From Chrysoperla carnea (taxonomy: Eukaryota > Arthropoda > Insecta > Neuroptera > Chrysopidae), in assembly GCF_905475395.1 (NCBI RefSeq), contig NC_058337.1:131957960-132021959 (forward strand): a stretch of DNA of 64,000 nucleotides, written 5' to 3'. Below, one piece after another: positions 1-64,000 of this stretch (positions are counted from its first letter, which is position 1; each line of letters opens with the position of its first letter). The notes beneath the pieces are model-generated. The model searched no databases and was not told the DNA's origin. It saw only the letters and a program-made list of their open reading frames with translations. A program made the translations under genes and the position numbers.

Positions 1-265
1 AACTAAAACTAAACTTAGATTTGCTCTGATATGTAGTACAAAGATGCTAAGTTTCTAGAAATCATAAGCTAACCCTTCCACTTAACGGTGGCTAAGCAGA
101 TTTTCTTGTAACTAAGTGCACTCTCGATCAATTACCTTCAAAAAAAAAAATAATAATAATCCATCAGTTAATTCGTTTAGAAGTCACAGACGAATCGATC
201 AGATCTGATTTTGTGTCATTAAATTTTAAATTTATGTATTATTTACGTAATTTGTTTTATTTTAG

Positions 266-476
266 GCCAACATTTGTACATCGTTTTTTAATTAGAGAAA
301 CAATTGAAGAAAGTTTACATAATGCTGTAGCAACGAATAGTTCTGATTGGGAGCGAAAAGATGTAACTTTAGCAAAATTAAGTGATTTATTTGATAATTG
401 TACGAGTGATAATGATATATCCCATTCATCGGTTGATACAGAAACTGATAATGTAGTTTTAGATCCTTCGACATAA
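266..476 (+). CDS. SHPRH: SHPRH-like E3 ubiquitin ligase, last exon only
   Basis: This is the final coding exon of a gene that begins outside the window. A good acceptor (tttattttag) precedes base 266, and the frame runs to a stop at 474-476. The peptide begins PTFVHRFLIRETIEESL and later has TLAKLSDLF, then an acidic Asp/Ser-rich tail. This matches what I know of the extreme C-terminus of SHPRH, a SNF2 helicase with a RING finger that polyubiquitinates PCNA in DNA-damage tolerance; its family reads PT.VHRFLIK.TIEE followed by a short DLADLF motif. The exon starts with one base that completes a split codon. No SNF2 or RING motif is inside the window, so the name rests on about 45 residues. 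The alternative is another SNF2-type helicase tail. Confidence 0.62.
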
Positions 477-795
477 ACAGTCTTATAGATGTTTGATCTC
501 ACATTTTTAAAGGCTACATACTGAGAACTGATGATTTTGATTACAGCATCTAGTAAAGAGATAAAATTAAACTGTATAAGGTGCCCCTATTATTTTCGAC
601 GAGCGTGAGTGATCAACTAATTGTTTTCAAAATCAGGCCATCAGTCAGTTTTCGGAAAGATTTAACGTTTTTTATTTGCAGTTATTTGAATGGGGAAGGT
701 GCTTGCATTTAAGAAAATTTCATCATTTTTCTAATTAAAAAAAGGTTGTTCATTAAGAAAGAATATTGGAGTCAGAAAAAGACTTACTCGTAATA
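477..795. other. SHPRH 3' flank
   Basis: AT-rich sequence after the SHPRH stop, probably 3' UTR and flank. I see no open frame of note and no repeat here before the element that starts at 796. Confidence 0.4.
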
Positions 796-1382
796 GGGAA
801 TATTCATGAAATTTAAATTTGGTTCAAATATTTTTCTTCTGTAACTTGAATGACTGGATATTTCAACTAAACCATTATTTTAGTAATTAATATCTTTTTA
901 ATTATTAATTACTTAAAATTAATTAATAAAAGTACAAATTCAGTGAGGGTATTTAAAAATTTCTAAAACGGAAATTCAAATTTGTATACGGACGTGACAT
1001 CATAGTACGGGCTTGTCAAATTTGTTGACATACTGTATGATATTAATTACTTACATTTTATATGGTATTTCATTAAATTATACTATTCTACAGCTTTTTA
1101 TTAGAAAACTTAATAATAACGAGTGTAAATTCTGTCTTGTAAATTCATTTTTTTAAAGTGTAAATTATACATTGAACTGTCATGAATTGACAGATCACGT
1201 ACTTATACGTCATCAACAGAGAGCGCCAAAAAACTGGGTTTAAATATCTTAAAATTATAATGTATTTTAAATATTTTCTTATACTTAAATACAGTATTTT
1301 TAAGCAGTATTTATATTTTTTACTTTGTTATAATGGTGTAAACAATGAATTAAAAATATAAAAAAAATACATGAATATTCCC
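796..1382. mobile_element. MITE with GGGAATATTCATG termini, copy 1
   Basis: The sequence starts GGGAATATTCATGAAATT and ends in the inverse, CATGAATATTCCC, and is flanked by TA on both sides (794-795 and 1383-1384). No coding potential. A second copy in the opposite orientation lies at 34745-35323. The TA duplication suggests the Tc1/mariner superfamily, but I cannot name the parent. Confidence 0.8.
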
Positions 1383-1407
1383 TATTGACGACTACAATAA
1401 GATTATA

Positions 1408-1729
1408 CAGTAGAATCTCGATAACTTAAACCTCGGTAACATAAAAACCTCTGTTACTTCAAAAAATACTATGTTCCCTTCCCATCAGAGCCCAAAACCT
1501 CTATAACTTAAAATACGCAACCTCTATAACTTAAATAAATAATCTCTGTATAGGCCCTCAGTAACTACATAGAAACATGTACATACCTCTATATTAACTA
1601 GGGTACATAGAAACATGTACATACCTCTATATTAACCTTTAGCTAACATAGACACTTGATAACTTAAAACCTCTATAACTTAAAATATTTTGTGTTTCCC
1701 TTGGACTTTAACTTATCGAGATTCTACTG
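1408..1729. mobile_element. pogo/Tigger-like MITE (322 bp), copy 1
   Basis: Terminal inverted repeats begin CAGTAGAATCTCGATAA, and TA flanks both ends (1406-1407, 1730-1731). CAGTAGAATCTCG-type ends with a TA target are typical of pogo/Tigger elements. The interior has several short repeats of cctctataacttaaa and a directly repeated segment containing acatagaaacatgtacatac. An almost identical copy in the opposite orientation is at 61007-61328. Confidence 0.85.
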
Positions 1730-1748
1730 TATATTTAAGTATATAATA

Positions 1749-2262
1749 GGTTGGCTGATAAGTCTCCGGTCTGACACATAGATGGCGTCGCTAGTATTAA
1801 ATGCATATTATTTTTATATAGTACCAACCTTCAAATGATTCGTGTCAAAATTTGACGTCTGTAAGTCAATTAGTTTGTGAGATAGAGCGTCTTTTGTGAA
1901 GCAACTTTTGTTATTGTGAAAAAAATGGAAAAAAAGGAATTTCGTGTTTTGATAAAATACTGTTTTCTGAAGGGAAAAAATACAGTGGAAGCAAAAACTT
2001 GGCTTGATAATGAGTTTCCGGACTCTGTATTTTTTCCCTTCAGAAAACAGTATTTTATCAAAACACGAAATTCCATTTTTTCCATTTTTTTCACAATAAC
2101 AAAAGTTGCTTCACAAAAGACGCTCTATCTCACAAACTAATTGACTTACAGACGTCAAATTTTGACACGAATCATTTGAAGGTTGGTACTATATAAAAAT
2201 AATATGCATTTAATACTAGCGACGCCATCTATGTGTCAGACCGGGGACTTATCAGCCAACCT
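1749..2262. mobile_element. mariner fold-back element (two head-to-head 5' ends)
   Basis: The left arm (about 1749-1984) is a mariner 5' end: the terminal repeat GGTTGGCTGATAAGTC, the untranslated leader, then the start of a transposase (MEKKEFRVLIKYCFLKGKN...). A short spacer of about 35 bp still encodes EAKTWLDNEFPDS. The right arm (about 2021-2262) is a near-perfect reverse complement of the left. The result is a long hairpin with no catalytic domain. Arms this similar indicate a recent origin. TA precedes the left end; the right flank is less clear. Confidence 0.85.
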
Positions 2263-3125
2263 GTTATGTATACACGCATTGGCCAGTATATTTCGGAACG
2301 ATTCACCAGTATGGCGTCGGTTTATGACGTCATCAGTACTAGCCAGTATACTGGTAAATATTACGGAACACAACCCTAGTATATGCATCTTACCTTATCA
2401 AAGATATAAAAAAAAAATTATGTTTAAAGTTTATACTTTAAAAAAATATCAAGTTTAAATTATATTTTTATATATTTTCATACGTAAAATAAAATATTTA
2501 TGCAAAATATTCAGTTTTTCTTTTTTTCCCTTTGAATCCGTTACTCAACTTACATTGTATGAAAGTAAAAAATCAACTGTTTTTACTTTGTGACGTCTTT
2601 GAAAACCAATTTTTATATACCTAGGAATTTTATGTACTTCTTCAAAGTACAAAAAAATCCTAATTTAAAATTAAAAAGTCTTGCATGATCCATAGACCTT
2701 TTTATTTAAAACAAGCCGCGTTTGCGAGATGAACGCTTAATCGAACGCACCCTCGCTGTATCCATGACAGCCGGCGTCTACCGATTTTAATAGACTTTAC
2801 AGTTACATTCTAAAATAGCATACCAGTAAATCAAATAAATAAATGTGTTAATAAGTGTTTTAATCTTCAAATGTTTTTAAATTTATCAACATAACTCATT
2901 TAGGTTAAAATAACCATTAAGTATATCTGATTGGTGTTTGCTGTCACGTGACCGGATGGATAGTTTTACGATAATATTATCTAAAAATATTAATAATCCT
3001 TATATTTTATAAAAATTAATTTAGTGTTTTTTTATCTACAAATTATGATTAAACATTAGAAAATTGTATCCAATCGATTTATTCTTAGTGGAAAAAAGCC
3101 TGTTGTAGCTTAACTTTAATTAAAA
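2263..3125 (+). promoter_or_regulatory. upstream region of THAP-C2H2 copy 1, with a conserved block
   Basis: Bases of about 2640-3125 are shared with the upstream regions of copies 2 and 3 (42379-42900 and 52783-53300 on the other strand). The best conserved part (about 2690-2815) is unusually GC-rich for this window and contains gcgtttgcgagatgaacgc and cgcaccctcgctgtatcc. Conservation directly upstream of three paralogues suggests a promoter or non-coding first exon. It could also simply be carried along by duplication. Confidence 0.35.
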
Positions 3126-6100
3126 ATGAATTCTTCGTATTGGAAGAACTGTATAGTGCCCCAGTGTAAAAGTACAACTCTAAAAACGCCAAACAAATTA
3201 TTTATTTATGTTCCTCAGAATGAACAAATACGAAAAAAGTGGCTAAAACTTGCAAAGAGGGTTGATTTTAATAGTTTATCAACAATCTCAAGAATGTATT
3301 TTTGTGAAGATCATTTCGATGTAAGTATATTTCACACCCCACAATCTTTGTATTTTATAAGTTTCAAGCAAAACTGATGAAATTGACAGAATCAGAATTT
3401 TTCAAGCATATTGATAAAATAATCATGTATGAGTTGAGGTTATGTTGCTTTTGTTTTATGATTTAAAATTGCTGTTTAGTGTTATTATTTATTGTAATAG
3501 ACACACTTTTATTTGTTTTTCTAGTTGCCAAATGATATGGAAAATTATATCGAGTATATTGTTATGGGAAAAGTATCAAAAGTACGTATGAAACCAGGTT
3601 GTGCTCCAAGTAAATTTGAATGTCAAGAAGATGGACGAAAACGACCATGCAGCAGTACAGAACAGTCGGATACATTAAAAGAAAAAAGAATGATGGTAAT
3701 GGCAGAGGGTCTGAATAAACCAGAAGAAAGTTGTACACCAAGTTCATCTTTCAAAGATACTTCTAATAAAAGTTCAGGTATGTAATAAGCAACACAAACG
3801 GTTTGAAGTTTTAAACAATGAGTATCCCAATTTCTTATTATTAATATTCCAGTGCCCTTACGAACTGACCCAAAAGTTTTGTTACTAGATTTTTTTATTC
3901 ATTTATTCAATAGAGGGTTTTTGAAGACCTTAAATCTGATTTTGCATATTCGGGAAATTAACCATTCCTCCACCATCATGGAAAATAACATACTTGCTAT
4001 AAAATTTGCAAATAATTTGCACCCTCACGGGTAAACAGTAATGTTTTTCGAAAATGTGTTTCAACCAAAAGTTGTTTATTCTTCTACGTTTAAACTTTTG
4101 TTCTATCTAACGGTCAATTGGGTCTTGGTCCTAGTTGTTCATTTACGAAAAATTTCAGCTTGATAACTCTTTTCATTTCTGAGTTATCTTGTAGACAGAC
4201 AGGCGGACAGACACCGAAAATGGATTAATTAGGTGATTATATAGACATCTGTTCCAAAATTTTGTTCATAGCATCAATCAGGGGGCACGGGAGTATCCCC
4301 GCCAAGTCGAGTGCGAAGCAAACACTGTCGTACCATCCTTTATTGGATCCATTTCTCCGCATTTTCAAGCCCTTATTTGAGAATACAAAAAACTGATCTA
4401 GGAAATTGGGGCAAAAATCGAAATTTATAAAGAAATCGTAGTAAGGAACTTTACTTGGCACGACTTTGTCTAGATTTCATTACTTTTTAGGGGTAAACAA
4501 GCAGCTATATCGAGACTTGGTTAGTTTTTTACAGAATGTTTTTGGTGAGATATTTTTAAGCGTTATATATAAACTTGGGACTAAACTTAGTATACCTTGA
4601 TATATTTCATACATACATGAAATATAAAAATCTAGTATCAAAACTTTTGGGTCACTTCTCTACGATTTACGTTAATTGCACTGGACCATAAGTTTACTTG
4701 TATTTATTTTTCTGGTTTTCAAACAGATGGACCAAATGTGCCAGAAATTTTTTGTGAAATGAAATCAAGAGACGAGACATTATCACCTTTGAAACCGTCA
4801 CTCATATCTGTTGCAACATCCCCATCAAATGCTGAAACTATTTTAAAATCAAGTCCTACTGTGTCCGACCTAAGAAAAATTAATGGAAATATATTGATTG
4901 AAGAAAAGCACTCTGACAGTCAGAAAACTTCTTCTAACTGTAATGAATTAATTGCAGAAAGCAGAAAAACAGAAACAATCGAGACCATATTAAATACATT
5001 TAGAAAAATTGAGAAAAAGCCTCAATTGTATATTGGTGTTCCACAAAATTGTTACTACTTAATTGATATAAGGAAAGATGGGAATAATATTCCCAATTCA
5101 TTATTCTGTTTAAATAAAAGTGAACCGAATAAAAAAATGGAAAATAATTTATCTCATGATGATGTAAATAATCATTTTTTAATCGATGAAGAAAACTTTA
5201 AAAAAGAATTACATAGTGAAGTTATTATTAAAAATGAAATATTTGATGAAAGCGATACGATGGAACATATAACAATTAAAGAAGAAAATAATATAATGGA
5301 GGACCATGAACCAATTAAAAAGGAAATACAAGAAGAAAATGTTACAACAAAACACGAAGGGATAGATTTGAATGAAGAGTTTTCCATGGATAAACATAAA
5401 ACAGTTAAAGTTGAGAATCAATTAAATGCAGAAGTTATAGTAAAGGAGGAAATATTTGATGAAAATGTTTTTGATCATCAATCAATTCAAAATGAAGACA
5501 AGAATACTTCATCTGACGCTTCTGATAAAAATTTTGCTGATCAAAGCACTTTAATTGTACATAAACGAATTCATAGCGAAGAAAAATCTTTTTCATGTGC
5601 AATTTGTGGTAAAACCTTTACTGTAAAACATGATTTAATTCGACATGAACGAATCCATACTGGAGAAAAACGTTTTTCATGTACCATTTGTGATAAAGCA
5701 TTTAATTTCAAACACAATTTAATTATACATGAACGAACTCATAGTGGCGAAAAACCTTTTTCCTGTGGAGTTTGTGAAAAATCTTTTACTCAGAAACTCA
5801 GTTTTGATAATCATAAACGGACTCATACTGGAAAAAAAGGTTTTTCGTGTACAATTTGTGATAAAGCATTTACTTCCAACCACAATTTAATTGTACATGA
5901 ACGAATTCATAGTGGTGAAAAACCTTTTTTCTGTGAATTTTGTGATAAATCATTTACTCAGAAAAACAGTTTAGATATTCATAAACGGGCTCATACAGGA
6001 GAAAAACCTTTTTCTTGTGACGTTTGTGGTAAATCATTTACACAGCAAAACAGTTTAGATTATCATAAACGGGCTCATACAGGAGAAAAACCATTTTCCT

Positions 6101-7053
6101 GTAACATTTGCGATAAATCATTTATTCAGAAAAACGGTTTAGATAATCATAAACGGGCTCATACTGGCGAAAACCTTTTTTTCTGTGAAATATGTAATAA
6201 AGTATTTACTTACAAACAGAATTTACTTAGACATGAACGAAATCATAGTGGAAGAAAACCTTTTTCCTGTGACGTTTGTGATAAAACATTTACTATGCGA
6301 GAACATTTAATTATACACAAACGAATTCATAGTGGAGAAAAACCTTTCTCCTGTGACGTTTGTGATAAATCATTTACTACGCGAAGCATTTTAATTACAC
6401 ACAAGCGAACCCATAGTGGAAAAAAACCTTACTCCTGTGAGGTTTGTGATAAATCTTTTAATCAGAAAAATAATTTAGATATTCATAAACGGATTCATAC
6501 TGGAGAAAAACCTTTTTCCTGTGAAATATGCGATAAATCGTTTACTCAGAAAATCAGTTTAGATAATCATAAACGGACTCATACTCAAGAAAAACTATTT
6601 TCCTGTAAAATTTGCGATAAATCATTTACTCATAAAAACCGTTTAGATAATCATAAACGGACTCATACTGGAGAAAAACATTTTTCCTGTGAAATTTGTG
6701 ATAAAGTATTTACTTACAAACACAATTTAGTTTTACATGAACGAATGCATAGTGGAAGAAAACTTTTTTCCTGTGACGTTTGTGACAAATCATTTACTAT
6801 TCGAGACAATTTGATTACACACAAACGAATTCATAGTGGAGAAAAACCATTTTCCTGTGACGTTTGTGATAAATCGTTCACTCAGAAAAACAATTTAGAT
6901 AATCATAAACGGACTCATACTGGGGAAAAACCCTTTTCCTGTGAAGTTTGTGATAAATCGTTTACCCAGAAAAACAGTTTAGATATTCATGAACAGACTC
7001 ATACTGGAGAAAAACGTTTTTTAATTAAAAATTTACTCGCCGAACCAATTTAA
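3126..7053 (+). CDS. THAP domain - acidic - C2H2 zinc-finger protein, copy 1
   Basis: Three exons: 3126-3320, 3525-3777 and 4727-7053, giving about 924 residues. The THAP zinc module spans exons 1 and 2: C9 and C14 (CIVPQC), W39, C60 and H63 (CEDHF), then MKPGCAPSKF at 87-96, which fits the AVPTIF box that closes THAP domains. An acidic linker follows with five psi-K-x-E SUMO-type motifs (about residues 315-395). Then come one degenerate finger and 17 intact C2H2 fingers (about 437-910) with TGEK/SGEK linkers. The protein should be a nuclear DNA-binding regulator. Exon 3 is entered mid-codon (G+AT), so its first ATG-like trinucleotide is not a start. A possible poly(A) signal is at 7383-7388. 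The intron before exon 3 holds a transposon relic. The target is unknown; this copy has the longest finger array of the three paralogues. Confidence 0.88.
3852..4683. mobile_element. non-autonomous DNA-transposon relic in intron 2
   Basis: The left end reads CAGTGCCCTTACGAACTGAC and continues CCCAAAAGTTTTG.TACTAGATTT. The right end carries the same motifs inverted (about 4631-4684, TAGTATCAAAACTTTTGGG ... GCACTGG). Related sequence occurs in the same intron of copies 2 and 3 (up to 41650 and 52060). There is a microsatellite-like gacagacaggcggacagac stretch inside. Superfamily not determined; no clear target duplication. Confidence 0.5.
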
Positions 7054-7642
7054 TTGATCGTAAACGAAACTTATACTAATAAAAATTTAATTTTTTTTTT
7101 AATGATTAAATGCGTCATTTTAAATGAAAATGTTGGGATATGGTGTGGAAATTTGAATTAAATTAAATATTAATTCCACTTAAAAGTAAATTATTTTGTT
7201 TTAATTAAAAACGAGAGATCAAGGCTTACAAAGTTAAATCAAAAGAATAAGTTTATAAAAAATAAATTGTTGAATTGTTATTCAATTTATAAGGCAAGCG
7301 AAATATATTATTTTATGACACAAAGTTAAGTTGTAAATATAAAATGTGTACATTTATTAATGTTTGTTCATACATTTCCACAAATAAACGTTCCCAATTT
7401 TCATTATATTAAAATTTAAGTGTTCGATTGAAGATTCGGTTCCAGCTGTAATTTTGATTTCGACCCGGCCTAAGCTTTATAACAGAAAATGGCGTCTGTT
7501 TTCAGTAATTCCAATTTAGACTACCATTTAAAAGTTCTAAATGGTTGTGATTTTGACTAGAGTTGTAACAAACTCTATGAACCGAATACTAAAATTATCT
7601 CGTTACTTGCATTTATCGTTACACAAATTTTTATTTATAATA
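7054..7642. other. 3' UTR and flank of THAP-C2H2 copy 1
   Basis: AT-rich. Several AATAAA hexamers are present, the clearest at 7383-7388 about 330 bases after the stop. I see no gene here. Confidence 0.4.
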
Positions 7643-7956
7643 CAGTAGAACGCCGATTATCCAAATTAATTGGGACCGGGGTCGATTCGGATAATCAGAC
7701 ATAGACTGATAATAAAGAAAAACGAACTATCACACATAGAATAAACTTTATTAATAAAGTTTAACAAACACAGTTCTACAAAACATGTAGTGTCTAGAGG
7801 CAGCTTCCAACCATAACAATTGAAATATATCTGGACTCAAACGAGTTCTAACTGGTTACAACAAAACAAAACAAAAAATACATACATATTTGGTTTTAAT
7901 TTTTTATATTACGCTGATTTGGATAATTGGCGATTCGGTTAATCGGCGTTCTACTG
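7643..7956. mobile_element. pogo/Tigger-like MITE (314 bp)
   Basis: The ends are CAGTAGAACGCCGATTATCC and its inverse GGTTAATCGGCGTTCTACTG, with TA on each side (7641-7642, 7957-7958). This is a different subfamily from the 322-bp elements. No coding potential. It lies downstream of both convergent genes (THAP copy 1 and PIGF). Confidence 0.85.
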
Positions 7957-8183
7957 TATATACACTTTAGGATTCTAACATGATGAACAAAAGTTTTAAC
8001 TCCCTTGCCCCTTGGATGATTCCTGCATACGGGCCTGGTTTTTAAGGAAAAATATAGGTAATAATTTTAAATAAGTTTTAATTTTTAACAAATCGTTTTT
8101 TTTAATAAATAAAACATATAATTAATGAAACAGATTAAATATTAATATTATTTTTGGCTAAAATAAGAATTAAAGTATTCTTT

Positions 8184-10288
8184 TTAAACAACATATTTCT
8201 TTTTTGTAAAAAATCTCGCTATTGTAGGTACTAATCTAAGTAACGTAAATATATGTGCAACAGTGTATCCAATAATAGCACCTAAAACACATGGTATCGG
8301 CCATTGTTGCCACGGTCGATTCCAATCCAATGGTATAACAACGGCACCAAACCTAGACGAATTAAAATAAAATGTATACGTGTGATAATTCCTACAGGTT
8401 TGGTTGTAGATGAAAATAGTGCATTTCGTTATTGAAAAACAAAATACATTGCTGGACAGATTTAAAGGAACGCCTAAAAAACAACACGTATCTCTGTATC
8501 AGAAAGTCTGCTTGGCAAAAAACCTTAAGGCAACTTACCGTAGGCTCGAATAAAGGATTCTGCAATGTAAGAAAACAAATAAAAATAAAATACCTTACAA
8601 AAAAGTACAATGAATAAAAATTTGAATAACTGTGGACGCTAGTTTTTTTTAGTTTAAGGTAGACTCAATGACTTTGGATCAATACTGGACCTTTCGCAGA
8701 ATCTTTTATTCGAACCTAAGGTAAGTTGCCTTCATTTTTTTTTTTCAGTATGTCCAGCAGTATAAATCGCATTACTTTTGAGATGTGCTTCTTTAATCTT
8801 TTTTCACCTGAAAAAATCGATTTAAGCACTGTATCGAAGAAGGATACAATTTTTTCCATGGAAATACCATCCAAATTCCGCATATTATATATCCCTACAT
8901 AACGAATTTCAACTTAAGGGGACCCATGTAGATGCTTAACAAATTAATAAACAGACATCCCTAAAATCCCGTAGTGTTATGAAAGGAATTTATGACGAAC
9001 CCCAATCGATTTTCTTTTTTAGATAACAAAATACACTGTTTCCGCCTACATCCAATTCTGTACAAATTATTCCTTCATAGACTTAATAAACAGTTCAAGG
9101 TGGTAATCGAATTGTTCTTATGAAATTTCCTAATGAATTTACCATCATAATAGCAAAAATTTATTGATTTCCTTTGGAGTCTCATAATTTAAAATCATTC
9201 TATTCGATAAATACAACTTGTGGTTAAAATTCGTCTAAGTCTAGTAGGTCTTTGGCCAAGCGTAGATTTAGTGAAGCATTTCAGAAAGGCTGAGAATTTC
9301 ATAAGTGTAAGAGACAGTCCTGTGTCCTCAATCTTAAGCATATTCCGCGTTCTCAAAGCAGGGGACTTTGGTCCCAAAAGAGTGTCAAAGATGTAGAGTC
9401 TATCTCAAGTTTGAAATGATTCTAGAAAGGGTAGAACCGGTTTTAATCGACAAATATTCCAAAGAAAGATAATCGATGTGAGATCATCTACAAGTAGGGG
9501 GGGGAGTTGGTTCGCAACGCTAATTCCCCTCCCCCCACAACCACTGTGGACGATCTCACATCGACTCTCTTTATTTGGAATATCTATCGATTAAAATTGG
9601 TTCTATCCTTTCAGGAATCAGTTCAAACTAGATAGATGCTATATCTTTGACAGTCTATTGAGGCTAAAGTTCCGCTTTGAGAACGGTTTTTGAATTTCCA
9701 GGGTTTCCCAATTCGATCACTACCCTGAAACGTTTACTTTTACTGTACTTACCATGCACCAAAAATTGTACACTGAATATTACGTTGTATAATTTCAGCT
9801 AATAAATCCCCCGGTAATGGTTTCATACCAGCCAACAGTGAGATTGTTACATCAACACCACAATGGATACAGCCGGGGAACACGGTGAGTATTGTTATTA
9901 ACGCGGACAACATTAAAGTTTCCTCGTGATGAGAGAATATTGACGCTCCGAAAAATATTGCAAATACAAAATATACACCAGTCATACCAATTATAACCGA
10001 AATAAATTTAAATATTTCCTTTAATTTGATTTTACTGCCATATTTTTTTGAACGTTTCACATCTTTATGCAGGGTTGTTTCATCTTTGATCGTGTAACAC
10101 CATGCTAATTTTACACACTCCGAAAATACTAATGCGGCTAAAACACTAAACGATTTATATTTTCCAATATTATATAAATTATCCGTGTAAACGAGAGTTA
10201 TTAATATTAACGGTATACAAATACAAGTGAACGAACTGTGCATTGTTGCGATTCGAACACCATAACGATCTACTGTTTCGAGCACCAT
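8184..10288 (-). CDS. PIGF: GPI-anchor biosynthesis protein PIG-F
   Basis: Two exons on the minus strand: 10288-9753 and 8352-8184, giving 234 residues (human PIGF is about 219). The split codon joins as GA-W to [10 protein letters not shown], and the second exon continues [19 protein letters not shown], which matches the family's hallmark GAWLGALPIPLDWERPWQ.WPI. Exon 1 has several hydrophobic segments (for example [15 protein letters not shown] and [20 protein letters not shown]) and the motif [24 protein letters not shown] is a polytopic ER protein that stabilises PIG-O and PIG-G, the enzymes adding ethanolamine phosphate to GPI precursors. The protein ends in a lysine-rich cytosolic tail. 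The 1.4-kb intron is filled by two fold-back repeats. The start is the first ATG, 1.3 kb from the divergent HAUS5 gene. Confidence 0.9.
8447..8760. mobile_element. Tc1/mariner-like MITE in PIGF intron
   Basis: The ends read CATTGCTGGACAGA and, inverted, CTGCTGGACATACTG, with TA flanks. Inside, an inverted repeat of about 35 bases (aaggcaacttaccgtaggct and its complement near 8710-8732) lets the element fold. No protein. Superfamily is inferred from the ends only. Confidence 0.6.
9190..9690. repeat. fold-back repeat in PIGF intron
   Basis: Arms at about 9350-9500 and 9525-9690 are imperfect inverted copies (for example tcgatgtgagatcatctaca against its complement). The tip has a run of eight G facing a C-rich run. 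The sequence before the left arm (9240-9350) matches 13470-13690 in a HAUS5 intron, so this is an interspersed family, possibly a fold-back DNA element. Confidence 0.65.
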
Positions 10289-11593
10289 TTTTATCTTAAC
10301 GATTTAGCCTGTAAATTAAATGTACGATTGATAAATATTTAATCCAAAACTGTACTTTATTCCAAAATTACCTGTTAATATTTAAAAACATCTGAATATA
10401 GGTTATGTTCCTTCCAAAAAATCGTCTTTACTTTCCGTAAAAGGGAAATTGTTTATGAAATAGAAATAAGAAGTTTTCATTGCTCATGATACGACGATTT
10501 CAATCAGATTCTTAATCTGAGAACCCTTTTAACAAATTTACTATGACTTTTATTAATAAATTATCGAATTTTCGATGGATATGATTAGAATTAAAATGTA
10601 TAAAGGTTGGTGCTTATCATTGTTGTAATCCGAAATTCGTATAATAAACGCTTGTGGCATAATAAAGGTTAAGTTCCACTATCACGTCAATGACAAATGT
10701 TAGTTTTGGGTGACGGCAAACTTTAAAGAAGCTACATTTGGATGTCTTATCTCCATGGACGGAAATTAATATGTCTTCTGTTTCCATAACCCAAAGCGTA
10801 TGTTTTCCGCATAAGTCAAAAAAACGTATATCAAAAATTTTAACGTAACGTAAAAATTTGAATATTATTTTATTGACATGACCAACACAATGCTTCGTTG
10901 ATGTTAATCAAATACTATTATTTTATCGATGATATTAATCAATCAGAAATCTTGATAGTGGCCGTTCATGACACGATGGTAACATGACACGAATGTAGTC
11001 AACCCCTAAGGAGCCATCTACTCTAGCCAAGTATTTCCCTTATAAAGCAGAGATGCTAGTATAGAGTTATTCCCTAGTTCTTTAGTATAGGTAGCTGATA
11101 GACATAAGGCAGATAAAGTATGTCGCACGCGATTAGTTATTATTCATACAGCTAAGTTACTAATCGCGTACCTTTAATCACCCATCGCTTTATATGTAAA
11201 TTCACCATTAATAGGCCTTTTCATCGATTTGCTTTTGTTTCGGACAGATGTCAAAAAACTATTCAATTAAAGAAAATCTAATATATTTTACGTTTATCAA
11301 ACAGCGCTTTTTGACGAAGATAGAAAATATGTGATATGTCTTTACTTGATTGAAACTGCCCGAAACAAAAAAAGAATCATTTGTTAAATGAAAAGCCCCA
11401 TCGCTCCGTCGCTTGTCGTTCTCTAAGTGAACTCGCCTTTAAAACAAAGCACTAGGAGCGCCACCATGCATTGCGGCAGATAACTAAAATTTGATTTAAA
11501 TTTTGTTTACATTTTGCAACTTATTAACTTATTTGACATTTAACGTACTTTTAAAGTTTTAACCATGTTTTAACTTATCAGAAAAATCGTAAA
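10289..11593. promoter_or_regulatory. divergent PIGF / HAUS5 intergenic region
   Basis: PIGF starts leftward at 10288 and HAUS5 rightward at 11594, so this 1.3 kb must hold both promoters. At 11213-11402 there is a short MITE-like unit with inverted ends (ggccttttcatcgattt against aaatgaaaagcccc) and cttttgtttcgg inverted as ccgaaacaaaaaaag. No TATA box or initiator can be assigned with confidence. Confidence 0.4.
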
Positions 11594-14500
11594 ATGGAAG
11601 GAAATATATTAAAAGAATGGTTTTTAAATATTAATTATAATCCATATAAAATACCAACGGATGATAAATTCAAATTGTAAGTATTTTAAGTACATTTTTA
11701 TTCAAAATTCAATTTATATATATATATTTTTTAATCTAGTCTTTGTCAAGGAAAAATCGGTCCAATATGGCAAGAAGTAATCAATGTTTTCGAAAGTCGT
11801 AAAAAAGTGGATAAAATTAGATTAAATCTTATATATCATGGCTTAAAAAATAATTTAAAGGTAAGTAATTCTCAATTAAAAAGAAAAAAGATGTCGAAAA
11901 AAAGATTAAAATTTTTCTTGTTTATTTAAAGAGTACGGATTTGAAACCCAAACAAGTAGAATTATGGAATAGAAAAATAGAATTAGAAGGAAATTTATAT
12001 GAAATTAAACAAAAAATTAAAGAAACTGAAAAACGATTAAATGCTGAAGTGCATAATGGAAAATTAAAATGTTAGTATGCTAATAAATAGACCTTTTTCA
12101 CATTTTTTTTTCTTTTTTTTAAATGAAAGTAAAAGTCTTGATAAATGAGCTAATTTTTCCCCCCGATTTTTTTTGGAGCCATATGACCGAGAAAACCGAC
12201 AATGAAAATGATTAAAATTCAAATTGACGAAAACGATACGGAAACACACGATGTTATACGAAGGTCGGTTTGACGTCATTTGTAAAATTGATAATAATGA
12301 TATATTAATAGGACTGTTGACACTGTTTTATTGTCATTGCTTGTCGGATTGACGTAACAGATCACGTGTGCGGTGGAGCCAAAAAAAATCGTTTAAAATT
12401 ATTTCAAATATTGTGACTTTTACAATTTTTTTCAGTGTTTTTATTGTTAAAAATACGTAATTTTCGAGTTACAGGCTCTACTCGACCTATATTTTCATAA
12501 AAAACTATCAAAAAGCATTTCTGTTTTTCATGAAAAAGATCTATTATAAGAACGCTAAAAGTAGATATATTTCGCGTAGATCCCGAAAATTGTTTGGATA
12601 AGAGGAATATAAACATTTTTTGTGTGTTTCGATGCCTTATGACAGTGGATTTTTTATTTTCTTGGAAAAAAAAACTTTAAGAGCCGATTTTTTTCCTCAT
12701 TTTAGTGCATATTACAGTTAAAACGTAACTAATTTTTTTTATTCAAACCGGAGACAAAGGAATTTTTACGATTTTTTGCATATGTCTTTTAGGGTACGTA
12801 CCCTTTCTGGATCTGAGCTTGCATCCATAAAATTGAATAGAGTCAAGGTTTTGCATAATTATCAACTACGAAATTTTATTTATTCATTAAGCTAATTATA
12901 TACACAACCAAATAATTAAAGGAACAAAATTTACCTAAATTTCAAACAGCTGTATCTCATTTGAAAACTTGTTCTTTCTAGTTTTAGAATCCATGCTTTT
13001 TCAGGTCCAAATTCGATGATTTTTCGCAGAGAGATACAGCTGTTTGAAATTTTGGTATAATTTTGTGTAAAAAATTGTTGTTTCTTTAATTTTTTGATTG
13101 TGTATATAAAAATAATTAGCAAATTTTTTTTTTATAGTAATTAAAAAAACTAATTTAGAACTGAAAAATAATGAATTAAAACAACGAATACTTTTATCAA
13201 AGAAAAAATATGACGGGATTCGTAAAGAAATTGAGAAATATACAAATAAAACAGATAATATTCAAAAATTTTTAAACAGTCATTTAAGTGCTGATGAATT
13301 AAAGGTTTGGAAAATTTTGAAAAATTATTAAAAATAGTACGATTACATTAAAAAATAGCGATTTTTTTTTTAGAAAAGAGTCCAGTTGATTTTATCATCT
13401 TTAAATACAGACGATTCAACCAATAATACAAAGGAGAAGGTAATTTTCATAATTCAGTATAAAATTATTTTAGGTTTGCGGTCAAGCGTAGTTCCAGCGA
13501 GTCATTTCAGAAAGGATGACAATTTTATAGATATTACGTCCACGTTTAGGTGCCACACCCTCAATCGTAACGCTATTCATCTTTCTCAAAGCGGGATGGC
13601 TCCAATAAAGTGGCAACGATGTAGTAGACCGTGGCACAGAAAGGGTGCCTTGTCAAATGATTAATACATACTTGAAACTTACTACGACATTTAGTAAAAT
13701 TTTAAAAACCTCCGAAAAAACCCTCTTTTTCCTTAGAGCCTTCTCCAAACTGAACCGATTTTGCCCTACTCTTCATTAAATTATCTTTCAAACAAAACAA
13801 AAAAATCAAAATCGGTTCACCCGTTTAGGTGCTACGATGCCAAAGACAGACAAACAGACACACACATATAGTGGTCAAACTTATAACACCCCTTTTTTTG
13901 GTTCGGTGGTTAAAAATTAAATTTTTTAATTTTCTAGAAAGAAGTTACCAATGATTTATCATTTTTAACGATGAATGATTTTTTTATTCAATCACAAATT
14001 AATGGAAATGGGAAAAAATTAATGCCATTACTAAAAGAACATTTTACATGGATGAATACTCCGGTGCTTAATGTACTACTGGAATTGCAAAAGAGTTCTG
14101 TTCAAGAACTCTCAGAATTGAATTTTTTGTCTAAAGAAAGTGGGTAAGTTTATAAGGCTGATAAAAAAATCACAACTGATTGTATCACATTCTTTCACTG
14201 GTATCTAAAATCGTGAACTTTCTATTTGCGTTTCATAAATGGCTGCATTTACAGGACTATATTGTTTGTTCAAATTTATGTAGAGAGATTCTCAATGGAC
14301 CCCAACTCCCCCCCTCGACGTGAGCACGGGTCTGCAAGGGCATCTTATTAAGAAATCATTTACAAGCTTTAGCTCGGATGCTAGTAACCTCCACTATCAC
14401 GAGTCTATTCGCAACAAATGATTCTACATTAAAAATTCAATTTCTAAATAGTAATTTTTATTAAAGATGTACTAATTTTTCTAGAACGCAACATTTTAAC

Positions 14501-17500
14501 ACTGACATGGAACTACTAAAATTATGTACGTTTATAAATGAAATTCATTTTAAAACAGTACACAATCAAACGGAAGCGGAAAGATACGAGGACTTAATTA
14601 AAGAGGAAATTTTTGCAAATATCGATCAGGTATCTATGGAAAGAGTCAGCTATGGATTTCAATTTGTCATTTGAACACCCGTGAAAATTTAGCCTGGTGT
14701 ACACGCTCTAAAAATGTTCTAAAATTATTAACATGGAGACGTTTTACGCTCTGGCAAATGTGATTTTTAACCGACTTCAAACAAAAACGGAAGAGTTTAT
14801 CAATTCGACTGTATTTTTTTTTTTTATGTTTGTTACCTCAGAACTTTCGACTGGGTGAACCGATTTTAATGATTCTGTATCTATATGAAAGCTGGTGCTT
14901 TCCGTGTGGTCCCATTTCATTTTGATCCAGTTCTGACAACGGCATCCATGAGAAAACCATAAAAGTCTTAAATTTTCATTAAGTGTGCACGACAAGAGGG
15001 TGATAACTCAATATCACGTCAACCGATTTCGATAATTCTTTTTTTAATGAGAAATTAGTTAGTGTACTTCAGATTCACTAAAAAATACAAAATAAAAAAA
15101 AACTATTAACAAAAAGAAAACCGACTTCAAAAGAAGAACTTTTTCAAAACAAATTAATAGGCACTAAAAAGTAAAAAAATAACGATAATATAATGTAGTT
15201 AAAATTATTGTTATTTTTGGAGTCGGTGTCAGTCACACTAATGTAGCAAACTGTTCTGTCATACTTGTTTCCTTGGCTGACACCGACTCCAAAAATAACA
15301 ATAATTTTAACTACATTATATTATCGTTATTTTTTTACTTTTTAGTGCCTATTAATTTGTTTTGGAAAAGTCTTTCTTTTGAAGTCGGTTCTCTTTTTGT
15401 TAATAATTTGTTTTATGTTTCTCTCCTTCTTAGTAATTCTGTAAAGTTCCGTAATCAAAATTTAGTTTTTCACAACTTGAAATGATAAATTGAAATAAGG
15501 TACTGACTCTCTAATCCAAAAAAAAAATTACAATTTTTTTGCTATGGAAGTTTTGAAATTAATCTTAGGAATTTTTTTTGATTATAGAATAGTAAACAGT
15601 ATGAATATTTGACACTAAAATGTACTGAAATTGGTAACATGGCTGCAATAAAATGTTTTCAAATTGAGGCAAAACAACTGGGTATTGTAAACGATGAACA
15701 TTCAATTCAACTGGAAACGTTAACGAAAAGATTGGTGGAAATTCAATCTGATATTGTAAGAAACTTCTCTAAATCTATGTGGGATTTTCAAATTACAAAA
15801 TCTCGGAATCGATGGAATGTATTTTCTGTCTTTAATAATTATAATAATAATACAAAAGAGTTTTTCTTCGAGAGGTAGAGGACCAAGGGATTGTTTCTGC
15901 CTTTCTTGAGAACAACGCATCATCCGAAGGCGAGGCGTCTCCGGGAAAGAGGTGCTAATTTAAGCAGTTGAAGTTATAGGATTCTGTTGATACCAGACAT
16001 CGCACCGAAAGCCTACAGCTTCTCAGCCGTGTATGCTTTCAAATTTCTCGATTTTTTGACGAATGACCTAGCTGTGGTTGTACAAAGTTTGGTTTGTCAC
16101 ATGCCCTGCGCAAAGACCCAGTATTCAAAATGGGCTTGTCGTATTCTAGATTTTTATGGGAATGACAGGCTCTGGTGAATGCTATGAAAATGACAGGCTC
16201 GATTGGAATCTTGACACCTCAAGGATCTGAAAAGCGGTCTTGTTATATGAGAAGATGCTGATATGTACCCCACTGTAACCTTTCTTGTTACAGATCTGGG
16301 AATCTCTAAGAATGACGAAGTTTAACTCGAATCGCTAATAACCCATTATACCCTTAACAAGGACTATTGACTTTTTGGCTTAAAAATTCCATTTTTTTTT
16401 TAAATACTTAAAGAAACTTTCGATCAATCGGATAAGTTTGTTTCTATTTTTAGGACGTAAAAAAAGAACTTATTGAAAAATATTATGCAGAAATTCGACC
16501 ATACTTTGAATCCTGTTTTGAAACCCAACAAGCATTGAACAAACGATATTCTACGTTCAAATTTAATGTCGAAAACGCATTTACGAATTTATCGAATGAT
16601 AATTTTCAAAATCATGTGGAAACTATGAAATTTATTGATTTTCCATTACAATTTTCCATAAATGAGTAAGTTGTACATTTTAATGGGAATTATATCTTGT
16701 TTTCAAAATTATGTTAATAATTATTGTTTTAGATATCAGAATATCAAGAATTGTTGGAAAGTTCTTCTAAATTCATCAGAATTAGAAAATTTAAACCAAA
16801 TTTTGTTGGATATATTAAATACGCCAGATACACGGCCAGAAATTATTTTAATTAGACTATTGGCGAAAAAGTTGAATGGATCTCATGAAACTACAAACGA
16901 AACGACACCATTTGAAGATTTTAATGATTTATGTAAGTTGATTTTAAATTTCGGAAACTTTAGATGTCTTTTATTCAATTAAGGTATCAAAAAAAAAAAA
17001 AAATCCTCGAGAATTTTAAAAGAAAAAAGGATCGTAGAGTTTTCGTTAACCTGGACGAAAAAAAGAATACTGCTATTGACGAACTTCGTTTTGAAACAGT
17101 GTAAACCCTACGAAAAGATTAGGAAATTCCGCAACACATTTTGACAAACAGCGTGCGCTGCTGCCCAAAACAAAGGTCTAGTTAATTTCCAGATGTCTTT
17201 TTAAAGGAGACTGCTCATCTGGAAAGAGATCTAACCAAGAATTTACTTGATCTGCTCCAGAATAAAACATCAGAGGGCAGTGTTATCAGGCGTACAACTC
17301 ATTAAAAGCAGAATCGGATTAACTATTAGGCAGAGTAGGCAACCGTCTAGGGGCTCCTATCGGCTAAGAGACTCTCGTGAAAGTTCAAAAGAGAAAAAGG
17401 CTAAAAAATAAGAAGGGAAGATAAATTTTTATGAGAAGGGTCCTACACAAGGGGAAGTGTCTCAAGATGATTATCGAAGACTTAAAAACAGATCGAAGTC

Positions 17501-17927
17501 CCCTGATTTTTACATTCCCTAGGGGCATGAGTTAATCCGTATCTTTCGAAGGCTCCATGATTTTTAATTATTCCTTTTAATTTGCTAATGAGTTCCTCGG
17601 CCGTATCTATGCTTTCTAGACACCCGTACATTAATTATGATTAATAGCGAATCTTTTTTTTTTTTTTTTGTTACAGACACTCCAGAATTTTTCATGGATC
17701 AAAATAAAGAATTAATGATAGCTGAATCCAAATTAGAATTCGATTCGAATTCAATTGAATTAATGTCACCTAAGTTAGAGAAATTATTCGAATTTTGGTT
17801 ACGACAAAATTTTAAAGAAGTTGTGTCTCAATCACGATTCTTTGATGGTAAAAATTGCAAATATTATGAAAAAAAATACGATTCGTTTTATGATAGTTTA
17901 AAAAAAATTGTTAAGAAACAAATATGA
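11594..17927 (+). CDS. HAUS5: HAUS augmin-like complex subunit 5
   Basis: Eleven exons: 11594-11676, 11740-11860, 11932-12070, 13138-13304, 13374-13439, 13938-14143, 14485-14629, 15588-15755, 16454-16665, 16733-16932, 17677-17927. All have AG/GT borders and matching phases; the product is 585 residues (human HAUS5 is 633). Residues about 29-70 (LCQGKIGPIWQEV..., then KIRLNLIYHG) match the family's N-terminal signature LC.GQ...IW.Y...KKIRGNLLWYG. The rest is Lys/Glu/Leu-rich and largely coiled-coil, as expected. Augmin binds existing spindle microtubules and recruits gamma-tubulin to branch new ones; the fly counterpart is dgt5. An AATAAA follows at 17933. The introns are full of relics (MITE, fold-back, LINE tail, hAT-like). 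Distant homology makes the name likely rather than certain. Confidence 0.82.
12083..12547. mobile_element. MITE with ATAGACCTTTTTCA termini, copy 1 (HAUS5 intron 3)
   Basis: The left end is atagacctttttcacat and the right end catgaaaaagatctat, its inverse with one mismatch. A nearly full copy is at 40565-41030 and a 3' part at about 51290-51422. The interior carries agccatatgaccgagaaaac and gtaattttcgagttacaggc. No coding potential. Confidence 0.8.
13465..13915. repeat. interspersed repeat ending in gacagacaaacagacac (HAUS5 intron 5)
   Basis: The first part (13470-13690) matches 9220-9400. The second part ends cagacacacacatatagtgg and then tcaaacttataacaccc, which is the inverse of 35960-36030 in an EMC1 intron. 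This is a dispersed SINE- or MITE-like tail; the family is not identified. Confidence 0.55.
14763..15420. repeat. large palindromic repeat with ACCGACTTCAAA motifs (HAUS5 intron 7)
   Basis: Arms at about 15108-15237 and 15270-15412 are near-perfect inverses (ccgacttcaaaagaagaac ... and its complement; gagtcggtgtcagtcacac at the tip). A further ccgacttcaaacaaaaacgg lies at 14771. Fold-back DNA transposon relic, superfamily unknown. Confidence 0.7.
15870..16200 (-). mobile_element. LINE 3' fragment, R1/Jockey-like (HAUS5 intron 8)
   Basis: Its reverse complement matches the end of the LINE piece at 33380-34030, sharing the stretch around catctgcttaa and cccggagacg. Short and degenerate; only the 3' tail survives. 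It is antisense to HAUS5. Confidence 0.6.
17290..17560. mobile_element. hAT-like non-autonomous relic, copy 1 (HAUS5 intron 10)
   Basis: It starts gcagaatcggattaactatt, continues aggcagagtaggcaaccg, and ends near gagttaatccgta. The same layout is found at 23593-23855. The CAGTG..GGATTAAC-type ends suggest hAT. Degenerate. Confidence 0.5.
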
Positions 17928-20762
17928 GCAAAAATAAATTGTTTTCTGTAAAATGTCATTATTTTCAATTTTGCACGATGATTCCCGTGACATTGCCGGG
18001 CAAGACGTCAAAAATTCAATCGAAGCATTCGATCAGAGCACTGAAGATGTATTTCAAAATGTCTAATAAATGCTTCACGTTCTAGCAGTTTTACCTGTGA
18101 CAACAGCTACGAATGAACGCTGATATTCAACTTTTAAATGATCCCTTGGGGAGATAAATCTATTCTGGAACTCAGAATACTTAATTTAAAATTCAGAAAA
18201 AGAATATGTTAAGGTAGTACCTACACGAAAGTGATATTCCAAGAATTTCTCAAAACTCAGAATATAAAATATTTAATTCATAATACACTTGCTGTTAAAA
18301 TTAGAAGATGATTTACCATGCCATACATGAGATATTAGCAATTAAAAGTGACGCAATTTGTACGTGTACATGGGAGAAGTGTATAAAAATACACAAATTT
18401 ACAAATATTATATTTATTTACCAATGAATGACGTCCACCATCTCTATGAAAAACTAATATAATGTAGAATACTATATTTAGAAAATATATAAATAAAAAT
18501 AAAAATTATTTACCATATAGTTTCGATAAAAAACTTAAATAAATAACTCGTTTTAGCGATATTTTTTTATGGAGAGGATATAATAACTAATGTTAAAGGC
18601 ATATGTCATAGTGTGTGTGTTTATATGTATACTAGAAACAGTAGTGAGGAACTACAGTCTTGTGAAAATAATATATGGTATATGTATAATAGTCATATCA
18701 CAGTTAATGCACTGAATGATAGTATTAGTCCAAAACTTTTTGACTGGACGGTCGCGGAGGAACTACCTTAAGTAAAACTATCTCTGAAAAAGTTTTCTGA
18801 CTTTTTCGGAAATAGTTTTATTGAATCTTCTGAATTCCTGAACAGATTTATTTCAACAAGGGATTTCTGCGCACGGACTTGAAGGAGAGAGTAAATATAA
18901 TCATAAAAAGCCGTCTCAATAAAATGATAATAATACTTTATTAAAACAAAAAAACTTAGGCTTAACTTTACAAAATTTCTATAAAAACAATTGAAATCTT
19001 AATGATATACATAACAATATAAATATTATATTTATTTTTAATAAATTTTATTTAAATCTATAAAAATTAAATGTATTTAACAAAACGGAACGTATATACA
19101 GAATAATTAGGTTATGTTCAACCTGTAAAGCTTTCTTTGCATTGCGATATCATCACTCATAATAGTCGAAAACTCGAAAACTATATATCCTTCAGAATAT
19201 GGACTCATTTAACTGAAGAATGTGTTCCTAAAATTCAATCTTGGCGTTATATTTTGTATGTATGTTAAAAAATTATACTGTATTGGTCAAAATATCTACT
19301 GGAATGAATTTAGGAACTAATAAAATGAAGATCCTAAAAGCATGAGTTTTTACTTCCTCTTTTTTTGAAATTTAATGCAAGAGAAAAGAAGAAATATACA
19401 TCCACTGATGTTAAAGTATTTATTAATTAGTCAAATATCGCAATAAATATCAGCTACCGATTTAATTAAAAATTTTTAATTAAAATCAATTTAAATGCTA
19501 ATGAATTGATTGTAAAACAATTGAGAATTGAATGTTTGCAATAGAAATCCTGGAAATGGATATCAACGCAACATTCAGAATTTACAAATTCAAAAACTAT
19601 TCTCAATTGGTACAAAATTCCCAAAAATATAGAATAAAATTTTCAGTCAAACTGAGTCTAAACACCCAAGAGTCTGATCTGTCAAATTTTCGTCGTAGCT
19701 TGGATTTTTTGCATTAATAATAGAATATTCTATGTGTGAAAAATTACTTCAAAATGTTTATTTTCCTAATCAAAAGTCACAAAAAAATATATTTCGGCAA
19801 AATAAACACGCAAAAACGCCATTTTGGTGACGTAATATTGGTAAAAACAACAGTCGTGTATGTAATTATTATATATATAAAGTTGATGGTAACATAACCT
19901 ACAATTTCTATGAAGGGTGGTGATCCTCAAGGGTGGAAACGTTACGATAGCGATTTAGCAAAACTAAGACACGATAAAAATTTGACAGTTTTAGCTCTTA
20001 ATATTTTAGAAGCCAAATTTTTGTTTAGATGAACGTAAATCACAAAACATACTTCAGTCAAACTTCCACACCCTCTTCTTCAATTTTCTTTTCCTATTGA
20101 AGTAAATTATTCATATCACTTGTGGTAAAATTAGATGCGATATCCTCTTTCCAGTGACATCTGACAAACATAAAATTTTCTTTAAAGTTTTTACTGGGCA
20201 AATAAGTGATGTAAATAAAACAAAACTCGTCGTCTTGTAATGTATTTTATAAAATTGTGATGTAAATTATCCAGAATTTGTCAGCAAGCTTTGGTGTTAA
20301 TAGGGAGTGTTTGCCACGATCGGCTTTTGGCTGGCAACGTCACGAAAAAGTTGATTTCAGATCGACTGGATTTTGGATATTTTTTTGTCTTATTGAAAAT
20401 AGGTAATGATGAAGTTTGTCATCTAACAGCGGTTGCGTTTACGAGTTCACATCCCCTAAAGACATATTTTTCATGCCCTTGTAGCAATATAAATTATAAT
20501 TTCCAGACAGCTAACATCGCGCTATATATTGTTAAATTAATTTGAAAAAAAAAACGTATTCAAATCTTTGTGGAACAGTAACGAGCATTACACGTTAGAA
20601 AACACAACCGCTTACAGGTTCAAGACGTATTCCATCTCTGTCAAATTTCAATAAGTATTATCCAAAATTCAGGCATTTTAAAATTCACTCTTAAAAAACA
20701 TCTCTCTACAGCTCTCGTACCAAAAAATATAAATCAGATTTTGATGTGTCTTAAATAAATAT
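17928..20762. other. intergenic, HAUS5 to ZAD gene (convergent)
   Basis: The HAUS5 poly(A) signal AATAAA is at 17933-17938. The rest is AT-rich without a recognisable gene, RNA or well-bounded repeat. Short open frames at 19532 and 20291 have no recognisable features. Confidence 0.5.
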
Positions 20763-23700
20763 TTATGTTTGATTACTATCAGTTGGTGATTGTTGGACAG
20801 GAACACGTTCTAGTATTGGTTTCGCTGGTGGTATGTTGATACCATGCACAACACGTTTATGTTTCGATAGTAGATAATGCATTAAAAACTTTTCATTACA
20901 AATGTCACAAATAAAACGTTCACCAGTATGGCGTCGTATGTGTGTCTTTAAATCATTATTTTGTGTAAATGCTGCATCACAATAACTACATTTATAAGGT
21001 TTTTCACCAGTATGGGTGCGCATATGTATTGTTAACATATGACGTCTGAAACAAAGCAAAATAAAACTTTATTACTATCAAATAAATGGGTCAAGTGCGT
21101 TAATCAAGTGCCAGTTGATGAATAGAGTGAGCTTTTCATTGAGCCTGAAAAGCTAGGTCAAGTTTAATACCCAGGGAAAATATATGCATATACACCTAAC
21201 ATTTTTTGCATGAAGCTTTTTTTATCGATAAAAGTTATTTTTCGAGTTCCAAGCATATGTCAACTTACAAAAGCCACCCTGTAACTGATTTATATGGAGT
21301 GTAGAGTGTAAGGAGGACTGTGTCCGAGAAATCGTGTGAATTAAGATGGCGTTACTGTAGCAAAAGTTCTAAATTTGAAAGAAAGCACCAGTAAAACATT
21401 GTTATGAAAAAAATACTGAAATTTATTATTCGCTGAAAAAAATACCTATTAAAGCTTGAACTTCACTTACCTATTAAAGCCCTTTCCACATATCGTGCAT
21501 AAATGATTTTTTTCACCTCGATGTCTTGTTTCATGTGTGATTAAATCAAATTTCCGTGAAAAACCTAAATTTAACATATAAAAAAAAATTACTAAGCACA
21601 AGTTATCTCAAAAATTATTTAACTACGGCCTATTCTATTTATATATCTATATACACTGCTGGGGAAGTCCTTTCGTGGCAAAAATCTAAAAAATTTAATT
21701 TTTCTAGATCATTTACAAAATATCAGATCATAAACAGAGAACAAAATAAATCCAGGTAAGGAGTTGATTTTTTTTCAAACTCTATGAGAATAAATAAATA
21801 AATAAAACATAAAAGGGATATCGCAAATGGGTTCCCAGCACTTAGACCAAAGGGTTCTCTGTGGTCTCCTTGAGAATAGTCTGTCAACCGAAGGCGAAAA
21901 GTCTTCGGGTAAGAGATACTATTTTAAGCAGATGAAGCTTTAGCATTCTGTCGAGGTCAGACGCCCCAAAGAAAGCCCCTTCTCCGTCGGGATTTCTGCA
22001 AGATTGATGAATCTAAAATTTCGGACCCAAACATTTTAAACGTGAAGCTCTGCAGGTGCAAATAATATGTATGGAGATTTTATCGTCCGCCATACAAACC
22101 CTAAAAGTTATGAAGGTGGTAGTTCAATCAATAGTGTCCTGTCTAGAGTCCCGCCACCCTTCCCAAATGTGCTCCAGTTAGTTTCAGACGAGCACAATCG
22201 AATGGCCTACCTGTGGTTATATACAGCTTGGCCTGTCGCATGCTCTGAGCAAAGTCCCAGTTAACAACGTATGTAATAAGGACGTAAAACTCGAGTGATG
22301 AAGGAAGCAGGAAAAAAGGCGCCTATCTGGGTGAGTTATAGCCCTCTCAGTCGTGAAAACATGTTTTCAATCACTTAGACAGCCTGATGCGCTGTACAAA
22401 GTACGTAACGACCGATGGCTAGAGCGCTTATTGCTCGGCATAGGAATTATTATGTCCTTAGTATGTCTATCTAGTCATTGGTTATTGGTCCGAGTAACTC
22501 TTTGGGGTTAAATTACTTAATTAAATGGTTCCCTGTCTTACCCCAACTGTACAATTCCATAAAATACATAAGTATATAAAAGTGTTACCTTTTTCACAAT
22601 ATTGACACTTAAAAGGTTTTTCGCCACGATGACGGCGTATATGTACTTTTAATGCAGACGTAGCTGAAAATCGTGCACCACAATCCGGACATAAATGTTT
22701 TTTCGAGCACTCATTACTCCGTGTATTATGTATATAAAATGCTTCACGACCCCGAAACGGTACCGTACACGTTTTACAATAATAAATTTTATTATGCGCC
22801 AAATAGATATGATTATCTCGATGTTTCGGTGAACTAAATAATTTCTCACATGTATCACATTTATATTTTTCTTTATCGCTTTTATTACGAATCTTTAACG
22901 TTGTCGATTCTGTTATCGAATGTTTGGTGAGTTTATGCTTCGTTAATTGTTCCACTGTTTCGCATTTTTCTTCACAAATATCACAACTTAAATCATTTAA
23001 ATGACCTTTTGTGTGATCAATTAAATAATCGCGTCGTGCGAATTTCTCCGGGCATATTTCACACATAAATGGTAACGTATCGTCGTGCGTACTAGTTTCA
23101 TGTTGTCGTAAATATGTTTTGCTCTTGAATTTCATGTCACATTGGGTACATTCATAGATTTTCTGTTCACTCTTTGGACGGCCACGTTTTTTCCGTTCGT
23201 TTGTGGATGCTATGGTGGGTTCTTCTTCATCTGATTCATTTTTCTTTACGATTATTTCGTTATCTGAAACAGTCCATTCTGGATCATTATCACTACCGCT
23301 AAGTGTGCTGTTCAATAGATCTGTTGGATCGACAACATCACCAAAATCGTAATGTGAATCACTAAAATTGTCTTCTTCATATTTTACCATGGATTTTCGT
23401 GAACGGCCACGTTTGCTTGTCTCAATTTTTGGATTATCTGGATCTTCCTTGCTAATATTATCTAATATACCCTAAAAAAGCAACACAAACAAATTTTTAT
23501 TGATAATCTACACAAATTAATTCGATAAAATCAAAAAATTGATTTTTTGTCTCGATTTTTAAAGTTTTTATCGTAGGTATATGCGCAGTGATGGATTAAC
23601 TATTAGGCGGACTAGGCAATTGTCTAAGGGCGTGTCAATTTAACAAGGGGGCGTCAATTTAATTTAGGAGGAGTAAAAAAAGGAAAGCCAAAATTTTATG

Positions 23701-25082
23701 AGAAGGACCCCACACAAGGGAAAGAGTTCCAAGTTGATGATTTTCGAAAACTGGAAAAAAAACGGCGCTTTCTGTTTTTAATATTGCGTGGGGACTCTGA
23801 AGAATTTCATTGCCTATGGGCCCAGATATGGGTTAATCTGGCACCGCATATGTGTTCTCTAGCATAAAACAAGCAAAAAAGTTCATGTCACTTTCTTCAC
23901 GATCTCCCGACTAATCGCTACTGGGCAATTTATGTGGGATTGGAGAAAATCTACGATATTTTCTACGTTAATCGACGCGCAGAACCTCCTTCCATTTTCA
24001 TAACAAGTGTTGTAAAATTATCAAATTCTGTAAAAACATAAATGTTACCTTAAAATCAGAATCCGTTGTCTCATCATGTTTCTTTGGTCGTCCACGTTTC
24101 CGTTTCAATAAACTACTTTCAAAACTATTATCTAATGGTTCTAACTTAATATCATTATTATTTTGAGGTTGTCCTTCCGTATCCGTTAACAATTCATTAA
24201 ACAAATGATTTTGATTCCATTCTTCCGTTTTAATAACTGTACCGGATACTAAACACTGTCGTAGGAATGTATCGGTTTCTTCACATTGTTTTTTAAATAT
24301 AAATGCTGATTTTAATTTATTTATACAATTTATACAAATTTTACGGGGCATTCCATCATTTTGGGTGACCTGCAAAAATCATTCTACATTCAAATTTTCT
24401 AGAAATATTACCCGAGTAAAAATGTTTGATATGAATGGGTTTCAATATGATGTAGAAATTTTTAGTTGGGTAAGAAATAATAATTAGGTTTCCCTATCGG
24501 ATGCTATAAAGAGTATAAGGGATTGTCGCCTCAAAATTTAAGGGTGAAATCGGCACATCGTGAAATCTTAATCAATTATCTCGGTATTGTTTTTACGTAA
24601 AAATGATTCACAAGGATAATAGAACCTGAGCTTAGTCAGGAGGAGTAGTCCTGAGTGTTTCCCGGCGAATTTTAGATAGTTATTTCTTTATACAGAGTTA
24701 TTTCTATAAAATTAAATATTGCCAATACCTAAGGAAAATTTTGTTTACAATGACCGCAGATAAAAAATGAAATAAAATATGTATTATTCTATTTTGGGGT
24801 TACACACTGATGGTGTTTCCCGATTTGAAAAATAAAAATTCATAACAGTACCCCCAGTTTGATATTATCAAAGTATTGTAAAGTTGTAATTAAAAATGTA
24901 AATAAATTTTGGATATTTACTTTGACAGATGTACATGCCATTAACATGTCTGCAGGTGTTATTGTTAATGATGTCGATATGTTGTTATCAATTAAATCCT
25001 GTTCATAAATTGAACACATTTCACTATTTTCTATTTTACATGCACGGCATATATTTTGAAATTTAAATTCTGGTTGATCCAT
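20763..25082 (-). CDS. ZAD - AT-hook - C2H2 zinc-finger protein
   Basis: Five exons on the minus strand: 25082-24921, 24369-24049, 23471-22589, 21564-21471, 21045-20763; phases agree and the product is 580 residues. The ZAD dimerisation domain has C12, C15 (CRAC) and C66, C69 (CINC), split by the first intron. Three AT-hook-like motifs follow: KRKRGRPKK (exon 2), KRGRSRK and KKRGRPKS (exon 3). Ten C2H2-type fingers run from about residue 269 to near the end, with the fifth irregular (ends in Cys). ZAD proteins are arthropod DNA-binding regulators, several acting in chromatin architecture or germline silencing; the target of this one cannot be told. Introns 7-8 split finger modules. The second intron carries a hAT-like relic and the third a LINE tail. 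Confidence 0.88.
21830..22275 (-). mobile_element. LINE 3' fragment, R1/Jockey-like (ZAD gene intron 3)
   Basis: The strand complementary to 22067-22264 matches the LINE piece at 33570-33776, and the tail contains accctttggtctaagtg on the minus strand, as at 28000. It is in the same orientation as the host gene. Confidence 0.6.
23593..23855. mobile_element. hAT-like non-autonomous element, copy 2 (ZAD gene intron 2)
   Basis: The ends are cagtgatggattaac and, inverted, cggtgccagattaaccc. The flanking 8-mers tatatgcg and catatgtg match at six positions, consistent with a decayed 8-bp hAT target duplication. Body related to 17290-17560. Confidence 0.55.
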
Positions 25083-25458
25083 TTTAATAATACAATAACA
25101 TTACTGTCAATCATAATTTCAAACATGAATGGGGTGGCACAACAATTAAAACCATATTGTCATTGAACTTTTAATGTTTTTAATGATTCAAGTTCACTTG
25201 TGTTCTTATTTAAAAAATTCTTTATTATTTATTTACTTTTTTTGATTTGAAATTTTCTATTTGTGTTAAAAAATATTTACATGTAATTCGGTTAAGTGTG
25301 AACTGAGCTTGAATTACATATTAAGGGCTCCGTACCGTAAGACTAAGTATTCGTATACGCCATTTTGAGTCCTCTGAACTGCACGTAATGTTTTAGGAGC
25401 AGACGAAGTATTTGACGCTCATTGACAGTCAGTTCAAAACGTTTTGAAATGTCGTGCC

Positions 25459-25497
25459 GAGTTCTCCATATGCACAATAAATGCATATGGAGAACTC
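25459..25497. repeat. perfect hairpin, 16-bp stem and 7-base loop
   Basis: The stem is gagttctccatatgca with its exact complement, around the loop caataaa. It lies about 380 bp upstream of the ZAD gene start. Function unknown. Confidence 0.7.
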
Positions 25498-27799
25498 CAA
25501 ATGCTATTATTTATTATTTAAGCTAATCAAGTTTTTAAAGTCATTTAGCTCCTGATCAGGCATTCTAGGGGTTAGCTATGCCTCTAATGGAGGCAAATTT
25601 ATTTAAATATTGTGACTGGAATACTTCGATTAACCGTCTGATTAAAATACCCAGGCATTCTATTAGTGAGCCAATGTAATGTGGTCGAATTAGCACGGGC
25701 CTATGAGTTTTTGGTACCTTGCGTTAGCTTTGTGATTGAAATACGCAGGCATTTGGGTTTAATATTGGCGTTCTACGAGTCTTTTTTTGGGGGTATTTTT
25801 TTCTGTAGATAGGTTACTCAAGAATAGAACGATTGGAACATGAATTTCCGAAGACGAAATGTCCGGAATGAAATATACAAGAATAAATCGACATAGAACC
25901 GTTAAGGGAAAATAGGTTTCAAAAATGAAAATTAGATAATTTGGTAAACGATTTTTATTAACTTTGAATGAACAACAAAAGGAACTGAGCAAATAAAGTA
26001 AATAAATAAGTAGGTATTACAAATGGTAGAATTACTTTGCTAATTCATTTTCAAATTTTTTTTAAAGTTTTATTTTTACAATACAATTACAATTTTTATA
26101 ATAGAAAAATTTAACTATTAACAAAGTTTTTTTTGTCTCTTTTGATGTACACCTAACTAAATCTAGCGATTTATCCACCGAGCTACCTCAAAATTTATTT
26201 TACAACATTATTTCTTTATTTCTTGTACTTGAAAGGCTCAGTTACAGTTCATTAAATTTTTAAAAAGAGTAACGAAAAACGTCCAAAGAATAAAATTTTG
26301 TAACAAATCGTGTGACGTAATAACTTTTAGAATTGTATAGAAAAATTTAACAAAAAAATTAATTTTAGTTGATATTTTAAAATATTGGTGTATTCTCAAT
26401 TAAAATAATCAGTTTAATCATTTATGCAGCTACAGAAAAATAGTGAGTTTTCCACTAGAAACATTTACATTTTTGAATAAAAAATAATTATCAGTTTCAA
26501 AAATTTTATTTCTTTTTATCGTACATATTACCGAAAAGAAAATCGACGAGAACGAATTTTAAAAATAATATGCAACTAAAAATAAATCAGCTAAAATAAA
26601 ATAGATGGAGTAACAGTAACTCTGTGTCTAAATATTTTTGGTTTCATAAATATAATTTGGTTTTAAAATATCTTGTAACTGTAACAAGAAAAGAAATAAT
26701 ATTATTGTAATTTAAATTTTGAAATATTTGGTATTATTTTAAAATTGTTGAATTGAATTGGAAGTATGTTTGGAAAAGTTAAAATTAAAATATGTACACT
26801 ATACAGTGTTTCATTAAATTGGCAAATGTTTATGAACTCATCAATAAATGAAATTTTTGGCCACCGTATCATTTAATAAAGGACCCTTCGCAAAATAAAA
26901 TGGAAAAGCATATAAATGGAATCTGATTTTTTATATATGGAGTGTCTCAAAACTATCGTATTAGAAAAGAAAAGCGATATACAGAAGAAGATGAAATTAC
27001 TTATCCAATTATTTTGTGAAGAGTCTTTAAGTCCTTTAAAAGGTTGATATTATTTTTCCAAATAATTCAACATATTTAAAATCACTTGTATTTCGAGCGC
27101 TTGCGCATACTGTTTTTATTTGTTTTTGTTTATACATTATGTTCCCGATTTTGTACTATCTAACGGTTTTCACAATTAAAAGAAAACATATAATTGAACA
27201 CAATTCTAAGAATCTGATAAAATATTTTGTTTTTAAAACAACCTTATAAAAAATGTTTCTCAATATTATGTAGCCAAGTAATCCTAAACGTGAATATTAT
27301 TGCGAATGTATAATTTCTTAGGCAAAATGTTGTCAATTTTATGAATTATCTGTGCTAATATTACACTTTTGATTCTTTCTATTTAAAGTCGGTTGGTTTT
27401 TAACGCAACGCGAATTTTTTAAAAAAACTCGAAACATTACGGACGTTTAAATGATACTTGGAATTACTGGGCTAAGATCGAGAAATGATATTTTGAAACA
27501 AAAAAGCACGCTTTTTGATTATACTATCTTAACGTATAAAATTGTTTTTAAGAGTAGGGGAAGAGGAAGGAAATATTGATAATCCTGTTGGAATGTATTT
27601 ATTGCAATTGTGAAATAAATTGATCGTTGCATTTTGAAATAACACAAAAAATTATTTAAATTATCTGAATTTTAATTAAAATATATTGCAACAAATTTTA
27701 GTCCGGGAGTCAGTCATATATTAGAATAATTTGATTGCATAATATAAAATAAAATGTAACTAAAGATATGCAGACTTATAAATACCATCTGGGTCAAAA

Positions 27800-28040
27800 A
27801 AAGGCGACCTTATATCGCTTCAAAGGGGCCCTATAAGAAAAATTGTTGCGGCTATTACAGGCCAGCCTTTATTTGACGTCCTCTCCGACCTTAAGCCCGT
27901 TGACGCCACCCTGCTACTCTTAAACAGCTAGAAATGATTCATGGAATAGTAGTCCGGGATGAGCCAATCTTTTTCAGGAAACACAACGAACCCTTTGGTC
28001 TAAGTGTCACCCACCCCAGGAGAGATACACTAACCTAACC
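27800..28040 (+). mobile_element. LINE-like 3' fragment
   Basis: It is more GC-rich than its surroundings. One frame gives KIVAAITGQPLFDVLSDL, and the tail shares accctttggtctaagtg with the fragment at 21830-22275 and ends in cactaacctaacc. Degenerate. Confidence 0.45.
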
Positions 28041-29271
28041 TTGCCCAACTACACATTGACGTTTGATTAACCAAATAAAACTAATAAAATTATATTTGAG
28101 ATTAAAGCCAAATACTCAAATATTTGGTTGTCTCCCCACATAGACTAACTATTACTCAAAACCATCAAGTATTCATCACTGACTCCCAGATAATTTTTCT
28201 ATACCAAAATGGCTGAAGCTGTAAAAAACAAATTTTTTTAAATTGAGTCATAACATAAATTAAATTCTAACCGATATTGTTTTGAAATTTTGTTTTTATA
28301 TTTACAAAATTATTTGTTTAGATAGAGGATATGCTGAATTCTTTTTATAAGAAAATATTGCCAATAGTTTGGAAAATAAAGTATATTATTGGGAGCACAT
28401 TTCATCATTTCGATTCGAAGTGAAAAAGTTCAATTAATAATATGTTACTAAAAATAAAACCAGATGCACCCCTGCTGATGAAATGATTTAATAAAAAGAA
28501 AGTTAATTTTTAGAAAGAGGCTAATAAAAAATACTGAACTTCAGGGTGACTTAAATAAAAACTGATAGAAATTTCTTGTTTGTCTAGTTTTTTAAGTATC
28601 AAGATTCATGGATGCGTTAAAAAGAAAGTCGTTTTTAAACCAGGTATAATCTTTTACAACATTTGGTTCCATCGAGTTAGAGAAATCTTAAAGAGACTTT
28701 GTCTTAATCGAATTCTATCATTCCATTTATCCTTCTTTAATATAATTCTTCGATATAGGGCATTAGTTAAATTTAGGGGCACAGCGAACTTACAAATATT
28801 GGAGCTCGATTAGAAATTTAAATTATTTGGAAGTGATTTTTGTGGTTAGAATGTCTTTTTAATTATCAACCTTCTAAATCTGTTTCACATAATTGTTAAA
28901 GTTTAATTCGATTCTAAGCAGTTTGATTTACGAACCCAAATAAACGCAAAGTATTTTTTCTTGTATTTAAAAATCGTAATCAATTGTTTGAAATAATTAA
29001 ACTGTAAATTATTAACACTTAAAATAAAAACAACAACCTTGGTACCCGTTGATAAATTGTACTTAATAATATATAAAATATAAAAACAAAATTCAAATTA
29101 CAATATTTTTTTATATAATTATTATATAATCATATAGATATAACAAAAATCGGACTAGAAATATGTTTTTTTTTTTTTTTTAATTTTATTTATTTTATTT
29201 AATTAATTAATAATATTATTTAAATTGTTTAAAGTGTTTTTTTTGATTGATACCTAAAATAAAAATTAGGA

Positions 29272-32200
29272 TCATTTCCATGCTTGTTTAAGTGCTTTGC
29301 GTGACGCTAAATATCTTGTTATATATGATGCGGCCGTTAAACCTAATAATACTAATGTTATTAAATAATAATCAAAATCGTCTTTTAATACATCAAATGT
29401 TTTTGATGGGGCAACTCTTGTATAGAAAATATCTAAAACAAATGAAAAAACAAAATTTTTTAATTAATAAAAATGTGAACAAATGACCAAGTAAAATGAG
29501 AAAAAAGAGTTTTGAAAAATGGAAGAGCACTTTTCATTTTAGAATTGTACTTCCTTTATAATGCAGCAAGGGCGTCCGTTGCTCCTGGGACATCCTTTAG
29601 ATGCATGTGTGAAGGTAGTATACTCAATTATTTGTAACACTTAATGCATTTGTCATATGCAGGAAAACATAAAATTTCCTTCAGACTTCTCGCTAAAGAA
29701 ATATTAACTTCTAAAATTACGTAGTACGCCATCATTAAAATCTTACCCTACAGAGCTTGCTAACAAGGCTCTAACTTTAGAGGTTGTGACGACTTGCTAT
29801 AATCAAGAAATTCAAAATGACATTGATAATAGGTAAGAAATATGGAATCTGTTGAATCGGTGCTTATTTTCCTCGCGTCTTAAATGGCGAACCCTGTACG
29901 AATATAAATTTCGTTCATGACTTACCTAAACCATATGCAAAAACAAGTGATGTTGATTCAAGACCACTAGGCACTGTTTGTATTCCACGTATTGATGATA
30001 AACTTTGGTTATAATTAAGCATTGCTTCTGATGGGACTGGTAATTCTGGTATATATGGTACAACACCTTCTTCAGGCGGTGTTGATACCGGTCGCCGTGG
30101 ATCTAAAAACATCCATGGCATCTCCAATATACCACCATTACTTAAAGCCACTAAAACACAATAATTAACACATTAGTTAGTAAATTATAACCATGTAGCC
30201 AATTTTTATAAGGCAGCTAATCAGTAAACACGACAAAAATAAGTCAACTATTAATAATATTGAATGATACTTACTTAATATATGTTTACTTGTAATTCCC
30301 TTTTCTGTAATTGTTTCTTTCATTGTTAAAATAGTTGCTGGCATTATGTACGCTTGTCGCTCAATCATTGGTAACTTTGGTGAATTCAATGAACTAAACG
30401 CTGTGCTGTTACTTTGTACTTTACCCTCGTACAATTCTAATGTTGCGATTTCAGTACGTCGCCATTTATCATTAAAATAACAATATGTTAACCAATTCTC
30501 TGAATGTACAATATGAATTGGTCCACGGGCACGTTTATGTGTTACCGAAAATATCACTGAACCGGATACAACATCAATTAAATAGATGCTTAATATTTCT
30601 GCAAAAAAACAAAACCAAAAGCTTATTTATAACCCCTTTTCTAGACGTTGACATCTTTTAAGGATGTACAAGCGTCAGGGCAGTTTATATCAATTCTGAA
30701 AATTTTAGGGGTTGGGGGGGGGGTTGTTGCCGAATTATTTAAATAAATAAATGACTTCAAAAGTTGGTATATTTAACATTGGTCTTATGGGAAAACGGTA
30801 GATGGATGATATGTTTTCATAGATTTCTCCAAAACTAGTTAATGAAAATTTAAAAAATCTATTTACAAGTCTAAACTTGCCTTGGCACTCGTATTACCTT
30901 AATGACTCGCAAAAACCGCGTACTAGATATTTGTAGTTTTTGGGCTTTAAAATTATTAAATACTTACGTCTATGAACTGGATCCATAGCTTGTGTTGCAA
31001 TCGCCACTAAATTGGGATTAATATATTTAAATAATACAGAACGATCAGCTAAAACACGACCTTGCGAATGTACCCGTTCCAATGGATTTTTAACTACTAC
31101 ATCAATTATTTGTTGACCACGTCCACTTAGTTTTAATCTCCATGTTTGTGTTGCTTTTAATTCCTGAAAATAAACCCTTTTTTTTTACTTCCAATAAAAT
31201 GACACAATAGAAGGAATTTCCCTAAGGAAACAATCCTCTGACAATTCCTAATTAGGAATTATACTTACATTTAAAGAATTAAATGCTACAGAATATCCTG
31301 AAACTAAACCAGTAGAATAATCAGCACTAAACAAATAAATTTGTTTTAACATTTTTCGAACCACTGGTATGGCTGACTCTGGTGTTATATGAACATTATT
31401 ATTTTCATCCAATAATAAAATACCACGTAACGCATTATTGTCACCTTCTGGTAACAACATTAATTGTTTTAGACGATAGCCTAATCTTATTGGACCAATA
31501 CCATTTATTGGTAATCCTGTTATTGGATTAAATGTAAAAATAACACCTTCATTTGTTGCCTAGAAAAATGGAAAATGAATTATTTTAAATTTCTATTTGA
31601 TCTATAGCTGATGAATTTTCTTCTAAATATAAACTAATAAACCCCCCTATGGTCTAAGTTTGTCTCACCCCAACACAACCACTCTAACCTAACCTAGCTA
31701 AGAGCCTGGTAATAACTGAATATGAAGTATTTTTATAACTTACTTGATCTCTGGCGAGTAACGTGCATTGAGCTGGATGTGGAAAATGTCTTGTTGTACG
31801 CTGAACAAATAATGGATAACTTTGTTTATCACCTAACGTAAACGGTTTAATATTCTCCAACCGTTGTTGCCAAATAATGTCACCATTTTTATTATCTATT
31901 CCAAATACCTACGATATAATAATCTATGATAAGTTTGATCACTTTAGACCTAACTATTGTTCGTATAAAATTATGAAGCATTGACTTGTTAACAGTTTAA
32001 CAGAAACACTTACTTTTCCGATACGTGTAGCTACAACAATCATTTTATGCAAACCAAATTCATCACGCACTAGACCAGCAGCTTGATTTTTGGATTGTGG
32101 TGCAGTAATTCCAAATACCGTCAACAGTAGTGCTTGTAATTGACTGATTTGGCTTGTCAAACGTCTTTGTAACATGTCAAAAATATTTGCTAAAAAAAAT

Positions 32201-35200
32201 AACGAAAATTTTATAAAAATTTATGCTATGGTTATTTCTGGCCACATGAAACAAAATCACAAAAGTGCAAATGATACAATACAAAGAAATAGACTATACG
32301 AAACCAGAGTTTAGAGTATAAACTTTAGACAGACTGTAATAATCCTTTATGTTTTTTGGAGTTCTTTTCTTGCTATAGTTGTATAGCTAGAGGCATAAGG
32401 CCCTAGACATTCTAAGCCGCCTTTTTATATAGAAATATAAATATATATACATCGACGAGTTTCAATAACGATTTTTAAAGTCAAAATCAACAGTTTGAAT
32501 GTATGAATGATACTTCAATTACGACAAAAATATGATATTTTTGAAATATTTACGGGATGTCATTTAAATGTTGTCGCCTAGGCATAGACCTCACGGTGCT
32601 AAGCTTAAATCCGCCACAACTCCTGGGTAAAATTAGTCAAAGAATTTATTTATTAGAAAAAAATTTAAATAATAATTCTTGGCGCGCATGAAATAGTCAA
32701 GGTTTTAAATATTTTCTACCAATGGACTCTTAAGATCTTATAAAAAAAAAACCATGCCAATATCAAAAAATGCACACGAAAAAGTTATTTACAAAAAAAA
32801 AAAGAAAAAAAAAAGAAAGTATAAATAATCTAAGAAACAAAATTAAACTTGGTCTCAAATTTAGCATTCATTTTCACAAGCATTATAACTTACTTGAAAT
32901 TAATCCTAAACTATTTGCTATAAAAACAGAAATAAAAATTACATGTTTATTTTTTTTAAAACTTGGATCATCTTGTATTAAATATATTAGAGAAAAAAAA
33001 TTACTTACTATTGGCTTTATTATCGAATTCCTTTTCAATAGAAGCATCTAGATCAGAAACAGGCAAATCTAATAGATCCACAGAAATAATATTAGCTAAG
33101 GATTCTTCTCGAGTCCATATTATTTTACCTAAAATAAAAACAAATCAATAAGAAGAAAATTTACAAAATTAATCCCTTTACTCGTCAATCCATCGTATGT
33201 TTAAATCAAAGTTGCAAAATCAAAATTAAACATCGAACTATTTTAGGGTCCATGTTTATGACATACTGTTTAAAAAAATTCCCTTTTATGGCTGGGAAAG
33301 TGTGACCTGAGCTATGGAGCATTACTGTTTCAAAAATTTTCTAAAGAGTAATGAATTAGATGATTTTAAATATACGACAAGGCCGCACTTCGGGTCCATG
33401 TGGCGTCAAAATTGCAATCTATTATAGTCTATGCTTCGAGGAACTTAGCCGTTTTGTACTGAATAACACAGTCAGGCTAACCTATGTATCGCGTCACTGT
33501 CATTCCCATAGCAAGATGCTCTATAATTTACCGAATCAAGGAATGGCTACGATAAGCTAATCTTAATTACTAGGAAATTGCGCAGGACACGCGACAGGCC
33601 AAACCACAGCTTGACCATTCGACTGTGCCCGCCTGAAACTCACTAGAGTAGAAGGGTGATACGACTCTTGACAGGACACTGTTGAATGAACTAACACCTC
33701 CATAACATGGGGAATGGGGATCTCTGATGATCTCACTTGTACAGTCTGTATGGAGGACGATGAAACTTCTATTCATGTTAATTGAACCTGTAGAAACTAG
33801 CAGAGCGTCATGTTATAAATGTTTATGTTTGACACCTTGGATCCATCGGTTCTGGGAGCAATCTCGGCAAAAAGTGGGCTTTCTTCGCGACATCGGCAGA
33901 ATTCTATAGCTTCATCTGCTTAAAATAGCATTTCTTACCCGGAGACGTCTTGCTTTCGGGTGATAGGTTGTTCTCAAGAAAGGCAATAACTCCTGGGTCT
34001 AGGTACTAGGGACCCATTTTCGGTAACCTTCTTATGTATTATTATTATTATTATACATACAACAAAGCAGACTTTTTGAATTGAAAAATATCTTACCTCC
34101 ATTTTGTAACAAAACCATAGCTTCATCTTCTGTACTTAAGAAAAATCGACACACAACTCCCTTATCTTTACGTGTACTACAAAACGACGAAGATAATATT
34201 GGCACACCTTGTGTTTTTGGATATGCAATTTTACTACTCAATTCATCAATCGGTGAAAAATCACTCAACAGAGTTCCACTAATTTCCAATAATTCTGGTG
34301 TTCGTAAATTCGCTTGTAACAAGCAATAATCATCACCGTATGGCATAACTAAGAAATTTTGATGACCATGAATTTCATCATTTAATAGTTGAATCCGTTG
34401 TTCGGTGATTTTAATAAATTTATGTACGGGTCCTTGTTTTAATATAACAATTGGTAATGGACCATTCACGCTGATTAACTCCACATTTTCGGTATTTTCG
34501 AATGCATCCACCAAGGGGAATGTGTATACTAGATTGGATTCGGATACAACATCCACGGATATTATTTTTTGGGAGTTTAGACAAATGTAGTGTGGATTTG
34601 ATAAAATGCATCTAGAAACAAATCAATTTATTACTATAAAATCTTCTGTGATTATAATAGGGGAGCCCAAGAGGAGATTTCTGTAGTAACTCGAGCGCGT
34701 CAGATTAACATATGAGGGGCTTTACATAGGTGAATAGGTCAATAGGGAATATTCATGTATTTTTTTATATTTTTAATTCATTGTTTACACCGTTATAACA
34801 AAGTAAAAAATATAAATACTGCTTAAAAATGCTGTATTGAAGTGTAAAAAAATATTTAAAATACATTATAATTTTGAGATATTTAAACGCAGTTTTTTGG
34901 TGCTCTCTGTTGATGACGTATAAGTACGTGATCTGTCAATTGGTGACAGTTCAATGTATAATTTACACTTTAAAAAAATGAATTTACAACACAGAATTTA
35001 CACTCGTTAATATTAAGTTTTCTAATAAAAAGCCATAGAATAGTATAATTTAATGAAATACCATATAAAATGTAGGTAATTAATATCATACAGTACGTCA
35101 ACAAATTTGACAAGTCCGTACTATGATGTCACGTCCGTATAAAAATTTGAATTTCCATTTTAGAAATTTTTAAATGCCCTCACTGAATTTGTACTTTTAT

Positions 35201-37070
35201 TAATTAATTTTAAGTAATTAAAAAGATATTAATTACGAAAATAATGGTTTAGTTGAAATGTCCAGTCATCAAAGTTATGGAAGAAAAATATTTCAACCAA
35301 ATTTAAATTTCATGAATATTCCCTATTCTGACCAAAATCAAAGATTTTCTAGTTAAAATTGATACAGAATATATCGATAAAGACTCAGATCTTCAAAATA
35401 AAATTAGAGACCCAGTATTTTTTAGCATAAAAATTCTCTGACTTTTCCAGAATCTAAAAATTCCTTGATATCAAATCAAATTTATGAATTTTTGAGAATG
35501 GAATGAATTAATTATTCTTCTCTCTTGAAAAAGTTCAATTTTCAAATGCTTACTTTGATGAATCTGATATCCATGGTGCTTGTATTCGGGCTGAACTACC
35601 ACGATTCTGTCCTGTTCGTGTATTATACGATGTTACTTCCAAATATGAATCTTGACCCGTTGTTTTTGCAACAACTTGATAAAGACGTCCATGTGAAATT
35701 AACCAATCAACTTGTTTCACATCCGTACTTTTTGCTAACGTGAATGTCCATTCCCATAATAAACCACCGGAAATTGGTTCCCATCCTCGTACTAGATACG
35801 GACCGGATAGTGAGAATGCGGATATGGTAATAACTTCACTATCTACATGCAAGAAATCAATTTGACTTCGATTTGCACTTTCTAATACTTGTCGCCAGAT
35901 TATTTGACCTAAAAACAGAACATTAAGTTTTGAATTTTTAAAAAACAATTTTTTTCTCCTTTTTTTTAACCAACGAATCAAAAAGAGGGCTGTTATAACT
36001 TTGACCACTATACGTGTGTGTCTGTCTGTCTGCCTGCGGCATCGTAACTCCTAAACGAATGAACCTATTTGATTTTTTTTTCTTTTGTTTGAAAGTTAAT
36101 TTAATGGAGAGTGTTCTCAACTATGTTTTAAGAGCGAGTTTAGGGTTCCGTACCCAAAACAACTAAAAAAGAGGCGATTATCATCAAAATCGGTTCAGTT
36201 TGGAGTAAAGTAAAAAATAATTTAATGGAAAGTGTTCTAAGCTATGTATCAAATACAAGTTTAGGGTTCCGTACCCGAAAAAATTGTCGAAGGTTTTTTT
36301 AATTTTGTAAATTTTACTTGTTAAAAAATTTCCCCAGGAAATTCAATCCAAACATCCAGTTTTCGAAAATTTGTGATTAGGTTTTTGTACTTTTATGTGA
36401 ATTTGTTTCTACAAAACTACTTAGGCCTGTACAAAATTAATTTGCCCAAAAATATAAAGAGATGTGTCTACAACAGGTAATTCATCGCTCCTTTAAACAG
36501 AACTACCGAACCCTAGTTGCCATCATTTTAACAAATCCGCAAAAATTTTTGAACGCATTTCGCTAATTAAATCTCACCTTGATTTTATAAACTTCCCGTT
36601 ATCTTAAAAAAAACAAAACATTCCTCGAAAATTGTATATCACCGAGGGCAGAGAGGCTCCGAACAAAAACTAAGCGTACAAAAAATCATAATTTCCTAGT
36701 TTGACCCATTTAAAAATTTAAGTTAATTATTTTTAGGTACCTGTTTTCAAGTGCAATGCAGCGACTACATTTTCCTCGGTAACAACAATAATACGTTTCG
36801 CTGTTGAAACTGTATCAAATTGTGATAATTTTAATTTTCCAACATAATTTTGTTTCCTGAAAATTTAAAAATATAATTTTTATTTACATTTTGGATATTT
36901 ATTTTGGGTAATGTATGTAAAAAAAAAAGATAGGTTGGTAATAAAACAGAATTGTTAATTAATCATGCTCACCAATCAAATTTTCCAATTTGATCCTCAA
37001 ACAAACACACAGATAAATTAAATAATCCAAATAATATAAATAAATATTGAAAAAATTGTAAGTCTGTCAT
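29272..37070 (-). CDS. EMC1: ER membrane protein complex subunit 1
   Basis: Twelve exons on the minus strand: 37070-36973, 36856-36741, 35908-35554, 34611-34097, 33128-33009, 32189-32014, 31908-31744, 31559-31269, 31163-30968, 30598-30275, 30150-29926, 29432-29272. All phases join; the product is 913 residues (human 993). An N-terminal signal peptide (MTDLQFFQYLFILFGLFNLS) precedes EDQIGKFDWKQNYVGKL, matching EMC1's EDQVGKFDWRQQYVGKV. Next is the PQQ-like beta-propeller lumenal region. The C-terminal DUF1620 part has LADRSVLFKYINPNL, ARGPIHIVHSENW and the LDPRRP motif. A single membrane span (YYLITLVLLGLTAASYI) lies near the end. EMC1 is the large scaffold of the EMC insertase, which inserts tail-anchored and multipass proteins in the ER. 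Introns hold a MITE, a LINE tail and a SINE-like tail. Confidence 0.95.
31640..31700 (+). repeat. short LINE-like 3' tail (EMC1 intron 7)
   Basis: It contains tatggtctaagtttgtctca and ends cactctaacctaacc, like the end of 27800-28040. Very short; antisense to EMC1. Confidence 0.4.
33380..34030 (+). mobile_element. LINE C-terminal and 3' fragment, R1/Jockey-like (EMC1 intron 4)
   Basis: Readable pieces include CTVCMEDDETSIHVN, the C-terminal zinc-knuckle-like motif of R1/Jockey ORF2, and the final LGFLRDIGRIL-like end (seen as VGFLRDIGRIL before the stop at about 33909). A (att)n-type tract follows the 3' end near 34040. Only the last several hundred bases are present and the frame is broken. 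It is antisense to EMC1. Confidence 0.7.
34745..35323. mobile_element. MITE with GGGAATATTCATG termini, copy 2 (EMC1 intron 3)
   Basis: TA-flanked (34743-34744, 35324-35325), about 579 bp, and the inverse of 796-1382. The two copies differ by scattered substitutions and a few small indels. Confidence 0.8.
35950..36330 (-). repeat. SINE/MITE-like tail with repeated AGGGTTCCGTACCC (EMC1 intron 2)
   Basis: Contains the inverse of the motif seen at 13845-13915 (gtgtgtctgtctgtctgcc), followed by two direct copies of a block ending gtttagggttccgtaccc (about 36130 and 36260). Confidence 0.5.
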
Positions 37071-37570
37071 AAAACTAAAATTATTTCCTTTTAATCGCCA
37101 CCGTGACAACTCCATTATTACGATCAGCCGGTGGTACTTTGGTGTACATTCAACAAACAGGGATTTTTTTATTTACTAATTTATATCAATCTTCATATCG
37201 TACCTGTATTCATAGGTGTTCATATGTAAGTTGATCATAGACTTACAAAATACATTTTTGAAGTAAATATAATAGACCTATAAACTACAACCACGGATCT
37301 AGTAATTATAGTAGGGATGTATTATAAAGTCCTACTTTAGACGAGGGGAGCGTATCACTTAGGGGGGGAAGCAATGTGCCTACTTTTGATTGGCTGCGGC
37401 TCTCATTTGCGGGAAATTCTAATAGAACGATAATATTTCGTGTGTTTTAGATTTTAATATTTCTATATCTATGGTTTTAGATTGCCTCAAGCAATATACC
37501 TACTTTTGATTGGCTGCGGTTGTTCGCACTCTCAATTGCGGGAAAATTTAAATGAGTAGCGAATTCTGCG
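37071..37570 (-). promoter_or_regulatory. EMC1 upstream region with a short tandem repeat
   Basis: Holds the EMC1 promoter by position. Two copies of a block starting acttttgattggctgcgg (about 37381 and 37500, period 119) lie just left of the segmental-duplication border. Each block has an ATTGG box (CCAAT on the EMC1 strand). Confidence 0.45.
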
Positions 37571-38245
37571 TGTGTTGTAGATTGGTCCGAGCAAAAAATC
37601 TTTCTATTTAAAGTAAAATCTTTTACCCTAAAGAAAAAAATGTATTTTTTTTTTTAAATACAATTTAGAAATTAATTACAAATATAATATTTTTAACTAA
37701 TTACCCTTGGATGAAGGAATATAACTTTAATATTCCTATGACCGACTAATTACCTAAAGAATACATCGTAAATATATCGTAAAAATTTAAAAATAAAACT
37801 TCACGTATTTAAATTAAGATTAGAATCACGGGTACATAATTCAAGTCATAAATTAGGTAAAAGTTCAGTTTAAGCACTTTTTCTTAAAAATCATCCTAGA
37901 ACATCAGGAAAAATAAACATTTTCAAGCATTTTTTACGTAGATTACGAATCCGTATGCGGAGATACCGAAAAACTTACAGTTTTTCTTTAATTCAGGAAA
38001 ATATGCTTTTTGAAAATATGAATTTTCTTGGTTAATACAAGTTATATTTCAAGCCTAAAATGGAATATATGGGCTAAATTAATTAAACATATGTTTTTAT
38101 TTACCTTATTTATTATTAAATATGTTAAAATTATACAAAAATTATAAAAATATATTCAATAAAATAATATTTTTAAATATTTATGTATTAAGTAGGTAAC
38201 ATTAAATTTTTGTGCGAGTAAATTTTTTATAACAAACGCTTTTCT

Positions 38246-41200
38246 TCAATAAGAGTCTGTTAAAGAAAATGGTTTTTCTTGAGTATGAGTCCGTTTATGA
38301 TTATCTAAACTGATTTTCTGAGTAAACGATTTATCACAAACCTCACAGGAATAAGGTTTTCTTCCACTATGAATTCGTTTGTGTGTAATTACACTGCTTC
38401 GCGTAGTAAATGATTTATCACAAACGTCACAGGAAAATGGTTTTTCTCTAGTATGCATTCGTTTGTGTGTAATTAAATTGTCTCGAATAGTAAATGTTTT
38501 ATCACAAACGTCACAGGAAAAAGGTTTTCTTCCACTATGAATTCGTTCATGTCTAAGTAAATTGGGTTTGTAAGTAAATACTTTATCACAAATTTCACAG
38601 ACAAAATGTTTTTCGCCAGTATGAGTCCGTGTATGACTATCTAAAATGGTTTTCTGAGTAAATGATTTATCGCAAATGTTACAAGAAAATGGTTTTTCTC
38701 CAGTATGCGTCCGTTTATGATAATCAAAATTGCTTCTCTGAGAAAATGATTTATCACAAAATTCACAGAAAAAAGGTTTTTCACCACTGTGAATTCGTTC
38801 ATGTACAATTAAATTGTTTTTGGAAGTAAATGCTTTATCACAAATTTCACAGGAAAATGGTTTTTCTCCAGTATGCGTCCATTTATGTACAACTAAACTG
38901 TTTTGCTGTGTATATGATTTACCACAAACGTCACAAGAGTAAGGTTTTTCTCCAGTATGAGTCCGTTTATGATAATCCAAACTGATTTTCTGAGAAAATG
39001 ATTTATCACAAAATTCACAGAAAAAAGGTTTTTTACCACTGTGAATTCGTTCATGTACAATTAAATTGTTTTTGGAAGTAAATACTTTATCACAAATTTC
39101 ACAGGAAAATGGTTTTTCTCCAGTATGCGTCCATTTATGTACAACTAAACTGTTTTGCTGTGTATATGATTTACCACAAACGTCACAAGAGTAAGGTTTT
39201 TCTCCAGTATGAGTCCGTTTATGATAATCCAAACTGATTTTCTGAGTAAATGATTTATCACAAAACTCACAAGAAAAAGGTTTTTCACCACTATGAATTC
39301 GTTCATGCACAATTAAATTGTTTTTGGAAGTAAATGCTTTATCACAAATTTCACAGGAAAAAGGTTTTCCTTCAATATGAGTCCATTTATGATTATCCAA
39401 ACTGAGTTTCTGAGTAAATGATTTATCACAAACTTCACAGGAAAAAAGTTTTTCTCCAGTATGAGTCCGTTTATGATTATCAAAACTGCTTCTCTGAGAA
39501 AATGATTTATCACAAAATTCACATGAAAAAGATTTTTCTTCGCTATGAATTCGTTTATGTTCAATTAAAGTGCTTTGATCAGCAAAATTTTTATCAGAAA
39601 CGTCACATGAAATATTTTTGTCTTCATTTTGAATTGATTGATGATCAAAAACAGTTTCATCAAATATTTCCTCCTTTATTATAATTTCTGTATTTAATTG
39701 ATTCTCAACTTCAACTGTTTTATTTTTATCCTGGGAAAACTCTTCATTCAAATCAATCCTTTCGTGTTTTGTTGTAACATTTTCTTCTTGTATTTCCTTT
39801 TTAATTGGTTCATGATCCTCCATTATATTATTTTCTTCTTTAATTGTTATATGTTCGATTGAATTACTTTCATCAAATTTTTCTTTTTTAATAATAATTT
39901 CAGAGTGCTTTTCTTCAATCAATATATTTCCATTAATTTTTCTTAGGTCGGACACAGTAGGACTTGATTTTAAAATAGTTTCAGCCTTTGATGAGGATGT
40001 GGCAACAGATATTAGTGACGGTTTCAAAGGTAATAATGTCTCGTCTCTTGATTTCACTTCACAAAAAATTTCTGGCACATTTGCTCCATCTGTTTGAAAA
40101 TCGGAAAAATTAATACAAGTATGTAAATATGAAATATATCAAGGTATACTAAGTTTAGTCCCAAGTTTGTAACGCTTAAAAATATACTACGAACAAAATT
40201 TCTGCCTATCTTTCTGTCGACACGATAACTCAAAAACAATCGACGAAGATATATCACCTGAAATTTTTATAACGGGCTTAGGGCGTAAAAAATGACGTCG
40301 AATTCGAAAGTTAACAACATAGGTCAATTGGGTCTTGAATCCGTACGATCCATGTTGAAAACCGTTAGAAATAGAACGAAGATTTGAATGTAAAAAATGT
40401 TCCTTATAAAAAAATAAACAACTTTTGGTTGAAATATATTTTCACAAACATTACTGTTTACTCGTGAGGGCGCAAATTAGGTGAATATCTTTCTGTACTT
40501 AAACGACGTAAAAAAAAACTTACGATTGCGTCATTAACACTTCCTATACATGATATTTCAACAATAGACCTTTTTCACATTTTTTTAAATGAAAGTATTT
40601 ATGAATGTCTTGATAAATAGGCTAATTTTTTTCCCCGATTTTTTTGGAGCCATATGACCGAGAAAACAGACAATGAAAATCATTAAAATTCAAATTGGCG
40701 AAAACGATACGGAAACACACGAAGTTATACGAAGGTCGGTTTGACGTCATTTAAAGTTGATAATAATGATATATTAATACAACTGTTGACACTGTTTTAT
40801 TGTCATTGCTTGTCGGATTGGCATAATAGATCACGTGTGCGGTGGAGCCAAAAAAAATCGTTTAAAATTATTTCAAATATTGTGTCTTTTTTACAATTTT
40901 TTTCATAGTGCTTTTATTGATAAAAATGCGTAATTTTCGAGTTACAGGCTCTACTCGACCTATATTTTCATAAAAAATTTACTAAAAGCATTTCTGTTTT
41001 TCATGAAAAAGGTCTATTAACTCAGTCAAATGTTAGTTTTCACTCGTTTTATTCATTCATTCAATAGGAGGTTGTTAGATGACCTTGAATCTGATTTTGC
41101 ATATCTGAGAAATTAACCCTTTCGCCGCCATCTAGGAAAATGACTTTTTTTTACGTTTTGGCTCTTATCTTACGTTTTATTAATTAAAATTTCATGATTT

Positions 41201-42378
41201 TGATGTCGTTGGGCTTGTCTGCGTTGTATCTTCAAACCCATTTATTTCAAACTACACGCTATGATTGATAGAAAAAAGTTATTCGTACAGAAGTTTTTAG
41301 ATGTACTGTTAAAAAAATATTTGCAAAAAACTGTTACAAACTGTTCAAACTCACGAAAACTTTGTTAATTTTGAATACGGATGACTTTTTTTCTATCAAT
41401 CGTAGTGTGCACTTTGACATAAATGGGTTTGAAGATAAAACGTAGACAAGTTCAACGACATCAAAATCATCATTTTTGAATGATTAGAACGTGGGCCAAA
41501 TTGTAAAAAAAAAGTTATTTTCTAAGATGACGGTGAAAGGGTAATTTCCCAAATACGCATTATCAGATTTAGGATCTTCAAAAAACCCTCTATTGAATGA
41601 ATGAATAAAAAAATCTAGTATAAAAACTTTTGGGCCAGTCAGTAAGTGCACCGGAATATTAAAAACGATAAAAAATTTGAGATATATTGTTTAAAACTTG
41701 AAATCATTTGTATTGCTTAACACATACTCGAACTTTTATCAGAAGTATCTTTGAAAGATGAACTTGGTGTACAACTTTCTTCTGGTTTAATCAGACCCTC
41801 TGCCATTACCATCATTCTTTTTTCTTTTAATGTATCCGACTGTTCTGTACTGTTGCATGGTCGTTTTCGTCCATCTTCTTGACATTCAAAGTTACTTGGA
41901 GCACAACCTGGTTTCAAACACACTTTTGATACTTTTCCCATAGCAATGTACTCGATATAATTTTCCATATCATTTGGCAACTAAAAAAACAAATAAAAGT
42001 GTGTCTATTACAATAAATAATAACACTAAAAAGCAATTCTAAATCATAAAACAAAAATAACATAACCTCAACTCATGCATGATTGTTTTATCAATAAACT
42101 TGAAAAATTCTGATACTGCCAATATCATCAGTTTTGCTTGAAACTAATTAAAATACAAAGATTGTGGTGTGTGAAATACTTACATCGAAATGGTCTTCAC
42201 AAAAATATATTCTTGAAATTGTGGATAAACTATTAAAATCAACCCTCTTTGCAAGCTTTAGCCACTTTTTCCGTATTTGTTCATTCTGAGGAACATAAAT
42301 AAATAATTTGTTTGGCGTGTTTAGAGTTGTACTTTTACACTGGGGCACTATACAGTTCTTCTAATACGAAGAATTCAT
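38246..42378 (-). pseudogene. THAP domain - C2H2 zinc-finger gene, copy 2 (interrupted)
   Basis: Three exons: 42378-42184, 41980-41728 and 40089-38246, with the same splice sites as the other copies. Codon 6 of the THAP exon is TAG (42363-42361) where copies 1 and 3 have Trp, so a full THAP domain cannot be made from the usual ATG. No other ATG restores the first zinc ligand. Exon 3 is open for 614 residues: an acidic linker with SUMO-type motifs, a degenerate finger and 15 C2H2 fingers. Three fingers are duplicated as a 252-bp block (38760-39011 and 39012-39263). The finger exon is intact, so a THAP-less finger protein from an alternative promoter remains possible. I call it a pseudogene on the THAP stop alone. 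Confidence 0.7.
40565..41030. mobile_element. MITE with ATAGACCTTTTTCA termini, copy 2
   Basis: Near full-length relative of 12083-12547, inside the large intron of THAP copy 2. The corresponding place in copy 3 keeps only the last 130 bases (51290-51422). Confidence 0.8.
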
Positions 42379-43139
42379 TTTTAATTAAAGTTAAGCTACA
42401 ACACGCTTTTGTCCACTAAGAATAAATCGATTGGATACAAGTTTCTAATGATTAATCATCATATGTAAATAACAAAACACAAAATTAATTTTTATAAAAT
42501 GTAAGGATTATTAATATTTTTAGATAATAATTTTCGTAAAACTATGCATCCGGTCACGTGACAGCAAACACCAATCAGATGTACTTAATGGTTATTTTAA
42601 CCTAAATGAGTTATATGTTGATAAATTAAAAAATACTTGTAGATTTAAACACTTATTAACACATTTATTTATTTAATTTACTCGTATACTATTTTAGAAT
42701 GCGACTGTAAGGTCTATTAAAATCAGTAGATAGTCTTCCTTAGCAGGATTGTCGAACTGTCGCCTGACGCTGGCGCCGGATGCCATGGATACAGCGAGGG
42801 TGCGTTCCATTAAGCGTTCACAGCGCAAACGCGGCTGTTTTAAATAAAAAGGTCTATGGAGCATGCAAAAGACTTTTTCATTTTAAATTAGGATCCTTTT
42901 GTACTTAAAAACTATTCTATAAGTCGGTACTGCTCGTTGCAATTACCTAAAGTTTGTACACAGGCTTTAATTAGATTTTTGTTTTTTAATGTTTGATTAT
43001 TGTTTATCAACATTTAAAAAAAACTTGATAAGAGAGTTCGAAGTTTTTGGTAAATCGTTACTGTTAGTTAATTAAAAATCATCGAATGTTTTGATTATTT
43101 AAATTCAGTTCGTGGCGTTATATGATTGAGTAAAAATTC
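42379..43139. promoter_or_regulatory. divergent upstream region, THAP copy 2 and repeat gene A
   Basis: THAP copy 2 runs left and the repeat gene runs right from here. It contains the conserved GC-rich block (about 42735-42840; gcgttcacagcgcaaacgcgg) that also precedes copies 1 and 3. Possible bidirectional promoter; no core motif assigned. Confidence 0.4.
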
Positions 43140-43350
43140 ATGAAATTTCTTTTAAGAATGGAACAATATATTGATGAATATATTGGTTTAAATATGTATT
43201 TAGTTAAAATTTATTTTGTAAGGCTTTTGTAAGGGAAAATTTTGGAATGGATGTTCAACAAATCACCTACAATTAGTCCATTTCCGTTAGTCCGCCTGTC
43301 CGCCAATTTGTCAACACGATAACTCAAAAACAAAAAGAGATATACCTATT

Positions 43351-45245
43351 ATAATCAAAATTAACCTAGGTCTGATAGGTTTCAAGAATGTGGAGTCCTG
43401 ATCCCAGAATTACACACATAAAAGATAGCTAACGAAAAACTGACATCACAGCTGAAAAGAATGACTCAAAATTAGTTGGTTTCAAAAAAAATTTCAATAA
43501 AATCGAATCAAATTTGCCTGTGTTAACAAAATAATCAAATTTTTTTTAACTCAATGACGTCATCAGAATCCAAAAAATTTAATTTTGCTCTATCACATCG
43601 AAATCTTATCCTATTAAATATGTAATCCTACTAAATTTGGGTCATTCTTTTCAAATTTGTTATGAAAATTAACCTAGGTCTAATAGGTTTCAAGAATGTG
43701 GAGTCCTGGTCCCGGAATTAAGCACATTATGATAGCTAGCGAAAAACTGACAACACAGCTGAAAAGAATGACTCAAAGCTAGTGGGTTTCAAAAAAAATT
43801 CCAATAAGATTGGATCAAATTTGCCTGTGTTAATAAAAAATCGAATTTTTTAACTCTTTATTTCGTCATCAGAATCCAAAAAATTTAATTTTGCTCTATC
43901 ACATCCAAATTTTATCCTATTTTGATAAACCAAATGTGTAATCCTACTAAATTTGGGTCATACTTTTCAAATTTGTTATGAAAATTAACCTAGGTCTAAT
44001 AGGTTTCAAGAATGTGGAGTCCTGGTCCCGGAATTAAGCACATTATGATAGCTAGCGAAAAACTGACAACACAGCTGAAAAGAATGACTCAAAGCTAGTG
44101 GGTTTCAAAAAAAATTCCAATAAGATTGGATCAAATTTGCCTGTGTTAATAAAAAATCGAATTTTTTAACTCTATGACGTCATCAGAATCCAAAAAATTT
44201 AATTTTGCTCTATCACATCCAAATTTTATCCTATTTTGATAAACCAAATATGTAATCCTACTAAATTTGGGTCATTCTTTTCAAATTTGTTATGAAAATT
44301 AACCTAGGTCTAATAGGTTTCAAGAATGTGGAGTCCTGGTCCCGGAATTAAGCACATTATGATAGCTAGCGAAAAACTGACAACACAGCTGAAAAGAATG
44401 ACTCAAAGCTAGTGGGTTTCAAAAAAAATTCCAATAAGATTGGATCAAATTTGCCTGTGTTAATAAAAAATCGAATTTTTTAACTCTATGACGTCATCAG
44501 AATCCAAAAAATTTAATTTTGCTCTATCACATCCAAATTTTATCCTATTTTGATAAACCAAATGTGTAATCCTACTAAATTTGGGTCATACTTTTCAAAT
44601 TTGTTATGAAAATTAACCTAGGTCTAATAGGTTTCAAGAATGTGGAGTCCTGGTCCCGGAATTAAGCACATTATGATAGCTAGCGAAAAACTGACAACAC
44701 AGCTGAAAAGAATGACTCAAAGCTAGTGGGTTTCAAAAAAAATTCCAATAAGATTGGATCAAATTTGCCTGTGTTAATAAAAAATCGAATTTTTTAACTC
44801 TATGACGTCATCAGAATCCAAAAAATTTAATTTTGCTCTATCACATCCAAATTTTATCCTATTTTGATAAACCAAATATGTAATCCTACTATATTTGGGT
44901 CATTCTTTTCAAATTTGTTATGAAAATTAACCTAGGTCTAATAGGTTTCAAGAATGTGGAGTCCTGGTCCCGGAATTAAGCACATTATGATAGCTAGCGA
45001 AAAACTGACAACACAGCTGAAAAGAATGACTCAAAGCTAGTGGGTTTCAAAAAAAATTCCAATAAGATTGGATCAAATTTGCCTGTGTTAACAAAAAATC
45101 GAATTTTTTTACTCTATGACGTCATCAGAATTCAAAAAATTTAATATTGCTCTATCACATCCAAATTTTATCCTATTTTGACAAACCAAATATGTAATCC
45201 TACTAAATTTGGGTCATACTTTCAAATTTGTTATCAAAATTAACC
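43351..45245. repeat. intronic 314-bp tandem repeat, six units
   Basis: Units start at the motif aacctaggtctaataggttt, at about 43363, 43671, 43987, 44301, 44615 and 44929 (periods 308-316). Units 2-6 are almost identical; the first is more divergent. Unit B of the segmental duplication has a single unit at 53749-54072. Each unit contains tatgacgtcatcagaatcc, with a palindromic TGACGTCA core. Confidence 0.93.
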
Positions 45246-47567
45246 TAAAAGAACGATTTGAATTTTCGGATGAATTACAAATTATGTGATAGTGTATGAA
45301 GTGGTAAAATTTTTTCAAAACTTATGGATATTAATTTGATTCTAGATCATAGTGCTTAATTATGTATCAGTCAAGACTGTATGTCATCCAATTCAAAATC
45401 AAATCTAAAAAATGGAAAAATTCATCGAGGTTATTTACCACTTAAATGTTGGTTAGACTTATTTGGAATTTTGGGTTTATGTAAGCGACCAGAAATTAAA
45501 ATTAGCCAAAACATTGATGTACTCATCGACACAAAAGAATTAACAGAAAACAAACAATATCGACAACAGGAACAACCCCTATCATTCTCATCATACGATC
45601 CATGCCATACCTATGGAGCAACGCCACCATTTAAGCCCAATCGAATAACTTTAGGGAAAAATGAGGAAATTGACCGGGGTTTAGCCCTTAACTGTTGGTT
45701 AGACCCATTTGGTAAATGGGGCTTATGTAAACAACCAGAAATTAATGTTAACAAAGATATAGGTGCGCTTATCGACCCAGAAGTTTTAGTTGAAAAGAAA
45801 TCATATCAACAACGAGACTATAATCCTTGCCCATCATACAACACCAATTTAAAGTCAAATTTCAATCAATCACAATCTTTCCATACCAACGAATCTGAAT
45901 TCGATTCTGTTGAATCATCACGATTTAGCTCCAATGAATTACAAAACGTAAAGCCTGATGGAATTTCACACTTCAATCGCAATGATTCATCATCAATACA
46001 TTCCAATGAGTTAATCTCAATCAGTACTAAAGAATCATCACAATTCAAACACAATGAATCAGACATTCATGATGGCACCTCACAATTCTACTGAATCGCT
46101 ACCATTAAATCCCAATAAACTACCACCAAGTAATATCACTGAATCCACAAAATTAAACGCCAAAGCAGCAACACAAATCAGTTCCAATGGATCATCACAA
46201 TTAAACCACAATGAACCATCTTCAATCGATCGCATTGAATCAGTAAGAGCGAACAGTAATGAATCGCTAGAAGTAAATCACAGTGAATCATCACAATTCA
46301 GTCCCAATGAATTGTTAAAATTGAATACCAAGGAATTATCTCCAATACCTAAGGAATCACTAAAATTTAATATTAGTGATTCAGCTCAATTAAATTCCCA
46401 TGAATCAAAAACATTCAAATTTAATGAATCTCTACAATTCAAATCCAATGAATCACTACAAAATATTCGCGATGATACATCACAATTCAACACTTATGAA
46501 TCATTACTATTGAATCCCAATGAATTATCCTCAATTAACTCTTATCAATCCCAATCACCGTTATTAAATATCAATCAATCTCCGTCTTTTAATCCAATAT
46601 TCAATTCTAATAAACCAACATTATTAAATCAATATCACACACAATTTTCCAATCCCATTCAATCACCACAACTTAACTCTTTTAAATTACCACCATATAA
46701 TTCTAATCAATTACCATCGTTAAATTCCCACCAATCCCAACCAACGTTATTAAATAGCAATCAACCTCTATCTTCCAATCCTATTCAATCACCACAATTT
46801 AACTCTTTGAAATTATCACCATATAATTCTAACCAAATACCATCGCCATCGTTAAATCCCCATCAATTCCAATCACCGTTATTAAAAAGCAATCAACGCC
46901 CATCTTTCAATCCTAATCAATCACAAACGTTAAATCCTTATCAAAGACAATCTATCAATCCTATTCAATCACCACAATTTAACTCCTTGAAATTATCACC
47001 ATATAATTCTAACCAATTACCATCTTTAAATCCCCATCAATCTCAACCACCGTTATTAAATCGCAATCAAGCTCCATCTTTTAATCCTAATCAATCACCA
47101 ACGTTAAATACTTATCAGACACAATCTTTCAATCTTATTCAATCGCCACAATTTAACTCATTGAAATTACCACCATATAATTCTAACCAATTACCGTCGT
47201 TAAATCACCATCAATCTCAACCAATGTTATTAAATCGCAATCAAGCTCCATCCTTTAATCCTAATCAATCACCAACATTAAATCCTTATCAAACACAATC
47301 TTTTAATCCTATTCAATCACCACAATTTAATTCTTTGAAATTACCACCATATAATTCTAATCAATCACCATCTTTAAATCCCCACCAATTCCAATCACCA
47401 TCAGTAAATAGCAACCAATCTCCATCTTTTAATCCTAATCAATCACCAACATTCAACTCCAATATATCACCATCATCAAATCTTTTTCGAACACCATCTT
47501 TTAATCCTATTCAATCACCACAATTTAACTCTTTGAAATTACCAACATATACTTCTAATCAATCACC

Positions 47568-47745
47568 TGTTGGATTTATTTAAAATGTTGCGCCATATAT
47601 GTGTAATAAGTGTCGGTTACTATGTGTACAATACTGTAATATATATATATAATAAACAAAAAGAAACAGTTGTTTCCGTATTCTCAATATAGATACACGT
47701 GTTATTTTTAATCGTTCTCTGCAAAAGATATTAATAAATTTAACA
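47568..47745. mobile_element. solo LTR of an LTR retrotransposon (fossil)
   Basis: It starts TG and ends CA (TGTTGG ... AACA), with an exact 5-bp target duplication tcacc (47563-47567, 47746-47750). Its interior has a TATA-like run and an AATAAA. At 178 bp with a 5-bp duplication it fits a short Copia-type LTR. No internal region is present. It is absent from the matching place in unit B, so it is younger than the segmental duplication. Confidence 0.85.
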
Positions 47746-48390
47746 TCACCATCGTTAAATTCCCACCAATCCCAACCACCGTTATTAAATCGCTATCAAC
47801 CTCCATCTTTTAATCCTAATCAATCACCAACATTAAACCCTAATCAAACACCATCTTTCAATCCTAATCAATCACCACAATTTAACTCTTTGAAATTACC
47901 ACAATATAATTCTAATCAATCACCCTCGTTAAATCCCCACCAATCCCAACCACCGTTATTAAATCGCTATCAACCTCCATCTTTTAATCCTAATCAATCA
48001 CCAACATTAAACCCTAATCAAACACCATCTTTCAATCCTATTCAATCACCACAATTTAACTCTTTGAAATTACCACAATATAATTCTAATCAATCACCCT
48101 CGTTAAATCCCCACCAATCCCAACCACCGTTATTAAATCGCTATCAACCTCCATCTTTTAATCCTAATCAATCACCAACATTAAACCCTAATCAAACACC
48201 ATCTTTCAATCCTATTCAATCACCACAATTTAACTCTTTGAAATTACCACAATATAATTCTAATCAATCACCATCGTTAAATCTCAATCAATTACCAACA
48301 TTAAATCTCAACCAATCACCATCTTTCAATCGAAATCAATCACCGTTATTAAATTCAAATCGATCACCATCATTTAATCTTAATCAATAA

Positions 48391-49335
48391 TCCATCTTTC
48401 TGACATTGATAATAGGCACAATAAATTATCACCAATCAAGCCAAATTAGTTACCACTCTTTAATCCTACTAAATCTCCATATACTTTGTGCGCCAAAAGC
48501 TACCACCAATCAAGCCAAATCAGTTACAACTATAAAATTAAAATAAAATATTTTGTAATCAATTTCATAGGCTTTAATTTTTTTTTTGCGGAACCCTATT
48601 TAAAAATATAAAATACAGCTTAATTTTTTTTAAATCGGACTAGTAGTTTTTGGAGTTAATTGTGTGTTGTAGATTAGTCCGAGCAAAAAATCTTTCTATT
48701 TAAAGTAAAATCTTTTACCCTAACGAAAAAAATGTATTTTTTTTAAATACAATTTAGAAATTAATTACAAATATAATATTTTTAACTAATTACCCTTGGA
48801 TGAAGAAATATACCTTTAATATTCCTATGTCCGACTCATTACCTAAAGAATATATCGTAAATAATTCGTAAAATAATAAAAATAAAACTTGACTTACTTA
48901 AATTAAGATTAGAATCACGGGTACATAATTCAATACATAAATTAGGTAAAAGTTCAGTTTAAGCACTTTTTCTTAAAAATCATCCTAGAACATCAGGAAA
49001 AAAAAAACATTTTCAAGCATTTTTTACGTAAATTACGAATTCGTATGCGGAGATACCGAAAAACTTACAGTTTTTCTTTAATTCAGGAAAATATGCTTTT
49101 TGAAAATATGAATTTTCTTGGTTAATACAAGTTATATTTCAAGCCTAAAATGGAATATATGGGTTAAGTTAATTAAACATATGTTTTTATTTACCTTATT
49201 TATTATTAAATATGTTAAAATTATACAAAAATTATAAAAATATATTCAATAAAATAATATTTTTAAATATTTATGTATTAAGTAGGTAACATTAAATTTT
49301 TGTGCGAGTAAATTTTTTATAACAAACGCTTTTCT
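48391..49335. other. intergenic with the unit A / unit B junction
   Basis: The tail of repeat gene A (to about 48655) runs directly into gtgtgttgtagattagtcc (48663), the start of unit B, and then the 3' flank of THAP copy 3. No gene seen. Confidence 0.7.
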
Positions 49336-52300
49336 TCAATAAGAGTCTGTTAAAGAAAATGGTTTTTCTTGAGTATGAGTCCGTTTATGATTATCTAAAC
49401 TGATTTTCTGAGTAAACGATTTATCACAAACCTCACAGGAATAAGGTTTTTCTCCAGTATGCGTCCGTTTATGATTATCTAAATTGCTTTTCTGAGTAAA
49501 CGATTTATCACAAACCTCACAGGAATATGGTTTTCTTCCACTATGAATTCGTTTGTGTGTAATTACACTGCTTCGCGTAGTAAATGATTTATCACAAATG
49601 TCACAGGAAAATGGTTTTTCTCCAGTATGCATTCGTTTGTGTGTAATTAAATTGTCTCGAATAGTAAATGTTTTATCACAAACGTCACAGGAAAAAGGTT
49701 TTCTTCCACTATGAATTCGTTCATGTCTAAGTAAATTGGGTTTGTAAGTAAATACTTTATTACAAATTTCACAGACAAAATGTTTTTCGCCAGTATGAGT
49801 CCGTGTATGACTATCTAAAATGGTTTTCTGAGTAAATGATTTATCGCAAATGTTACAGGAAAATGGTTTTTCCCCAGTGTGTGTCCATTTATGTACAACT
49901 AAACTGTTTTGCTGTGTATATGATTTACCACAAATGTCACAAGAGTAAGGTTTTTCTCCAGTATGAGTCCGTTTATGATAATCCAAACTGATTTTCTGAG
50001 TAAATGATTTATCACAAAACTCACAAGAAAAAGGTTTTTCACCACTATGAATTCGTTCATGCACAATTAAATTGTTTTTGGAAGTAAATGCTTTATCACA
50101 AATTTCACAGGAAAAAGGTTTTCCTTCAATATGAGTCCATTTATGATTATCCAAACTGAGTTTCTGAGTAAATGATTTATCACAAACTTCACAGGAAAAA
50201 AGTTTTTCTCCAGTATGAGTCCGTTTATGATAATCAAAACTGCTTCTCTGAGAATATGATTTATCACAAAATTCACAGGAAAAAGGTTTTTCACCACTAT
50301 GAATTCGTTTATGCACAATTAAATTATTTTTCGTTGTAAATGTTTTATTACAAATTTTACAGGAAAAAGGTTTTTCTTCAGAATGAGTCCATTTGTGATT
50401 ATCCAAATTGAGTTTCTGACTAAATGATTTATCACAAAATTCACAGGAAAAAGGTTTTTCGCCACTATGAGTTCGTTCATGTATAACTAAATTGTGTTTG
50501 AAATTAAATGCTTTATCACAAATTGAACATGAAAAACGTTTTTCTCCAGTATGGATTTGTTCATGTCGAATTAAATCATGTTTTACAGTAAAGGTTTTAT
50601 CACAAATTGTACATGAAAAAGATTTTTCTTCGCTATGAATTCGTTTATGTACAATTAAAGTGCTTTGATCAGTAAATTTTTTATCACAAACGTTACATGA
50701 AGTATTCTCGTCTTCACTTTGAATTGATTGATGATCAAAAACAGTTTCATCAAATGTTTCCTTCTTTATTATAACTTCTGCATTTAATTGATTTTCAACT
50801 TTAACTGTTTTATATTTATCCATGGAAAACTCTTCATTCAAATCAATCCTTTCGTGTTTTGTTGTAACATTTTCTTCTTGTATTTCCTTTTTAATTGGTT
50901 CATGATCCTCCATTATATTATTTTCTTCTTTAATTGTTATATGTTCGATTGAATTACTTTCATCAAATTTTTCATTTTTAATAATAATTTCAGAGTGCTT
51001 TTCTTCAATCAATATATTTCCATTAATTTTTCTTAGGTCGGACACAGTAGGACTTGATTTTAAAATATTTTCAGCATTTGATGGGGATGTGGCAACAGAT
51101 ATTAGTGACGGTTTCAAAGGTGATAATGTCTCGTCTCTTGATTTCACTTCACAAAAAATTTCTGGCACATTTGCTCCATCTGTTTGAAAATCGGAAAAAT
51201 TAATACAAGTATGTAAATATGAAATAAATCAAGGTATACTAAGTTTAGTCCCAAGTTTGTAACGCTTAAAAATATTGATGCTACATGACATTTTTACAAT
51301 TTTTTTCATAATGTTTTTATTGATAAAAATGCGTAATTTTCGAGTTACAGGCTCTACTCGACCTATATTTTCATAAAAAATTAACAAAAAACATTTCTGT
51401 TTTTCATGAAAAAGGTCTATTAAACTCAGTCAAATGTTAGTTTTCACTTGTTTTATTCATTTGTTCAATAGGGGGTTGTTAGATGACCTTAAATCTGATT
51501 TTGCATATCTGAGAAATTAACCTTTTCGCCGCCATCTAGGAAAATGACTTTTTTTTACGTTTTGGCTCTTATCTTACGTTTTATTAATTAAAATTTCATG
51601 ATTTTGATGTCGTTGGGCTTGTCTGCGTTGTATCTTCAAACCCATTTATTACAAACTACACGCTATGATTGATAGAAAAAAGTTATTCGTACAGAAGTTT
51701 TTAGATGTACTATTAAAAAATTATTTTCAAAAAACTGTTACGAACTGTTCAAACCCACGAAAAATTTGTTAATTTTGAAAACGGATGACTTTTTTTTCTA
51801 TCAATCGTAGTGTGCACTTTGACATAAATGGGTTTGAAGATAAAACGTAGACAAGTTCAACGACATCAAAATCATCATTTTTGAATGATTAGAACGTGGG
51901 CCAAATTGTAAAAAAAAGTTATTTTCTAAGATGACGGAGAAAGGGTAATTTCTCAAATACGCATTATCAGATTTAGGATCTTCAAAAAACCCTTTATTAA
52001 ATGAATTAATAAAAAAATTTAGTATAATAACGTTTGGGTCAGTCCGTAAGTGCACTGGAATATTAAAAACGATAAAAAATTTGAGATATATTGTTTAAAA
52101 CTTGAAATCATTTGTATTGCTTAATACATACTCGAACTTTTATCAGAAGTATCTTTGAGAGATGAACTTGGTGTACCATTTCCTTCTGGTTTAATCAGAC
52201 CCTCTGCCATCACCATCATTCTTTTTTCTTTTAATGTATCCGACTGTTCTGTACTGCTGCATGGTCGTTTTCGTCCATCTTCTTGGCATTCAAATTTACT

Positions 52301-52782
52301 TGGAGCACAACCTGGTTTCAAACACACTTTTGATACTTTTCCCATAGCAATGTACTCGATATAATTTTCCATATCATTTGGCAACTAAAAAAACAAATAA
52401 AAGTGTGTCTATTACAATAAATAATAACACTAAAAAGCAATTCTAAATCATAAAACAAAAACAACATAACCTCAACTCATGCATGATTATTTTATCAATA
52501 TACTTGAAAAATTCTGATACAGCCAATTTCATCAGTTTTGTTGAAACTTATAAAATACAAAGATTGTGGTGTGTGAAATATACTTACATCGAAATGATCT
52601 TCACAAAAATACATTCTTGAAACTGTTGATAAACTATTAAAATCAACCCCCTTTGCAAGTTTTAGCCACTTTTTTCGTATTTGTTCATTCTGAGGAACAT
52701 AAATAAATAATTTGTTTGGCGTTTTTAGAGTTGTACTTTTACACTGTGGCACTATACAGTTCTTCCAATTCGAAGAATTCAT
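49336..52782 (-). CDS. THAP domain - acidic - C2H2 zinc-finger protein, copy 3
   Basis: Three exons: 52782-52588, 52384-52132 and 51179-49336; sizes of exons 1 and 2 (195 and 253) equal those of copy 1, and the product is 763 residues. The THAP domain is complete: CIVPQC at 9-14, W39, C60-E-D-H63, and LKPGCAPSKF at 87-96 as the AVPTIF-like box. The acidic linker repeats psi-K-x-E motifs (IIKNE, IKEE, IKKE, VKVE). Sixteen C2H2 fingers follow, and the first finger, degenerate in copies 1 and 2, here has both cysteines (CNVCDKKF). It is the only intact member of the two duplicated units. A nuclear DNA-binding role is expected; the target is unknown. Confidence 0.87.
51290..51422. mobile_element. 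MITE with ATAGACCTTTTTCA termini, truncated copy 3
   Basis: Contains gtaattttcgagttacaggc and the right end catgaaaaaggtctatta. The left two thirds are missing, replaced at the sequence after aacgcttaaaaatattga. Confidence 0.75.
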
Positions 52783-53546
52783 TTTTAATTTAAGTTAAGC
52801 CACAACAGGCTTTCGTCCAATAAGAATAAATCGATTGGATACAAGTTTCTAATGATAAATCATAATATGTAGATAAAAAACACTAAATTAATTTTTATAA
52901 AATGTAAGGATTATTAATATTTTTAGATAATAATTTTCGTAAAACTATGCATCCATGTCACGTGACAGCAAACACCAATCGGATGTACTTAATGGTTATT
53001 TTAACCTAAATGAGTTATATGTTGATAAATTTAAAAATACTTGTAGATTTAAACACTTATTTATTTAATTTGAATGCGACTGTAAGGTCTATTAAAATCA
53101 GTAGATAGTCTTCCTTAGCAGGATTGTCGAACTGTCGCCTGACGCCGGCGCCGGCTGCCATGGATACAGCGAGGGTGCGTTCGATTAAGCGTTCACAGCG
53201 CAAACGCGGCTGTTTTAAATAAAAAGGTCTATGGAGCATGCAAAAGACTTTTTCAATTTAAATTAGGATCCTTTTGTATTTCGAAACTATTCTATAAGAC
53301 GGTACTGCTCGTTGCAATTACCTAAAGTTTGTACACAGGCTTTAATTAGATTTTTGTTTTTAATGTTTGATTATTGTTTATCAACATTTAAAAAAAAACT
53401 TGATAAGAGAGTTCGAAGTTTTGGCAACTGCAGAAATTCATCATAATTGGTGGTTCATAAATCGTTACTGTTAGTTAATTAAAAATCATTGAATGTTTTG
53501 ATTGTTTAAATTCAGTTCGTGGCGTTATATGATTGAGTAAAAATTC
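52783..53546. promoter_or_regulatory. divergent upstream region, THAP copy 3 and repeat gene B
   Basis: Holds the conserved GC-rich block (about 53085-53215) with ccatggatacagcgagggt and gcgcaaacgcggc. The 764-bp spacing between the THAP and repeat-gene starts is the same arrangement as in unit A. Likely shared or back-to-back promoters. Confidence 0.4.
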
Positions 53547-56500
53547 ATGAAATTTCTTTTAAAAATGGAACAATTGGGACGGTTATTATTCATTTTGGTG
53601 AATATATTGGTTTAAATATGTATTTAGTTAAATTTTATTTTGTAAGGCTATTGTAAGGCAGAATTTTGGAATTAGTCCATTTCCGTTAGTCCGCCAATTT
53701 GTCAACACGATAACTCAAAAACAAAAAGAGATATATCTATTGTAATCAAAATTAACCTAGGTCTAATAGGTTTCAAGAATGTGGAGTCCTGGTCCCGGAA
53801 TTACACACATAAAAGATAGCTAACGAAAAACTGACATCACAGCTGAAAAAAATGACTCAAAATTAGTTGGTTTCAAAAAAAATTTCAATAAAATCGAATC
53901 AAATTTGCCTGTGTTAACAAAATAATCAAATTTTTTAACTCAATGACGTAATCAGAATCCAAAAAATTTAATTTTGCTCTATCACATCCAAATTTTATCC
54001 TATTTTGATAAACCAAATATGTAATCCTACTAAATTTGGGTCATACTTTTCAAATTTGTTATCAAAATTAACCTAAAAGAACGATTTGAATTTTCGGATG
54101 AATTACAAATTATGTGATAGTGTATGAAGTGGTAAAATTTTTTCAAAACTTATGGATATTAATTTGATTCTAGATCATAGTGCTTAATTATGTATCAGTC
54201 AAGACTGTATGTCATCCAATTCAAAGTCAAATCTATAAAAATGGAAAAATTCATCGAGGTTATTTACCACTTAAATGTTGGTTAGACTTATTTGGAATTT
54301 TGGGTTTATGTAAGCGACCAGAAATTAAAATTAGCCAAAACATTGATGTACTCATCGACAACAAACAATATCGACAGCAAGAACAACCTCTATCATTCCT
54401 ATCAAACGACCCCTGTCATACCTATGGAGCACCACCAGTACTTAACCCCAATCGAATAACTTTAGGGAAAAATAAGGAAATTGATCGGCGTTTAGCCCTT
54501 AACTGTTGGTTAGACCCATTTGGTAAATGGGGTTTATGTAAACAACCAGAAATTAATGTTAACAAAGATATAGGTGCGCTTATCGACCCAGAAGTTTTAG
54601 TAGAAAAGAAATCCTATCAACAACGAGACTATAATCCTTGCTCATCGTATAACATCAATTTAAAGTCAAATTTCAATCAATCACAATCATTTAATATTAA
54701 CGAATCTCAATTCGATTCTGTTGAATCATCACGATTTAGCTCCAATGAATTACAAAACGTGAAGTCTGATGGAATTTCACACTTAAATCGCAATGAATCA
54801 TCATCAATAAATTCCAATGAGTTAATCTCAATCAGTACCAAAGAGTCGCCACAACACATTGAATCAGGCATTCATGATGGCACCTCACAATTCAACTCTA
54901 GTGAATCGCTACCATTAAATCCCAATGAACTATCACCAAGTAAACTCACTGAATCTACAAAATTAAACGCCAAAGCAGCAACACAAATCAGTTCCAATGG
55001 ATCATCACAATTAAACCTCAATGAACCATCTTCAATCGATCGCATTGAATCGTTACCAGCGAACACAAATGAATCGCTACAAATAGATCACAGTGAATCA
55101 TCACAATTCAGTCCCAATGAATTGCTGAAATGGAATACCAAGGAATTATCTCCAATACCTAACGAATCACTAAAATTTAATATTAATGATTCAGCTCAAT
55201 TAAATTCCTATGACTCAAAAGCATTCAAATTTAATGAATCACTACAATTCAAATCCAATGAATCACTACAAGATATTCGAGATGATACCTCACAATTCAA
55301 CACTAGTGAATTACTACTATTGAATCCCAATGAATTATCCTCAATTAACTCTTATCAATCCCAATCACCGTTATTAAATATCAATCAATCTCCGTCTTTT
55401 AATCCAATATTCAATTCTAATAAACCACCATTATTAAATCCATATCAAACACAATCTTTCAATCCCATTCAATCACCATCGTTAAATCCCCATCAATCGC
55501 AATCACCGTTATTAAATAGCAATCAATCTTCGTCTTTTAATCCAACATTCAACTCCAATAAACCAACATTATTAAATCAATATCACACACAATTTTCCAA
55601 TCCCATTCAATCACCACAATTTAACTCTTTTAAATTACCACCATATAATTCTAATCAATTACCACCGTTAAATCCCCATCAATTCCAATCACCGTTATTA
55701 AAAAGCAATCAACGTCCATCTTTTAATCCTAATCAATCACCACAATTTAACTCTTTGAAATTACCACCATACAATTCTAATCAATTACCACCGTTAAATC
55801 CCCATCAATTCCAATCACCGTTATTAAAAAGCAATCAACGTCCATCTTTTAATCCTAATCAATCACCACAATTTAACTCTTTGAAATTACCACAATATAA
55901 TTCTAATCAATTACCATCGTTAAATCACCATCAATCTCAACCAATGTTATTAAATCACAATCAAGCTCCATTCTTTAATCCTAATCAATCACCAACATTA
56001 AATCCTTATCAAACACAATCTTTCAATCCTATTCAATCACCACAATTTAATTCTTTGAAATTAACACCAAATAATTCTAACCAATTACCATCGTTAAATA
56101 TCCATCAATCTCAGCCACCGTTATTAAATCACAATCAAGCTCCACCTTTTAATCCTAATCAATCACCAACGTTAAATACTTATCAAACACAATCTTTCAA
56201 TATTATTCAATCACCACAATTTAACTCTTTGAAATTACCACCGAATAATTCTAACCAATTACCGTCGTTAAATCACCATCAATCTCAACCAATGTTATTA
56301 AATCGCAATCAAGCTCCATCCTTTAATCCTAATCAATCACCAACATTAAATCCTTATCAAACACAATCTTTTAATCCTATTCAATCACCACAATTTAATT
56401 CTTTGAAATTAACACCAAATAATTCTAACCAATTACCATCGTTAAATATCCATCAATCTCAGCCACCGTTATTAAATCACAATCAAGCTCCACCTTTTAA

Positions 56501-57995
56501 TCCTAATCAATCACCAACGTTAAATACTTATCAAACACAATCTTTCAATATTATTCAATCACCACAATTTAACTCTTTGAAATTACCACCAAATAATTCT
56601 AACCAATTACCGTCGTTAAATCACCATCAATCTCAACCAATGTTATTAAATCGCAATCAAGCTCCATCCTTTAATCCTAATCAATCACCAACATTAAATC
56701 CTTATCAAACACAATCTTTCAATCCTATTCAATCACCACAATTTAATTCTTTGAAATTAACACCAAATAATTCTAACCAATTACCATCGTTAAATATCCA
56801 TCAATCTCAGCCACCGTTATTAAATCACAATCAAGCTCCACCTTTTAATCCTAATCAATCACCAACGTTAAATACTTATCAAACACAATCTTTCAATATT
56901 ATTCAATCACCACAATTTAACTCTTTGAAATTACCACCGAATAATTCTAACCAATTACCGTCGTTAAATCACCATCAATCTCAACCAATGTTATTAAATC
57001 GCAATCAAGCTCCATCCTTTAATCCTAATCAATCACCAACATTAAATCCTTATCAAACACAATCTTTTAATCCTATTCAATCACCACAATTTAATTCTTT
57101 GAAATTAACACCAAATAATTCTAACCAATTACCATCGTTAAATATCCATCAATCTCAGCCACCGTTATTAAATCACAATCAAGCTCCACCTTTTAATCCT
57201 AATCAATCACCAACGTTAAATACTTATCAAACACAATCTTTCAATATTATTCAATCACCACAATTTAACTCTTTGAAATTACCACCAAATAATTCTAACC
57301 AATTACCGTCGTTAAATCACCATCAATCTCAACCAATGTTATTAAATCGCAATCAAGCTCCATCCTTTAATCCTAATCAATCACCAACATTAAATCCTTA
57401 TCAAACACAATCTTTTAATCCTATTCAATCACCACAATTTAATTCTTTGAAATTACCACCATATAATTCTAATCAATCACCATCTTTAAATCCCCACCAA
57501 TTCCAATCACCATCAGTAAATAGCAACCAATCTCCATCTTTTAATCCTAATCAATCACCAACATTTAACTCCAATATATCACCATCATCAAATCTTTTTC
57601 GAACACCATCTTTTAATCCTATTCAATCACCACAATTTATCTCTTTGAAATTACCAACATATACTTCTAATCAATCATCATCGTTAAATTCCCACCAATC
57701 CCAACCACCGTTATTAAATCGCTATCAACCTCCATCTTTTAATCCTAATCAATCACCAACATTAAACCCTAATCAAACACCATCTTTCAATCCTATTCAA
57801 TCACCACAATTTATCTCTTTGAAATTACCACAATATATTTCTAATCAATCACCTTCGTTAAATCCCCACCAATCCCAACCACCGTTATTAAATCGCTATC
57901 AACCTTCATCTTTTAATCCTAATCAATCAGCAACATTAAACCCTAATCAAACACCATCTTTCAATCCTAATCAATCACCACAATTTAACTTTTAG
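53547..57995 (+). CDS. predicted secreted Asn/Gln/Pro/Ser-rich repeat protein, copy B
   Basis: I do not recognise this family. Two exons are proposed: 53547-53597 and 54174-57995, giving about 1290 residues. Joining them in phase 0 gives MKFLLKMEQLGRLLFIL then IIVLNYVSV, a good signal peptide split by the intron. Next are two related modules, KCWLDLFGILGLCKRPEI (C52, C63) and NCWLDPFGKWGLCKQPEI (C128, C139). A Ser/Asn/Glu-rich part (SNELSSINS-like repeats) follows, then about 900 residues of repeats such as SPTLNPYQTQSFNP, with almost no Gly, Ala, charge or Cys. Within 56055-57450 a 348-bp (116-residue) unit occurs four times. Such composition suits an extracellular structural, adhesive or salivary material, but that is inference. 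The stop at 57993 precedes about 150 bases that still match copy A's coding tail, so this protein is slightly shortened. Confidence 0.7.
53749..54072. repeat. single unit of the 314-bp intronic repeat
   Basis: One copy in the intron of repeat gene B, equivalent to the first, more divergent unit at 43363 in unit A and ending like the last one. Confidence 0.85.
56055..57450 (+). repeat. coding higher-order repeat, 348 bp x 4
   Basis: The marker ttgaaattaacaccaaataa recurs at about 56055, 56403, 56751 and 57099. Each 348-bp unit is two diverged 174-bp (58-residue) subunits. The four units differ at only a few positions, so they are recent. Confidence 0.92.
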
Positions 57996-58405
57996 AAATT
58001 ACCACAATATAATTCTAATCAATCACCATAGTTAAATCTCAATCAATTACCAACATTAAATCTCAACCAATCTCCATCTTTCAATCGAAATCAATCACCG
58101 TTATTAAATTCTAATCGATCACCATCATTTAATCTTAATCAATAATCCATCTTTCCGACATTGATAATAGGCACAATAAATTATCACCAATCCAGCCAAG
58201 TTAGTTATCACTCTTTAATCCTACTAAATCTCTATATTTTGTGCGCCAAAAACTAGAACCAATCAAGCCAAATCAATTACAACTATAAAATTAAAATAAG
58301 ATATTTTGTAATCAATTTCATAGGCTTTAATTTTTTTTTGTGGAGCCCTATTTAAAAATATAAAATACAGCTTAATTTTTTTTAAATCGGACCAGTAGTT
58401 TTTGA
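57996..58405 (+). other. former coding tail and 3' flank of repeat gene B
   Basis: Up to 58146 the sequence still matches the coding C-terminus of copy A, but follows an in-frame TAG. It then continues as shared 3' flank to the duplication border. Confidence 0.75.
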
Positions 58406-60431
58406 GTTTTTTCATTACAAAGACAATTATCGAGTGAACTTTCAAACCAAAAGTATCTACCAGGATATTTTTAAGTTATAGAAAAAACTAACAGATGGCT
58501 GTTTGGTATTTAGTAAAGTGTGCTGGTTTATTTTTTCAGTTCTTAGTTTTATTAAAGTTTTATTATATATCGTCCGGTTATAATGATTTCTTTTACATAA
58601 AAAAATTCAAAATTATTAGTCTAGATTTAAACCTTATCTCTGTAAATTTTCTACATGCACGCCAAAGTGGTTCAGTTGAAGTAGGAACATTTAGAGATTG
58701 TAAGAGCAAATATGATACAGAACAGGGATTCAGATAAAGAATTATTAATAAACATCATAGAAATAATAACAATATTTGAAAGCGGTACTTTTTAAAGGTA
58801 CCCTCTAGTGATACTTAACGACAACTTCAATTCGAACTCATCCTTCACATGTTTTGTGCTTTCATGAACCATTCATAGATGACTTTAATGGCCCATAAAA
58901 ATTAATAAATAAAAATTTCACGCGTGATAATTTTCCTGAAATAATATATTATGATATATATTTTATATATATGTATTTTTTTGGATCAAAAGTAAGTTTG
59001 TATAAGGAAAACTTTTATGTATATTATGAAAAAGATATGCATTAAACAGGGTGTTGTTTCTAATTTACTAACAAAGATAATCGCGATTCTCTTGAAAGCG
59101 AACGATCTCAGAAATCAACAAAAGGTTAATTCAGCGTTGCTAGCGTAAAACTTCTATGTGGCTTCATTATCTTATTTATTTGAATTTTCACTAATATTAC
59201 CGGTGTTTTTAAATAATGATATTATTTATTCATAGATGTATAGGCAATATTATTACATAAATGATTAAAGCATTGTATGAAAACTCAAATTAGTACTATA
59301 ATGAAACGATATAGAAGTTACATGTATTTTGCAAGCGGGAAGAAATCTTGAATATTTTAGTTGATTTCAGTAACTTTTAACTGATTTCCAATTTAGACTA
59401 CCTGGTTACTTACCATTTTTCAATATAGGCCTAGTCTTTTCAGTACATCTTGATATTATAACACAACGAATGGCGTAAAATCCAGATCGTTATCATCTAT
59501 CATTTACGATCAATCGAGTACGAAAAATATGTACGAATGAACGGTAAACGATAGATTAGTATGTTAAAAATTTCGATTTGATTTTTTGGACCTATTATAA
59601 TAGCTTCCCTGTACTGGGAAGTTAAAAAGGAAGCCACATCAAATCTTCTATTTGGAAAAACAAGTCTATGTGAACTAATTTCGTAGATACCCTGTATATT
59701 TATTTATTTTTTTGAAAGTTTATATAAGTATATGTGCCAATTCCATTGCAGAATAGTAAAAAGTTTATTTCAGATTCAGATATTTTGTAGTAGTAAATAT
59801 AAATATTATAAAATTATTTTTGTTTATTTTGTCTATGACAGCAAGGATGCAGTTATGTATGTGTTTTTGATGAAAAACTATATTAAAACTATTCACATAC
59901 TCCCATATGATCTAAATTCTAAACTGATATGAATAGTATTTTTATTTTATATACTCCTTAATTTTAAATCAATCTGAAAATAATTAGGTTTCTCCGAAAA
60001 TACAATAAAAAAAAACGTCAATTTTTTTGGAATTATGTTCCTTATCGCACGTGCTAATTTGTTTGCTGTTTGGGAGGTAAAACCAAAAAAAAAAATGCAA
60101 TAAATAAAAACGACCGCAAAAACCGACATATAAACTACCTTTGGGGAATTGAAGCTATTTTAATCGATTCAGCTTGCTATGAATTTTGAGAATATGCAAA
60201 AATATTTTACAATTAGTATTTTTTGTTCAAAATTTATGTTTCATTAAAAGAAAATGAGTTGTGAGTTATCAGAAGTTAAAGATAATAGAGATAATTTAAA
60301 GTAAGTACAAGGAAATTTTTGGTTATGTCATAGTAGATATCTTGATCAAACCAAGTGAAGGTAATCAGTAATGTACGCACATATTGGGTTGACTACTAAA
60401 TCAGAAGTATAGCTTATTTTTTAAACTAATA
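58406..60431. other. unassigned AT-rich intergenic DNA
   Basis: No gene, RNA or repeat with clear ends seen. Short open frames at 58495 and 59732 have no recognisable features. Confidence 0.5.
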
Positions 60432-60853
60432 CAGTGCAACCTTAATATAACGAACCTCAATATAACGAATTCCTCGATTTAACAAATTTTTCGCAATCCC
60501 CTTGAATTGTCCATAAGAGTCAATATAAAATATACCTCTACATTACGAATATTTTTTGCGAACAGCCTCTTTATAACGAATTTCAACTATAATAAAAAAT
60601 TTAAATACCTCTAAATAACGAAATTCGTCAATTCAAAACCTTTATATAACGTATAAAGTCCCACCAATATATGACAGTTAGTATGGTCCATAGTATGTAA
60701 TTCATGTCGCGAGAGGTTCCGACACTTTTTTCCTCTTTATAACGAATTTTAGACCAACTTAACCTCAATATTACGAACCTCAGTTTAATGAATTACTTGA
60801 TATAACGAATATTTACTGATTCCCTTCAGATTTGCTATATCGAGGTTGCACTG
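60432..60853. mobile_element. pogo/Tigger-like MITE (422 bp)
   Basis: The ends are CAGTGCAACCTTAATATAAC and, inverted, GTTGCACTG, with TA flanks (60430-60431, 60854-60855). The interior repeats short tataacgaa motifs. No coding potential. Confidence 0.82.
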
Positions 60854-61006
60854 TATTACTTAAATTAAACTTAAAATTACCAATGCACAGAAAGGCAAAC
60901 ACTATCGTGAGAGAGAAATTAGCAAAAGCTATTTGCAAGGTAGCGTACCACAAAGCTAACATTTATATAATATTAATTCTAATACAATTATTTGTATTTT
61001 CAAATA

Positions 61007-61328
61007 CAGTAGAATCTCGATAAGTTAAAGTCCAAGGGAAACACAAAATATTTTAAGTTATAGAGGTTTTAAGTTATCAAGTGTCTATGTTAGGTAAAGG
61101 TTAATATAGAGGTATGTACATGTTTCTATGTACGCTAGTTAATATAGAGGTATGTACATGTTTCTATGTAGTTACTGAGGGCCTATACAGAGATTATTTA
61201 TTTAAGTTATAGAGGTTGCGTATTTTAAGTTTTAGAGGTTTTGGGCTCTGATGGGAAGGGAACATAGTATTTTTTGAAGTAACAGAGGTTTTTATGTTAC
61301 CGAGGTTTAAGTTATCGAGATTCTACTG
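61007..61328. mobile_element. pogo/Tigger-like MITE (322 bp), copy 2
   Basis: Inverse, nearly identical copy of 1408-1729, with TA on both sides (61005-61006, 61329-61330) and exactly the same length. Confidence 0.87.
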
Positions 61329-64000
61329 TAATTTTTATCTTGTTGTATATTTTTCATTTTTTTTTTAATTGTGTTTTTTTTTTTAAAGCAAATCGACTGT
61401 ATATTTAAAAAAATAAAAATAGAACAAAAAAGCACAAAGTGATCTTATAAAATTGAACATGTGCATTATTAATCATTCAAATCAGCAAAAAAACCAAAGC
61501 AAATCTGAATAAAAAACTAATCGCTACATTTATAATATATGAAAATACGATAGGAACATAGCTCCTACCAGGTGGCCCATGTCATATCTAGTTCTTTTTT
61601 CTAAAAAAAACTGAAATCCCTTAAATAATTTTAAATTTAATATTTTTGTGTAATAAAATTCAAAATAAAAATAAAATCTTGATAAAAAAAAAACTAAACT
61701 AAAATAAAATAATATCACTTTTTATGTTAATTAGTGATTTTATAATTTAAATTATATAATAATATTTATGTATACAATAAATTTAAACATTTAGTCAAAC
61801 AATGAATCATGGTTTTGTGTCCCTAAAAGGCTTGTTATCTTGTAATTAATTATAATTTCATATTGTTGTTTAGCACATAATCGCATGTCATTGTTGTGTT
61901 GTCGCATTTAAAATAGCCACGAACACCCTTAAAAACATACCAAATATGTAATACATACACAAAATAACTCTCACTATACCTATGTAGTGATTGTACATAT
62001 TATAGAGGTATAATATATTAGTTTTAGCTGTGTATTATAATATGTAAACCATATGCTACACCACACAAATTTTCATAATCATAACTTTGGTATTGTACCT
62101 TCTACCTATTTATAATTGTGTATAAATCGTACGTAAATACATCGATTTTTTTAAATGGCCATTATTAAAGACCAGTAGTCCGCGACTGCAATATACTTAT
62201 CACAGTAAAAGATGTTATAAAAATCGGCTAATAGAGGAAAATGAAAGAAACCGCTCGCATTTGTGCTAAAACCTCCTGGAATGTGTTTTTCTAGGTGTCA
62301 AATATCATTAGTAAGGCATGAGTTAGAGGTGAAATTGTTTCTATTTGTTAATAATCAATAAATTTTTAATTCAATGAAACGATCAATGTTAAAGTTCACT
62401 TAAAAAACTATTAAAGAGGCAACTTGTATGCCGTAAATGTTAAGTATTTGTCAGATAATCGAAAACTATTATACATGTATAACGTAAACGTAATTCAAGT
62501 TGCCTATTTATTTAACATTAACCGTATCATTGAATTGAAATAGAAAAATTTGCACCACTAACTCATACCTTAATAATGATATTTGATACTTAAGAAACAC
62601 ATTCATTTTCAACTTCATTTTCTTTTCTTTGTAGCCTTTCGTAGCCCGGAATGCAGCCCTTCATCTTGAGGCAAAGATTGATTGGACGCAGAGATGTTTC
62701 ACAGTATTTGTTAATAATTTCCTAAATCAAGCCAGGTTAATGAATCTACTCTTCTTTATCATCGAGTCTTTTGCTTCGTTAGTATTAGTGATAAAATAAG
62801 GTGAATTTACTTACCACCAATTTTGCATTTGTATTTACAGTCGGTAGTCACTTGTTTTTGATAATAAATTATAGATTAAGGTTTAAAATCCCTATTTATA
62901 CAGTTTAAGTTTTTGCATTCAACATTGAAAGTTTAGTTTTAGAAAAAATTCGACAATAAAATCCCTTTTTTTAGGTATAGTAGAGCATATTTTTAGATTT
63001 TTGGAATTTTTATGATTTTTTAGGTTTAAATAATCTTGTCAACTAAGAAAAAGTCATTAAGATTGTTGGGAAATAATTCAGGCATTAAATCGACTATCAT
63101 TAGGGTCTGATCCATAATCATAAGTTTTTAACGATAAGTAATTTTTGATCCCTGTTACAGTCTGTTTCCCAAATTTTTGCACGATTGAAGTGGCTTTATT
63201 ATATTTTCTTTGCGCGAAATGATGGAATAAATTGTTTTAAAGTCTCTGGAATAAAAAAAAACAATTTTAATTTACCATCGATATCGGTCTTTTATGCAAC
63301 CTACAAAGAAAAACAATTAAAAAACTAAATCACACACACATTAAACGTGTCAAACTTATCGCAAGCAAACAAGAAAAATTAGATATTTTTATATCGTTTC
63401 GCCATAAATAAATTAAGAAATAATTTGTTTTGTAGTTTTTCTATTTAACAGGGTAATAAGTAGTACCTCATCCCTCAGGTGATTTGTACCTTGACTCATT
63501 TATAGTTTTTTTTGAAAGATTATGAGAAAACAACAATATGAAATCACAGTTTACTTACTTGAAAGCAAAATAATTTATTTTCAAGTAAAATAGAAATAAC
63601 ATTTTTTAGTGTTTCAAAGAAAAATTATTTGCTCTACATGTTATTTACCAGATGACTGGGAGGACAGTGACTAATCTTTTTGACCCTCGAAATCGGGAAG
63701 TTTCCAGGTGATTATCTCGCCATCTTAATTTTGAGCCTGTGAAAAAAATAGGCCAAATCTGACTACAAGTGCGTTCATGCAGTGTAAAGTTTCTGTCGTG
63801 GGCCCTCAGATCCAAAAATACTTTTTTTTACAAACAAACAATATTAAAATACAATTAAAGGGTTTACCAGAATATATGTGTGTAAAATCTGATGTTAATA
63901 AAAATTAAAAGATTTTCTAAGAAAAAATGCTTTTTTCTTTGTCTCCTGACATTTTGAACAGAACCACAAAGCTATAGATCACAAGTTTTTGTCGATAGTT
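61329..64000. other. unassigned AT-rich intergenic DNA
   Basis: No gene recognised. It contains the fold-back element at 62279-62606. Tracts at 61370-61440 and 61670-61770 are simple AT-rich sequence. Confidence 0.5.
62279..62606. repeat. fold-back MITE-like element
   Basis: The left arm (about 62279-62420, gaatgtgtttttctaggtgt...) is inverted in the right arm (about 62490-62606, ...gatacttaagaaacacattc). Both arms carry a form of ggcatgagttag and aggcaacttg. About 328 bp, no coding potential; superfamily unknown. Confidence 0.7.

What the first reader, a model, noticed from the sequence alone, without database searches (positions are those of the whole stretch)
53547..57995. Unrecognised secreted protein of Asn/Gln/Pro/Ser repeats with a split signal peptide
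A proposed 17-codon first exon (53547-53597) joins in phase to exon 2 to form a clear hydrophobic leader. About 900 residues of SPxxNPNQ/HQSQPP-type repeats follow. It lacks the Gly/Ala of fibroins and spidroins. I know no named family with this composition plus a Cys-containing head; it is a candidate new extracellular material (salivary sheath, glue, silk-like or egg coat).
Basis: partly seen in the sequence, partly recalled or inferred. Interest (0 to 1): 0.8.

Follow-up and report, generated by a model that had tools for sequence, protein, structure and literature searches.

The report
Lacewing secreted Asn/Gln/Pro repeat protein family
This looks like a real two-exon gene of the green lacewing Chrysoperla carnea, one of a small family of secreted proteins with a cysteine head and a long repetitive tail, which may be part of one of the insect's glues, silks or coatings, although where it is made is not known.

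Summary
The window is chromosome 1 of the green lacewing Chrysoperla carnea. The proposed first exon is supported by three further genes on the same chromosome, 129-131 Mb away, with a 33-nt first exon, donor TG|GTGAATA, phase 0 and a hydrophobic exon-2 start. The conserved start codon is 53565, not 53547. The leader is split, about half of its hydrophobic core lying in exon 2. The model encodes 1,284 aa: signal peptide; a Cys head with two C-W-L-D-x-F-G-x-x-G-L-C motifs; an Asn/Ser/Glu-rich linker; and about 870 residues of P-x-[FL]-N-x-N-Q-type octads, many in 58-aa units. The head shows purifying selection between copies B and A (dN/dS 0.23). Copy A (43.2-48.4 kb), in a tandem duplication of about 10 kb, is damaged. 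Searches of this genome found four intact genes and this damaged copy, all on chromosome 1; B and one other share the octad period, one has 20-aa repeats. No significant match in Pfam, PDB, viral or prokaryote collections. Published C. carnea egg-stalk silks (Gly/Ala/Ser 16-mers) differ. Best reading: a disordered, disulphide-linked secreted matrix or adhesive protein. Expression, tissue and function are untested; published tissue RNA-seq of this species could decide.

The parts
53565..53597 (+). exon 1 (33 nt, MEQLGRLLFIL), ends TTG|GTGAATA, phase 0
   Evidence: same length, donor core and phase in 3 paralogs; zero-mismatch pattern hits at all 4 (the pattern was built from these four)
   Evidence: no counterpart ATG in the three distant paralogs; present in copy A
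53598..54173 (+). intron 1 (576 nt), carrying one copy of a genomic repeat (period about 314 bp) at 53740-54075
   Evidence: paralog introns 303, 366 and 258 nt
54174..57995 (+). exon 2: rest of leader, Cys head, linker, octad array, TAG stop
54210..54668 (+). cysteine head, two modules CWLDLFGILGLCK and CWLDPFGKWGLCK, each followed later by a single Cys
   Evidence: 27 invariant columns among 4 modules (two each from copies A and B); dN/dS 0.23 against copy A over 54174-54680; similar to heads of paralogs C and D
54669..55330 (+). Asn/Ser/Glu-rich degenerate octad linker
   Evidence: dN/dS 0.55, p 0.07 over 54681-55330
55331..57992 (+). N/Q/P/S octad array, with 58-aa (174-bp) and 116-aa (348-bp) higher-order units
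43158..48390 (+). copy A, read as a pseudogene: 17-nt deletion in exon 1 and donor GT->AT, 1-nt and 5-nt deletions in exon 2, insertion with a stop
   Evidence: alignment; ORF breaks
47568..47745 (.). 178-bp TG...CA insertion flanked by TCACC in copy A (solo-LTR-like)
   Evidence: read from sequence; LTR nature inferred
37570..58408 (.). tandem segmental duplication (37570-48657 and 48662-58408), each unit with a zinc-finger gene (-) and this gene (+)

Best explanation
The window holds an intact gene (copy B) of a small lacewing family of secreted matrix proteins. Supported by comparison: a 33-nt first exon splices in phase to exon 2 and encodes the n-region and part of the h-region of a signal peptide; a Cys head follows; then a long low-complexity tail whose 8-residue period and P-x-[FYL]-[NY]-x-N-Q register are shared with one distant paralog. 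Inferred: the product enters the secretory pathway and the leader is cut near residue 22 (-3/-1 rule, by eye). The head forms two disulphide hairpins and a leftover Cys (odd count once the leader is gone) links chains. The tail is disordered, with regularly spaced Phe/Leu/Tyr 'stickers' in polar N/Q/P/S 'spacers' and, in the main array, one Lys and one Tyr per 58 residues. It condenses and sets outside the cell as a glue, coating or fibre matrix. Candidate sites, in my order: larval Malpighian-tubule/anal adhesive or cocoon coating, female accessory (colleterial) gland, venom or saliva.
For: Exon 1 conserved in 3 of 3 distant paralogs. Leader unlikely by chance. Mature heads B-D z 7.1, 0 of 2000 shuffles as good; B-C z 6.2, 2 of 2000. 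Purifying selection on the head, Fisher p 4e-4. Period-8 autocorrelation 0.312 against a shuffled mean of 0.114 in B, and 0.277 against 0.109, 0 of 500 shuffles, in the tail of paralog C. No dibasic site in B's 1,124-aa tail. Chrysopid larvae make a proteinaceous adhesive in the Malpighian tubules that review PMC9697091 says still needs proteomics (passages).
Against: No transcript or protein data were seen. The 58-aa units show no excess of third-position change (variable columns 7, 7, 8), so the tail may be drifting by unit turnover. Copy B seems truncated relative to copy A. Paralog E's mature head has no recognisable similarity to B's (975 of 2000 shuffles as good; leaders 12 of 2000) and its tail differs. 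Heads of C and D show no significant constraint between them (p 0.53). Structure prediction was uninformative (pLDDT 33).
Confidence: 0.6

Rival explanations
1. It is a disordered component of larval venom or saliva rather than a material.
For: PMC12758981 (passages) reports 7 uncharacterised core venom genes in this same species, several of them with high predicted disorder.
Against: The sequences of those genes were not seen; 900 residues of N/Q/P octads would be unusual for a venom protein (my judgement).
Confidence: 0.15
2. A mucin-like coat or eggshell protein: the Ser/Thr-Pro rich tail is O-glycosylated and works as a hydrated lubricant or barrier.
For: Tail S+T 20.8% and P 14.6%, 48 SP/TP sites.
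Against: N+Q (30%) exceed S+T; hydrophobic F/L at fixed positions are unlike mucin tandem repeats (recalled); Thr only 4.3%.
Confidence: 0.15
3. A decaying or barely used orphan gene: copy A is dead, copy B has lost its original stop, and the array expands by slippage without function.
For: Copy A damaged; B has two TAG codons before the position of A's stop; no codon-position signal in the array.
Against: dN/dS 0.23 on the head; an open frame of 1,273 codons that includes a non-repetitive head; three further intact family members.
Confidence: 0.15

Closest known systems
C. carnea egg-stalk silks ChryC1-3 (MalXB1/2 of Mallada signata)
   Same: lacewing secreted repetitive proteins with non-repetitive ends and Cys, disordered in solution (PMC5485732, parts 1 and 2 of 4 and passages)
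   Different: ChryC are Gly/Ala/Ser with 16-residue repeats and a C-terminal Cys/Asp motif; this has an N-terminal Cys head, N/Q/P/S octads, almost no Gly/Ala in the tail and no Cys after residue 167. Their sequences were not compared directly
Lacewing cocoon protein MalFibroin (Weisman 2008; only its citation and a mention in PMC9697091 seen)
   Same: secreted by Chrysopidae larvae
   Different: recalled as an alpha-helical Ala-rich protein; no sequence compared
Insect glue and mucin-like repeat proteins (Sgs, egg glue, sericin; recalled)
   Same: signal peptide and rapidly evolving low-complexity repeats (recalled)
   Different: no sequence compared; neither the head motif nor the octad tail gave a Pfam match over its cut-off

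Membership tests
ChryC/MalXB egg-stalk silk | Gly/Ala/Ser-rich core | tested here: not met
   tail G 0.4%, A 1.5%; Ser is 16.5%
ChryC/MalXB egg-stalk silk | 16-residue periodicity | tested here: not met
   main periods 58 (0.567) and 8 (0.312); 16 appears as a weaker multiple of 8 (0.268)
ChryC/MalXB egg-stalk silk | C-terminal Cys/Asp motif | tested here: not met
   last Cys is residue 167 of 1,284; copy B may have lost about 50 C-terminal residues, which in copy A hold no Cys
ChryC/MalXB egg-stalk silk | colleterial gland expression | not testable with these tools
   no expression data
fibroin/spidroin | Gly/Ala-rich repeats | tested here: not met
mucin | Ser/Thr/Pro-dominated repeats with dense O-glycosylation | tested here: inconclusive
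   S+T 20.8% but N+Q 30%; glycosylation not testable
multi-copy peptide precursor (antimicrobial or neuropeptide) | dibasic cleavage sites between repeats | tested here: not met
   0 dibasic pairs in B's 1,124-aa tail; 3 in the 449-aa tail of paralog C
the Chrysoperla leader-Cys-head family described here | 33-nt exon 1, TG|GTGAATA, phase 0, exon 2 starting I-x-[VI] | tested here: met
   4 of 4 intact genes
the Chrysoperla leader-Cys-head family described here | C-[LW]-L-D-x-x-G-x-x-G-[LI]-C motif | tested here: met
   3 of 4 intact genes (B, C, D); E lacks it

The most novel reading that the evidence does not exclude
The family supplies the chemically undefined proteinaceous adhesive that chrysopid larvae make in their Malpighian tubules: a new class of animal glue or silk built on Gly/Ala-poor Asn-Gln-Pro-Ser octads with regularly spaced Phe/Leu/Tyr stickers and cross-linked through an odd-cysteine N-terminal head.
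Probability: 0.13. Interest if true: 0.75.

Novelty: new variant of a known kind. Interest (0 to 1): 0.45.

Why it matters
Lacewings make several protein materials; the only sequenced lacewing silks that I found or recall are the egg-stalk silks and one cocoon fibroin. A second, apparently unrelated family of repetitive secreted proteins with a conserved gene signature gives candidates for the uncharacterised larval adhesive or for coatings. Tissue RNA-seq and Iso-Seq of this species, including the anal defence gland, already exist (PMC12758981), so the question can be settled by mapping reads.

Tried and rejected
Rejected: alternative first exons 53618-53641 (MYLVKFYF|GTAAGG) and 53160-53174 (best donor score, 5.53), both in phase. 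Rejected: salivary sheath (the animal is a lacewing), fibroin/spidroin, egg-stalk silk and peptide precursor (see membership test). Led nowhere: Pfam (no hit over cut-off; below it, MSV199 E 0.01 in paralog C and N-glycanase_C E 0.2 in D), PDB by sequence (none; one at E 0.94), viral contigs and genome contigs with the four-module alignment (39 and 31 pattern stretches, none confirmed), AlphaFold of the head without an alignment (pLDDT 33, so no fold search was made), codon-position test on 9 array units, literature on N/P/Q tandem-repeat insect adhesives (1 paper, on ciliates), lacewing silk genomics (2 papers, neither relevant by listing), larval anal secretion (listings; no protein sequence seen), and PMC11319779 (passages only). 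The weak hit C4:61271420 is another frame of a Thr/Glu/Ser repeat gene and was dropped. Pattern hits C1:39299491 and C2:80220503 and the 8 hits with 2-3 mismatches were not followed and are taken as chance.

Full report
Organism. The window lies at C1:131957960-132021959 of a 337-contig genome. C1 is 139,979,878 bases, exactly the longest scaffold of inChrCarn1.1, which also has 337 scaffolds (PMC10116181, part 1 of 2); the base totals given differ slightly (559.5 here, 560.2 Mb there). The window is therefore chromosome 1 of the green lacewing Chrysoperla carnea.

The observation. ORF 54174-57995 is real, 1,273 codons, with no Met until far into the repeats, so it needs an upstream exon. Enumerating in-phase first exons in 52800-54173 gave 119 candidates (40 shown). 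Over 53300-54173, phase-0 joins to 54174 only, it was the maximum. Shuffled upstream sequence reached 3.9 in 0 of 400 cases with donor score at least 0.3, and in 3 of 400 with at least -1.2. The splice weights were recalled, so these scores are rough.

The strongest evidence came from paralogs. A weak repeat hit at C1:783034 (E 0.03) led to a locus with two genes of the same plan, and a search with one of them gave a weak hit (E 0.24) to a third at C1:3.042 Mb. All three have a 33-nt exon 1 (MEKLKLMIFIL twice, MAKLKWMIYIL), donor TG|GTGAATA, phase 0, introns of 303, 366 and 258 nt and acceptors ending TAG; exon 2 begins ITIGGLIS, IIVADLIC or IAVGDLIC. The window gene has MEQLGRLLFIL, TTG|GTGAATA, a 576-nt intron and IIVLNYVS. 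So the junction 53597/54174 is very probably right and the conserved start is 53565. The ATG at 53547 has no counterpart in the alignment of the three distant paralogs; copy A has it. Rival first exons have no counterpart there by a literal string search.

The protein. 1,284 aa from 53565, Cys at 24, 46, 57, 92, 122, 133, 167. Its two head modules, with those of copy A, share 27 invariant columns. Paralogs C (540 aa) and D (183 aa) carry the C-[LW]-L-D-x-x-G-x-x-G-[LI]-C-K motif; E (236 aa) does not. Similarity of mature heads: B-D z 7.1 (0 of 2000 shuffles as good), B-C z 6.2 (2 of 2000), C-E z 9.0 (0 of 2000), B-E none (975 of 2000); leaders B-C 4, B-D 0 and B-E 12 of 2000. E therefore belongs through C and D and the exon-1 signature. 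The tail of B has period 8 (autocorrelation 0.312; shuffled mean 0.114, maximum of 50 shuffles 0.138) and 58 (0.567). The tail of C has period 8 (0.277) and 95 (0.37), that of E period 20 (0.524); in each case 0 of 500 shuffles reached the value. Anchored on NQ (45 sites in B, 22 in C), B and C share the loose register P-x-[F/Y/L]-[N/Y]-[P/S]-N-Q-[S/Q]-P.

Selection. Between copies B and A the head has dN/dS 0.23 (12.5 changes at 399 nonsynonymous sites, 13.5 at 105 synonymous; Fisher p 4e-4 on counts rounded down), the linker 0.55 (p 0.07), the early octads 0.51 (not tested) and all 504 codons 0.43 (p 5e-5). Other pairs, N-terminal codons only: D-E p 0.001, B-D p 0.009, C-E p 0.17, C-D p 0.53. 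In 9 array units the variable columns by codon position are 7, 7 and 8: no sign of selection there. Synonymous divergence (0.14) exceeds that of upstream noncoding sequence (3.6% over 2,107 aligned bases), and about 290 bases around the start of exon 2 differ by one substitution and one indel; patchy gene conversion would explain both but was not tested.

Copy A. Within a tandem duplication (37570-48657 and 48662-58408) that includes a zinc-finger gene with an upstream THAP exon (THAP shown for the second unit), copy A has lost 17 nt of exon 1 and the donor GT, has 1-nt and 5-nt deletions in exon 2 and a 178-bp TG...CA insertion with TCACC on both sides. I read it as a pseudogene. Copy B's stop is TTG in copy A, and a second TAG follows in B before the position of A's stop, so B probably lost about 50 C-terminal residues.

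Family size. Protein and pattern searches of the whole genome gave five loci that I accept, all on chromosome 1. The pattern was built from the four intact members, so their hits are by construction; it gave 8 further hits with 2-3 mismatches, and its reversed control gave 1. One search gave 5 hits, 3 of them members, and none for its reversed control. These searches score only the best candidates and profiles are not accepted for this genome, so distant members may be missed.

Known kinds. No Pfam match over a cut-off, nothing convincing in PDB, none confirmed in viral or prokaryote contigs. The egg-stalk silks of this species differ in composition, period and Cys position as described in PMC5485732. 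No eukaryote protein database was at hand, so 'no relative' is limited to these searches and this genome. NCBI has annotated this genome; whether this gene is in that annotation was not checked.

How it may work. Secretion is supported by gene structure. Disulphide hairpins, a leftover Cys for chain linking, a disordered sticker-and-spacer tail and setting outside the cell are inference from sequence. The review PMC9697091 (passages) says that larvae of some chrysopids, C. carnea included, use a proteinaceous adhesive from the Malpighian tubules whose relation to cocoon silk is unresolved. The 2025 venom study PMC12758981 (outline, section 7 and passages) has tissue RNA-seq including the anal defence gland, mentions one uncharacterised protein exclusive to that gland and 7 uncharacterised core venom genes, several disordered. 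Any of these could include this family; I could not see their sequences.

Verdict. A well-supported, secreted orphan family of the lacewing genome; material role plausible and unproven.

Noticed in passing
G000:C1:138886723-138887493 (L009), 139382497-139383821 (L003), L065 (138.70 Mb): Bacterial sequence near the end of lacewing chromosome 1: a bacterial 16S gene (Rickettsia-like by eye), an open COX1 frame without stops and transposase-like frames at 138.70 Mb, with insect-like sequence at 139.00 and 139.97 Mb (by eye). Integrated bacterial DNA or scaffolding error.
   Followed up: partly
53740-54075 and 43357-45247: A repeat of period about 314 bp in the intron, once in copy B and about six times in tandem in copy A; the intron query gave 202 genome matches in all, window copies included.
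   Followed up: partly
52560-52783 (-) with 49336-51228 (-): THAP domain exon (Pfam E 3.8e-9) divergent from this gene, probably the first exon of the duplicated C2H2 zinc-finger gene.
   Followed up: partly
47568-47745: 178-bp TG...CA insertion with 5-bp TCACC repeats in copy A, solo-LTR-like.
   Followed up: partly
L035:3782-4459 (-): Paralog E with five ~20-aa repeats TKKPSVVNVITTKSPNANKS; its C-terminus and stop region resemble those of the 540-aa paralog by eye although the tails differ.
   Followed up: partly
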